A DNA stretch of 47,315 bases from a bacterium (GTDB lineage: Bacteria > UBP14 > UBA6098 > 4484-93): NCBI GenBank assembly GCA_021158465.1, contig JAGGUN010000027.1, forward strand, positions 64,369 to 111,683. The letters run 5' to 3'. A program made the translations under genes and the position numbers. Positions 1-47,315 of the stretch are shown here, in pieces (position 1 is the stretch's first letter; each line of letters begins with the position of its first letter). Under the pieces are notes generated by a model. That model was not told the DNA's origin. It worked only from the letters and a program-made list of their open reading frames with translations, and did no database searches.

Positions 1-1295
1 TTCCACGGCAGAAAGGACAACGAGCGCTCACCGAACAGGACAGAAAGGTCATAGTTACCCGTGTTATAAAAATATGTGGCAAGCTGATGCAGGATATAAG
101 GGTTCTCCGGATCCTCGCGGAGGCTATCAAGACAAAGCGTCCTGGTATCACGCCAGGCAAGCTGACGGCGGATATTCAAACCGCCCCAGAGAACAAGCAC
201 CAGAAGAAATACAGAAAACAACATCCTCTTCTCTCTGATGACAGAGACACCTCTAACAAGCAGAACAAGAAACCCAAGAAGTGGCAAATACAGGTATCTG
301 TCAGCCTTCATCAAAAGCGGAACAATGTTAGAAACAGGAAGATATGTGATGAAGAAGAAGAGAACACCAAAAATAAGATACTTGTCCCTATTTTTCACAC
401 CCAGCCATAAAAGAAAGATACAAAATAGAAACGCAAACAACGGGAGAACAACCTTCCAGTCGAGTATGGTCATCGATAGCGGGACATCGTAGAAATGGGA
501 TAGCGGATACGGGAAGAAAAGAATTCTTATGTACTCTCCAAAGACGCGAATAGCCGTGAGAAGCGATATATACGGATTTCCATATCGAAAATGCGACGAT
601 AGAACCCCACTTCTGAACAGGACAAAAAATACAGGGAAAACTGTTATGAGAAAGAACGGAATAAGAAACAGAAGCCTCTCTTTCCTCTTTGCTCTATCAA
701 GGAAAAAGGCAAGCAAAAGCAGAACAAACGGTAGGGTAACGGTCGTCTGCTTGGCAAGAACAGATAAAACAAAGGATATGAAAGAAAGGATATACTTCCA
801 CCAACCTTTTTTGCTCAGCCTGTCTCCACCTGTGATATAAAGCGCTATAGCAAGAAAAAAGAAGGCTCCAGATAGCACATCCTTCCTCGCAGACGCCCAG
901 ACGACGGACTCAATGTGGACAGGATGAATCGCAAACATCGCTGTCACCCAGAAAGCAAGCTCCTTCCGCTCGAAAAGCCTCATCAGTATAAGATACACCA
1001 AAAGGATGTTCACCAGATACAACAGAAGATTGTGGAGGTATATTACCGTATGCGATGTCCTTGCAACCGCATAGTCGATAGCATACGATATATCCCGCAG
1101 CGGTTGATACGACGCGCCAGAATGCGGAGTCATAATATTGAGAATACTGCCTACTGAGAGGCTTCTTATCCTCGGATTGTTGAGGATAAGGTCCGGGTCG
1201 TCGAAGGTTAGAAAGCTATTCCTGAAGCCAATTGAGAAGACAAAAACGGTCAGGAGAAATATAAGAATTATGTTCCTTCTGTCTATTCTATCCAT
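1..1295 (-). CDS. TMTC/PMT-like polytopic membrane glycosyltransferase with C-terminal TPR, 3' end outside the window
   Basis: Reading the minus strand from an ATG at 1295 gives 431 uninterrupted codons that run off the left edge. The N-terminus is a membrane anchor followed by FDDPDLILNNP, then SYQPLRDISYAIDY, HNLLLYLVNILLVYL, FAIHPVHIESVVWASARKD and, further on, ADRYLYLPLLGF. This motif order is that of the TMTC / protein O-mannosyltransferase-like family (about 9-11 membrane segments followed by TPRs). The acidic pair in FDDP corresponds to the catalytic loop position in this GT-C fold. The last visible residues (ENPYILHQLATYFYNTGNYDLSVLFGERS) begin a TPR. The family uses polyprenyl-phosphate-linked sugars outside the membrane; the sugar here is unknown. 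The gene overlaps the 3' end of dnaE by 13 bp, and a GGAG/AAGGAAA ribosome site precedes the ATG, so it is the third gene of the uppP-dnaE unit. Family recognition is good; substrate is inference. Confidence 0.85.
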   Translation of the reverse strand, partial: MDRIDRRNIILIFLLTVFVFSIGFRNSFLTFDDPDLILNNPRIRSLSVGSILNIMTPHSGASYQPLRDISYAIDYAVARTSHTVIYLHNLLLYLVNILLVYLILMRLFERKELAFWVTAMFAIHPVHIESVVWASARKDVLSGAFFFLAIALYITGGDRLSKKGWWKYILSFISFVLSVLAKQTTVTLPFVLLLLAFFLDRAKRKERLLFLIPFFLITVFPVFFVLFRSGVLSSHFRYGNPYISLLTAIRVFGEYIRILFFPYPLSHFYDVPLSMTILDWKVVLPLFAFLFCIFLLWLGVKNRDKYLIFGVLFFFITYLPVSNIVPLLMKADRYLYLPLLGFLVLLVRGVSVIREKRMLFSVFLLVLVLWGGLNIRRQLAWRDTRTLCLDSLREDPENPYILHQLATYFYNTGNYDLSVLFGERSLSFLPW

Positions 1296-4200
1296 ACATT
1301 TTCCTTCTCCAATACCTGCCTTAAGGCTTGAACAAGCTCAATGCTACCAGTGGTGGTATACTCATAGGAGATAAACCTATACCTCCTGTCCCCAGAAAGG
1401 ATATTGAGAACCACAGGGATATTCCCCTTGTTCTGAGACAGAATCTCCTTGATCTTCTCCAAATCCTCCGTGAGAATCTGGTCTGCATCTATACTTATAT
1501 GGAGATATTTCATCCTCTGTTCCCTGATGGTCTCAAGTGGGTAGACAGCATTCGCTATAACAGAGACGATGTCTGCACCCCTCAAGGAGACCTTCCCCTC
1601 GATGAAAACAAGCATCGAATCGTGCAGGAGGCTTTTATACTTCTTAAGCACATCAGAGAAGAACACTACCTCTACTCCGCCTGTCGTATCCTCGACCCGG
1701 GATGTAACCATCGGCTTATTACTCCGAGCGGTCTTGAATTTGACCTGGCTCATAAGCCCACCAAACGAGACAGAAGTACCATCCTGATAAGCTTTAAGCC
1801 CGGCAATGTTCGTTGTGCCAAAAGCTTTCAGATCATCCTCATATTTAAGGAGCGGATGGCCAGAAACATAGAAACCGATGTATTCCTTCTCATAATTGAG
1901 CCTCTCCGAGGCAGGGAACTCGGACTCATCCTTTATGCTCGGGCGATCGAACCATGTATCGCTCGTATCACCAAAGAGAGACATCTGCCCTGTGGACCTG
2001 TCAAGCTGTTTAACAGCAGCCCAATCAAGCAGCACTGGCAGTGCATCTACCATCGCCTTTCTTGTGTACCCAAACGAGTCGAGCGCACCAGAGAGAGCAA
2101 GCGACTCGAACACCCGCTTGTTGAGAGCAGATTTTGGCACCTCCTTGAGGAACTCAAATATATCACTGAAGCTACCACCGAGACGCCTCCTTACCTCGAC
2201 AATCGCTCTGGCAGAGCCTTCTCCAATATTCTTTATCTTCAGCAGACCAACACGGATACCATCTCTCCCCTCACAGCTGTAAAGGACATCACTCTTCTGC
2301 ACATCCGGTGGGAGAATCTTCAGACCAAGCCTCGCCGACTCATCGATAAGTAGAAGCGTCCTATCGTTACCAGACGAGCCTATTTCATTCGAAAGCGAAC
2401 TCGCAATGAACTCAGCCGGATAGTGCGCCTTCAGGTATGCAGTCTGATAGGCAAGCATAGCGTATGCTGCTGCGTGCGATTTGTTAAAGGCATACTCCGC
2501 AAACCTCGCCATATTCTCGAAAAGCTCATTGGCAACCTTCTCAGATACACGGTTCTTCCTACACCCCTCTAAGAACCGCTCACGCTCACGCTCCATTATA
2601 TCGAGCTTCTTCTTCCCCATAGCACGCCTCAGAATGTCTGCCTCACCCAGAGAAAAACCTGCGAGACGCTGGGCTATCTGCATTACCTGCTCCTGATAAA
2701 CTATAATGCCGTAAGTCTCCTTCAGTATCGGCTCGAGCGACGGGTGCGGATAACTTATCTCCTCATCACCGTGCTTCCGCCTTATATACCTCGGTATCGA
2801 CTCGATCGGTCCCGGACGATAAAGGGCATTCATCGCTATGAGGTCAGAGATTGCATCCGGTTTGAGTTGCTTTAGGTAGGTCCGCATACCGGAACTCTCA
2901 AACTGGAATATCCCAGCTGTCTCCCCCCTGGCAAATATCTCGAATGTCTTCTTATCGTCGAGCGGTATATTATCGAGCTTGACTGTCTCACCGCAGTTCT
3001 TCTCTATACGCTTTACCGTCGCATCGATGATACTCAATGTCCGAAGCCCCAAGAAATCTATTTTCAAAAGCCCTATCTTCTCCAGACTGTTCATATCAAA
3101 CTGGGTGATTACCTCCTTATCCTTCGTCAGGTACAACGGAGTATAATCGGTAAGTTTGCCCGGCGCTATGACAACACCAGCTGCATGCTTTGATGCATGT
3201 CGCGGTAACCCCTCGAGCCGCCTGGCAACATCAAACAGACGCCCATACTCCTCACGGCTGTATATCTCACGAAGCTTGTCAGACTCCTGCAAAGCCCTCT
3301 CGATCGTCATATGAGGAACCTCAGGAACAAGCTTGGTCATAGCATCCATCTTAGCGTATGGGTATTCTAACACCCTACCAACATCCTTTATGACAGCACG
3401 AGCAGAAAGCGTCCCAAATGTGATTATCTGGCAGACCGAGTCTTTGCCGTACTTTTTGCTGACATATTCTAAGACCTTCTCTCGCCCCCAGTCGGCAAAG
3501 TCAATATCGAAGTCCGGCATCGTCACACGCTCTGGGTTCAAGAACCGCTCGAACAGAAGATTGTACTTGATCGGGTCGATATTGGTTATCCCGAGCGAGT
3601 ATGCAATTATACTACCTGTCCCTGAGCCTCTTCCCGGACCAACAGGAACCCCAAGCCTCCTCGCCGCCTCAACGAAATCATACACCACCGAATAGTAGCC
3701 AGCAAAACCGAGCTTACATATAACATCAAGCTCATAGTTGAAACGCTCTACAGCCTCCTTCGGCGGGTTCTCCCCGTATCGACGGACAAATCCAACCTTC
3801 GCCTGTTTGCGCAGGAAATCCTCAACATCTGAATACTCATCAGAGACCTGAAAACTTGGCATATACTTCTTGGAAAAATCAAGATTAACCGAACACCGTT
3901 CCGCGATCCTAACGCTATTCTCAAGCGCCTCCGTGTAGTCAGCAAAGAGTTCATACATCTCCTCAGGAGACTTGAAGTAGAACTCCTCCGTCTTGAAGCT
4001 CATTCTGTTCTCGTCGCTTATCGTTTTCCCCGTCTGGACACAAAGCAAAACCTCATGGGCAAAATGGTCATCACGCTGGAGATAATGAACATCGTTGGTG
4101 GCGACAAGCTTCAACCCCAATTCCTTACCGAGGCGAACAAGACCCTCTATCGCAATCTCCTCATCCTCCAGCCCGTGGTCCTGCAATTCGAGAAAGAAGT

Positions 4201-4693
4201 TCTCCTGCCCGAATATATCCATATACTCCCTGGCAACGGATTTCGCCTTTTCATAGTCGCCTTGAATAATCCAGTAAGGCACCTCCCCCTTGATACAGGA
4301 GGAAAGGGCAATAATCCCATCAGAATACTCCCTCAAAAGCCCCATATCGATTCTCGGCTTGTAGTAAAACCCCTCAAGATATGCAAGGGATGAGAGCTTA
4401 TACAGGTTCTTCAAGCCGATATTGTTCTCCGCCAAAAGAATAAGATGGAAGTTTTTCCCCTCTCGCTTGAACCTGTCCTTTGCTATGTAAAACTCCTGCC
4501 CTATCACGGGGTTAATACCCGCAGCCTTCGCCTTGATATAGAACTCGATTGCACCGAACAGAGCGCCATGGTCGGTGATGGCAACAGAACCCATATTGTA
4601 AGATGCAGCAAGCTTTACCACATCGTCTATACGGCAGGCTCCATCGAGAAGGCTATAGCCTGTGTGAAGATGAAGATGGACAAACTCCTTCAT
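1283..4693 (-). CDS. dnaE: DNA polymerase III subunit alpha (DnaE)
   Basis: Replicative DNA polymerase of the bacterial C family, 1136 aa, usual length for DnaE1. An N-terminal PHP domain (about 1-210) starts HLHLHTGYSLLDGA with H6, H8 and H10, then ITDHGALFG near 40-47 and ATNDVHY near 198-204. These metal-binding residues look intact, unlike in E. coli, so PHP proofreading may be active. The polymerase core has the GPGRGSGTGSIIAYSLG motif (352-368), catalytic PDFDIDF (D396, D398) and KIDFLGLRTL (D546), followed by helix-hairpin-helix and OB-fold regions up to the C-terminus. The ATG overlaps the uppP stop by 4 bp (ATGA), so the two are translationally coupled, and the downstream membrane glycosyltransferase overlaps its end. 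No frameshift or insertion is visible. Confidence 0.98.
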   Translation of the reverse strand: MKEFVHLHLHTGYSLLDGACRIDDVVKLAASYNMGSVAITDHGALFGAIEFYIKAKAAGINPVIGQEFYIAKDRFKREGKNFHLILLAENNIGLKNLYKLSSLAYLEGFYYKPRIDMGLLREYSDGIIALSSCIKGEVPYWIIQGDYEKAKSVAREYMDIFGQENFFLELQDHGLEDEEIAIEGLVRLGKELGLKLVATNDVHYLQRDDHFAHEVLLCVQTGKTISDENRMSFKTEEFYFKSPEEMYELFADYTEALENSVRIAERCSVNLDFSKKYMPSFQVSDEYSDVEDFLRKQAKVGFVRRYGENPPKEAVERFNYELDVICKLGFAGYYSVVYDFVEAARRLGVPVGPGRGSGTGSIIAYSLGITNIDPIKYNLLFERFLNPERVTMPDFDIDFADWGREKVLEYVSKKYGKDSVCQIITFGTLSARAVIKDVGRVLEYPYAKMDAMTKLVPEVPHMTIERALQESDKLREIYSREEYGRLFDVARRLEGLPRHASKHAAGVVIAPGKLTDYTPLYLTKDKEVITQFDMNSLEKIGLLKIDFLGLRTLSIIDATVKRIEKNCGETVKLDNIPLDDKKTFEIFARGETAGIFQFESSGMRTYLKQLKPDAISDLIAMNALYRPGPIESIPRYIRRKHGDEEISYPHPSLEPILKETYGIIVYQEQVMQIAQRLAGFSLGEADILRRAMGKKKLDIMERERERFLEGCRKNRVSEKVANELFENMARFAEYAFNKSHAAAYAMLAYQTAYLKAHYPAEFIASSLSNEIGSSGNDRTLLLIDESARLGLKILPPDVQKSDVLYSCEGRDGIRVGLLKIKNIGEGSARAIVEVRRRLGGSFSDIFEFLKEVPKSALNKRVFESLALSGALDSFGYTRKAMVDALPVLLDWAAVKQLDRSTGQMSLFGDTSDTWFDRPSIKDESEFPASERLNYEKEYIGFYVSGHPLLKYEDDLKAFGTTNIAGLKAYQDGTSVSFGGLMSQVKFKTARSNKPMVTSRVEDTTGGVEVVFFSDVLKKYKSLLHDSMLVFIEGKVSLRGADIVSVIANAVYPLETIREQRMKYLHISIDADQILTEDLEKIKEILSQNKGNIPVVLNILSGDRRYRFISYEYTTTGSIELVQALRQVLEKENVWIE

Positions 4694-5445
4694 TTAACCC
4701 CTCCAAAATATAAGATAGATGCCAATCCTGCAAGAACGCAGTATATACCGAAGAGATAAAATCTCCCGGACAAGAGAACAGCTTTAAGAACCTTCAGGGC
4801 AATATAACCAACAACAAATGAGACGAGAATAGAAGAGAGGACACCGACCGAGAAAAAATCAGCTCCCATACCAGGAAGCTCGAGAACCGCCGCACCGAGG
4901 CAGGCAGGTATAAAGAGCAAAAACGCGAAATAGAGTGCATCATCCCTCTTCACGCCGAGGAAACCGGCGGTAGAGATGGTCATTCCAGAGCGTGAGACAC
5001 CCGGTAAAATCGCAACCGCCTGTCCAATTCCAACGAGAAGCGCAGAAATCGACCCGACACTCCTTGAGCCTTCCTTCACAAGCCGCGTAAGAAGGAGAAC
5101 AATCCCTGTGAATATAAGCAGAAGCGATGCAGAAAACGGTGAGGAGAAAAGAGCCTCTACCCTGCCCTTGAGGAGAAACCCAACAATCGCTGCCGGTATG
5201 CTGCCAACGATAAGATACAAAATAAACCTTCTCTCAACAGTAAAAAGGCGCAAAAGCCTTCTGCGGAAGAATACGAGAACACTCAACAGCGTTCCGATAT
5301 GCAGTGCCACCTCGAGTGATGCACCGGTGGAGGCAATCCCCAAAAGATGCTTGAATATCACCAGATGACCCGAGCTGGATATAGGCAGAAACTCCGTTAT
5401 CCCCTGCAAAACGGCAAGAAGCAAAAGTTTTACTGTATCCACCAC
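4690..5445 (-). CDS. uppP: Undecaprenyl-diphosphate phosphatase (UppP/BacA)
   Basis: Integral membrane phosphatase that recycles undecaprenyl diphosphate to the monophosphate carrier used for peptidoglycan and glycan export. The 251-aa protein shows the two BacA signatures: GITEFLPISSSGHL at residues 15-28 (E18, the SSS run, H27) and PGVSRSGMTISTAGFLGVKR in the middle, followed by FAFLLFIPACLGA. About seven to eight hydrophobic segments are visible, normal for the family. The start is one of two tandem GTG codons (5445 or 5442), placed just after a GGGAG ribosome site. It is the first gene of the uppP-dnaE-glycosyltransferase unit and has its own sigma-70-type promoter close upstream. The pairing with a polyprenyl-sugar-using glycosyltransferase is functionally sensible, because lipid-carrier recycling supports both. 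Confidence 0.97.
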   Translation of the reverse strand: MVDTVKLLLLAVLQGITEFLPISSSGHLVIFKHLLGIASTGASLEVALHIGTLLSVLVFFRRRLLRLFTVERRFILYLIVGSIPAAIVGFLLKGRVEALFSSPFSASLLLIFTGIVLLLTRLVKEGSRSVGSISALLVGIGQAVAILPGVSRSGMTISTAGFLGVKRDDALYFAFLLFIPACLGAAVLELPGMGADFFSVGVLSSILVSFVVGYIALKVLKAVLLSGRFYLFGIYCVLAGLASILYFGGVK

Positions 5446-5465
5446 TCTCCCTGCTTGAATTTTTC

Positions 5466-5493
5466 AATATAAGTTTTTTACACGAGAAATCAA
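5466..5493 (-). promoter_or_regulatory. Predicted sigma-70 promoter of uppP
   Basis: On the minus strand a TTGATT box (5488-5493) and a TATATT box (5466-5471) are separated by 16 bp. Transcription would begin near 5459, only about 14-17 nt ahead of the GTG start, just enough to include the GGGAG ribosome site. The same TTGAYT-N16-TAWAWT pattern occurs before several other genes in the window, which supports it. Confidence 0.6.
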
Positions 5494-5543
5494 GGAGGGA
5501 AAACGAGCAAGGATTAAGTATAACCAAAAAGTAGCGAATTATC

Positions 5544-6608
5544 TTATTCTCTCACACCATGCCTCGATACCACAAGCTCATAAGCCAATCTCATGGCTGG
5601 CAAAATCTCATCAATCTGCTCCGGTGAGTAAATATGGGCAATGGTTACCTTTTCTTTCCACCCCGAATAGCCTTCAGGCATCGGAGGCGATTGCAGAATC
5701 TCCGGCGGGTTCTGTAGTTCCTTATAGGGATACCATATATATAATCTTAGCCCTTTCCTCCTGCGATGAAAATCCGCAAACATCCAACGCCACCGACCAG
5801 TAGGATTAATACCAAATGCATAATAATTTTTCACAGCCCAGCTTATTATGCCTGGTCCTATCTCGCTCAGGCGGCTTTTCAGGGCATCGATGATTGCTTT
5901 CTGGTTATCGTCGAGGCGGTCGAGTATAGTCGGCTTGGTCTCCTTTTCAGCCTCAACCTCCACAGGCTGCTCAGGTGCCGGGAAACTTATCTCCATCTCA
6001 TCCAGAAGGCGAGATATAGTCTCCTTGTTCAATTTCGTGTCCTTGGAGTGTATCTCCTCGACAAACCGAGGTTTATTATCATCTAAGTAACGGCTTATCG
6101 CCTGTGCGGTATAACTGTCCTCGCCAGTTTTTTGCAACACTCCTGTCCGCACAGATTCTCGGGATAGAAGCTTGATCTTATTGAGGGAGCTACCAGGCTT
6201 TGAAAGGTCGAAGCGGAAGAACTCCTCCTTATAATCTGCATTGCTTACTATCCAGAGCTTGCCATTTGTCAATATAGCCCAGGGAATGTTGCCGTAAAAT
6301 GCGTATTTCATCACCTGAATCGATTCTGCCTCTCCAAGTCGCGTATTCAAGGGTTTGCATTCCACTATTATTCTGGGCTTCCCATCCAACAAAAGTGCAT
6401 AATCGACACTTATTGTAGATTTCTCTGTCTTGAGGGGAAACTCCATACTCACCTCGCCGTTCTCGATGTGCCAACCAAGAAGCTCCAACACCTTCTGAAT
6501 GACCACCGCCTTCGTATTCGCTTCATTGAAGGCAAGAGCTTTTTTACCCTGCAGTTCCATAGCGTTTGCCCATATCTTGTTTAAACCTTCTAACATTTTA
6601 TCGTTCAT
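5544..6608 (-). CDS. HSDR_N-type (PD-(D/E)XK) putative restriction endonuclease-like protein with DUF5655-like C-terminus
   Basis: 354-aa soluble protein. The N-terminal half carries a nuclease-type core of the type I restriction R-subunit N-terminal family: NEANTKAVVIQKVLELLGW near 28-46, then D69 in VDYALL and E83-C-K85 in IIVECKPLN, followed by AESIQVMKYAFYGNIPWAILTNGKLW. D69, E83 and K85 match the PD-(D/E)XK triad. A linker near 195-235 contains charged residues. The C-terminal part (WRWMFADFHRRRKGLRLYIWYP ... GWKEKVTIAHIYSPEQIDEILPAMRLAYE) resembles the DUF5655 fold found after such nucleases. No helicase, methyltransferase or specificity subunit is adjacent, so it is an orphan; it may cleave modified DNA (type IV-like) or have a non-defence role. 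A strong ribosome site (AAGGAGGAGAG) fixes the ATG. It is transcribed divergently from the sigma-54 activator. Confidence 0.75.
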   Translation of the reverse strand: MNDKMLEGLNKIWANAMELQGKKALAFNEANTKAVVIQKVLELLGWHIENGEVSMEFPLKTEKSTISVDYALLLDGKPRIIVECKPLNTRLGEAESIQVMKYAFYGNIPWAILTNGKLWIVSNADYKEEFFRFDLSKPGSSLNKIKLLSRESVRTGVLQKTGEDSYTAQAISRYLDDNKPRFVEEIHSKDTKLNKETISRLLDEMEISFPAPEQPVEVEAEKETKPTILDRLDDNQKAIIDALKSRLSEIGPGIISWAVKNYYAFGINPTGRWRWMFADFHRRRKGLRLYIWYPYKELQNPPEILQSPPMPEGYSGWKEKVTIAHIYSPEQIDEILPAMRLAYELVVSRHGVRE

Positions 6609-6732
6609 ACTCTCCTCCTTAAATATACCAGTCCAACCTCCGTTACAATCTAATTTCCATCCAGTTGAAAGTCAAGACAAAAGCCTGCTTAAATAAAAAC
6701 GGGTAAAGCCGATAACAGTTCTCGGAGGGCAA

Positions 6733-8079
6733 ATGAGAGCAAAGATACTCGTTGTCGATGACTGTAAGGAAACACGGGAAATAATAGGCGAGCTCTTCAG
6801 TCGGCAGAATGCGAAGGTAGCAGTTGCCGAGGATGGGATGGAATGCCTCAAGAAGGTTGAGGAGTTCTCCCCTGATGTGATTATCCTCGACCTTATGATG
6901 CCCGGTATGGACGGTCTGGAGGTTATGGAGGAGATGAAAGCAATGGGAAAGATGCCAACAATCATCGTGCTATCCGCACGGCAAGGTATGGAATCAACGG
7001 TCAAAGCGATGAAACTGGGTGCATTCGACTACATTACAAAACCGTTCGAGCTGTCGCATCTGAGGGATACCGTAAGGAAGGCTCTGAGGATAAACTACCT
7101 CAAGAAGAAACAGGATAAGTTCGAAGATATAGAATCACTGGGCGATACATTCGTCGGAAACTCACCACAGATCCGCGAAATATATAAACAGATAGGGATC
7201 ATAACGAGAACGGACAATTCGTCATCAGTGCTCATTACAGGCGAAAGCGGAACAGGGAAAGAGCTGGTGGCGAGGATAATACACGAGAACTCACGCCCTG
7301 ACAAGCCGTTCGTCGTCATCGACTGCAACCTCATCCCGGAGAACCTGTTAGAGAGTGAGCTGTTCGGCTACGAGAAAGGAGCATTCACAGGAGCGGACAG
7401 CCCACGAGCAGGGAAGTTCGAGATGGCTCACAACGGAACTATCTTCCTCGATGAGATCGGTGATATGACACCATACCTCCAGCAAAAACTGCTGCGCGTA
7501 CTCCAGAATAGAGAGTTCGAGAGAATCGGCGGAAGGAAAACCCTACATACAAACGCAAGATTCATATTCGCCACCAACAAGGACATAAGAAAACTTGTCG
7601 ATGAGAAGCGGTTTAGAGAAGACCTGTTCTACAGAATAAATGTATTCCACATCCACCTACCACCACTGCGTGAGCGCGACGGAGATACGAAACTGCTTAT
7701 CCATCACTTTATCAAACAGTTTACCACACGCTTCGGACTGAAAAGGATACTACTATCCCCAGAGGCAGAAAGGATGCTCCTTGAATATGACTATCCCGGC
7801 AATGTCCGCGAGCTGGAACATATCATCGAGCGCGCAGTCGGACTGGCAAAAGAAGGCATAATCCTCCCAGAACACCTGCCAGATATGCCCCAAAAGCCCA
7901 GAATAAACCGCAAAACCACCCTTCAAAAGGTCGACAAAAAGCTTCTGATACAGATACTCAAGCGCCACAACGGAAATATCACCCACTCAGCCCGCGAGCT
8001 CGGAATGTACAGACAAAGCCTCCAACGCATTATAAAAAGATATAACATCGACCCGCAGAGGTTCAGAAAGGCATCATAG
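6733..8079 (+). CDS. Sigma-54-dependent response regulator, NtrC family (REC-AAA+-Fis HTH)
   Basis: 448-aa transcriptional activator. The receiver domain (1-120) has D9-D10, phospho-acceptor D53 in LDLMMPGMDG and K103 in TKPF. The AAA+ domain (about 138-375) has Walker A GESGTGKE (170-177), the sigma-54-contacting GAFTGA loop (216-221) and Walker B IFLDEIGD (237-244), plus PLRERDGDTKLLIHHF and the NVRELEHIIERA segment. A Fis-type helix-turn-helix ends the protein (HNGNITHSARELGMYRQSLQRIIKRY). An orphan regulator: no kinase gene is adjacent. Only about 130 bp past its stop lies a sigma-54-type promoter, making the receiver-like/C25 protease pair its most likely target. The ATG follows a CGGAGGGC ribosome site. 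Family certain, target inferred. Confidence 0.95.
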   Translation: MRAKILVVDDCKETREIIGELFSRQNAKVAVAEDGMECLKKVEEFSPDVIILDLMMPGMDGLEVMEEMKAMGKMPTIIVLSARQGMESTVKAMKLGAFDYITKPFELSHLRDTVRKALRINYLKKKQDKFEDIESLGDTFVGNSPQIREIYKQIGIITRTDNSSSVLITGESGTGKELVARIIHENSRPDKPFVVIDCNLIPENLLESELFGYEKGAFTGADSPRAGKFEMAHNGTIFLDEIGDMTPYLQQKLLRVLQNREFERIGGRKTLHTNARFIFATNKDIRKLVDEKRFREDLFYRINVFHIHLPPLRERDGDTKLLIHHFIKQFTTRFGLKRILLSPEAERMLLEYDYPGNVRELEHIIERAVGLAKEGIILPEHLPDMPQKPRINRKTTLQKVDKKLLIQILKRHNGNITHSARELGMYRQSLQRIIKRYNIDPQRFRKAS

Positions 8080-8206
8080 CGCAACAGTTCCGCTGCATCT
8101 CTCATCGTGTTGCACCCCCAAAATAAACCATAAAATTGCTCATTCCCTCCCTGTATCAACCTGCAAAATAGAGAATTATCACTACTACATCTTGTATTAA
8201 AGATCC

Positions 8207-8222
8207 TGGCATACCCTTTGTC
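8207..8222 (+). promoter_or_regulatory. Predicted sigma-54 (-24/-12) promoter of the receiver-like/C25 protease pair
   Basis: The sequence TGGCATACCCTTTGTC has GG at 8208-8209 and TTG at 8218-8220 with the exact RpoN spacing; the only departure from TGGCAC-N5-TTGC is GT in place of GC at -12. Transcription would start near 8232, about 20 nt ahead of the ATG, with an AGGAGG ribosome site (8240-8245) in the leader. An NtrC-type activator gene is immediately upstream, which supports the call. Confidence 0.65.
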
Positions 8223-8252
8223 CTATACCCTGTGGAAACAGGAGGCGTGAAT

Positions 8253-8564
8253 ATGAGAAGGGTGCTTATTCTGACGGAGGACTTCAAGGTAAAGAAGGTA
8301 ACCGACAGATACCCTGATATGAGCAAGTTCTCTGTTGTTGGAATCTGCCAGAGATTTGTCCAGTGGGATACCAACATCCCGCACTGGGGACTGAAACTGG
8401 ATTTAGCCATCCCGATTGAGAAAGGGTTCGACATAATCAATTACCTCGAGAAGCAGGAGACAAACATACCCGTGATCCTCCTTGTACCTAAGGGGAAAAA
8501 GAAAAAGAAGGTATGGAAGAGGTATCTCTACTATGAACTCAAACCGTCAAAGGAGAGAAAATGA
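8253..8564 (+). CDS. Small stand-alone receiver (REC)-like protein
   Basis: 103 aa. No family was certain at first sight, but the order of elements matches a response-regulator receiver fold: RVLILTED (E9, D10 where the acidic pair sits), then FSVVGICQ, then LDLAIPIEKGFDII, which aligns position by position with the DLMLPGMDGFEVL signature and puts D50 at the phospho-acceptor site, then PVILLVPKG, and YELKP with K97 where the conserved lysine lies. The D50-K97 spacing (47) is close to the 50 of the two full regulators in this window. The usual Thr/Ser after strand 4 appears to be Val, so phosphorylation may be altered. The ATG at 8253 was chosen because AGGAGG lies 7 nt upstream; a longer in-frame reading exists but lacks a ribosome site. 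The stop overlaps the C25 protease ATG (ATGA). Function unknown. Confidence 0.7.
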   Translation: MRRVLILTEDFKVKKVTDRYPDMSKFSVVGICQRFVQWDTNIPHWGLKLDLAIPIEKGFDIINYLEKQETNIPVILLVPKGKKKKKVWKRYLYYELKPSKERK

Positions 8565-11500
8565 CGCGGAAACTATTCGTCATTCTCTTAGGTTTGGGTA
8601 TACTACTTGTTCTTGGGACAAGCAGTTATGCTGATTTCCGATTCACATTCAACTTTTCGGAGGATGAGGTGAGCTTTTCCAAGGATGGGAAGCTTCCGCT
8701 ATACCCCGGCGGCTTCTTTGCAAACCCTGAAGGTGAGCCAAATCTTCCTGTTGTGGTAAGAACATTAGTCCTCCCTCCCGGGACCCGGGTTGTGAGTGCA
8801 AGAGCGGAATACACACGAGTTCTCATCGAGCAGAACTGGGAGCCGTCGATTTCGAAGGGTGCGATGACAACAAACGGTGAATATATATCATACAACGCGT
8901 CGGAGGAGATTGTTTACAGGGACGGACAGCTTGGCGGTTACCATCTTTGTTCTCTTCTTATCCGCCCTTTCTTTTACGACTCTCTCCAGAAGGCGCTCTT
9001 CCTCAACAAGAAGATAGACATCTTCCTCGAGACAGAGAACCTCCAAGAGTTCGCCCCTGTCGTCTCCCCGGTGCCATCTGTTCAGCGGAGGCTCCGCTGT
9101 TTCCTTGAGGAAACTGTATCCAATCCACAGGAGATCGAGAAGTTTGCTCCAGATATCCCGGCAGTCGCGATGGGGGTATCCTCTGCGCTTTGGGGAGCAC
9201 CAGAGTTTATCATAATAACAACGGAGGAGTTTGCCCCCGCCCTTGCCAGCTTCGCGGAGTTCAAGAACCTAACTGGGAGAAGTTGTCGGATTGTAACATT
9301 ATCGCAGATAGAAGCAACCCAATCAGGGACGGACACCCCAGAGAAAATTCGCAACTTCATCCGGGAGGCTTACATAACCTGGGGAACGGAGTATTTCCTC
9401 ATAGCAGGGGATATCAGACATATACCCGCAAGGTTTGTCAATGTTCATGCTGTATGCTATCCGCACTTTAAGTTCTTCTCCGACTTCTACTACCGCGCCT
9501 TAGACGGAACCTGGGATTCCGATTCCGATGGCGAGTTCGGCGACGAGATAACAGACGACGAGTATGCTGAGGTCATTGTCGGTCGGATACCGTTCAGGAC
9601 AGCGGAGGAAATAACACCCGTGGTGAACAAGATTATAGCCTACGAGACAGGCGACATTCTATACGGTGGTAATGGGATTATGGCAGCATCCGGTGTCCTC
9701 TCTTCACTGGATATCGGCAACAACTGTGCAGAGCGCACCGAGAACATACTGCGCCAAATATATATGGATGGTGAACGCCTCCGGCTGTACGGAAGAGCAT
9801 ACAGCTGTGGTGGAGATACCGAACTAACATCAGACAGCTTTCTGGAAGCGTTTGAGGAAGGATACATTGTTGTCAACCATATAGACCATTCAAGTTTTAA
9901 CCTGCTCGGCACAGGAATGTTGACGGGAGGAGGTTCTCTCCCTTCCGATGAGCTTTTTGCCGCTCACTCCTCCATCTATCCGATAGTGGTCTCGTTTGGA
10001 TGCCAGGTGAATAATATGGAGCACTTTTCACCGGGAGCAGCTATTATGCTCGATCCAAACGGTGCTGCAGCGTTCATCGGGGGAAACACAGATATGTTCG
10101 TTCATCATATAGCAGCTGATTCTATACTGCTTATCGACATCTGCAACAATGAAGACCCGATCGGCGATGCACTGTGGAGACTCGACAACCTTTGGGCATT
10201 CGATATGCACCTCACCTCAGCACTCTCACTCACAGGAGATCCGACCATAAAGAGATTCTCCTCCGATAGGAGAAAACTCAACATCTCGCTCCTGCCAGAG
10301 GGTATACTACCAGGGGAGAATAGCATCAGTGTCCATATAACCGATGAATCAGGAGAAGATGTTTCAGGAGCTTATGTAAAGATATTTGGAAACGGGGAAG
10401 AGTTATCATCTGGTACCACCGGGGAGAACGGTAGATTCTGTGTCACCCTCAATGTTCCCTCGGGTAGGCTTTCCGTCGGTGCATACAGTAACGGAGCATT
10501 CCCTGCCATAATCGAGAGCCAGATACCGAACTCAACACCGAACGTCCGGATAACAGGCATATCCTTTATCGATAGAGGAGGGGACAGGGATGGTGTTCCT
10601 GATCCATACGAGGTTATCCAGTTTGATGTGACGGTGGAGAACACGAACTCAGAGCCATCAGAAAGCCTCACACTTTCTCTCTCCACCAGTGATAATGTAG
10701 AGATAATAGATTCCGTTGAACTATTTCCTTCACTTGCTCCAGCAGAGAGAAGAACCCTTACCAACGCATTTTCAATCCGTATTCCTGGCGTCATCGGTGA
10801 CCGAGATATGGTAACGGTAAGAGTCAGGGTAAGAGGGTATGGAACTGCTTTCTCAAAAGAGCTGAATCTGGTCTGCGGCAGACCTGTTCCCGTCATATTC
10901 GACCTTACCTGTGACACAACCTCAAGAGAAAGCAGCGGGCATATCTCGTTTGCAATCCTCAACTCCGGTGGGGATAGGCTTGAGTCCGCTTCGGCATCCA
11001 TCGAACCTATCGGCGGATTCTTTTCCGTCGCCTCCGGCTCGGTATACATAGGAGATGTAGCCGAGGGAGAGGTTATTAGACTCGATTCCGCATTCGTCGT
11101 TGAAAGAGTCTCTAATTATCCCCCGAACGCTACCGCCTTTCTCCTCACCATCGCCGATGCAAGAGGGCTATCCTGGGAGAAAAGAATTGACCTCACACCA
11201 CCTTCCTCCGCTATCACGGTTTCGAGAGATAACCTTTACAACAAGCTTGTTGTGCGCTGGGGAAGCTCCCCTCCTGATGATTTCCTGGGGTATCTCGTCT
11301 TCCGGCGAGCGGAAGGAGACAGCGAATATTCTCTTCTAACAAGCCATCCAACCGTTCTCAACTGTTACATAGACGATACCCCGGGTAACGAGGTTTTCTA
11401 CGAGTATCGGATTGCAATGCTCGACTCCTCCGGGAATACCATCTATTCTGATGGAGTGGATGTCCCATCGTTTCTCGGAGCGCAGACAGGGTTTCCTGTG

Positions 11501-13039
11501 GGGGTGTCAGGCAAAGTGGTAGGAAGCCCGGCGGTGTTTGATATAGACGGAGATAGCGCCAACGAAATAATCATCGGCACGCTCGACGACAGGGTATACA
11601 TATTCAACGGTGACGGGACTCCCTTTTCCGCCTTACCGTTTGTGGAATTTCCATCGGAGGCCAGACCGGTGGGAATCTGGGCGTCACCAGCAGTAGCCGA
11701 CCTAACAGGAGACGGAGAGCCGGAAATCCTTATCGTGTCTGGCACGCCATCCTGCGGCGTCTATCTCATCTCTCCTTCCGGAAGCATCATTTTTCATAAG
11801 GCTGTCGGCAAAACGTTCATCGGAACACCAGCGGTCTTCGACCTCAATGGAGATGGAGTTTCCGAGATTATCACAGCTTCCACCGATAGGCAGGTCTATA
11901 TCTGGAGCGCAACAGGCGAGGGGTTCACGGCAACCGATGGTCACTTCGCAGGATGCAACAGAGACGACGAAGGATACCTCATCTCCTCTCCTGTGGTCGG
12001 TGATATAGACGGCGACGGCGAACCCGAGATAATCCTCGCTGGGGGAAGAAACTCCTCCACCGGCAAGGGGCATCTCTATGTCTGGGACAGATTCGGCAAC
12101 CCAAAGCCCGGCTTTCCTGTGGAACTTGAAAACATCCCAAACTCCACACCGCTACTCGCAGACCTGGATGACGATCCGAGAACACTCGAGATCATCGTTG
12201 CTGACAACTCCAGATGGGTTTACAAGATAAGCCACACCGGGGAGATCTCCGTGTGGGGACAGGTAGGTAGATGGTCCGAATACGGACTAAACTCGTTCTC
12301 CGCAGCAGACATCACAGGAGACGGACAAATAGAGGTCGTGGCGGATGCCATCAACAGGATATATATCTGGCACCCTGACGGAACACCATTCCCTGGTTCT
12401 CCCATCATCAAGCCGTTCTCATCCGGAAACACATACTATCCTGTCCTCGCAGATATCGATTCCGACAGCAGAAAGGAGATCATCGTAGGTAGCGATGACG
12501 GATATATCTACGCATTCAACAGCGATGGTTCTCTCTGCGATTTCTTCCCCGTGAAATCCGGCGTTACCAACAGCCAGCTAACTGTAGATGATACGGATGG
12601 CGACGGGAAACTGGAGATCGTCGCTGGTTCCTGGGACGACTCACTCTTCATCTGGAAAATCACAGGTTCCACCATCTCCAGCGGCGACAATCTAACATTT
12701 AAAGGGAATTACCAAAGAACAGGTAGCTACAGAAGCGAACTTGCAGTCTCGATAGGGAAACAGGAAGATATTGCCCCGATATTCGAGATAACAGGATGCT
12801 ATCCGAACCCGTTCAACTCGCAGGCTACTATAAGATTCACAGCGGATAAAAACAGTCTATACTACTTCGAGCTTTATAATATCCTCGGGGAAAAGCTCGA
12901 ATCAAGAAAGCTCGGGAAACTGGGAGAAGGTGAGCATTCCATCCATATAGACGGCGACAAACTGCCCTCAGGTGTCTATCTCTACAGGATTAGCCGGGAA
13001 AACGATTCCCGCCCAGGGAAACTACTCCTCACCAAATAA
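8561..13039 (+). CDS. Gingipain-like C25 cysteine protease with FG-GAP/VCBS repeats and type IX secretion C-terminal signal
   Basis: 1492-aa secreted or surface protein. Domains: signal peptide (1-24), propeptide-like region (25-205), peptidase C25 domain (about 214-565) with EFIIITTEEFAPAL, FLIAGDIRHIPAR, YAEVIVGRIP, the His region VVNHIDHSS (H443) and the Cys region VVSFGCQVNNME (C481), ending SLTGDPTIK. Then an Ig-like segment and beta-sandwich regions (575-880), an FN3-like domain (885-970) and a run of FG-GAP/VCBS-type repeats (about 985-1400), each with D-x-D-G-D calcium-binding loops such as DIDGDSANEIIIG and DINGDGVSE-like variants. The end (YPNPFN at 1414-1419, GVYLYRI near 1472) is the type A type IX secretion sorting domain. 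The His/Cys dyad is inferred from family alignment; gingipains usually have GH before the Ser/Gly, here IDH. Coupled by ATGA overlap to the receiver-like gene and probably sigma-54 controlled. No Por/Spr secretion genes are in the window. Confidence 0.9.
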   Translation: MTRKLFVILLGLGILLVLGTSSYADFRFTFNFSEDEVSFSKDGKLPLYPGGFFANPEGEPNLPVVVRTLVLPPGTRVVSARAEYTRVLIEQNWEPSISKGAMTTNGEYISYNASEEIVYRDGQLGGYHLCSLLIRPFFYDSLQKALFLNKKIDIFLETENLQEFAPVVSPVPSVQRRLRCFLEETVSNPQEIEKFAPDIPAVAMGVSSALWGAPEFIIITTEEFAPALASFAEFKNLTGRSCRIVTLSQIEATQSGTDTPEKIRNFIREAYITWGTEYFLIAGDIRHIPARFVNVHAVCYPHFKFFSDFYYRALDGTWDSDSDGEFGDEITDDEYAEVIVGRIPFRTAEEITPVVNKIIAYETGDILYGGNGIMAASGVLSSLDIGNNCAERTENILRQIYMDGERLRLYGRAYSCGGDTELTSDSFLEAFEEGYIVVNHIDHSSFNLLGTGMLTGGGSLPSDELFAAHSSIYPIVVSFGCQVNNMEHFSPGAAIMLDPNGAAAFIGGNTDMFVHHIAADSILLIDICNNEDPIGDALWRLDNLWAFDMHLTSALSLTGDPTIKRFSSDRRKLNISLLPEGILPGENSISVHITDESGEDVSGAYVKIFGNGEELSSGTTGENGRFCVTLNVPSGRLSVGAYSNGAFPAIIESQIPNSTPNVRITGISFIDRGGDRDGVPDPYEVIQFDVTVENTNSEPSESLTLSLSTSDNVEIIDSVELFPSLAPAERRTLTNAFSIRIPGVIGDRDMVTVRVRVRGYGTAFSKELNLVCGRPVPVIFDLTCDTTSRESSGHISFAILNSGGDRLESASASIEPIGGFFSVASGSVYIGDVAEGEVIRLDSAFVVERVSNYPPNATAFLLTIADARGLSWEKRIDLTPPSSAITVSRDNLYNKLVVRWGSSPPDDFLGYLVFRRAEGDSEYSLLTSHPTVLNCYIDDTPGNEVFYEYRIAMLDSSGNTIYSDGVDVPSFLGAQTGFPVGVSGKVVGSPAVFDIDGDSANEIIIGTLDDRVYIFNGDGTPFSALPFVEFPSEARPVGIWASPAVADLTGDGEPEILIVSGTPSCGVYLISPSGSIIFHKAVGKTFIGTPAVFDLNGDGVSEIITASTDRQVYIWSATGEGFTATDGHFAGCNRDDEGYLISSPVVGDIDGDGEPEIILAGGRNSSTGKGHLYVWDRFGNPKPGFPVELENIPNSTPLLADLDDDPRTLEIIVADNSRWVYKISHTGEISVWGQVGRWSEYGLNSFSAADITGDGQIEVVADAINRIYIWHPDGTPFPGSPIIKPFSSGNTYYPVLADIDSDSRKEIIVGSDDGYIYAFNSDGSLCDFFPVKSGVTNSQLTVDDTDGDGKLEIVAGSWDDSLFIWKITGSTISSGDNLTFKGNYQRTGSYRSELAVSIGKQEDIAPIFEITGCYPNPFNSQATIRFTADKNSLYYFELYNILGEKLESRKLGKLGEGEHSIHIDGDKLPSGVYLYRISRENDSRPGKLLLTK

Positions 13040-13075
13040 ATCTTACACTGAGACCGAAACAACCTACAATATGCC

Positions 13076-13103
13076 TTGATTTATCACCCAGATTTTGTAT
13101 ATT
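13076..13103 (+). promoter_or_regulatory. Predicted sigma-70 promoter ahead of the PHP phosphoesterase gene
   Basis: TTGATT (13076-13081) and TATATT (13098-13103) are separated by 16 bp. The expected start, near 13110, is only about 3 nt before the ATG at 13113, so the transcript would be almost leaderless, consistent with the absence of a ribosome-binding sequence there. It resembles the promoters of uppP and the LVIVD gene. Confidence 0.5.
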
Positions 13104-13112
13104 GGACTTCCT

Positions 13113-13940
13113 ATGGAGCTTGTCGACTATCATATTCATCCTGATTTCTCACAGGATGCAACAGGCAGTATCTTCGAGTTCGTGAAAAGTGCAATAGATA
13201 AAGGACTATCATCTATCGCCTTCACAACACACATAGACCTGAATCCGAAGAGGATAGCACTCGACCGCTTCATAAGAACAAACGGAAGGCTTTCATTCCT
13301 ATCCGAGGAAAGCTTCCAACAATATATAGACAAAGTAGAGGAAGCCCGTGTTCGCTTTTCCGACAGAATCGATATAATGATAGGGGCAGAGCTTAGCTAC
13401 GGCAAGAGCTTCGAGAACGAGATTGCAAACTTCCTATCCCGGTTCCGACTTGACCTTGTCATCGGCTCTGTCCATTGCCTCGAGAATATCGCGGTAACAT
13501 CATCGTTTGAGGCACCGATATACTTTGCTACCCACACACTAACTGAGCTTGCCGATGGTTATTTTCAAGCACTCTACGGGCTCGTTGATTCTGGTCTTTT
13601 TGACACCGTCGGACACATCGACGGCTACAAAAAATACGCAACCTCATACTACGGGAAATCCGTCTCAAAGATACACAAAGGGCACATCGAGGGTATACTT
13701 TCGCTTATGAAAGAGAAAGGAATCGGCATAGAGATAAATAGCTCTGCCTACCGCAGGGGACTGGGCGAATTCTACCCATCCGAGGATATCCTTGCCCTCG
13801 CCGGAGGGTTGGGAGTGCTTGTCAACTCGTTCGGCTCAGATGCTCACAACCCCTCCGATGTTGGCTTTATGGTCAAAGACGCTATGAGGTTAGCAAAAAA
13901 GCATAAACTAAACATAAAAATACACAGGAGGCGGATATGA
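13113..13940 (+). CDS. PHP-domain phosphoesterase, histidinol-phosphatase HisJ-like
   Basis: 275-aa PHP (polymerase and histidinol phosphatase) metallo-phosphoesterase. Visible metal-binding motifs are DYHIHPDF (H7, H9), AFTTHIDL, IGAELSYG, LVIGSVHCLE, the TVGHIDGYKKY segment and the terminal NSFGSDAHNPSDVG. This set and the length match HisJ-type histidinol phosphatases (last phosphatase step of histidine synthesis), but no other his gene is near, so the substrate is unproven. The ATG at 13113 is preferred: an upstream in-frame TTG (13095) lies inside the promoter and there is no ribosome site for either, in keeping with a near-leaderless mRNA. The stop overlaps the next gene by ATGA. It opens a run of tightly linked genes extending to 23972. 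Confidence 0.8.
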   Translation: MELVDYHIHPDFSQDATGSIFEFVKSAIDKGLSSIAFTTHIDLNPKRIALDRFIRTNGRLSFLSEESFQQYIDKVEEARVRFSDRIDIMIGAELSYGKSFENEIANFLSRFRLDLVIGSVHCLENIAVTSSFEAPIYFATHTLTELADGYFQALYGLVDSGLFDTVGHIDGYKKYATSYYGKSVSKIHKGHIEGILSLMKEKGIGIEINSSAYRRGLGEFYPSEDILALAGGLGVLVNSFGSDAHNPSDVGFMVKDAMRLAKKHKLNIKIHRRRI

Positions 13941-15160
13941 AAAAGGGTATCGCTCTTGCTGTTCTCTTTCTGGGATTGATAAGCGTCAGCTGTGCCACAG
14001 GACCAACACCAGAGGAGCTGGAGGCACAAAGAAAGGCGCAACAGGAAGAAGAAGCAAAGAGAAAAGCAGAAATAAAACAGCAAGTCCTGATAAACCTCTC
14101 CATCGGAAACGAACACTACAAGAACAGGGAATATAGGGATGCAATAAACTCCTTCTTGAGGATAGTTCGCGAACTCGACCCAACGGAGAAGCGGGCTTGG
14201 AGGTACCTGGCAGATTCATACTACCAGCTTGGTAAGATTGACTCAGCCAAGGCAATTTACAAGGAAGCGATATCGCTCTTCCCAGATGAGTCCACATTCC
14301 ACTACGGGCTTGGATATATGATGGAGCTGGAGAAGCAGGATTCTTTGGCTGTGGAACATTACAGAAAAGCGGTGACGCTCGATTCGACCAATTATGTCGC
14401 TGCAGAGGCACTGGGAAGGACACACCTGAGGGCAGGTGCAATAGACTCTGTAATATACTGGTATGAGAAGGCATCCCACTTAGATTCCACAAATCTTGGA
14501 CTGTGGAAGGACTTAGTGAAGCTGTATAAATCTCGTGCAAGGTGGGAAGATGCTGCCCAAGCAAACAAGATGGTCTGTCGCCTCGAGCCGGATAACATCA
14601 AAAATCAACTTGACCTCGCTCAATGCCAAGCCCGGGCAGGAAATTACGATGAGGCTATCTCAAAACTCGAACAGATGATAGCAAAAACCCCCGAAGACCC
14701 GGAGGTGAACCATATCCTTGGTATCGCCTATATGGAAAAGGGAGACCACTCCTCCGCTCTCAAATATATGAACAAAGCAAAGAAACTGAACCCTGACAAC
14801 CCTAAAATATATTGCGATATCGCAATGGCATATCTGAAACAGAAGAACTATGCGAAAGCGGAGAAATTCGCCAATACCGCTTTATCCAAGAAATCAGGGT
14901 ACGGGTATGCTTATATCATCCTTGGTGAGGTAAAGGAGGCAAAAGCCCGTGAAGCCGCAGGTCCAAAAGGAGAACTAACATACGATGTAAAGCTTATCTT
15001 CGAGGAAGCTTACAACCTCTATAGAAGGGCTCTATCTGACCCAGATTGGCATGAACAGGCAAAGCTAAAAATAAAATATATCAAGGATTACCTCCCAACA
15101 GAAGAGGAAAAACGAACATATGAGTTTCTCAAAAAGGGTAGAATGGATACAGGAGAATAA
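13937..15160 (+). CDS. TPR-repeat lipoprotein
   Basis: 407 aa. The first 19 residues form a lipoprotein signal (MKKGIALAVLFLGLISVSC; lipobox ending at C19), followed by a charged Gln/Glu/Lys-rich helix (about 26-50) and then a run of tetratricopeptide repeats through most of the protein (for example GNEHYKNREYRDAINSFLRI, LGRTHLRAGAIDSVIYWYEKA, QARAGNYDEAISKLEQMI, LGIAYMEKGDHSSALKYMNKA). TPRs serve protein-protein contacts; with the lipid anchor it probably scaffolds an envelope complex. Its ATG overlaps the phosphoesterase stop and it is followed, with a 41-bp overlap, by a second TPR lipoprotein and then a sensor kinase, so the lipoproteins could feed envelope status to that kinase. That link is inference. 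Exact function unknown. Confidence 0.85.
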   Translation: MKKGIALAVLFLGLISVSCATGPTPEELEAQRKAQQEEEAKRKAEIKQQVLINLSIGNEHYKNREYRDAINSFLRIVRELDPTEKRAWRYLADSYYQLGKIDSAKAIYKEAISLFPDESTFHYGLGYMMELEKQDSLAVEHYRKAVTLDSTNYVAAEALGRTHLRAGAIDSVIYWYEKASHLDSTNLGLWKDLVKLYKSRARWEDAAQANKMVCRLEPDNIKNQLDLAQCQARAGNYDEAISKLEQMIAKTPEDPEVNHILGIAYMEKGDHSSALKYMNKAKKLNPDNPKIYCDIAMAYLKQKNYAKAEKFANTALSKKSGYGYAYIILGEVKEAKAREAAGPKGELTYDVKLIFEEAYNLYRRALSDPDWHEQAKLKIKYIKDYLPTEEEKRTYEFLKKGRMDTGE

Positions 15161-15899
15161 TTTTAGAGGGAAACTATACCTTCTTGCCATACTTCTTCTG
15201 CTTGCTGGGTGCTGGAGTTCGGAGGAAGACAAACTCCTCCGGGACGCCAAACCGTTCTACGACGCAGCAAATACCGCGTACCGGGAGAACCAAATCGAGG
15301 AGGCGCTCACAAACGTTCGCAAGGCGATCGAAATCTATCCAAACTATGTAAAGGCTCATATACTTTACCAGGAGCTTATGCTCAAGGAGAACTCCCCACG
15401 CCAGCTTATAAGCGAGTACCACGCTCTCCTTGCGAAAAACCTCCAAAGCCCACTTTATCACTACCTATATGGAAGACTCCTATCCGACCTCGATATGCAG
15501 TATGAGGAATACAAAAAGGCAGAAGACCTCGATGCAAACTTCCCTTGGGCACATTACGGACTCGGATGGGCATATTTCAAGAGGAAGCAGTTCGATGAGG
15601 CGATCCAAGAGTTCGAGGAAGCAATCCGCATAGACCCGACCAACGCAATGTTTTACAATAACCTCGGTGCAGTCTATTTTTTTAAGGGGCAGTATGACGA
15701 GGCAATTCAGGAGCTTAAGAAAAGTGTCGAACTCGATCCAGATTATGCCACTCCATACAACAATCTTGCCTGGGCATACTACAAAAAGGGCGACTTCAAG
15801 ATGGCAGAGGATATGCTCGAAAGGTTCATAAACAGGGCGCCGGCTGGCTCCACAAAGGAGATCGCAAAGGAAAAACTGCTCCAGCTCAGAGGAAGATAA
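15120..15899 (+). CDS. TPR-repeat lipoprotein, second copy type
   Basis: 259 aa. A basic N-region is followed by a hydrophobic stretch and lipobox (LLAILLLLAGC, C31), giving a predicted lipid-anchored protein. The mature part is about six TPR units (YDAANTAYRENQIEEALTNVRKAI, YGLGWAYFKRKQFDEAIQEFEEAI, YNNLGAVYFFKGQYDEAIQELKKSV, YNNLAWAYYKKGDFKMAEDMLERFI). The ATG at 15120 lies inside the end of the preceding gene (41-bp overlap) and has GAGGAAAA upstream; no later start in frame precedes the signal peptide, so the long overlap appears real. It shares architecture but little obvious sequence with its neighbour. The histidine kinase starts 3 bp after its stop. Role unknown; likely envelope complex assembly or a sensory partner. 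Confidence 0.83.
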   Translation: MSFSKRVEWIQENNFRGKLYLLAILLLLAGCWSSEEDKLLRDAKPFYDAANTAYRENQIEEALTNVRKAIEIYPNYVKAHILYQELMLKENSPRQLISEYHALLAKNLQSPLYHYLYGRLLSDLDMQYEEYKKAEDLDANFPWAHYGLGWAYFKRKQFDEAIQEFEEAIRIDPTNAMFYNNLGAVYFFKGQYDEAIQELKKSVELDPDYATPYNNLAWAYYKKGDFKMAEDMLERFINRAPAGSTKEIAKEKLLQLRGR

Positions 15900-15902
15900 G
15901 AT

Positions 15903-17210
15903 ATGCGGAAAAAATACCAGAATATCCTCGTTGCCTGGGTGATGTTGTATCTCCTTATCGTCTTTCTCTTGTTCAACATATTCTTCCACTCACTGTACAA
16001 GAAAATGTCCTCAACGGTGGAGCAGGAGCTGTCATATAACCTCGCAACCATCGCAAGGGTGCTATCCTCGGACATAGACGGCGAGATATTCCAGTACGGA
16101 GCAGATATATACGACTATCTCATCCCGAAGGAGAGGATAAAAACAGTGCTTGAAACATCAGGAGTGGAGCAGATATTCATCCTTGACACGACAGGAGTAA
16201 CCATTTTCTCCACCGACTCCACTCAAGAGATAGGAACTGTCAATCCGCTCGTCATACTGAACAGCGATGAATTCTCCTCTGCCCTGCTCGGGAAGACCAG
16301 CTCAAGTCCGCTATACCGCTCAGGTGGGGAATATCTGATAAGCGTGTTTACCCCTGTTGTTAACCAGTTCGGCACACCAACAGCCGTCCTCGGTGTCGAG
16401 GGAGGATCAGGCTTCTTCGCTCTGCTCGGCAAGATTGAGCTATGGGGTAAGTATCTTTCCATCCTGAGTATTCTCGGAATCGGACTACTTGCCCTCTCCG
16501 GGTTCCTCGTGCTTGAGATAGCCAGAAAAACAGAACGCTCACTACGACAGGCCGCCGTTATGACAACTATGGGTGAGATGGCATCGATTATGGCTCACGA
16601 GATAAGAAACCCTCTGGCAATCCTGAGAGGAGCATCCGACTATCTAAAAAGGAAGTTCCCGAGCGAAAAGGAGGCAACAAGGTTCATCGACGAAGAGATA
16701 GAACGCCTGAACTCAATCGTCGAAAGCTACCTCTCAATCACACGGGAATCGAAGGAGGCAATCAAACCTGAGAGGGTATTCCTTGGTGAGACAGTAAAAT
16801 CTGTCGTGGAAAAATTAACCCCAGAGTTTTCCAAGAACGGAATCGAGATAGATTTCGAGATGGGAACCATTCCTGCAGTCAGAATATCGCGTGGAGGACT
16901 ACTTCAGATACTGTTCAATCTGCTCCTAAACGCGAAAGAAGCCATCGGAAAAGACGGGAAGATAGATATAAAAACATCATTGGACGGCGAGTTCGCTGTA
17001 CTCGAGATAAAAGATACCGGAAAGGGCATACCAAAGAAGGAAATAAAACGCATATTCGACCCGTTCTTCTCAACAAAGGAAAAAGGTAGTGGACTTGGAC
17101 TATACATCGTCAAACGGATAGTGGAAAATGCAGGTGGAAAGATAGGGGTAGAAAGCAAATTAGGCAGTGGAACGACAGTAACCGTCAAGCTACCGGTGGA
17201 TAAGATATGA
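15903..17210 (+). CDS. Membrane sensor histidine kinase (NtrB/AtoS-like)
   Basis: 435 aa. Topology: membrane segment at about 10-29, a periplasmic sensing domain of some 150 residues with PAS/Cache-like character (EQIFILDTTGVTIFST, LISVFTPVVNQFGTPTAVLGV), second membrane segment at about 184-204, then the kinase core. The H-box is ASIMAHEIRNPLAILRG with phospho-acceptor H232. The ATPase part has NLLLNAKEAI (N box), IKDTGKGIP (G1), FDPFFSTKEKGSGLGLYIVKRI (F and G2 boxes). No recognisable HAMP domain sits between membrane and H-box. The response regulator starts within its stop (ATGA), so the two are a cognate pair. PilS is a possible analogue because a sigma-54 pilin promoter lies 8.5 kb downstream, but PilS usually has six membrane segments, so no name is given. 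Confidence 0.92.
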   Translation: MRKKYQNILVAWVMLYLLIVFLLFNIFFHSLYKKMSSTVEQELSYNLATIARVLSSDIDGEIFQYGADIYDYLIPKERIKTVLETSGVEQIFILDTTGVTIFSTDSTQEIGTVNPLVILNSDEFSSALLGKTSSSPLYRSGGEYLISVFTPVVNQFGTPTAVLGVEGGSGFFALLGKIELWGKYLSILSILGIGLLALSGFLVLEIARKTERSLRQAAVMTTMGEMASIMAHEIRNPLAILRGASDYLKRKFPSEKEATRFIDEEIERLNSIVESYLSITRESKEAIKPERVFLGETVKSVVEKLTPEFSKNGIEIDFEMGTIPAVRISRGGLLQILFNLLLNAKEAIGKDGKIDIKTSLDGEFAVLEIKDTGKGIPKKEIKRIFDPFFSTKEKGSGLGLYIVKRIVENAGGKIGVESKLGSGTTVTVKLPVDKI

Positions 17211-18523
17211 GGGTTCTGGTTGTCGACGATGAACCAAAGATATGCTTCCTCCTCAAGGGGACCTTAGAAGATGAGAATACCTCCGTCGACACAACATCAT
17301 CACCTACGGAAGCGCTTACCCTCGCCGAAAAGTTCCAATACGATATTATCCTAACCGACCTGCGGATGGCACCGTTCGATGGTATCGAGTTCATCAGGCG
17401 CCTCCGCGGAAAGGAGATAACAACCCCAGTTATTGTTATGACAGCTTATGCCTCAGTCCAGACAGCGGTGGAAGCGATGAAGAAGGGAGCATACGACTAC
17501 ATCATCAAGCCGTTCGATATCGAGGAGTTAAAACTTCTCATAAGCCGAGCGGTTAAGGAGAAGAGGCTCGAGAGAGAAAACAAACTGCTCAAGCAAAGGG
17601 TCCTCTCAGAGGACAAGATTATCGGCGAATCAGCTGCAATACGCCGGGTTCTATCCGACATAGAGAAGGTCGCTCCGACAGATGCCTCTGTGTTGGTTAT
17701 TGGTGAATCGGGCGTCGGAAAAGAACTGGTGGCAAAAAGGATACATAACCTCTCACACAGGAGGGATGGACCGTTTGTCCCGATAAACTGCGCTGCAATA
17801 ACAGAAACGCTCCTCGAAAGCGAGTTGTTCGGATACGAGAAAGGTGCTTTCACCGGGGCAAACTCGAGAAAGATCGGATACCTCGAGGCTGCAAACGGCG
17901 GAACCGTTTTCTTAGACGAGATAGGCGACATCCCACCCACTGTCCAGGTGAAACTATTAAGGATCATCCAAGAGAAGAAACTTGTCCGTGTCGGCGGGAT
18001 AACACCCATAGATATCGATGTCAGGTTCATATCAGCAACAAACAAGAACCTCGAAAAACTCATAGATGAAGGAAGCTTCCGAGAGGACCTATACTTCCGC
18101 ATAGCGGTATTCCCAATAAGGGTACCTCCTCTAAGAGAAAGAAGAGAAGATATACCGCTTCTTATAAAGCACTTCCTCTCGCAGAGGGGAGAATCCGAAG
18201 ATAAGCTGTCGCCTGAGGTAATGAAGAAACTTGTCTCATACCACTGGCGGGGGAATATCCGTGAGCTGATGAATGTGCTTGAGAGGGCATTGATACTCTC
18301 AGGGGATGGAAAGATTACACTCGAGCACATCCCAGAGGATATAAGAGAAAACAAATCAAAGGGGATCTTGCCCCTATCTCTTGAAGATATTGAAAAAAAG
18401 CATATATTAGAAGTTTTGGAGAAGACAAACGGAAACAAATCAGAAGCAGCAAGATTGCTCGGCATAACCAGGAGAAGGCTTTATTCAATAATGGAGAGAC
18501 TTGGCATAGGGAAAGAGAAATGA
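17207..18523 (+). CDS. Sigma-54-dependent response regulator, NtrC family, paired with the upstream kinase
   Basis: 438 aa. Receiver domain (1-118): D7-D8, phospho-acceptor D51 in LTDLRMAPFDG (alanine replaces the usual proline-side residue), K101 in IKPF. AAA+ domain: Walker A GESGVGKE (166-173), GAFTGA (213-218), Walker B VFLDEIGD, PLRERREDIPLLIKHFL, and WRGNIRELMNVLERAL. Fis-type DNA-binding end: NGNKSEAARLLGITRRRLYSIMERLG. It is the partner of the kinase whose stop it overlaps. Its target is not shown by the sequence; the consensus sigma-54 promoter of the major pilin is the best candidate in the window, as PilR does elsewhere. It overlaps alaS by 4 bp, so the kinase-regulator pair is embedded in a housekeeping unit. 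Confidence 0.94.
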   Translation: MRVLVVDDEPKICFLLKGTLEDENTSVDTTSSPTEALTLAEKFQYDIILTDLRMAPFDGIEFIRRLRGKEITTPVIVMTAYASVQTAVEAMKKGAYDYIIKPFDIEELKLLISRAVKEKRLERENKLLKQRVLSEDKIIGESAAIRRVLSDIEKVAPTDASVLVIGESGVGKELVAKRIHNLSHRRDGPFVPINCAAITETLLESELFGYEKGAFTGANSRKIGYLEAANGGTVFLDEIGDIPPTVQVKLLRIIQEKKLVRVGGITPIDIDVRFISATNKNLEKLIDEGSFREDLYFRIAVFPIRVPPLRERREDIPLLIKHFLSQRGESEDKLSPEVMKKLVSYHWRGNIRELMNVLERALILSGDGKITLEHIPEDIRENKSKGILPLSLEDIEKKHILEVLEKTNGNKSEAARLLGITRRRLYSIMERLGIGKEK

Positions 18524-21126
18524 CCTCAAAAGAAGCCAGAGAAACATTCATAAAGTATTTCGCAGCCAGAGGACACAAGGTAGTCAAAAGCTCTCCTGTC
18601 ATTCCGCAGGGCGATCCAACTCTCCTCTTTACCAACGCTGGTATGAACCAGTTTAAGGATATCTTCCTTGGTAAAAGGGAGCGACCATATCTGAGAGCAA
18701 CCTCCTGCCAAAAATGCATCCGTGTGTCCGGAAAACATAACGACCTCGAAGAGGTGGGCATAGACGGACACCATCACACCTTTTTCGAGATGCTCGGCAA
18801 TTGGTCGTTCGGAGACTATTTCAAAGAGGAGGCAATACAGTTCGCATGGGAACTCATCACCGAGGTCTACCAGCTCCCGAAGGATAGAATCTATGTATCT
18901 GTGTTCACCGATGACATCGAGAGTGAGAGGATATGGAGCAAGTTTTTGCCCCAGAACCGCGTTCTCAAGTTCGGGATGAAGCATAACTTCTGGGAGATGG
19001 GCGAGACAGGACCATGCGGCCCCTGCACGGAGATACACTACGACAGGGGAGAAGAGTTTGGTAGGATAGAGGATGGTTGCTTTATCAACTCCAGCTGTGA
19101 GCGGTTCGTCGAGCTATGGAACATCGTCTTTATTCAGTATTTCCGGGACGAGAACGGAAACCTGCTCAACCTCCCGATGAAAAGCGTCGACACAGGACTC
19201 GGGCTCGAGCGACTCGCCGCTATCCTGCAAAATGTCAAAACAGACTACGATACTGACTTACTCCTCCCTATCATACGCAGGATAGAAGAACTGTCTGGGA
19301 TCGAATACACAGAAAAAACAGCAACACCGTTCAGGGTGATATCCGACCATATAAGAATGATCGCTTTCTCCATTGCAGATGGCGGAATACCATCCAACGA
19401 TGGTCGAGGCTATGTCATCCGACGGATACTCAGGCGTGCCGCAAGATACAGCAGAATGCTCAATATAAAAGAACCTATCCTATACCGCCTCGTTCCTGAA
19501 TTGACAAAGATTATGGGCGATGTCTACCCTGAGCTTCAGCAGCGCGAGCAACATATAATAGGCGTGATAAAGAGCGAGGAAGAACAGTTTAACGAGACAT
19601 TGGACCGCGGACTCGAGATATTCAACGAACTGGCAAGCAAGGCGGAAGAGGACGGTTCACGAACAATATGGGGCGAGGATGTCTTCCGACTATACGATAC
19701 CTACGGCTTCCCTGTCGACCTGACACGGATCATGGCAGACGAGAGAGGGCTTATCGTCGATATGCAGGGGTTCAACAGGGAGATGGAAAAACAAAGAGCA
19801 CGAGCAAGGGGAGCATCAAGCTTCGAGGTAACTCATATCCCTACATCCGACTGGAAAACGGTAAAAGAGACAGATACCGATTCAGTCTTCGTTGGATACG
19901 AGAATGTCGCAGTGGAGGCAAATGTGGTCAAGTACGTGCAGGATGGTGAGTTCTATCTGCTTGTCCTCGACAAAACTCCGTTCTATCCAACATCCGGTGG
20001 GCAGGTAAGCGACAAAGGCTGGATAACAGGGAAAGAGATGCGCTTCTCAGTGAAAGAGGTGTTCCGAGATGGAGACACAATAATCCATAAAGGGAAACTA
20101 ATATCGGGAGAGATAGAGGAAAATGCGGTTGCCAAGATAGATGTGAACCGCCGAATTGCCACAGCTCGCAACCATACAGCAACACATCTGCTCCAGGCAG
20201 CACTGCGAGAACTCCTCGGAGAACATTGCCACCAGTCCGGCTCGCTCGTCGAACCGGGAAGACTGAGATTCGACTTCTCACACTTCAAACCCCTGACAGA
20301 CGAAGAGCTGCTCGAGATCGAACGGCTCGTCAACGACTCCATACTATCCGATATCCCAGTGAACACATACGAATGCCCATACGAGGAAGCAATAGAAAAC
20401 GGCGCAATAGCACTCTTCAGCGAGAAGTACGACGAGATTGTCCGCGTGGTCGAGGTACCAGGCGTAAGTAAAGAGCTTTGCGGCGGAACACATATAAACC
20501 GCACAGGCGAAATAGGGATATTTATCATAACATCCGAGACCGGAATCGCTTCCGGCGTCAGACGAATCGAAGCAATAACAGGAACATCTGCACTCGAATA
20601 TATCCAGCATCAGCGAAACATAATGTCTGAGATCTCATCCCTACTCAATTGCCCAAAAGAGAAAGTAGTGGAGAGAATAGAAGCCCTCTTGGAACAGGTA
20701 AAAGCCCTGAAAAAGGAAAACGAACAACTTACACTTGCTGCGTCGAGTGCCAACATCTCCAAAATAATAGAAGATGCCCCACAGGTGGAGAACTCCCGGC
20801 TTATCGTCCACAGATTCGATGAGATGACAAGAGAGACCCTCTTCAAACAGCTGGATATAATCAAACCGAACCTGCCATCCGGGATAGCGGTTCTCTTCTC
20901 AAAAACACCCGATAATAAGGTAGCAATCATTGCTTATGTTACAGAAGATTTGAGACTAAAACATAGCATCTCAGCAAAAGAGATCATCGTGGAGATAGCC
21001 AATGTTGTCTCCGGGAGCGGTGGAGGCAGAGACGATATCGCCCAGGCAGGTGGAAAGGATATAGATAAGATAGACGAGGCGGTAAAGAAGGCAAAACAGC
21101 TCCTTGCAAGGCTTATAATCAGATGA
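18520..21126 (+). CDS. alaS: Alanine-tRNA ligase
   Basis: Class II aminoacyl-tRNA synthetase charging tRNA-Ala; 868 aa, typical bacterial length. The catalytic N-terminal domain opens with RETFIKYFAARGHKVV, SSPVIPQGDPTLLFTNAGMNQFK and RATSCQKCIRVSGKHNDLEEVG, all diagnostic. The editing domain has NHTATHLLQAAL (HxxxH zinc ligands) and CGGTHINRTGEIG further on. The C-Ala domain ends with GSGGGRDDIAQAGGKD, the conserved glycine-rich DHHA1 motif. The ATG overlaps the response-regulator stop (ATGA) and the gene is followed, again with ATGA, by tmk. All key motifs are intact. Confidence 0.98.
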   Translation: MTSKEARETFIKYFAARGHKVVKSSPVIPQGDPTLLFTNAGMNQFKDIFLGKRERPYLRATSCQKCIRVSGKHNDLEEVGIDGHHHTFFEMLGNWSFGDYFKEEAIQFAWELITEVYQLPKDRIYVSVFTDDIESERIWSKFLPQNRVLKFGMKHNFWEMGETGPCGPCTEIHYDRGEEFGRIEDGCFINSSCERFVELWNIVFIQYFRDENGNLLNLPMKSVDTGLGLERLAAILQNVKTDYDTDLLLPIIRRIEELSGIEYTEKTATPFRVISDHIRMIAFSIADGGIPSNDGRGYVIRRILRRAARYSRMLNIKEPILYRLVPELTKIMGDVYPELQQREQHIIGVIKSEEEQFNETLDRGLEIFNELASKAEEDGSRTIWGEDVFRLYDTYGFPVDLTRIMADERGLIVDMQGFNREMEKQRARARGASSFEVTHIPTSDWKTVKETDTDSVFVGYENVAVEANVVKYVQDGEFYLLVLDKTPFYPTSGGQVSDKGWITGKEMRFSVKEVFRDGDTIIHKGKLISGEIEENAVAKIDVNRRIATARNHTATHLLQAALRELLGEHCHQSGSLVEPGRLRFDFSHFKPLTDEELLEIERLVNDSILSDIPVNTYECPYEEAIENGAIALFSEKYDEIVRVVEVPGVSKELCGGTHINRTGEIGIFIITSETGIASGVRRIEAITGTSALEYIQHQRNIMSEISSLLNCPKEKVVERIEALLEQVKALKKENEQLTLAASSANISKIIEDAPQVENSRLIVHRFDEMTRETLFKQLDIIKPNLPSGIAVLFSKTPDNKVAIIAYVTEDLRLKHSISAKEIIVEIANVVSGSGGGRDDIAQAGGKDIDKIDEAVKKAKQLLARLIIR

Positions 21127-21755
21127 GAGGACTCTTTATCACATTCGAGGGGATAGACGGAAGCGGCAAGAGCACACAAATCGGGCGCCTACGAGACCAC
21201 CTTGTAGACAAAGGGTATAAAGTTGTCTTAACAAGGGAACCCGGAGGCACATCCATAGGAGAGAAGATAAGGAAACTTCTGCTCGACAGAGAAAACAGCG
21301 GTATGCACCCTCTAACAGAGCTATTCCTCTACCTTGCATCGAGGGTACAACATACATCCGAGTTCATAATCCCACACCTTGAACAGGGGGTTACCGTTAT
21401 ATCCGACAGGTTCCACGACTCATCAGTTGCATATCAAGGAGGTGGAAGAGGGATTGGGGTAGAAGCCGTTGAAAAACTGAGGAATTTTGCCACTCTGGGG
21501 CTTGAACCTGACATTACATTCTACCTCGACATCGATCCAACCCTCGCAAGAGAAAGGATGGTAAGCCGCATGTTCGATAGGCTCGAAGCAGAAAAGCTCG
21601 ATTTCTATCAAAGGATACGAAACGCCTATAACAAGCTTCTAAGGATATATCCCAATAGGATAAAACTAATAGACGCATCCGGAACCCCAGATGATGTCTG
21701 GAAAAGGATAGAACGCCACATAGAGCATCTTTGGAAAGACAGGAGGTCGAGATGA
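21123..21755 (+). CDS. tmk: Thymidylate kinase
   Basis: 210-aa dTMP kinase (ATP + dTMP to ADP + dTDP). The P-loop is FEGIDGSGKST (residues 8-18), then TREPGGTSIGEKIRKLL with the substrate-contacting EPGG, SDRFHDSSVAYQGGGRG (the DR(Y/F) motif) and a short lid followed by FYQRIRNAYNKLLRI. Length and motif order match bacterial Tmk. The start ATG lies within the alaS stop and the stop (TGA) lies within the ATG of the S41 protease gene. Sitting between alaS and a processing protease, it has no pathway neighbour. Confidence 0.97.
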   Translation: MRGLFITFEGIDGSGKSTQIGRLRDHLVDKGYKVVLTREPGGTSIGEKIRKLLLDRENSGMHPLTELFLYLASRVQHTSEFIIPHLEQGVTVISDRFHDSSVAYQGGGRGIGVEAVEKLRNFATLGLEPDITFYLDIDPTLARERMVSRMFDRLEAEKLDFYQRIRNAYNKLLRIYPNRIKLIDASGTPDDVWKRIERHIEHLWKDRRSR

Positions 21756-23443
21756 AGAAATTCCTTATTCCTATATTGCTTGCGGCACTGGTTCTTCTTT
21801 CCATCGGGTCGGTATTTGCACTAAGGGACGAGGAGAACCTGTATTCAAGCATACGGCTTGTTGGCAGGATAATCACCGAGACCTATACAAAGTATGTGGA
21901 CGATTTTGACCTAAAAAAGGCTATCAAGGCAGGAATAAGTGGAATGCTCTCGACCCTCGACCCGCACACCGTTTATTTCGAGGAGAAAGAATACGAAGAT
22001 CTTAAGGTGGATACTCGCGGGAAGTTCGAGGGGCTCGGCATCGTCATCGGCATAAGAGATAATGTACTGACCGTTATCTCCCCGATAGAAGGAACTCCTG
22101 CATATCGTATGGGGATTCGAGCGGGCGATCAGATAGTAAAAATAGACGGAAAAAGCACCGAAGGAATAATAATAGAACAGGCTGTGAGGAAGCTCAGGGG
22201 ACCAAGAGGAACAAAGGTCACCATAACGATAAGACGTCCAGGTGAGCCAAAGCTCTTAGACTACACCATTACTCGTGATGTAATTGAGATAAAAAGCGTA
22301 CCGTTCTACGGAATGATAAACGATGAAATTGGCTATATAAGACTCACCCGCTTTTCTCAGGAGGCATCCAAAGAGATCGCAGACGCCTTAAGATCGCTAA
22401 AGGATGAAGGAGCGAAAAGCCTCATCCTTGACCTACGGAGTAATCCAGGCGGGCTCCTCCGTCAGGCGGTAGAGGTGGCGGGACTGTTTCTACCTCAGAA
22501 CTCACTCATCGTCTCCACGAAAGGGAGAAAAAGCTATCAATCGCAAGAGTTCCGTTCCTTTGCCCCGCCTGAATTTGATGAAGGGAAACTTGTTGTTCTT
22601 GTCGACCCAGGATCAGCCTCAGCATCGGAAATCGTCGCAGGCGCTATCCAGGACAATGACCGCGGACTCATACTCGGGCAAAAAACATTCGGAAAAGGAC
22701 TCGTCCAATCCGTAATCGACCTCGGAAACAATACTGCTCTCAAGATTACAACCGCAAAATACTATATCCCAAGCGGAAGATGCATCCAGAAAGAGAATTA
22801 CCTCAAGCGGAAGGAAACCGCTATCTACTCCAAATACTACACGGGCGAGGAGGAAGAAACAGAGGAAGAGGAAGAAGAGGAAGACACAACCAGAGAACTC
22901 TTCTACACGCTCGGCGGAAGAGTAGTATACGGCGGAGGAGGAATAACCCCAGATGTCGAGACCGAACAGCGGAAACTCAATCGATTGGAGATGGAGCTGG
23001 AAAGAAGGTCTATGTTCTTCGGCTTCGCCATCGAATACACAAAAAATCATAAGGACCTCTCACCAGATTTTGAGGTCACAGATGAGATGGTGAATGAGTT
23101 CAAGGAGTACCTCGCACGGTCCGACTTCGAGTTCAACACAAGACCAGAGGAAGAACTCGAAAACCTAAAGAAGATACTCGAGGAATCAGAGGCAGATTCC
23201 TCCGTATATGAGGCGCTTATCCCGTTTGAAGAGGTGCTCGAGAAGAAAAAGGAAGAAGAATTCGCCGAGAGCATCGACTACATAAAGCGGAGCATCAAAC
23301 GCGAGATAGTGTCCGCTCTGTGGGGCGAGAAGGAAAGGTATCGGCAGATAGTGCTAAAATACGACCCTGAGATAAAGAAGGCTGTGGAGATACTTACTAC
23401 CCCCGGAGAATATGAGGAATATCTCGCCCTCACCAAAAAGTAA
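21752..23443 (+). CDS. C-terminal processing serine protease, S41 (CtpA) family
   Basis: 563 aa periplasmic protease. N-terminal signal or anchor (MKKFLIPILLAALVLLSIGSVFA), an N-terminal helical part, a PDZ domain (about 85-165: GLGIVIG, GTPAYRMGIRAGDQIVKIDG), and the peptidase core with ILDLRSNPGGLLRQA, VDPGSASASEIVAGA and KTFGKGLVQS. S290 and K315 are the predicted Ser/Lys dyad, with the 25-residue spacing of the family. A Glu-rich run of about 12 residues (near 350) interrupts the core, and a long charged C-terminal extension (about 400-563) is beyond the minimal family. The ATG at 21752 was chosen over an in-frame start 21 bp upstream because AGGAGG lies 6 nt before it and it makes an ATGA overlap with tmk. 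Substrate unknown. Confidence 0.95.
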   Translation: MKKFLIPILLAALVLLSIGSVFALRDEENLYSSIRLVGRIITETYTKYVDDFDLKKAIKAGISGMLSTLDPHTVYFEEKEYEDLKVDTRGKFEGLGIVIGIRDNVLTVISPIEGTPAYRMGIRAGDQIVKIDGKSTEGIIIEQAVRKLRGPRGTKVTITIRRPGEPKLLDYTITRDVIEIKSVPFYGMINDEIGYIRLTRFSQEASKEIADALRSLKDEGAKSLILDLRSNPGGLLRQAVEVAGLFLPQNSLIVSTKGRKSYQSQEFRSFAPPEFDEGKLVVLVDPGSASASEIVAGAIQDNDRGLILGQKTFGKGLVQSVIDLGNNTALKITTAKYYIPSGRCIQKENYLKRKETAIYSKYYTGEEEETEEEEEEEDTTRELFYTLGGRVVYGGGGITPDVETEQRKLNRLEMELERRSMFFGFAIEYTKNHKDLSPDFEVTDEMVNEFKEYLARSDFEFNTRPEEELENLKKILEESEADSSVYEALIPFEEVLEKKKEEEFAESIDYIKRSIKREIVSALWGEKERYRQIVLKYDPEIKKAVEILTTPGEYEEYLALTKK

Positions 23444-23444
23444 A

Positions 23445-23972
23445 ATGCGCATAACGGGCGGGAAACTGCACGGAAAACCTCTCTTTCTCAAGCGGAACCG
23501 CCTCCGTCCCATTCAGGAAAAGGCAAGACTCGCTATCTTCAACCTTCTGAAAGATGTAGACAGCAAATCCTTTGCTGATCTATTCTCTGGAACAGGGATT
23601 ATGGGCATAGAAGCTTACTCACGCGGAGCACACCCCGTATTCCTCGTTGATATCGATGTGTCAAACATCATCGCAAACATCGAGCAACTCTCTCTGTCAA
23701 CTGTATCGGACCTCATTGTGAAGAAAAGGGATGCTATCCGATTTATAGCGTCATCAAACCGAAGATTCGATATAATATTCGCAGGACCACCATTTATCGA
23801 AAGCTTCTACCAAAGAATAAAAGAAAGCCTAACAGAGATAAAGAAACACCTAACAAAGGACGGAATATTCATTCTACAGGTTGGGAAGAGGTTCCTCAGC
23901 AAGGATATATTCCCTCCCCCAGACGATAAGCGGATATATGGTGACTCGGTTTTCCTATTCTACCACCATTAG
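23445..23972 (+). CDS. rsmD: RsmD-family RNA methyltransferase with altered motif IV
   Basis: 175 aa. Sequence opens MRITGGKLHGKPL and continues RPIQEKARLAIFNLL, DLFSGTGIMGIEAYSRGA (SAM motif I, 45-51) and FLVDIDVSN, as in the RsmD family, which N2-methylates G966 of 16S rRNA. The catalytic motif IV, normally DPPY/F (VFVDPPF in E. coli), is AGPPF here (114-117 GPPF), so the expected acidic residue is Gly; activity could be altered or lost. The DNA clearly reads this. The ATG at 23445 lies 1 bp after the protease stop; an alternative in-frame ATG at 23412 has GGAG 3 nt upstream and would add 11 residues. Convergent with pilD, 1 bp apart. The symbol marks the family only. Confidence 0.8.
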   Translation: MRITGGKLHGKPLFLKRNRLRPIQEKARLAIFNLLKDVDSKSFADLFSGTGIMGIEAYSRGAHPVFLVDIDVSNIIANIEQLSLSTVSDLIVKKRDAIRFIASSNRRFDIIFAGPPFIESFYQRIKESLTEIKKHLTKDGIFILQVGKRFLSKDIFPPPDDKRIYGDSVFLFYHH

Positions 23973-23973
23973 G

Positions 23974-24759
23974 TTAAGCGGGAAAGAAGCTGTTTATATA
24001 GAAATCTATCACAACCTGTCCATAGAAATAAGCAATAACAGCAGCCAACGATATATACGGACCAAACGGAATATAATGGTCAGATAGCTTTCTCCTCCTC
24101 GATTTGATAATAAGCAGACCGCCCCCAAGTAAGACAGCGAAAAATGCAGCAAGTATTACCACAAGAATTGACCTTTGCCAGCCGAGAAATGCGCCGATAA
24201 AAGCCATAAGCTCCACATCACCGAAACCCATACTCTCCTTCTTAAACATCACACCGCCGATAAAACCAAAGCAAAGCAGCATTCCTCCACCAACGAAGAC
24301 ACCGATGAAGGAATCTAATACATTGTGTTCAAAAAAAGAAAACAGCAATCCAACAGCAATCCCTGGCAGGGTAACTACCTCAGGAATTACCCTCTTGTCA
24401 ATGTCTATAAAGGAGATTGTAACAAGCGATGAGAAGAGATATATTGACTTAAAAAACCCCAGTGAGAACGAGAAACCAGAACACCAGAAGGCAAACAGAA
24501 ACCCCAAAGCACATAAACTCTCCACAAGGAGGTATCGGATCGATATACGCTCCCCACAGTGCCTACATCTACCACCCAGGATAATGTAGCTCACAATAGG
24601 GATATTGTCGTAAAAAGCAATTGGATGATTGCATCTGGGGCAATGTGAGCCAGGGGAAACGATCGACTCACCCCTCGGGAGACGCCAGATAAGAACATTG
24701 AGAAAACTGCCTATAATCGAACCAAAGATGAATACAAAAACCGACGCGAGATACCTCAC
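23974..24759 (-). CDS. pilD: Type IV prepilin leader peptidase/N-methyltransferase
   Basis: 261-aa integral membrane aspartic peptidase (A24 family) that cleaves the prepilin leader after Gly and methylates the new N-terminal Phe. Hydrophobic N-terminus with GSFLNVLIWRLPRGE; the zinc-binding loop CPRC ... CRHC (C40, C43, C65, C68); then seven further hydrophobic segments. The catalytic aspartates lie in SFIDIDKRVIP (D119/D121) and GFGDVELMAFIGAFLGW (D181). Start is GTG at 24759, chosen because GGAGGAGTAA precedes it. It lies 32 bp behind the minor pilin gene and serves the two prepilins beside it. The 3' end converges with rsmD, leaving no room for a terminator. Confidence 0.95.
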   Translation of the reverse strand: MRYLASVFVFIFGSIIGSFLNVLIWRLPRGESIVSPGSHCPRCNHPIAFYDNIPIVSYIILGGRCRHCGERISIRYLLVESLCALGFLFAFWCSGFSFSLGFFKSIYLFSSLVTISFIDIDKRVIPEVVTLPGIAVGLLFSFFEHNVLDSFIGVFVGGGMLLCFGFIGGVMFKKESMGFGDVELMAFIGAFLGWQRSILVVILAAFFAVLLGGGLLIIKSRRRKLSDHYIPFGPYISLAAVIAYFYGQVVIDFYINSFFPA

Positions 24760-24791
24760 TTACTCCTCCATCTCACCCACAACGGCTACCC

Positions 24792-25196
24792 CTACATATC
24801 TCCGTAAAAAACCCCATCTTCATCTACCCTTATCTGCTCAAATCCATTTCCATCGAGATCTGCATCACCCTTCTCTGTAGCAACAATCCATACACTCGTC
24901 CTTATGTCACCTGTTTTACCTGCACAGGCAGTGTAGTCGTATCTACGCGTCTCGCTGGGAAGCATCCAGCTCTTCATAGGAAACACATTCGGCGACAGGG
25001 AAGCAGCATATGTTCCATACTCCTCATAATAGGAAAGCTCAAGCTCATATAGCTGTTTCAACACCATAAAAGCCTCGCTCCTCCGCGAGTTGCCGATAGC
25101 AGCTCGATAACGGGTAACCGCAAGACCAACCAGGATACCGATAAGAACAACCACTATCATCAACTCTATCAAGGTAAACCCTTCTCGGAATCTCAT
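24792..25196 (-). CDS. Type IV pilin-like protein (minor pilin)
   Basis: 134 aa. Prepilin leader MRFREG followed by FTLIELMIVV with Glu at position 5 of the mature chain, so PilD should cleave after Gly6. The hydrophobic N-terminal helix leads into RYRAAIGNSRRSEAFMVLKQLYELELSYYEEYGTYAAS, a G-type major/minor pilin pattern, then a region with GDADLDGNGFEQIRVDEDG that could bind calcium. The ATG at 25196 was chosen because GAGGTGG precedes it and the leader starts there; a longer in-frame reading would add 16 residues ahead of the prepilin leader. It has its own promoter behind the major-pilin terminator, and is cotranscribed with pilD. Whether it acts in the pilus tip or as a pseudopilin is unclear. 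Confidence 0.88.
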   Translation of the reverse strand: MRFREGFTLIELMIVVVLIGILVGLAVTRYRAAIGNSRRSEAFMVLKQLYELELSYYEEYGTYAASLSPNVFPMKSWMLPSETRRYDYTACAGKTGDIRTSVWIVATEKGDADLDGNGFEQIRVDEDGVFYGDM

Positions 25197-25215
25197 ACCT
25201 TCCACCTCAGTCAAC

Positions 25216-25244
25216 AATATAACATCACCTCGTAAAACAGACAA
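25216..25244 (-). promoter_or_regulatory. Predicted sigma-70 promoter for the minor pilin-pilD pair
   Basis: Minus strand TTGTCT (25239-25244), 17 bp, TATATT (25216-25221). The -35 box begins right after the T-tract of the major-pilin terminator, so this pair can be transcribed separately from the major pilin gene. Expected start near 25209, about 13 nt before the ATG. Confidence 0.5.
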
Positions 25245-25279
25245 TAAAAAAAGGCAGGAAGAAATACTCTCCCTGCCTT
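25245..25279 (-). terminator. Rho-independent terminator after the major pilin gene
   Basis: On the minus strand an 8-bp perfect stem, AAGGCAGG and CCTGCCTT, encloses a 13-nt loop and is followed by a run of T residues (about seven). It lies 22 bp after the pilin stop codon, so it ends the highly expressed pilin mRNA and separates it from the minor pilin gene. Confidence 0.85.
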
Positions 25280-25300
25280 ATACCTCTCTCCTCAAAGAGC

Positions 25301-25729
25301 TCACGGAATTACTCCACCGGAGATGTTCCCATCAGCATCGATGACAACATCAGTGACACCGGCAAGCGATGCATCAACATCTGTGTTGACTACTGCCTTG
25401 GCACCACCGCCGTCCGTCAGGTAGTAGTTGAACCTCGGTTTCCCAGAAGGAAGCGAGAACCCCATCTGAGCAGCAAGCTTACTAGCAGCAGTACTTGCCC
25501 AATCATCTCCATCTGTCATCTGGAAGTCAGCATCTACCGGGTAGTAACCATACTCTTCATAGTAGGTCTGCGAGAGCGTCCACAGCTGCTTCACAACGCC
25601 CTTCGCCTCAGAGATCTTCGCCTTCTTCGAAGCCGCCATAAAACGCGGAATGGCAAGCGCTGCCAAGATTCCGATGATGACCACAACGATCATCAACTCA
25701 ATGAGGGTGAAACCTTTCCTGTTCCTCAT
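25301..25729 (-). CDS. pilA: Major type IV pilin
   Basis: 142 aa. Leader MRNRKG, then FTLIELMIVVVIIGILAALAIPRFM (canonical N-terminal helix, mature Glu5), then ASKKAKISEAKGVVKQLWTLSQTYYEEYGYYPVDADF. The C-terminal globular part has GKPRFNYYL and ends VVIDADGNISGGVIP, a typical short G-type pilin. There is no disulfide pair. The ATG follows GGAGGTGC by 8 nt. Upstream is a consensus sigma-54 promoter, downstream a strong terminator, so it is a monocistronic, sigma-54-controlled major pilin, as in many Proteobacteria with PilS/PilR. Cleavage is by the prepilin peptidase encoded just downstream. Confidence 0.93.
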   Translation of the reverse strand: MRNRKGFTLIELMIVVVIIGILAALAIPRFMAASKKAKISEAKGVVKQLWTLSQTYYEEYGYYPVDADFQMTDGDDWASTAASKLAAQMGFSLPSGKPRFNYYLTDGGGAKAVVNTDVDASLAGVTDVVIDADGNISGGVIP

Positions 25730-25792
25730 CTTGCACCTCCTTTAAGGTTTTGAGTTAAAATTCTTCACTTTTCAAGCCCCGCTTTCTTAATT

Positions 25793-25808
25793 TGCAACTA
25801 TCGTGCCA
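25793..25808 (-). promoter_or_regulatory. Consensus sigma-54 (-24/-12) promoter of the major pilin
   Basis: Minus strand TGGCACGATAGTTGCA: GG at 25806-25807, GC at 25794-25795, exact spacing and a match to TGGCACG-N4-TTGCA at every conserved position. Expected start near 25783, giving a leader of about 53 nt with an AT-rich part and GGAGGTGC before the ATG. An NtrC-type activator must act from upstream; the two such genes in this window are candidates. Confidence 0.85.
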
Positions 25809-25913
25809 AACTACCAACATGCCCTACCTTCGCACAGCAGGCAGGATTGCACAGCGTTTATCGTAGGAAAGAGAAAAGAGAAGGTTCTCTTGAGCATTGC
25901 ATTTTGCAAAATC

Positions 25914-26171
25914 CTAATCTTTCTCATCCGAGAGGATATCATATAGGAGGTGTGCTTCCTTTTTGGGCAGATTCCCTACCGAAAGCTGCCTAACAACGAT
26001 ACTCAGTGTATGCCCTGGATACCTAATCGTTATCTTATCCCCCACGGATATATTCTTAGATCCTTTAGCTACCTTTCCATTCACGAGAATAAGACCTTCG
26101 TCTGCTGCTTTTTTTGCGAGGTTGCGCCGCTTTATAAGCCGGGAAACCGAGAGAAACTTGTCCAATCTCAT
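25914..26171 (-). CDS. S4-domain RNA-binding protein (RqcP/Hsp15-like)
   Basis: 85 aa made almost wholly of one S4 domain: MRLDKFLSVSRLIKRRNLAKKAADEG, LILVNGKVAKGSKNISVGDKI. This is the compact form of RqcP (YabO) and Hsp15, which bind 50S subunits stalled with peptidyl-tRNA and promote ribosome-associated quality control. The motif and size fit both, so no symbol is given. The ATG overlaps the stop of the SurA-like gene (ATGA), making it the last gene of the valS-PPIase unit. A weak AGAGAA/TTCTCT inverted repeat with a T-rich tail follows the stop (25877-25890) and may end transcription. Neighbouring periplasmic chaperones suggest a proteostasis cluster. Confidence 0.85.
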   Translation of the reverse strand: MRLDKFLSVSRLIKRRNLAKKAADEGLILVNGKVAKGSKNISVGDKITIRYPGHTLSIVVRQLSVGNLPKKEAHLLYDILSDEKD

Positions 26172-27460
26172 ATTCTAATATCGATATAGACGGTTTTCCT
26201 GAACCTTTCCAGCCAGCTATCTATCTGTTTCCCAACCTTGTGATTGCGGGCAATGTTCCGGACGATATCGAAATCGGTTTCAAGCGTCAGTTTCCTGCCC
26301 GGAGTAAATGAGACAACCTTAAATATCTGGAACCCTTCGTCTGTCTCGATTATCGGTAGAATATCTCCTGTGGTTGCCCCCTTCACATATTCCTTCAACG
26401 GTGGTAGTAGGTCATCAACATAGAACTTGCCAAGGTAGCCTGAGGTGTTATGTGTTGCGGCGTCGTTCGAGAACTCTCTCGCAAGCTCGCCGAAATCGCA
26501 CAGCGTATCCTGAGCAAGTGTGCGGACACTATCTGCAAGGGAGATAAGCTGTTGGTATCGCTCGGGCGTAATGGGTGTCTTGACAAGTATATGAGCAACC
26601 TCGACTGTCTCATTGCTCTTCGAAAGGAGCTTCAAGATCTCAAACCCCTTTCGGCTCCGGACAGGCTCAGAAAATTTTCCTACTTCGAGCGAAAAGACAA
26701 CAGAATCCAGCGGTGCCGCCAGGTCACCTCGCTTGAACCTGCCAAGTATCCCCCCTTTCTTCGCGGTTGCATCATCCTCCGAGTACCTCTTAGCACAAAC
26801 CTCAAAGCTACTCCCTTTCACAAGCTCCTCGTATACCTTTTCAATCTTCTCTCTTGCCCTCCTTACCGTTTCACTATCGGGGGATGCTTCTATGAGTATA
26901 GCGGCAAGCTCGACCGATGCTGGGATATCGGGAAGCGAATCCTTGAACTCCTCGTAGAAACTTTTAACATCCTCATCAGAGAGCTCAACCATTGTGAATT
27001 TCCTTTGCAAGAACCGCTCTTTCAAGAGTGAGTTCCTTATATCACGTTTCATCTTTTCCCTGAATGTCTTGACACTGAATCCGAAGCTCGCAAGCTCTTG
27101 CTCGAACTCCTCCGCAGATGGATATTTTTCTTTCATCCTTTCCCAGCGCTCGTTCCAGATTGAGTCCACCTCGTCCTCCGAGACTTGGATGCTTTCCCTC
27201 TCCGCCGCCACAAGAACAAGGCTCTCTTCTACTAAACGCTCCAGAACATCCTCCATTACACGCCTTTTGCCCTCTTCTGTTCCGAGCTCATCTCCAGAGA
27301 TTAGACCCTGCTGAACGAGAGTTGCTACGGCAAAGTTGAGCTCTGACTCCAGTATCGGATCATCTCCAACGACAGCTACTATCCTGTCCTCGGAAATCTG
27401 AGAAAAAACAAAAAGTGGGAAAAGGATAAAAAGGAGGCTAAATACTGTCTTCCACCGCAT
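26168..27460 (-). CDS. SurA-like periplasmic peptidyl-prolyl isomerase
   Basis: 430 aa. A signal peptide (MRWKTVFSLLFILFPLFVFS) precedes EDRIVAVVGDDPILESELN, the SurA N-terminal signature, a long helical chaperone segment (about 60-170), and two parvulin-type rotamase modules: the first at about 180-278 (YSEDDATAKKGGILGRFKRGDLAAPLDSVVFSL, RKGFEILKL) and the second from about 284 (AHILVKTPITPERY, FSNDAATHNTSGYLGKF). This matches SurA, an outer-membrane protein chaperone. Its start lies inside the end of the preceding isomerase gene (23-bp overlap). Both belong to a unit that starts with valS. The last step in this run is the S4 protein. Confidence 0.9.
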   Translation of the reverse strand: MRWKTVFSLLFILFPLFVFSQISEDRIVAVVGDDPILESELNFAVATLVQQGLISGDELGTEEGKRRVMEDVLERLVEESLVLVAAERESIQVSEDEVDSIWNERWERMKEKYPSAEEFEQELASFGFSVKTFREKMKRDIRNSLLKERFLQRKFTMVELSDEDVKSFYEEFKDSLPDIPASVELAAILIEASPDSETVRRAREKIEKVYEELVKGSSFEVCAKRYSEDDATAKKGGILGRFKRGDLAAPLDSVVFSLEVGKFSEPVRSRKGFEILKLLSKSNETVEVAHILVKTPITPERYQQLISLADSVRTLAQDTLCDFGELAREFSNDAATHNTSGYLGKFYVDDLLPPLKEYVKGATTGDILPIIETDEGFQIFKVVSFTPGRKLTLETDFDIVRNIARNHKVGKQIDSWLERFRKTVYIDIRI

Positions 27461-28268
27461 CCGTCGTCTCCTCGTATAACGGATTTATCCAGATAGAATG
27501 CTCTCTCCGAAGGGAGTCTATGAAAGAGTTAATCCTATCCGAACTTCTGCGTGAGTAGAGTATGTAATGAATGTCATCACGAACCGCCTCGAACGGGAGG
27601 ATTGTTCCCTGGCTAACAGAGGAAATCCTCTTGACAATAAAGTAACCGAAATCCGTTTCTATCGGCTCTGATAGCTCACCATCCTCCATCGAGAATGCAA
27701 CCTTTGCAACCTCCTTTGGTAGCTCATCTCTTGCGAAAAAGTTACCCGTCGAGTCCGAGAGATACAGGAAGGGCTCGAACCGCTCAATCGGAACACCGCT
27801 TGTAATCCTTTCATAAACAGACCTTGCGGTATCGGCATCCTCGACATTCAGGAGAACGAGCCTGACCATATCGCTCTGGGCGGTATACAGAGAACTGTTG
27901 CGATTGTAATACTCCAGCAAAGAGTCCTCATCTATTTCAATTCCATCCAGCACCACCTCCTGGATGAGATGTTCCGTCAGTATATACCGCCTATAGTTCT
28001 CGATCTCCCGCCTGATATCCTCACGCTTCTCAAGCTTCCTTTTCATAGCCTCCCGATACAGGAGCTCCTGGTCAATCCAGCTGTTCACAACATCCTTCAC
28101 ATAGCCCGAAGAGAGTATCTCCGATGAATATCCAGCTACCTGTGCCAGTTCATCTTTGGTAAGCACGGTTCCATCCACACGAGCAACAGGCTCCTCCTTA
28201 TTCGAACAGGAAAGGAGCAACAAGAATAATATCCAAATATACTTTACATACCTTTTCATAGGTTTCAT
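27438..28268 (-). CDS. Parvulin-type peptidyl-prolyl isomerase lipoprotein
   Basis: 276 aa from the ATG at 28268. Predicted lipoprotein: a short basic start, hydrophobic YVKYIWILFLLLL and lipobox LLSC, then SNKEEPVARVDGTVLTKDELAQVAG. N-terminal helices resemble SurA/PrsA chaperone segments (SWIDQELLYREAMKRKLEKREDIRREIENYRR). The rotamase module near 145-245 is poorly conserved (VRLVLLNVEDADTARSVYERI, FFARDELPKEVAKVAFSMEDGELSEPIETDFGYFIVKRIS), so it may be a chaperone with reduced catalysis. Two ATG codons (28268, 28259) and a GTG farther up are possible; no strong ribosome site decides between them. It lies between two longer isomerases and overlaps the SurA-like gene. Confidence 0.82.
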   Translation of the reverse strand: MKPMKRYVKYIWILFLLLLSCSNKEEPVARVDGTVLTKDELAQVAGYSSEILSSGYVKDVVNSWIDQELLYREAMKRKLEKREDIRREIENYRRYILTEHLIQEVVLDGIEIDEDSLLEYYNRNSSLYTAQSDMVRLVLLNVEDADTARSVYERITSGVPIERFEPFLYLSDSTGNFFARDELPKEVAKVAFSMEDGELSEPIETDFGYFIVKRISSVSQGTILPFEAVRDDIHYILYSRRSSDRINSFIDSLRREHSIWINPLYEETTDAVEDSI

Positions 28269-28284
28269 AAGGAAAGCAGTTGTG

Positions 28285-28309
28285 ACCCCGATGTCACTCA
28301 CACCGGGGT
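28285..28309 (-). other. Intercistronic hairpin between two PPIase genes
   Basis: A 9-bp inverted repeat (ACCCCGGTG and CATCGGGGT on the minus strand, one G-U pair) with a 7-nt loop lies 12 bp after the stop of the upstream isomerase and 16 bp ahead of the next ATG. It has no T-tract, so it is not a typical terminator; an mRNA-stabilising or attenuating role is possible. Nothing more can be said from sequence. Confidence 0.5.
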
Positions 28310-28321
28310 CGGTTCAGGGTT

Positions 28322-30010
28322 CTACATGGTCGAGGATGTATCGGGAGATTTCTCGTACTTGGACCTATCGATACTGTTGGCAAGCCTATCCTCGAAAATC
28401 CTAACCTTTACCTTCTTTTTCTGCTCTTCAACCCACTTTTTCAGTACCTCTTCCTTCTTCTGGCGGAGTAGCTTGTTTTCTATTCTCTTCTTTACAAGAT
28501 TAAACTGCTTAACCTCTGGCTTCTTTCTCTCGATGAGCTGGATGACAGAGTATTTTCCACCGGCTGGAATAGGGTCTGAGATATCACCCGGCTTCATATT
28601 CTTCGCTGCCCGAAAGAGCTCAGGATATCTTGCCTCGGTGAAGAAACCCAACTCTCCCCCACGGGATTTTGCTGATGTTCTCAGTGTGTGCTCCTCAGCC
28701 AGCTTTGCAAAATCTGCACCTGCCTTTGCCTGCTTGGCAAGTTTCTTTGCCTCAGCAGCAGTTGCTACCTGTATCTCCCTGACATTCACCTGCTCAGGTG
28801 TCATAAACTCGTCCTGATGCTCATCGTAGTATTTCCTCACCTCATCCTCGGTCACCTTAGCTTTAGAGTAAATCTCATCATTCTTGAACTTTCTCAGCAT
28901 CTCACGCTCAATCGTCTCGGTCAGCTTCTTCTTGTATTCTGGGCTGTCTTCAACCCCATGCTCCTCAGCATATTTCACGAGAAGCTCCTGAATAAGCGCA
29001 TCCTTACAGTAACCGAGGAGATCAGCCTCAGAGGAGAATTTGGGTCTACGGTAAGGGGGAAGCCTCTTCAACCCTTCGATAAGATCGCTCACAGTCCAGG
29101 AGCCATATTTGTAGCTCATAAGGGTTTTGGAGCTTTCTTCATCAGAGAATAGAGGTAACCCTGTTTTGCTTGTATCCTGTGCAAATTTGTTGATAACAAG
29201 CTTCGCTGTCTCTGGGTTGAGCTGAACTCCTGCATTCTCCTTGACCTTCTCGACAAATGCATTAGCGAGCTCCTGCTGACGAATCCGCTTGAGCTGTTGA
29301 CGAAGTTTATCTTTCTGCTGCTCAAACGGTGGTTGCTCCCTTTTCCGCCTCTCCTCCAACTTTATTATGTGCCACCCAAACTGCGTCTTGACTGGCTTAG
29401 AAACCTCGCCAACATCGAGTGCGAACGCGGTATTCTCGAACTCCTTGACCATCCTTCCACGTGTAAAGAAACCAAGGTCTCCACCCTTCTTCTTGCTACC
29501 AGGGTCTTCAGAGAACTTCTCCGCAAGCTCAGCAAAATCTGCCCCAGATTGTATTGCCTTATACAGGCTATCCGCAAGCGACTTATCCTTCACAAGGATA
29601 TGCCTGGCCCGAACCTCCTCACCAAGCGACTTATAGTAGTCCATAAGATCATCATCGGTGATGCTAACCTTATCTACAACCTCTTGCTGATACAGAACAT
29701 TCAAGATGAGATTATCCTTGCTCTTTCCAACAGTAGCAAGCACGGTTGAGTCCTTGTCGAGCCCAGCATCGTATGCACCAGTAAGTATCAGTTTATCCTC
29801 CACCAGCTGCTCCAATTTCTTCTTCTTCTTCTCCAACTCATCCTCAAACGAGGTGAAACGGGTCCACCTCGGGTCGAACTTCGAGTTCACATCATCGATG
29901 GTGATGTAGCTCTTCCCAACCTTCGCCACAACATCCTTGGGCGCCTTCTGGCAACCAGCAATAGCCAGAACAACCCCACCCGACAGCAACAGCATCAAAA
30001 ACCGTTTCAT
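28322..30010 (-). CDS. Two-module parvulin peptidyl-prolyl isomerase lipoprotein (PrsA/PpiC-like)
   Basis: 562 aa. Lipoprotein signal MKRFLMLLLSGGVVLAIAGC (C20). The N-terminal chaperone helices (AKVGKSYITIDDVNSKFD, ELEKKKKKLEQLVEDKLI) are followed by two PpiC modules: about 130-225 (VRARHILVKDKSLADS, AELAEKFSEDPGSKKKGGDLGFFTRGRMVKEFENTAFAL, GWHIIKLEERR) and about 408-503 (VNVREIQVATAAEAKKL, TSAKSRGGELGFFTEARYPELFRAA). A charged tail follows. The start was set at 30010 because AGGAGG lies 7 nt upstream; an in-frame TTG 18 bp earlier lacks a site. It begins 15 bp after valS. It should fold exported proteins at the outer face of the inner membrane or in the outer membrane. Confidence 0.92.
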   Translation of the reverse strand: MKRFLMLLLSGGVVLAIAGCQKAPKDVVAKVGKSYITIDDVNSKFDPRWTRFTSFEDELEKKKKKLEQLVEDKLILTGAYDAGLDKDSTVLATVGKSKDNLILNVLYQQEVVDKVSITDDDLMDYYKSLGEEVRARHILVKDKSLADSLYKAIQSGADFAELAEKFSEDPGSKKKGGDLGFFTRGRMVKEFENTAFALDVGEVSKPVKTQFGWHIIKLEERRKREQPPFEQQKDKLRQQLKRIRQQELANAFVEKVKENAGVQLNPETAKLVINKFAQDTSKTGLPLFSDEESSKTLMSYKYGSWTVSDLIEGLKRLPPYRRPKFSSEADLLGYCKDALIQELLVKYAEEHGVEDSPEYKKKLTETIEREMLRKFKNDEIYSKAKVTEDEVRKYYDEHQDEFMTPEQVNVREIQVATAAEAKKLAKQAKAGADFAKLAEEHTLRTSAKSRGGELGFFTEARYPELFRAAKNMKPGDISDPIPAGGKYSVIQLIERKKPEVKQFNLVKKRIENKLLRQKKEEVLKKWVEEQKKKVKVRIFEDRLANSIDRSKYEKSPDTSSTM

Positions 30011-30024
30011 ACACACCTCCTTGT

Positions 30025-32688
30025 TCAAATGGATGTTAATTCGCTCAATGTCCTATTCAACTTATCTATCTTTGCCCTTAACTCATCAACCTTTTTTCTC
30101 TCCCTATCCACAACCTCCTCAGGAGCCTTCTTGGTGAAATTAGCGTCTGAAAGACGCCTCTGAGTCGATGACAATATCCCGCTCAGCCTTTCTATCTCTT
30201 TCCTTATTCGTCTGACCTCCGACTCTATATCAACCAGCCCCGCAAGCGGAATATACAGTTCCACATCACCCATAATGGCAGAGCCAACAGCACCATCAGG
30301 CTTCCTGTCCACAATCTTCACATCGGAGAGTTCAGCAAGAAACAAAAGCAGAGAATTATTTCTCTCAAGTATGGGAATCAGGGATTTATCTCGTAAAACG
30401 AAGAACGCCTCTGCCTTTTTCCCCCTCGGTATTGAAAGCTCACCACGAATATTCCTTATCGCGTACACAATCTGCTTGGTGAGTTCAAACTCCCTTTCGG
30501 CGTCCTCGTCGATGTAGAAATCATATGGGTCCGGCCAATCAGCGACGATAAGATGCTTACTCTCCATACCACCTACATAGTTCTCCTTAAGCTTCTGCCA
30601 GAGTTCCTCGGTGACAAACGGTATAATAGGATGATACAGTCGGAGGATATTATCGATCGTATAAAGGAGCGTCTTTTCAATCTCAGGTTTTGTCTCCTGT
30701 TTTGCCAGAACCGGCTTTATCCCCTCGAGGTACCAATCACAGAACTCGTTCCAGAAGAACTGATAGAGCCTCCTGCTCGCCTCGCCAACCCTGAAATCGG
30801 AAAGCGAATTTGAGATCTCTGCCTTTGCTTTCTCGAGCCGAGAAAGTATCCAACGGTTTACCAAGAGGGTGGGCGATATATCCTGAATCTCGTACCAGTT
30901 ATACTGCCCATCGATATTGAGGAACGCAAATCTAACAGCGTTCCAGAGCTTGTTGACAAAGTTCCGCCCCAGCTCGAAATCACGCACAGAAATAAAAAGG
31001 TCCTGCCCCTGCGTAGACTGCGATATGAGCGTATACCGGAGCGCATCCTTGCCATATTTCTCAATTACCTCAACAGGGTCTATCCCGTTGCCAAGCGACT
31101 TACTCATCTTCCTGCCAAGCTTATCCCTGACCGTCCCATGGATGAGAACATCGAAGAACGGCACCTGACCTGTAAAATGTATCCCTGCCATTATCATCCT
31201 GGCAACCCAGAAAAATATTATCTCTGGCGCGGTAACGAGAATATCTGTTGGGTAGAAATACTGCAAATCGTCTGTGATGGCTGGCCAGCCCATAGTAGAG
31301 AAGGGCCAAAGCCACGAAGAGAACCATGTATCAAGGACATCGCTATCCTGATGAAGCCTGTTGGAACCACAATGAGAGCAAACCTTCGGCTCGTCCACTG
31401 CCACAGTGAACCCACCACACTCATCGCACCACCAAACAGGTATCCTGTGTCCCCACCATATCTGACGAGAAATACACCAGTCCTTGATGTTGTGCATCCA
31501 TTCAAGATATACCTTCTTCCATCTCGGCGGATGAAAACGGACAATACCCCTCTCAACAACGGCAATCGCCGGCTCACTCAACGGCTTCATCCTGACAAAC
31601 CATTGGTCGGAAAGATATGGCTCAACCTCCGTGTGACAGCGATAACAGTGCCCGACAGAATGGGTATAATCTTCGATCCTCTCAATCAGACCGAGGGATT
31701 TCATCCTCTCGACGATCTTCTCCCTGGCATCGTATCTATCAAGCCCAGCAAAATCACCCGCATTCTCATTCATCAAAGCATTCTCATCCATAACAACAAC
31801 CGACGGCAGTCCATGCTTCTTTCCTATCTCGAAGTCGTTCGGGTCGTGAGCAGGGGTTACCTTCACCGCACCAGTGCCGAACTCCGGGTCAACCATCTCA
31901 TCTGCAATAACAGGGATCTCTCTCCCGATAATCGGGAGAACAAGCGTTTCACCGATCATACCCTTGTAGCGGTCATCGCTGGGATTCACAGCAACAGCAG
32001 TATCACCGAGCATAGTCTCAGGACGCGTTGTCGCAACGACAACATAATCCCCTCTCCTACCTTTGAACGGGTATCTAAGATACCAAAGGTGTCCTTTCTG
32101 TTCCTTATGCGTCACCTCATCATCGGAAAGAGCAGTAAGGCACTTGGGACACCAGTTGATAATGTACTTCCCCCGATAGATGAGCCCCTCATTGTAGAGC
32201 CTAACAAACACCTCCCTCACGGCACGGGACAGCATCTCATCCATTGTGAACCGCTCACGCTCCCAGTCACAGGAAGAACCCATCAGCTTCAGCTGCTCAA
32301 CGATCCGTCCACCTTTTCTTCTCTTCCAATCCCATAGAAGCTCAACAAACTTCTCCCTGCCGATATCCTCCTTCGTTTTCCCCTCAGAGCGAAGCCCCTC
32401 AACGACCATATGCTGCGTAGCAATCCCTGCATGGTCAGTCCCCGGAAGCCAGAGGGTATTATACCCCTCCATCCTCTTCCAGCGGATAAAGAGGTCCTGA
32501 AGGGTGTTATTCAACGCATGACCAAGATGGAGAACATCGGTAATATTGGGAGGCGGGATAACAATAGAGAAGGGAACCCTATCCGCATCAGCCACAGGAT
32601 GAAAATAGCCGTTCTCCAGCCAGACATTATACCACTTACCTTCATACCGCTCAGGGTCGCACCTTGTATCGAGAGTAATCCTGCCCAT
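30025..32688 (-). CDS. valS: Valine-tRNA ligase
   Basis: Class I aminoacyl-tRNA synthetase, 887 aa, normal length. Signature HLGH at 54-57 in IPPPNITDVLHLGHALN (the usual Gly after Thr is Asp), LPGTDHAGIATQ, DWERERFTMD, the editing domain (CP1) with TTRPETMLGDTAVAVNP and GTGAVKVTPAHDPNDFEIG, then KMSKSLGNGIDPVEVIEKYG. Zinc-finger-like pairs (CPKC, and CDEC ... CSHC) are visible. The C-terminus is the valine-enzyme coiled coil (SEVRRIRKEIERLSGIL ... KKVDELRAKIDKLNR). It is the first gene of the unit that continues with the isomerases and S4 protein; its promoter lies just upstream. Confidence 0.98.
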   Translation of the reverse strand: MGRITLDTRCDPERYEGKWYNVWLENGYFHPVADADRVPFSIVIPPPNITDVLHLGHALNNTLQDLFIRWKRMEGYNTLWLPGTDHAGIATQHMVVEGLRSEGKTKEDIGREKFVELLWDWKRRKGGRIVEQLKLMGSSCDWERERFTMDEMLSRAVREVFVRLYNEGLIYRGKYIINWCPKCLTALSDDEVTHKEQKGHLWYLRYPFKGRRGDYVVVATTRPETMLGDTAVAVNPSDDRYKGMIGETLVLPIIGREIPVIADEMVDPEFGTGAVKVTPAHDPNDFEIGKKHGLPSVVVMDENALMNENAGDFAGLDRYDAREKIVERMKSLGLIERIEDYTHSVGHCYRCHTEVEPYLSDQWFVRMKPLSEPAIAVVERGIVRFHPPRWKKVYLEWMHNIKDWCISRQIWWGHRIPVWWCDECGGFTVAVDEPKVCSHCGSNRLHQDSDVLDTWFSSWLWPFSTMGWPAITDDLQYFYPTDILVTAPEIIFFWVARMIMAGIHFTGQVPFFDVLIHGTVRDKLGRKMSKSLGNGIDPVEVIEKYGKDALRYTLISQSTQGQDLFISVRDFELGRNFVNKLWNAVRFAFLNIDGQYNWYEIQDISPTLLVNRWILSRLEKAKAEISNSLSDFRVGEASRRLYQFFWNEFCDWYLEGIKPVLAKQETKPEIEKTLLYTIDNILRLYHPIIPFVTEELWQKLKENYVGGMESKHLIVADWPDPYDFYIDEDAEREFELTKQIVYAIRNIRGELSIPRGKKAEAFFVLRDKSLIPILERNNSLLLFLAELSDVKIVDRKPDGAVGSAIMGDVELYIPLAGLVDIESEVRRIRKEIERLSGILSSTQRRLSDANFTKKAPEEVVDRERKKVDELRAKIDKLNRTLSELTSI

Positions 32689-32712
32689 ATCTTATTTCAG
32701 TTAAATTTAGTA

Positions 32713-32740
32713 AATTTAAGGTATCATTTCAAAAAGTCAA
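32713..32740 (-). promoter_or_regulatory. Predicted sigma-70 promoter of valS
   Basis: Minus strand TTGACT (32735-32740), 16-bp spacer, TAAATT (32713-32718). Start would be near 32706, about 18 nt before the ATG. Matches the short-leader pattern of other promoters here. No T-box stem, tRNA-sensing leader or attenuator is visible in such a short leader. Confidence 0.55.
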
Positions 32741-32861
32741 TATAAATTATCTGTTTGTGAATTTTAAGGTCTGGAATATTCCCAAAACAACTGGGGCGTG
32801 TTTCTCGAGCCAAGAGGACGGAAGTAATCAACAAGGGACGAGGGAAAATTTAAAAAAATGC

Positions 32862-32890
32862 TTGACAATCCTGCCGGCAATATTTATAAT
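32862..32890 (+). promoter_or_regulatory. Near-perfect sigma-70 promoter of the structured RNA
   Basis: TTGACA (32862-32867) and TATAAT (32885-32890) with a 17-bp spacer: full consensus at both boxes. It is the strongest sigma-70-type promoter in the window. No open reading frame with a ribosome site follows, and the predicted start (near 32897) coincides with the first base pairs of a closing stem. Confidence 0.85.
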
Positions 32891-32895
32891 GTAGG

Positions 32896-33006
32896 TGGCT
32901 GAAGATAAGGGGGGCATTTCCCCGGGTCATCAGAGCCTTCGGGCAATTCGTTTTAATAGGTCCGCTGGTGAATAGACACCAGACCCCGCTACTTCAGCCA
33001 TTTTTT
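32896..33006 (+). ncRNA. Unidentified structured small RNA of about 110 nt
   Basis: The transcript from the consensus promoter is predicted to fold as one closed unit. A 9-bp closing stem (TGGCTGAAG at 32896-32904 with CTTCAGCCA at 32992-33000) brings both ends together and is directly followed by six T residues, so it doubles as terminator. Inside are a G-rich hairpin (GGGG-CATTT-CCCC, 32911-32923), a C(UUCG)G tetraloop hairpin (GCC-UUCG-GGC, 32935-32944) and a hairpin CTGGTG-6 nt-CACCAG (32965-32982) extended by GGT/ACC. GGGTC (32924-32928) can alternatively pair with GACCC (32982-32986), and the G run can pair with the late CCCC, so two conformers are possible. It does not look like 4.5S, 5S, 6S, tmRNA or RNase P RNA, and no same-strand gene follows it, so it is not a riboswitch leader. 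Function unknown. Confidence 0.8.
32992..33006 (+). terminator. Terminator of the structured RNA, formed by its closing stem
   Basis: CTTCAGCCA pairs with the first nine bases of the transcript and is followed by TTTTTT. The 3' arm overlaps the stop codon and last two sense codons of the convergent DUF3800 gene, so the two genes share this DNA. Confidence 0.7.
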
Positions 33007-33839
33007 ATTCTCCAACCAACTTTACGCTTTTCTGGGAACTTTTTTATTCCAAAACCCTGAATCTGACCACCCGGACCTTTATGGAGCTTGCCAACTATCT
33101 CTCGAAAAAACGGATACATCCTAAGATACCTCTCGGTCGGTTCCTCCCATTCACCGCCATAGTCTCTAAACTGCCGCATCACATTATAGGCACAGAAGTC
33201 CGCCACTTGCAAAAGATTGGATGTATCAGAACTCTTAAAGGAGGGCATTCCTTTTACCCTGTCTACAATCACCTTTTGCAAAGTGCTTCCATCTTTCTGC
33301 ATTTTTACATGCACTCTTTTAATCAATTTCATATAAGGATAGCGACCCCAAGGCTTTTTGCCACTTATCTTATCTACTATTACATCTCCTTCACCACCAA
33401 CCCTCTGTAGAAAATACTGATAACGCTCTATCAAAAGCTCATATCCCCAACTACTGGGACTATAAGCCTTTTCCCCATATTTCTCCCGCATCTCGCGCTT
33501 GTCAATAACCGAGGCTAAGAGAGTAATTGGTGAACTCTTTATTACCCTGTATATCTCTCCTGTCATCTCACGGAGAATGGTGTTTGTGATGTTAAATGGT
33601 ATAAGGTAATGTTTTTTTCTCTCTTTCGGAATTCGGAACCAATTAGATTTGAACTCGACCTGCTCAGTGCCAAGATATGCCCTCTTAATTCTTTTAAACT
33701 CCTGTTCGATACTTGACACATTCTTCTTCTCAACAACACAACCAAGATAAACAAAATAGAGGCTGGTGCGTGGAGCATATTCTCGCTCGCCACTCTCATC
33801 CACAAACATACGATATTCGTTCACATTCTTCTCGCTCAA
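32994..33839 (-). CDS. DUF3800 domain protein
   Basis: 281 aa. MFVDESGE (D14, E15) near the start and NLLQVADFCAYNVMR in the last third are the two hallmarks of DUF3800, an RNase H-like fold seen in accessory and defence or toxin contexts, with an unproven nuclease role. The middle contains a conserved-looking VIVDKISGKKP motif. The codon choice is more AT-rich than the neighbours (many aaa, att, tta), hinting at separate acquisition. It is the last gene of the pil unit: the start overlaps the DUF3108 stop. The first possible start is TTG (33839), weakly supported; GTG at 33824 or ATG at 33809 are alternatives, the last leaving the DESG motif almost at the N-terminus. Its 3' end runs into the terminator of the oppositely oriented structured RNA. 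Confidence 0.8.
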   Translation of the reverse strand: MSEKNVNEYRMFVDESGEREYAPRTSLYFVYLGCVVEKKNVSSIEQEFKRIKRAYLGTEQVEFKSNWFRIPKERKKHYLIPFNITNTILREMTGEIYRVIKSSPITLLASVIDKREMREKYGEKAYSPSSWGYELLIERYQYFLQRVGGEGDVIVDKISGKKPWGRYPYMKLIKRVHVKMQKDGSTLQKVIVDRVKGMPSFKSSDTSNLLQVADFCAYNVMRQFRDYGGEWEEPTERYLRMYPFFREIVGKLHKGPGGQIQGFGIKKFPEKRKVGWRIKNG

Positions 33840-34618
33840 TTACTGTTCTCTACGGAGTATGGCTTACCGAGTTTGAAATCGACGAGCACAGCATCGATCG
33901 AGCCGATGACTATTTTACTCTTCATCATAACGGGTAGCTTGCGTGTATCGTCGGTGAGCCAGACCCACATTCTACCCTTCTGCTGGAATATTCCCTCTCC
34001 GACAAGGATCGGCTCCACCATAAATGTGGAAAATTTTCCCGCCGGCACCTCGACGGTATCCCTTTTATGCACCACCATAGCAAGCGGATAGTTTTTCCCA
34101 TCGGTGTGGTTCGGGATAGCGACCGTATCACCGACATCAAATTCCACCAGCCTGGCGAAATACAGAGATGATAAGACATCCTGAGTTCTCGGGGGTATCT
34201 GCATAACATATTTCTTCGTTTTGACGATATGCTCATCTTGATAGAAGGCAAACGATTTGTCAGCTTTGAACCTCCCTTCCCTGAGGTGCTTCTTGAACAA
34301 GAGAGAATATAACTCTTCTACATCCATAAACGATTCCACACGGTCCCTGACAGGAAAGAAGAGTGAGAACCCACTGTTTGTCCAGGCTTTCGATATGATG
34401 TGGTAGCAAAGCCTTCCCCGAAGCTCCACAATTCCATCGATGGAGAGGAGTGCATACCCTGCGTTGACAAATCCGTAATTGACGGCGAAGAAAAGTGATT
34501 CTCCCACTCCAAACGATTCGTTCTCCGGTGGCTCGGTTATATAGCGGATCTCAGAACTCCCTTTGCACGGTAAACAGAGAGAAAGGGCAAGGATTATAAG
34601 AGCGATTCTTCTTCCCAT
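33836..34618 (-). CDS. DUF3108 domain exported protein
   Basis: 260 aa. Signal peptide (GRRIALIILALSLCLPCKG), then SEIRYITEPPENESFGVGESLFFAVNYGFVNAGYALLSIDG, a pattern typical of DUF3108: LxFxVxYGFVxAGxAxLxI. Beta-rich throughout, ending RKLPVMMKSKIVIGSIDAVLVDFKLG, the family's C-terminal signature (lipid-binding-like barrel half). The cysteine in the signal region (C20) is not in a proper lipobox, so a lipid anchor is doubtful. Function unknown; in other bacteria the family is periplasmic and found near outer-membrane biogenesis genes. The start overlaps the end of the phosphatase gene by 25 bp, so it is translated within the pil unit. Confidence 0.85.
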   Translation of the reverse strand: MGRRIALIILALSLCLPCKGSSEIRYITEPPENESFGVGESLFFAVNYGFVNAGYALLSIDGIVELRGRLCYHIISKAWTNSGFSLFFPVRDRVESFMDVEELYSLLFKKHLREGRFKADKSFAFYQDEHIVKTKKYVMQIPPRTQDVLSSLYFARLVEFDVGDTVAIPNHTDGKNYPLAMVVHKRDTVEVPAGKFSTFMVEPILVGEGIFQQKGRMWVWLTDDTRKLPVMMKSKIVIGSIDAVLVDFKLGKPYSVENSN

Positions 34619-35082
34619 CGCTCCACCATTTCACGGATACAGGTCTCAAGTATGGTAAATGTTCTTTCGTAAGAGGAGATACCTCCCCCAAGAGGATCAT
34701 CGATATCACCCTCCACTGATGAGCAGAAATCAGTCAATAGATGCACCTTTCCCATGTACTCAGGGTAATGTGTTCTGAGCATATCGATGTGGAGCTGCTC
34801 CATCACAAGGACAATGTCAGTAGAACTGATTGCTTCCCGAGAAACCTGTTTAGAACGCTTTTTCCCAAGCTCTATTCCGTGCTCCCGGCAGACTGTTTTA
34901 GCGTTCACCGTAGCTGGAGTTCTTTTAAGGTTCACAATCCCACGCGATTCCACCTTAACATCGGCTTTCCCTCTTTTTTTCAGGATCTGCTTGAGGATAG
35001 CTTCTGCCATCGGGCTTCTGCAGGTGTTCCCGGTACAAATAAAGAGAACACGCCTAAGCTTTTTCGACCCTAACCCCTCCAA
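34594..35082 (-). CDS. Low-molecular-weight phosphatase, protein-arginine-phosphatase (YwlE)-like
   Basis: 162 aa. Active-site loop VLFICTGNTCRSPMAEA with C16 and R22; Thr20 in CTGNTCRS is the residue that in YwlE sets preference for phosphoarginine over phosphotyrosine. The general acid lies in IDDPLGGG near the C-terminus, as in YwlE (DPFGGS). Start is TTG at 35082: no ATG or GTG precedes the active site in frame, and AAGGAG lies 5 nt upstream. It overlaps tsaC by 29 bp, the usual YwlE-neighbour pairing (tsaC/ywlE adjacency is common). Substrate phosphoarginine is inferred from Thr20 only; no McsB kinase is in the window. A tyrosine-specific role cannot be excluded. Confidence 0.85.
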   Translation of the reverse strand: MEGLGSKKLRRVLFICTGNTCRSPMAEAILKQILKKRGKADVKVESRGIVNLKRTPATVNAKTVCREHGIELGKKRSKQVSREAISSTDIVLVMEQLHIDMLRTHYPEYMGKVHLLTDFCSSVEGDIDDPLGGGISSYERTFTILETCIREMVERWEEESLL

Positions 35083-35698
35083 GTAAACTCCTTAAAAATT
35101 CCAGGCTAACCTGCCCCTCACGGACAACAGCTATCCGCCTTGGGAAATCCGTTATATCAACTACAGTCGATGGAACTGCGCCTAACCTTCCTGCATCGAG
35201 CGCTATATCCACACCGGGAAATCTCGACCAGTCCACGCTATCTATAACCGTTATGGGGGGCTCTCCAGAGATATTGAAACTGGTAGAAACAAGCGGAGAG
35301 TTTATTCTCGATATAATCTGCTCTACCAGAGGCAGCTGGGAAACCCGAACACCAAGCTTTCCGGCATCGCTCAGCACAATCTGAGGAAGATCAACCGCCG
35401 GTCTCACGACAAAACTAACAGCCTTACCAGCAAGCATAGAGAGAATACCAGATAACCTTTCATAACCTTTAACAATATAAGGTAAATGCTCGAGCTTCAC
35501 AAGCAAAATAACAGGAGAGCGGCTCTTTTTTTTGATAGAGAATATACTCTCAACCGAGCATGGAAAGCTTGGAATACAACCCATCCCATATACTGTCTCT
35601 GTGGGATAGACAATTATCCCACCAGAAAGTAGACAATCTGCCACCTCTTTTAGCTGATTCTCCGTAAGGAGGGTAGCTACCTTGAGAACCTTTGTCAT
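35054..35698 (-). CDS. tsaC: L-threonylcarbamoyladenylate synthase (Sua5/YrdC/TsaC)
   Basis: 214 aa. Makes threonylcarbamoyl-AMP from threonine, bicarbonate and ATP for the t6A37 modification of tRNAs reading ANN codons. Visible motifs: GGIIVYPTETVYGMGC (the PTDTxYG-type ATP/threonine site), KKKSRSPVILLV (KxR-like basic patch), RPAVDLPQIVL, GVRVSQLP, STSFNISGEPPI. The Sua5 C-terminal domain is absent, so this is the short TsaC/YrdC form. The ATG overlaps the SPOR gene stop (ATGA). No other t6A gene (tsaB/D/E) is in the window. It is conserved and probably essential, carried within the pil unit. Confidence 0.93.
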   Translation of the reverse strand: MTKVLKVATLLTENQLKEVADCLLSGGIIVYPTETVYGMGCIPSFPCSVESIFSIKKKSRSPVILLVKLEHLPYIVKGYERLSGILSMLAGKAVSFVVRPAVDLPQIVLSDAGKLGVRVSQLPLVEQIISRINSPLVSTSFNISGEPPITVIDSVDWSRFPGVDIALDAGRLGAVPSTVVDITDFPRRIAVVREGQVSLEFLRSLLGGVRVEKA

Positions 35699-36162
35699 TG
35701 AGGAATAATTCTGTCCCTTACGATAAAGGCATCGGAGAACCCTTGGGCTTTTACCTTTTCAAGTAGTTCCATAGCCTCTTCATATGTGCGACAGTTGCCA
35801 ACACGAAGTTTGTAATGTGGCGAGGAATAGATAAGATACACCTCCTGCCCGAGCATCTGCTTCGCCTCAACCATTCTGGCTTCTGCCTCCGTCTGCTCTG
35901 TGGTTATGAGTAGCTGTACGCGCCAACCGTAGTTCTCATCCATATCTTCGACAATCTTCTCACCACCATGGCGAGCCACCGGCTTCCTCTCGGCTGGCGG
36001 CTCCTTCTGTGGAACCACAATAGCCGGCTCGTCAATTATCGACTCCGGAGAATAATCCTCCTTATCCGTCTTCTCCCTGTGCAGAGGATGCTCAAAGGCA
36101 CACCCAAGCGGAAAAAGCGCCAGAAAAAGAAAACTAAAGATATTTATCAGTACCCTCTTCAT
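35695..36162 (-). CDS. SPOR-domain lipoprotein
   Basis: 155 aa. Predicted lipoprotein: MKRVLINIFSFLFLALFPLGC, lipobox ending at C21. A low-complexity linker rich in P, E and K (about 25-75) leads to a C-terminal SPOR domain: YGWRVQLLITTEQTEAEARMVEAKQMLGQEVYLIYSSPHYKLRVGNCRTYEEAMELLEKVKAQGFSDAFIVRD. SPOR binds denuded peptidoglycan at septa and poles, so the protein should anchor at sites of wall remodelling, which may relate to the pilus passage through the wall. It overlaps the manC-like gene by 29 bp and precedes tsaC with ATGA. Confidence 0.9.
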   Translation of the reverse strand: MKRVLINIFSFLFLALFPLGCAFEHPLHREKTDKEDYSPESIIDEPAIVVPQKEPPAERKPVARHGGEKIVEDMDENYGWRVQLLITTEQTEAEARMVEAKQMLGQEVYLIYSSPHYKLRVGNCRTYEEAMELLEKVKAQGFSDAFIVRDRIIPQ

Positions 36163-37210
36163 TCTTTATCCTTTCAACATATTCACGCATCTTCCCGAGC
36201 TTCTCCCTCCCCACAATGAACGCAACATCGTCGGTATTGACCAGAAGCAGATCGTCAACACCAGCAACAACAACAAGCTTCTCTTTGTCTATATTTATTA
36301 CAGTAACATCGTTGGAATCGATGGTCAAGAAATTGCTTGAAAGCCTCTCCTTTTCTTTCTCTCCAAGCGTAGAGTACAGCCGTTCAATTGCGGCGAAGGT
36401 TCCGATATCATCCCAGTTGAATGTCCCCTTAACCACAACAACCTTATCATATCTCTCAAGGATCGCCTTATCGAACGACACCTGTCGGCAGCGACCGAAT
36501 AGCTTTTTCGCCCTACTCTCATCTTCCTCTCTTAAAGCCTGCTTGATATTCTCACACATATCTGGTTCCAGTTTCCCCAGTATATCGGCGATAAGCCTTG
36601 CCTGAAAGATAAACATCCCACTGTTCCAGAGGTACAAACCGCTCTTTATCATCTCGTCGGCACGCTTTAAGGACGGCTTCTCAACAAACTGCTCAACATC
36701 CATACAGAATCTGTCATCGAGGCGGCAGGAACCGCAGCGGATGTATCCAAACCCTGTCTCCGGGCGAGTTGGAGATATACCGACAAGTGAGATATACTCC
36801 GGGTGGGATTCAACAAAATTCACCCCTCGGGTAAGCACCTGTTGGAACTGCTCCAGCGGAGATATCTTGTGGTCAGAAGAGAGCACAACCAAAAGAGCTT
36901 CCGGGTCAGATGCGAATAATTTGAAAGCAGCATAGCAGATGGCTGGTGCGGTGTTGCGAGGAACCGGTTCTACAATGAAAAGTGAATCTCCAAGATAAGG
37001 AAGCCTCTGCTGGATCTCAGATTTCAGCTCTGAGGAAGTAACTATTCTTATCCTGTTCGGTTCAACTATACCGCCGAACCGCTCAAGTGTCTCCTCGAGC
37101 ATTGTCTTCTCCGAGCCGATCTTGAGTAGTTGCTTTGGAAAGTTCTTCCTCGATAGGGGCCACAACCTTTCACCTGCTCCACCTGCGAGAACAAGCCCGT
37201 ACCGGCTCAT
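36134..37210 (-). CDS. manC: Mannose-1-phosphate guanylyltransferase
   Basis: 358 aa nucleotidyltransferase that makes GDP-mannose from mannose-1-phosphate and GTP. The N-terminal signature is LVLAGGAGERLWPLSRKNFPKQLL, followed by VEPVPRNTAPAICYA, SSDHKI, ETGFGYIR and FVEKPSLKRADEMI, then GLYLWNSGMFIF. The length equals the single-function enzyme; the phosphomannose isomerase domain of bifunctional ManC is absent. It overlaps pilQ (ATGA), so GDP-mannose synthesis is coupled to pilus assembly expression, and it may feed the TMTC/PMT-like enzyme at the left edge (inference). Other nucleotidyltransferase substrates cannot be fully excluded. Confidence 0.88.
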   Translation of the reverse strand: MSRYGLVLAGGAGERLWPLSRKNFPKQLLKIGSEKTMLEETLERFGGIVEPNRIRIVTSSELKSEIQQRLPYLGDSLFIVEPVPRNTAPAICYAAFKLFASDPEALLVVLSSDHKISPLEQFQQVLTRGVNFVESHPEYISLVGISPTRPETGFGYIRCGSCRLDDRFCMDVEQFVEKPSLKRADEMIKSGLYLWNSGMFIFQARLIADILGKLEPDMCENIKQALREEDESRAKKLFGRCRQVSFDKAILERYDKVVVVKGTFNWDDIGTFAAIERLYSTLGEKEKERLSSNFLTIDSNDVTVINIDKEKLVVVAGVDDLLLVNTDDVAFIVGREKLGKMREYVERIKNEEGTDKYL

Positions 37211-38490
37211 TTGTCGCCCCCTTGTATCTTTAGTCTGGTTTCGGTCGCCTCCTTAACAATAGTCGGAGTAACGAAGATTATGAGGTCAGACGAGGTATTT
37301 ATCCTCCTGGTTTTTTTGAAAATCGGTCCTATAAGCGGCAGGTCTTTAAGCAACGGGACCCCAGCTTCCTCAACCTTTTCCTCCTCACCCGTCAGACCAC
37401 CGATGACGGCGGTGCCTCCATCGTCAACAATCATCTGTGTGGAGGCACTTCTTGTTAGCACGGTAACAACCCCACCTCCAGCTGCCGACGCCTCGCTTCC
37501 TGCCTCCGCTGTCCGTTCAACCGAGAGAGTGAGCATAATCCTATCCTCTGCCGTCACATGCGGTGTCACAGTGAGCCTCGTCCCTGCCCGAATAGTCTGT
37601 GTCGCACCAGAAGCACCAACCCCGCCAGGGATTGTTATCGTTATCTCCTTCCCGCTGAATATTTCCGCCTCCCTGTTGTCGAGCGTTGTTATCTCAGGAT
37701 GATCAACGATCGTCCCCTTACCAGAGGTTATCGCTGCTGCAAGCATAGCCGATAAATCGTACTCACCAGATATCGTCCCCCATGTGAATGTTCCGATAAG
37801 TTCACCCAGACCTGGCGTGAGAGAAGCGATTGTCTTTTCCTCTTCTGTCCCCGTTTTCTTCTTCGCTGACCACTGTATTCCCAACTCCCTCGTGTAATCG
37901 GCATCTATCAATACTATCTTCGCATTTATCCTTATCTGTCTTGCCTCAACATCGAGTTCGCGAATCATCTCCTCTATCACAGGGAAGTTGTCCTCTACCT
38001 CCGTTACCAGAAGCGAGTTCGTCCTTGCATCCACCTGTACCTTCCCACGCCTGGTGAGAACCGCCGATAGCGCCTCTGCCATCTCTTCGGCAGAGGCATA
38101 CTGTATCGAATATATCCTCGTCACAGGCTCTATCAAGTCAATGCGCCTTTTCTCGTATTCCCTCTTCTTTATATCCATGTCCATATACTCGCTCTCGGTC
38201 ATAACCCTTATACAGCCAGGCTCTTCTATCTTCTTGAGGTTGTATGTAGCCAGAACAATATTGAAAGCCTCCTCCCAGGTAACATCGACAAGCTCCATCG
38301 TGACCGTTCCTGTGACATTCGGGTTCAAGACGATATTCACATTTCCTTCCCTGGCAAGGAATTGGAATACTGCCTGAACTGAAGCTCCCTGAAATACTAT
38401 ATGCTCAAACCTCTTCTGCACCTGGGAAACACCAGAGAGGGCAAAAACAAAGAGAAGCAAAAAACATAGCATCCAAAACCTTTTCATCAT
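37207..38490 (-). CDS. pilQ: Type IV pilus secretin PilQ (short form, no AMIN domain)
   Basis: 427 aa outer-membrane channel for the pilus. Signal peptide (FWMLCFLLLFVFALSG), a STN/N0 domain (about 25-90: FEHIVFQGASVQAVFQFLAREGNVNIVLNPNVTGTVTMELVDVTWEEAFNIVL), a secretin N domain (about 118-190: TRIYSIQYASAEEMAEALSAVL), then the beta-barrel secretin domain (about 190-415) with VEARQIRINAKIVLIDADYTRELGIQW, VDHPEITTLDNREAEIFSGKEI, GTRLTVTPHV, IVDDGGTAVIGGL and VPLLKDLPLIGPIFK. It lacks the AMIN domains normally found at the start of PilQ, making it much shorter than PilQ of Pseudomonas. That domain is instead on the neighbouring PilP-like protein. Start overlaps the stop of that gene (ATGA). 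Confidence 0.93.
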   Translation of the reverse strand: MMKRFWMLCFLLLFVFALSGVSQVQKRFEHIVFQGASVQAVFQFLAREGNVNIVLNPNVTGTVTMELVDVTWEEAFNIVLATYNLKKIEEPGCIRVMTESEYMDMDIKKREYEKRRIDLIEPVTRIYSIQYASAEEMAEALSAVLTRRGKVQVDARTNSLLVTEVEDNFPVIEEMIRELDVEARQIRINAKIVLIDADYTRELGIQWSAKKKTGTEEEKTIASLTPGLGELIGTFTWGTISGEYDLSAMLAAAITSGKGTIVDHPEITTLDNREAEIFSGKEITITIPGGVGASGATQTIRAGTRLTVTPHVTAEDRIMLTLSVERTAEAGSEASAAGGGVVTVLTRSASTQMIVDDGGTAVIGGLTGEEEKVEEAGVPLLKDLPLIGPIFKKTRRINTSSDLIIFVTPTIVKEATETRLKIQGGDK

Positions 38491-39365
38491 CTCTCCTTGG
38501 GAAGGCTAATCTTTACCCTTCTCACTATTCCAAACTCTTCCAGCGTGACATAAACCGTGGTGGAATCTATCTTCTCAACCCGACCGTTCAACACCTTGCT
38601 ACCCTTTCTTAACAGATAGCCAAACCCTTTCTCATCCTCGCTCAGGGCAGCATAACCGTCCTTGTCTCTTATTATCCCCACAAGCTTGAGACGCTCAACA
38701 TTTGGGGCTTTCTCTCTTCCAATGACCATCTGTTCCGTCGGGAGAACTACCAGCGCAGGGTCCCTGAGCCCGCGAGCATTGTAGACAATTTTCTTTCGAA
38801 TATACTTTATCGTATCGCCCACCCCGATCCTGCCAGTATCCAACACAGCAACTGATTCAGGCACAATAGGAGTCACCTTTACCGTTCCTATAACCGCCTC
38901 CCTGGGCGGCGGGAGAGGAGAAGGCGGAACCTTAGGAATAGCCTTTTTCCTCGCTACATACCTTTCCATCGACGGATACCCAGAGGCGATTATCCTGACA
39001 AACACCACGCTATCCTTCGGGAAGATATTATACTTAATCTTTTCCTTCTCCACTTCAACTACAACCCTTGTAATAGGCACAGGCTTTGTCTGAAACTGGC
39101 TTGTTCTTATGACCTTCACAACGCCCGCAGGCAGGTCATCAAAAACCTTCGACGGAAGATTGTGATATGCGTCAAATATATCCACAACAAGCCTTCTGGT
39201 ACCAGAAAGGAACGCATGCTTTTCGGTTACCTTCCCTGTGGATACAACCTTAACAACGGTGGTATCCCCTGCCTTTTCCATCTCCAAAGAGCTGACATAG
39301 ACAGGAGCAGCCCGAAGAGAGAAAACCAACAGCAGTGTCATAACTGTGCATATAACGCCTCTCAT
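38487..39365 (-). CDS. pilP: AMIN-domain/PilP-like pilus assembly protein (fusion)
   Basis: 292 aa. Signal peptide MRGVICTVMTLLLVFSLRAAP without a lipobox, so probably not a lipoprotein although PilP normally is. The N-terminal half is an AMIN domain: YVSSLEMEKAGDTTVVKVVSTGKVTEKHAFLSGTRRLVVDIFDAYHNLP, VIRTSQFQTKPVPITRVVVEVE. A proline-rich linker (about 145-165) follows, then the PilP part: RDPALVVLPTEQ, VERLKLVGIIRDKDGYAALSEDEKGFGYLLRKGSKVLNGRVEKIDSTTVYVTLEE. AMIN normally belongs to PilQ, where it contacts peptidoglycan; here it sits on the PilP equivalent. Order in the unit matches pilM-N-O-P-Q. Overlaps pilO and pilQ by 4 bp each. Confidence 0.88.
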   Translation of the reverse strand: MRGVICTVMTLLLVFSLRAAPVYVSSLEMEKAGDTTVVKVVSTGKVTEKHAFLSGTRRLVVDIFDAYHNLPSKVFDDLPAGVVKVIRTSQFQTKPVPITRVVVEVEKEKIKYNIFPKDSVVFVRIIASGYPSMERYVARKKAIPKVPPSPLPPPREAVIGTVKVTPIVPESVAVLDTGRIGVGDTIKYIRKKIVYNARGLRDPALVVLPTEQMVIGREKAPNVERLKLVGIIRDKDGYAALSEDEKGFGYLLRKGSKVLNGRVEKIDSTTVYVTLEEFGIVRRVKISLPKER

Positions 39366-39958
39366 TCCGGTAACTCCTCGAGATGTGGTGGCAGCATCCT
39401 TTGGGATTCGGTGATATTGTATGTGTAGAGCGTAAGGTCAACATTTATCGACAGGTCCTCGGTAGCAGAGGGGATAGCGGTTATATTCATTCCACCCGCA
39501 TTCACAATAAACGGGAAGTTTGCAACATCTGCCAGAAAACCGCCAAGCCCGTGATATGTAGTTGAAATCTTCAACGAATAAGGGCTAACAAAGTAAAAAT
39601 CAACTTGCTTTGTCGGTTCAGGAGTCAAGGACGATAGGTAGACCATATTGTTTTTCGCCGCGACATAGAAATGGTTCAGGAAGTCAGGGACACTTCTGGT
39701 CAACGGCAGAAGGCTCTCGAGTGCCCGATACTTATAGTAGGAAGCCATAACCTCCCGTTTCAACTCTTCATAGGTTTCTACCTTTAACTTTGCCTCGTGG
39801 ATCTTGAGCCTTAAATCCTCCAGCTGGTTCTCCTTTCTTTTTATCTCCTCCAGTTTCGGAGAATACATCCTAAAATACCATATAGCAGTGACAAGAACGA
39901 TCAAAACCCCAACAACCACATACCGCTGAACCCTGGGGTCGGTTAGAGAGGCGGCCAT
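39362..39958 (-). CDS. pilO: Type IV pilus inner-membrane protein PilO
   Basis: 198 aa bitopic protein. A short cytoplasmic start, one membrane segment (YVVVGVLIVLVTAIWYF, about 13-29), a periplasmic coiled coil (KLEEIKRKENQLEDLRLKIHEAKLKVETYEELKREV) and a ferredoxin-like domain ending with ITAIPSATEDLSINVDLTLYTYNI. This is the usual PilO architecture; PilO pairs with PilN to form the alignment complex. It starts 1 bp after the pilN stop and overlaps the PilP-like gene by ATGA. Sequence identity of such proteins is low, so the name rests on topology and gene order. Confidence 0.88.
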   Translation of the reverse strand: MAASLTDPRVQRYVVVGVLIVLVTAIWYFRMYSPKLEEIKRKENQLEDLRLKIHEAKLKVETYEELKREVMASYYKYRALESLLPLTRSVPDFLNHFYVAAKNNMVYLSSLTPEPTKQVDFYFVSPYSLKISTTYHGLGGFLADVANFPFIVNAGGMNITAIPSATEDLSINVDLTLYTYNITESQRMLPPHLEELPE

Positions 39959-39959
39959 A

Positions 39960-40676
39960 TTATCTAAGCCCCTCCATCATCCTTCTGGCTCTCTCCTTAT
40001 CAACACCGAGAGCCTCTTTCCCCTTCTTGATAAGCATCTTACCAGCAGGAACACCAGGACGCCTCTCTCTCTTGGGCTTAAACTCCTCAGGAATGGAGAA
40101 CTCACCAGCCTCAGTAATCCCCGCCTCCTTGATGAGGTCAAAGTCAAATTTATATGAGAACGTCTTCGGACTGCTTCCTGCCTCCTCACGAATGAAACTC
40201 AAGCTAACATTCCGCAGTATCGGAGAGGATATCAGCCTCTTCATAAAAACCTCTATGTTCTTCAAAGAATACCCTTTCCCCGAGAGCGAGATATGCCCAT
40301 CCTCAGATATGGAAATATTTGTCAACCAAGAATAATCTGGAAGAAGAGTGGCTATCTCTTCCAGAATCTTCACCTGAATTGCTCTGGTCGCCTCTAACAT
40401 CTGAATTGCTTTCATCTTGGAGCTTATCTCATCCTTTATCTGCTGTATTTTCTGAATGGCTGCAACCTTCTTCTCCAGCTTCTCCATCTGCCTTTGGGCT
40501 ACTAACAGCTCTCTATCCAAAGATTCAATGCGAGCGTTCTGCGAGGCGTTCGTAAAATAAAAAAAACCTATCAGAATAAAAAGAGCAAGCAACTCATATA
40601 TAAGGATTCTGTCGGGTCCTCTTCTTACTCGCCTGATCCGCCTGAGTTCCGTGGGTAAGAGGTTTATCTTGAGCAT
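39960..40676 (-). CDS. pilN: Type IV pilus inner-membrane protein PilN
   Basis: 238 aa. The N-terminus MLKINLLPTELRR carries the conserved INLLP motif that docks into PilM. A single membrane segment (about 24-42: DRILIYELLALFILIGFFYFT) leads into a periplasmic coiled coil (ESLDRELLVAQRQMEKLEKKVAAIQKI) and a ferredoxin-like domain (WLTNISISEDGHISLSGKGYS, SPILRNVSLSFIREE). A basic, extra C-terminal tail of about 50 residues (IPEEFKPKRERRPGVPAGKMLIKKGKEALGVDKERARRMM) is unusual for PilN and would be periplasmic. It lies 6 bp behind pilM. Confidence 0.9.
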   Translation of the reverse strand: MLKINLLPTELRRIRRVRRGPDRILIYELLALFILIGFFYFTNASQNARIESLDRELLVAQRQMEKLEKKVAAIQKIQQIKDEISSKMKAIQMLEATRAIQVKILEEIATLLPDYSWLTNISISEDGHISLSGKGYSLKNIEVFMKRLISSPILRNVSLSFIREEAGSSPKTFSYKFDFDLIKEAGITEAGEFSIPEEFKPKRERRPGVPAGKMLIKKGKEALGVDKERARRMMEGLR

Positions 40677-40682
40677 CTTACC

Positions 40683-41750
40683 TTATCCTTGCCTGAGAGC
40701 CAATCCCGTGGCGATAGCATAGAGAGGAGCAACCTCGTCTTTCTTCTTTTCCCCAAAGAAGAACGGCTCGCAGATAATCTTCTGAAAAGGGTCCAAGATC
40801 TCCACCTCGGTAGGGAGCTTTTCCTTCATCGCCTCCATAAAGAACGGTATAAGTGAGCCTCCCCCAGAGAAGTAATATTTATCAACACCTCTACCTTCAA
40901 GGCTCTTCTCAAGAAAGCTATACACCATATCAAGCCCGACCTTCACATCATCCGAGGCGATGAATATCGCTCCTCTAAGCGATGTCTCGTCCAACCAGCC
41001 GGTCTCACCAGAGATTATCCTCGAAACCTCCTCATTCGAGAGGCGCAGTTCAGACTGAATCCTGCTCCAGATGTCCTTCGCACCCATAGAGATGTCCCTG
41101 ACAGTAAAAAGCTTCTGGTCAACTATGATAGCTATATTGGTCAGCTCATACCCAACATTCACAAGAAAATATATCCCCTTCTCAGGAACCTCATAGTTGT
41201 AAGTGAATACATTGTAAAGGGCAAAATAATCTACATCGATGATAATAGGAGTAAGCCCGGCACCATCCAACAGGTCAACATAACTTTCCACATAATCACC
41301 CTTGGCAGCAGTCAAAAGAATCCTTAACCTTCTTCCTTCATCTATCTCCTCCAGAACCTCATAACTCAGCGAAACCCCATCAGTTCCTGTCGGGATGTGA
41401 GATTCTGCCTCGGTTAGCACAAGCTCATCCAGCTTTACCTTCCCCTTTGGACGTGTCACCATGAAGATGTCCGTCATAACCTTATGCCCAGAAATCGAGG
41501 CAATCACCTCAGTTATCTCCGGGTCAACAGCGTCAACCAGCTCCTGAATAACCCCTATAAGTACCTCCCGTTCCCTTATCTCTTTGTCAGATATCGATCT
41601 GGACGGGTAGCGACGAACCGCAAGCCCCTCAACCGTCGGCTCACCTTTGGGAGGAAACTCAATCTTGACAAGCTTTGAAGAAAAACTGCCGATGTCAATA
41701 CCAACAGAGGTAACCATCTTCTTTCCGAATATCGAATCGAAAAGCCCCAT
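40683..41750 (-). CDS. pilM: Type IV pilus assembly ATPase-like protein PilM
   Basis: 355 aa cytoplasmic actin-like protein. TSVGIDIGSFSSKLVKIE near the start is the nucleotide-binding phosphate-1 loop, followed by the SHIPTGTDGVSLSYEVLEE and YFALYNVFTYNYE segments; YYFSGGGSLIPFFMEAM is the adenosine motif of the ASKHA fold. It binds the INLLP end of PilN. First gene of the pil unit, with a consensus-like promoter upstream and a CGGGAG ribosome site. Short for FtsA, exact for PilM. Confidence 0.93.
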   Translation of the reverse strand: MGLFDSIFGKKMVTSVGIDIGSFSSKLVKIEFPPKGEPTVEGLAVRRYPSRSISDKEIREREVLIGVIQELVDAVDPEITEVIASISGHKVMTDIFMVTRPKGKVKLDELVLTEAESHIPTGTDGVSLSYEVLEEIDEGRRLRILLTAAKGDYVESYVDLLDGAGLTPIIIDVDYFALYNVFTYNYEVPEKGIYFLVNVGYELTNIAIIVDQKLFTVRDISMGAKDIWSRIQSELRLSNEEVSRIISGETGWLDETSLRGAIFIASDDVKVGLDMVYSFLEKSLEGRGVDKYYFSGGGSLIPFFMEAMKEKLPTEVEILDPFQKIICEPFFFGEKKKDEVAPLYAIATGLALRQG

Positions 41751-41784
41751 CTTTCTCCCGTAATAGTTTATTTTTTCTGAAGAT

Positions 41785-41813
41785 AGTATATATTATCTTA
41801 ACTAAGTTGTCAA
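41785..41813 (-). promoter_or_regulatory. Predicted sigma-70 promoter of the pilMNOPQ unit
   Basis: Minus strand TTGACA (41808-41813), 17-bp spacer, TATACT (41785-41790). Start would be near 41778, about 28 nt before the ATG. It is a strong sigma-70-type site, so the assembly genes are probably not sigma-54 controlled, unlike the major pilin. It serves the whole unit down to DUF3800 because no terminator is seen in between. Confidence 0.75.
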
Positions 41814-41869
41814 GCTAAAAATAAAAGTTCCAAAGCAAACCTAAAATACCACATAGGAAAAAATAACAT

Positions 41870-41897
41870 TTGACTTTTCACTTACGGGGGTTAACTT
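41870..41897 (+). promoter_or_regulatory. Possible sigma-70 promoter of the DUF4388 gene
   Basis: TTGACT (41870-41875) with either TTAACT at 15 bp or TAACTT at 16 bp spacing (41891-41897). The -10 box is poor. Same TTGACT...GGTTAACTTT word arrangement as before polX, which gives some support. Confidence 0.35.
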
Positions 41898-41929
41898 TCC
41901 TGTGAGGTTTAATCTGGAAAGGAGAGAGT

Positions 41930-43096
41930 ATGGGGTTCCAAGGAAATCTTAAGACGCTTAAGTTCCCTGACCTCCTTCAGCTTCTCACCATAGGAAGCAA
42001 AACCGGAACCCTCCATATCAAAAAGAAGGATGTCGTTAAGCAGATCTATTTCAAGAACGGAATGATAATCCATGCCGATTCCTCAACAGATAAGGACAGG
42101 CTGGAGAACATCCTCCTGCGGTTAGGGAAACTAAACCGAGACGATATCATGAGGGCAAAAGAGGTTAAGAAGCTCACAGGAAAGGAACTCCCGTCAACTA
42201 TAATCTACCTAAACCTTATGAGCAAGGATGAGCTCGCCGACATCATCAGAATGCAGATAGAGGATATAATATTCGACATCTTCTCATGGGAGGATGGTGA
42301 GTTCATCTTCGATGAGAATGTCTTGCCCGACACCGATGTCATCATCAGCTCTATAAATACAATGAATATACTGATGGAGGGAACTCGCAGAATAGATGAA
42401 TGGAACAGGATAAAGGATGCTCTTCCTCCAGAGAACACCGTTTTGAGGGTTGCACCAGCGGATTTTATCGGGAAGCAGGAGGTGTCGTTATCTCCAGAAG
42501 AGGTGCAGGTATTAAGCCTCGTGGACGGTGAACGAAGCATTGAGGAGATACTTGACATCACCCCGACAAATAGGCTTGGGACAATGAAGGCGATATACAA
42601 CCTCATTATGTCTGGTGTCATCCAAAAGGTAGGTGCAAAAAAGACCAGAAGGGTCCGGATAAAGGAAACGGATGAGGTAGTGGCGATTGTGGTAAAGATT
42701 TACGACTCCTTCCTTCGTGGAATAACAGATGTCATACTGTCGAAGTTTGGCAGGGGCGGAGAAAAGATAATTACCAAGCTGTTTGGCTCATTAAAGGAGA
42801 AATACCCTATTCTGAAGAACCTTCACCTCTCGGACGACTGCAGATTCGACTTTTCCAACTTCGCAGAACTATCTCGCAAGATCCCTCCTGAGTCGAGGGT
42901 TCATAAGGTGTCAACGGCTCTTTCTGCACTCTTAGAAGCGTTTATCGATAAGATTAACTCATCGCTTGGACCAAAAGGGAGGAAAGAAGTAGTATCAGGC
43001 ATCCTTGGGGCAACAGAGGAAACGCTGAAAGAGAACAGGGAGCTCCTTGCAAGATACGGAGTCTGGTCAGACATCACGAGGGTTCTCGAGAGATAA
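41930..43096 (+). CDS. DUF4388 (PATAN-like) domain protein
   Basis: 388 aa soluble protein. The N-terminus GFQGNLKTLKFPDLLQLLTIGSKTGTLHIKKKDVVKQIYFKNGMIIHADSS is diagnostic of DUF4388, a domain found in gliding, motility and signalling proteins such as PatA-type regulators. Two further segments (ELADIIRMQIEDIIFDIFSWEDGEFIFDEN, SLSPEEVQVLSLVDGERSIEEILDITPTNRLGTMKAIYNLIMSGVIQ) show the rest of the architecture with a winged-helix-like middle. The C-terminal 150 residues are helical and unassigned. Divergent from pilM, so a link to pilus function or motility is plausible but unproven. AAGGAGAGAG precedes the ATG. Followed by a small membrane protein gene at 9 bp. Confidence 0.85.
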   Translation: MGFQGNLKTLKFPDLLQLLTIGSKTGTLHIKKKDVVKQIYFKNGMIIHADSSTDKDRLENILLRLGKLNRDDIMRAKEVKKLTGKELPSTIIYLNLMSKDELADIIRMQIEDIIFDIFSWEDGEFIFDENVLPDTDVIISSINTMNILMEGTRRIDEWNRIKDALPPENTVLRVAPADFIGKQEVSLSPEEVQVLSLVDGERSIEEILDITPTNRLGTMKAIYNLIMSGVIQKVGAKKTRRVRIKETDEVVAIVVKIYDSFLRGITDVILSKFGRGGEKIITKLFGSLKEKYPILKNLHLSDDCRFDFSNFAELSRKIPPESRVHKVSTALSALLEAFIDKINSSLGPKGRKEVVSGILGATEETLKENRELLARYGVWSDITRVLER

Positions 43097-43105
43097 GGAG
43101 GAAAG

Positions 43106-43477
43106 ATGCACAAACTTTTCAAAACAGGAGCGATTATCACACTCGTTTTTTTCATCTGGCTACCGCTTTACGCACAGACAGAATCCACCAACGACAGCGG
43201 GCTAAATATCGCCTTAGATACACTGACGCTTTTTTTTCTACTTTTGGCGATGTTTTTCGCCCTTCAGCTTCAGTCCTATCTCAAGGGTGGTGAGATGATG
43301 GTCTCCTGGCGGTGGCTGTCTGGTGCAGCGATATTCTTTGCCCTCGCCAAGCTGCTGGAAATTGCAAACCTATCAGCATCGGTTGTGCTTGTCCCTTGGC
43401 TTGTTAGGGCGGTGTATTTCTTTGCTGCTATTTTCCTTGCTATGGGTTTTTACCAGCAGAAAAAGGTCATCAGCTAA
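43106..43477 (+). CDS. Small integral membrane protein of unknown function
   Basis: 123 aa. No family recognised. A cleavable signal or first membrane helix (KTGAIITLVFFIWLPLYA) is followed by a short polar stretch, then three hydrophobic segments: LDTLTLFFLLLAMFFALQLQ, WLSGAAIFFALAKLLEIA and VLVPWLVRAVYFFAAIFLAMGF. Strong ribosome site AAGGAGGAAAG before the ATG. The stop codon TAA overlaps the purF ATG by one base (TAATG), so translation is coupled to purF; lies 9 bp after the DUF4388 gene. The pairing suggests a membrane partner of the DUF4388 protein, which is inference. Confidence 0.8.
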   Translation: MHKLFKTGAIITLVFFIWLPLYAQTESTNDSGLNIALDTLTLFFLLLAMFFALQLQSYLKGGEMMVSWRWLSGAAIFFALAKLLEIANLSASVVLVPWLVRAVYFFAAIFLAMGFYQQKKVIS

Positions 43478-44829
43478 TGTTCAAGGAAGGGTGTGGTGTT
43501 ATAGGCATCTGGGGAAATAGCGATGCTTCCCGGCTTGCCTACTTCGGTCTGTACGCACTCCAGCATCGTGGACAAGAAGGATGCGGAATTGTAACGACCA
43601 GCAGTAACAAACTGCATATCGTCAAGGGGAAAGGGCTCGTATCCGATGTATTCTGCGATGACAAGATATTTGACAGGCTCCCCGGCAGTGTTGCTATCGG
43701 ACACAACCGCTACTCTACAACAGGCGAAAAAGGCTATAGGAACGTCCAGCCAATCCTGATAAGGTTCCGAGGTGGAGAGATAGCCTGCGTCCACAACGGC
43801 AACCTGGTGAATTCTGCCTCACTCCGAAAGTATCTCACAGATACAGGCTCGGTCCTGCGCGGCGATTCCGACACAGAACTCATTATGCACCTCATCGCCC
43901 GCTCGGGAAAGCCAACCGTCCCCGAGATGCTCGAGGATGCGCTTTCCAAGCTCCAGGGAGCATACTCCATCATATTTATCACTCCAGATTACCTCATAGC
44001 AGCAAGGGACCCTCACGGCTTCCGACCACTTGAGTTAGGAAAACTTGGGCACGGGTATATAATCGCAAGCGAGACCTGCGCATTCGACATAGTCGAAGCA
44101 GAATACATCAGGGAGATAAAACCTGGTGAGATACTCGTTATAGACAAGGATGGCAAAATAAATTCCCACTTCCCACTTGAAAAAAGGAGAGAAGCTTTCT
44201 GCATATTCGAGCTTATCTATTTTTCTCGACCGGATAGCAAGATATTCGATGTGAATGTCGACAAGGTTCGCCGTGACCTCGGCAGGAGACTTGCCGTTGA
44301 ATCCCCTGTGGATGCCGATATAGTGATATCTGTCCCTGATTCCTCAAACTCCGCCGCGCTGGGATACGCTCAGGAAACAGGCATTCCGTTCGAGATAGGC
44401 TTCATCAGAAACCATTATATCGGAAGGACATTCATCAAGCCCGGGCAACTGGAGCGGGATATAGATGCGAAGATAAAATATAACCCCGTCAAGGGCGTGA
44501 TAAAGAAGAAGAGGGTCGTGATTGTGGACGATTCCATTGTCCGTGGAACGACAATCAGCAAGCTCGTTAGGATGATAAAATCTGCAGGGGCAAAGGAGGT
44601 TCATCTGCGGATAAGCTCGCCACCCATTCGCTTCCCTTGCTTCTATGGAGTGGACACACCGACAAAGGAAGAACTCATAGCATCGTCCAAATCACCAGAT
44701 GAGATATGCAAATTAACCGGCGCTGATTCCTTAAAATATCTATCACTTGAGGGCATGCTCTCACTATCCACACTCCCCGAACATAGCTGGTGCACAGCCT
44801 GCTTCGATGGGAAATACCCTGTGTTGTGA
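43477..44829 (+). CDS. purF: Amidophosphoribosyltransferase
   Basis: 450 aa; first committed step of purine synthesis (PRPP + glutamine to phosphoribosylamine). N-terminus MFKEGCGVIGIWG: a short propeptide precedes the likely nucleophile C6, as in the Bacillus-type enzyme. Glutaminase motifs RYSTTG and HNGNLVN follow, with GDSDTEL. The phosphoribosyltransferase site is VVIVDDSIVRGTT. Cysteines FCIFELIYFSRPDS, FPCFYGVDTP and SWCTACFDGKYP match the Fe-S cluster ligands of the Bacillus-type enzyme. It starts on the last base of the preceding stop (TAATG). No other pur gene is adjacent. Confidence 0.97.
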   Translation: MFKEGCGVIGIWGNSDASRLAYFGLYALQHRGQEGCGIVTTSSNKLHIVKGKGLVSDVFCDDKIFDRLPGSVAIGHNRYSTTGEKGYRNVQPILIRFRGGEIACVHNGNLVNSASLRKYLTDTGSVLRGDSDTELIMHLIARSGKPTVPEMLEDALSKLQGAYSIIFITPDYLIAARDPHGFRPLELGKLGHGYIIASETCAFDIVEAEYIREIKPGEILVIDKDGKINSHFPLEKRREAFCIFELIYFSRPDSKIFDVNVDKVRRDLGRRLAVESPVDADIVISVPDSSNSAALGYAQETGIPFEIGFIRNHYIGRTFIKPGQLERDIDAKIKYNPVKGVIKKKRVVIVDDSIVRGTTISKLVRMIKSAGAKEVHLRISSPPIRFPCFYGVDTPTKEELIASSKSPDEICKLTGADSLKYLSLEGMLSLSTLPEHSWCTACFDGKYPVL

Positions 44830-44853
44830 AACGCTTCCAGACACAGAGCGTTT
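44829..44853 (+). terminator. Possible terminator after purF
   Basis: Stem AAACGCT (44829-44835) with AGCGTTT (44847-44853), an 11-nt loop, then TTAAAA. The stem is 7 bp and the U-tract is weak, so termination is only likely. It overlaps the last base of the purF stop codon. Confidence 0.45.
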
Positions 44854-45209
44854 TAAAAGCGAGAAATAGTTGTTTTTCTACCTGTGTTATTCAATCCCGA
44901 TAGCGGGGAGCAAACTTCATATAAGAGATGTCCCGTATGCACTAAACATAGCAAAGATACAGAGATTCTTTGGGGATGGACATTTTGTTTCAGTTGGCGA
45001 GCATTTCGGTCGCGATGACGACCCTCTCTCTAAAACATCATATCGGGGAACTTGCTCGAGAAAAAGCAGAAATACATAATCAATAAGCGAGGGTAGCCGG
45101 CAAATCTGTATTGCTCTCGTGCCACTGTTCTTTTTGCGGATAAACTCCTGCTGCCAAGGATATCCTGTCATAAGCGGTTTGCAGTCTGTCGAGAACCGAT
45201 TGCGGATGG
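44854..45209 (+). other. Intergenic region between purF and polX
   Basis: 356 bp between convergent genes with no credible coding sequence. The small reading frames here (69 and 84 codons) have no ribosome site or family resemblance. A short CCCG-ATAG-CGGG hairpin lies at 44897-44908. The wording (for example GCATTTCGGTCGCGATGACGA at 45001-45021) has the look of a dispersed noncoding repeat or decayed sequence, but only one copy is visible in this window. Confidence 0.5.
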
Positions 45210-46949
45210 CTATCCTTTGCCTCTGATGGATTTGAAGATTCGTGCGACATCATCAGCCGAGCGTGTGTTCAGAATATTATCTTTCTCGAGCCAACCCTTG
45301 CGCGCAGCATAGATGCCATACCTCACAAGACCAATAGTCCCAAGGTTATGCGTGTCAGGGTTGATGGAGATGAGAACGCCCTTTTCCTTTGCATACCTCA
45401 GCATCCGCCAGTCGATATCAAGCCTGTGGGGGTCGGCATTCAACTCGATTACCTTATTCAATCCTGCCGCCTCATCAATGACCGCTTTCATGTCCACTGG
45501 ATACCCCTCACGAGCAAGAAGTAACCTACCTGTCGGGTGCCCGAGCATCGTCAGATAAGGATTTCGCAGCGCATTGATAAGCCTCTCGGTCGCCTCGGTC
45601 TCCGTCATATTGAAACGGGTGTGGACCGAACCCAAAACGAAGTCGAAACGAGCAAGAACATCATCAGAATAATCGAGCGAGCCATCCGGCAGTATGTCCG
45701 ACTCAATCCCCTTAAAAATGCGAATAGCAGGATATTTTCTCTGTATATTATCTATCTCCTCCCACTGGGCAAATACTCGCTCCTCTGTCAAGCCGTTCGC
45801 ATAATGAGCGGACTTCGAGTGGTCGGAGATGCCGATATACTGGTAGCCAAGCTCGATAGCCACCCTCACATATTCCTCAATTGAATCCACACCATCAGAC
45901 CAGTTGGTGTGAAGGTGAAAGAGCCCCTTTATATCGGATAGCTCGACGAGATGCGGCAAAGCTTTCCCCGATAATGCGAGCTCGACCTCTCCCCTGTCCT
46001 CACGCATCTCCGGTGGAATGAACGGAAGCCCGAGTTGATTATACATACATTTCTCGTTATTACAGGAATCAACCCTTTCACCATCAATGGAAAAAAGCCC
46101 ATATTCGTTTAATTTGAGATTTCTTTCCTTTGCAAGCTGCCTCAAGCGGATGTTGTGCTCCTTCGAGCCTGTGAAATGGAGCAATGCCGGTCCCCAGGCA
46201 TCATCAGCGATAAACCTAACATCGACCTGCATTCCAGATTTCGCTATGAACGATAATTTCTCCTCACCTGTCGAGATTGTCTGCTCTATCTCTGGATATT
46301 CTCGGAGGTGCTCAAGCAGTTTTTCCCTGTTCTCATTCTTCACGGCGACGAGGATATCGACATCCTTGACAATCTCCTTTCTCCGTCGGATACTTCCAGC
46401 GACCTCTGCCTTACTGGCGATTTCTGATGAGCGTATAAATTCGAGGACATCCTCTGCTGTCTGCTCTCCATCAGGTAGGAGGTGGTGTTTGCTGAACCTT
46501 TTGAGAAGTTCAATCCCGGATAAGATTTTCTCCTGTGTCCTTGCACCGAACCCTTTGAGTGACAGCAGCCTGTTCTCGCGGCAGGCGTATTCCAGTTCGC
46601 CGATGTTAGTTATGTTAAGTTTCTTCCAGAGGACAGAAATCTTCTTGGGACCGAGCCCCTGGACACGAAGCATCCCGACAACAGACTCCGGGACACTGGA
46701 TTTCAGCTTCTCATAATATTCGAGCCTGCCCGTTGTAACAAGCTCCGTGACCTTTCTGACGAGGGCATCGCCGAAACCCTTTATATCACCGAGGCGACCT
46801 TCTCTGACGAGCGTCTCGACAGATTCGGGGATTGCCTCCAGTTTTCTTGCGGCGTTGTAGTAGGCAATAGCCTTGAACGGGTTCTCACCCTTGATATCGA
46901 GGATGTTGCCTATCTCCTCGAGGATTTTTGCCACATCCTTGTTGGTCAT
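45210..46949 (-). CDS. polX: DNA polymerase/3'-5' exonuclease PolX
   Basis: 579 aa family X repair polymerase with C-terminal PHP domain. An 8-kDa-like N-terminus with helix-hairpin-helix motifs (DIKGFGDALVRKV, VQGLGPKKISVLWKK, LKGFGARTQEKI), a nucleotidyltransferase palm with AGSIRRRKEIVKDVDILV (D196, D198) and QVDVRF (D243), and thumb HNIRLRQLAKERNLKLNEYGLF. The PHP domain (about 340-579) has LFHLHTNWSDGVDS (H345, H347), YIGISDHSKSAHYANG, LGSVHTRF, LGHPTGRLL, ISINPDTHN. Used in gap filling and base excision repair. Its promoter abuts that of the divergent LVIVD gene. Confidence 0.97.
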   Translation of the reverse strand: MTNKDVAKILEEIGNILDIKGENPFKAIAYYNAARKLEAIPESVETLVREGRLGDIKGFGDALVRKVTELVTTGRLEYYEKLKSSVPESVVGMLRVQGLGPKKISVLWKKLNITNIGELEYACRENRLLSLKGFGARTQEKILSGIELLKRFSKHHLLPDGEQTAEDVLEFIRSSEIASKAEVAGSIRRRKEIVKDVDILVAVKNENREKLLEHLREYPEIEQTISTGEEKLSFIAKSGMQVDVRFIADDAWGPALLHFTGSKEHNIRLRQLAKERNLKLNEYGLFSIDGERVDSCNNEKCMYNQLGLPFIPPEMREDRGEVELALSGKALPHLVELSDIKGLFHLHTNWSDGVDSIEEYVRVAIELGYQYIGISDHSKSAHYANGLTEERVFAQWEEIDNIQRKYPAIRIFKGIESDILPDGSLDYSDDVLARFDFVLGSVHTRFNMTETEATERLINALRNPYLTMLGHPTGRLLLAREGYPVDMKAVIDEAAGLNKVIELNADPHRLDIDWRMLRYAKEKGVLISINPDTHNLGTIGLVRYGIYAARKGWLEKDNILNTRSADDVARIFKSIRGKG

Positions 46950-46959
46950 AGCAATACAA

Positions 46960-46987
46960 AGTTAACCATATTCGCTTGATTAGTCAA
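46960..46987 (-). promoter_or_regulatory. Predicted sigma-70 promoter of polX
   Basis: Minus strand TTGACT (46982-46987), 16-bp spacer, TTAACT (46960-46965). The start would fall near 46953, about 4 nt before the ATG, so the mRNA would be nearly leaderless. No ribosome site lies upstream of the ATG, in agreement. Confidence 0.45.
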
Positions 46988-47003
46988 ATAATTTTGGTAT
47001 AAT
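46976..47003 (+). promoter_or_regulatory. Predicted sigma-70 promoter of the LVIVD-repeat gene
   Basis: TTGATT (46976-46981), 16-bp spacer, TATAAT (46998-47003). Start near 47010, 43 nt before the ATG. The -35 box touches the -35 box of the polX promoter on the other strand, forming TTGATTAGTCAA, so only one polymerase can bind at a time. Confidence 0.65.
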
Positions 47004-47052
47004 ATGTTGCAAAATACGGCAAAATTGGTATGATTATTAAAAGGTAATCATT

Positions 47053-47315
47053 ATGAAGAAAGCTATATTGGTTTTCTATTTTATTCTCTCTGCTTCGGCT
47101 CTCTTTGCACAGGACTCGCTGGGTATCAGGTTTATTAGCTCCGCTGGTGGAGAGTGCCGTGCGATTTTCATAGCAGACTCTTTCGCCTATGTTGGTGAAG
47201 GCGCAAATCTTGTGATATATGATATCTCCGAGCCTATTAATCCGCTCGAAATAGGACGATGCTTCACAGGATTCGGGTCAAGTTTAGGAGGAATAGTCAT
47301 TAATGGTGATTATGC
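47053..47315 (+). CDS. Secreted LVIVD-type repeat protein, start only
   Basis: The first 87 codons are in the window; the gene runs off the right edge. A clean signal peptide (KKAILVFYFILSASALFA) precedes a mature region with AYVGEGANLVIYDISEPINPLEIG, the LVIVD beta-propeller repeat motif found in surface and secreted proteins of FCB and related bacteria. The ATG follows AAAAGGT by 8 nt. Whether it ends in a type IX sorting domain, as the C25 protease does, is not visible. Confidence 0.8.
   Translation, partial: MKKAILVFYFILSASALFAQDSLGIRFISSAGGECRAIFIADSFAYVGEGANLVIYDISEPINPLEIGRCFTGFGSSLGGIVINGDY

What the first reader, a model, noticed from the sequence alone, without database searches (positions are those of the whole stretch)
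32862..33006. Unrecognised, strongly expressed structured RNA with self-closing terminator
A full-consensus promoter (TTGACA-17-TATAAT) leads into about 110 nt with a perfect 9-bp closing stem that is also the terminator, three internal hairpins including a C(UUCG)G tetraloop, and competing GGGTC/GACCC pairing. It does not match the shape of SRP RNA, 5S, 6S, tmRNA or RNase P RNA, and no gene on the same strand follows it. It could be a new small RNA class of this lineage.
Basis: partly seen in the sequence, partly recalled or inferred. Interest (0 to 1): 0.72.

Follow-up and report, generated by a model that had tools for sequence, protein, structure and literature searches.

The report
Structured RNA partner of nuclease-like gene
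The window holds a real-looking, strongly promoted small RNA of about 110 letters that runs head-on into the end of a gene for a nuclease-like protein (DUF3800), an arrangement found beside many such genes across bacteria, which makes it an unlisted member of a known but unexplained group of RNA and protein partners, most likely an RNA that binds and restrains its protein.

Summary
In detail: full-consensus promoter, 9-bp closing stem, U6 terminator, stable fold (z = -3.5), no Rfam match even at E <= 10. I collected 91 DUF3800 genes from 386 genomes. A convergent promoter-stem-T-run unit at the 3' end is found in 21/91, against 0/74 valS genes and 2/160 other ORFs. The window's DUF3800 is sister (support 99/98) to an 11-gene clade in which all 11 carry such an RNA; ten of these align in two groups with compensatory changes. 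Five Rfam hits (DUF3800-V, -VII, -IX) in these loci lie in the same position and orientation. So this is a new family within a known kind, not a stand-alone new class. No homologue of this RNA itself was found, so its own stems lack covariation support. Best mechanism: the RNA binds and restrains a nuclease-like toxin or defence protein, as shown for the AbiF RNA. Binding and inhibition are inferred, not shown.

The parts
32862..32890 (+). sigma-70 type promoter, TTGACA-17-TATAAT, 12/12
32896..33006 (+). structured small RNA (inferred transcript, TSS about 32896-32898, end in the T-run)
   Evidence: sequence and fold; no Rfam hit
32896..32904 (+). 5' arm of the 9-bp closing stem, TGGCTGAAG
   Evidence: inner eight pairs P about 1, outermost pair 0.54
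32911..32914 (+). GGGG, predicted to pair long-range with CCCC 32984-32987 (P about 0.6), competing with a local hairpin with CCCC 32920-32923
32965..32982 (+). internal hairpin CUGGUG-AAUAGA-CACCAG
   Evidence: P about 0.97-0.99
32992..33006 (+). 3' arm of the closing stem CTTCAGCCA plus T6: intrinsic terminator
32994..33839 (-). DUF3800 gene (PF12686), convergent; stop codon lies in the 3' arm of the RNA's closing stem, 13-bp overlap with the RNA; predicted RNase H fold

Best explanation
It is the RNA half of a two-part DUF3800 module: a structured, constitutively transcribed sRNA encoded convergently at the 3' end of a DUF3800 gene. Shown by computation: the promoter, fold and terminator; the overlap with a DUF3800 gene; the recurrence of this arrangement at DUF3800 genes and not at control genes; the tracking of RNA sequence with protein clade; the position of known Rfam DUF3800 sRNAs in the same place and orientation. 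Inferred: the RNA folds with its closing stem sealing the molecule and binds the DUF3800 protein, which is predicted to have an RNase H fold. The most likely role of binding is to hold a nuclease-like toxin or defence protein inactive until RNA supply falls, for instance when a phage shuts down host transcription; direct neutralisation of this kind has been shown experimentally for AbiF and its RNA. Breakdown: DUF3800-partner sRNA 0.88; binds the protein, given that, about 0.8; inhibitory rather than activating, given binding, about 0.6. The confidence below is for partner RNA that binds the protein, with inhibition as the favoured but less certain form.
For: PF12686 E = 1e-16 for the convergent gene. 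Convergent promoter (>= 10/12) + helix + T-run at the 3' end in 21/91 DUF3800 genes, 0/74 valS, 2/160 other long ORFs (Fisher p about 1e-6 and 1e-8). In 28 of the 32 hits of the looser scan the T-run lies within 28 nt of the stop codon. Protein tree: window DUF3800 sister to 11 genes at 99/98, all with a convergent RNA (10 of the 11 called by the automatic scan, the other, L150, by homology to L144). RNAs of that clade show compensatory changes: 6 of 11 pairs and 11 of 23 pairs; in the second alignment G-U cells (about 25) far outnumber A-C (1), which fixes the strand. 18 of the 22 strongest RNA-RNA similarities join members of one protein clade, against 3 of 22 for upstream regions. Rfam DUF3800-V (L166, L232), -VII (L187, L188) and -IX (L193) all lie just 3' of, and convergent to, the gene. 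RNase H2 is the top structural match, Foldseek probability 1.0. Four sister-clade modules lie next to restriction-modification genes. Precedent: RCd22 RNA neutralises AbiF by direct binding (PMC12373285).
Against: No homologue of this particular RNA or close homologue of its protein was found (best protein identity 32%, in its class; RNA), so its own stems have no covariation support. It matches none of the models made from sister-clade RNAs and no Rfam DUF3800 family. The window's module lies among housekeeping genes, not in a defence island. No expression, binding or toxicity data exist here. The structural match is partial (TM 0.21-0.46 among RNase H2 and HII hits; mean pLDDT 75). PADLOC does not list this protein.
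Confidence: 0.6

Rival explanations
1. The RNA is an activating cofactor, scaffold or guide: DUF3800, an RNase H-fold nuclease, works only as a ribonucleoprotein with it, in the manner of TnpB/IscB with their RNAs.
For: RNase H-like fold (also stated for DUF3800 in PMC10910872); RNA and protein co-inherited; some DUF3800 proteins accompany Cas12a2.
Against: No variable guide-like segment can be recognised with one sequence. Sister RNAs are short hairpins plus terminator. A clade without RNA has a small protein partner instead, so RNA is not required by all DUF3800 proteins.
Confidence: 0.2
2. The convergent RNA is an antisense regulator of the DUF3800 mRNA: read-through of the DUF3800 transcript is complementary to the whole RNA, and the two form a duplex or the two transcriptions collide.
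For: Convergent overlap of 13 bp with the CDS. The DUF3800 strand has no U-tract after the inverted repeat, so its mRNA may run through the RNA gene.
Against: Stems with compensatory changes and many G-U pairs on the RNA strand in the sister clade argue for a selected RNA fold, not just complementarity. The overlap with coding sequence is minimal.
Confidence: 0.12
3. An independent regulatory RNA (6S-like or base-pairing sRNA) that only happens to abut DUF3800.
For: Strong stand-alone promoter and terminator; 6S not found by Rfam in the class.
Against: The arrangement is far more frequent at DUF3800 genes than at control genes; no homologue in the class, unlike a housekeeping RNA; single locus.
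Confidence: 0.06
4. No functional RNA: a chance promoter plus the DUF3800 gene's terminator.
For: No conservation of this exact sequence could be shown.
Against: 12/12 promoter, closing helix and T6 together; fold z = -3.5; shuffled flanks give 0-1 hits in 91.
Confidence: 0.02

Closest known systems
Rfam DUF3800-V (RF02964), DUF3800-VII (RF02967), DUF3800-IX (RF02968) sRNAs
   Same: sRNA just 3' of a DUF3800 gene and convergent to it (5 of 5 hits in fetched loci); similar size (67-96 model positions against about 105)
   Different: No covariance-model match to the window RNA
Rfam DUF3800-VI (RF02915)
   Same: RNA next to a DUF3800 gene
   Different: Lies upstream in the sense direction, classed as cis-regulatory (L174, L175); different architecture
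Unlisted RNAs of the sister DUF3800 clade (L144, L147, L150, L154, L161; L170, L189, L191, L207, L218; L210)
   Same: Nearest gene clade, same place and orientation, own promoter and terminator
   Different: Other sequence and fold: small hairpins plus separate terminator hairpin; models R1 and R2 do not match the window RNA
AbiF RNA / RCd22 (abiF motif RF03085), type III toxin-antitoxin-like
   Same: Structured RNA paired with one toxin or defence gene; RNA shown to neutralise the protein by direct binding (PMC12373285)
   Different: RCd22 lies upstream on the same strand and carries repeated motifs; the toxin belongs to another family, linked to the origin of Cas13

Membership tests
DUF3800-associated convergent sRNAs (the kind) | Adjacent DUF3800 (PF12686) gene | tested here: met
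   E = 1e-16
DUF3800-associated convergent sRNAs (the kind) | RNA immediately 3' of the gene, on the opposite strand, T-run at the stop codon | tested here: met
   T-run 33001-33006 over the last codons; compare
DUF3800-associated convergent sRNAs (the kind) | Own promoter and intrinsic terminator | tested here: met
   the ready-made terminator scan did not list it, because its loop limit is 8 nt; the rule does
DUF3800-associated convergent sRNAs (the kind) | Stems conserved by covariation among relatives | tested here: inconclusive
   no relatives of this RNA found; met for the sister clades
Any Rfam DUF3800 family | Match to the family's covariance model | tested here: not met
   none even at E <= 10
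Type III toxin-antitoxin RNA | Tandem RNA repeats upstream of, and co-transcribed with, the toxin gene | tested here: not met
   single unit, downstream, convergent
Type III toxin-antitoxin RNA | RNA neutralises the protein by binding | not testable with these tools
   needs experiment
6S RNA | Match to RF00013 | tested here: not met
Bacterial SRP RNA | Match to RF00169 | tested here: not met
   the genome's SRP RNA lies on contig C24

The most novel reading that the evidence does not exclude
DUF3800 proteins are a large, undescribed class of RNA-dependent RNase H-fold nucleases, and the convergent RNAs, this one included, are their dedicated cofactors or guides, so that the module is an RNA-directed defence nuclease unrelated to CRISPR and TnpB.
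Probability: 0.12. Interest if true: 0.9.

Novelty: new member of a known kind. Interest (0 to 1): 0.5.

Why it matters
DUF3800 RNAs are listed in Rfam, to my knowledge without an established function. Adding a member whose protein branches next to an all-RNA-bearing clade, several with restriction-modification neighbours, and showing that RNA type follows protein clade, turns 'an RNA near a gene of unknown function' into a directly testable RNA-protein module, with an experimentally studied analogue in AbiF.

Tried and rejected
Housekeeping RNA: Rfam scans of window and region, SRP and 6S searches, none fits. Homologue by BLAST in class and relatives: only chance matches, the ones inspected lying in coding-like sequence without the promoter and stem. 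Synteny upstream of valS in the class: nothing comparable found, although treated minus-strand loci in the wrong orientation and so covers only part of them; the only same-genus genome lacks this stretch of assembly (valS truncated at a contig end, DUF3108 absent). Mobile element with terminal inverted repeats: single copy in the genome. Relatives of the protein in viral, plasmid and phage collections: none (the alignment query was not usable). Models from sister-clade RNAs against the window RNA: about 4 bits or less within the RNA itself, not significant. Single-sequence model of the window RNA over 386 genomes: apart from itself only E > 0.1 hits, none beside DUF3800 within the loci fetched. 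The phylum of G101 holds only 4 genomes. The 2017 paper that named the DUF3800 motifs (doi 10.1093/nar/gkx699, from memory) is not held, so its statements on orientation could not be read; orientation was measured here instead.

Full report
A 12/12 sigma-70 promoter (32862-32890) leads into about 110 nt closed by a 9-bp stem and followed by T6. The predicted RNA is clearly more stable than its shuffles (z = -3.5). No Rfam family matches at gathering score or at E <= 10.

The decisive fact lies on the other strand. The gene that converges on the RNA (32994-33839, minus) encodes a DUF3800 protein (PF12686, E = 1e-16). Its stop codon sits in the 3' arm of the RNA's closing stem. Rfam contains several families called DUF3800-I and so on (two are named in PMC11701678), and PMC10910872 notes that DUF3800 had been found associated with putative ncRNAs and predicts an RNase H fold.

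To test whether the neighbourhood is meaningful, DUF3800 genes were collected from 386 genomes: 74 genomes carry one or more, and 91 genes with a readable 3' end were extracted. An automatic rule (promoter of at least 10/12, helix of at least 5 pairs, T-run, 40-200 nt) applied to the antisense strand at the 3' end fires in 21 of 91 DUF3800 genes, 0 of 74 valS genes and 2 of 160 other long ORFs from the same loci. On the other flanks of the same DUF3800 genes it fires 0 times (3' end, sense), 6 times (upstream, sense, where the gene's own promoter is expected) and 0 times (upstream, antisense). With the promoter threshold lowered to 8/12 there are 32 hits, and in 28 of them the T-run lies within 28 nt of the stop codon. 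The rule is strict, so it undercounts. The sample was not filtered by relatedness, but most genes come from different families of bacteria.

Known Rfam RNAs in these loci give an independent check of geometry. DUF3800-V (L166, L232), DUF3800-VII (L187, L188) and DUF3800-IX (L193) all lie just downstream of and convergent to their DUF3800 gene. DUF3800-VI is different: upstream, sense, classed as cis-regulatory (L174, L175). The window RNA has the V/VII/IX geometry but matches none of the models.

In a protein tree the window's DUF3800 is sister, with support 99/98, to 11 genes, and all 11 have a convergent RNA (10 by the automatic rule, L150 by homology to L144). Two groups of these RNAs could be aligned: five with a GAUCGGG-loop-CCCGGUC hairpin and five with an AAUCC...GGAGGUGGAUGG two-hairpin core. 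Both show compensatory changes; in the hairpin-plus-terminator alignment G-U pairs on the RNA strand are common and A-C almost absent. Each alignment has only five sequences, so this is support, not a formal covariation test. RNA similarity follows protein clade: 18 of the 22 strongest RNA-RNA matches are within one clade, against 3 of 22 for upstream regions (the clades were named by me from the tree, and one of the four exceptions is a pair of DUF3800-V RNAs). A separate clade of 17 lacks the RNA almost completely (1 of 17 by the loose rule) and, in the three members read, has a small protein gene right downstream; the one tested against PADLOC matches its phage-defence candidate PDC-M04B.

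The window RNA itself remains an orphan. BLAST, models of the sister RNAs and a structure model of the RNA itself found no relative, and the one same-genus genome lacks this stretch of assembly. The conclusion that it is a DUF3800 partner therefore rests on position, anatomy and the behaviour of its sister clade, not on covariation in this RNA.

Mechanism. The predicted structure of the window's DUF3800 (mean pLDDT 75, pTM 0.79) finds RNase H2 structures first, with Foldseek probability 1.0 but modest TM-scores. Four sister-clade modules lie beside restriction-modification genes: Mod and Res (L150), HsdS and HsdR (L161), an Eco57I-type methylase (L147), a Res-like helicase (L207). A nuclease-like protein, a sporadic distribution, a strongly promoted structured RNA whose type follows the protein clade, and the AbiF precedent, where the associated RNA neutralises the toxin by direct binding (PMC12373285), together favour an RNA that restrains the protein. 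An activating or guide RNA is the main rival, and antisense control a lesser one. None of these is shown.

Verdict: a probable real sRNA, a new sequence family of the known kind 'DUF3800-associated convergent sRNA'; not a stand-alone new RNA class. Interest is moderate, because the kind has no established function that I know of and the module can be tested directly.

Noticed in passing
L182, L164, L179 and the tree clade of 17 DUF3800 genes: This DUF3800 clade lacks the convergent RNA and in the three members read has a small protein gene right downstream; the L182 protein matches PADLOC's defence candidate PDC-M04B (E = 7.5e-42), so DUF3800 may be its partner there. A protein may take the RNA's place.
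   Followed up: partly
L166 about 2070-2362: One DUF3800 gene seems to have two convergent RNAs in a row: one like those of L173/L194/L205/L216 next to the gene, and an Rfam DUF3800-V RNA beyond it.
   Followed up: no
L174 1421-1471, L175 1424-1476: Rfam DUF3800-VI lies upstream in sense, unlike V, VII and IX, so the DUF3800 RNAs fall into two architectures.
   Followed up: partly
L150, L161, L147, L207: DUF3800-RNA modules lie within or beside restriction-modification genes.
   Followed up: partly
class of the window's genome (17 genomes): No Rfam 6S RNA match in any genome of the class, although SRP RNA is found in most; 6S may be absent or too divergent.
   Followed up: no
G136 (L145, L175, L176, L177, L188, L224): One 2.6-Mb genome carries six DUF3800 matches in different clades, with at least two different convergent RNAs (L145 closing-stem type, L188 DUF3800-VII).
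   Followed up: no
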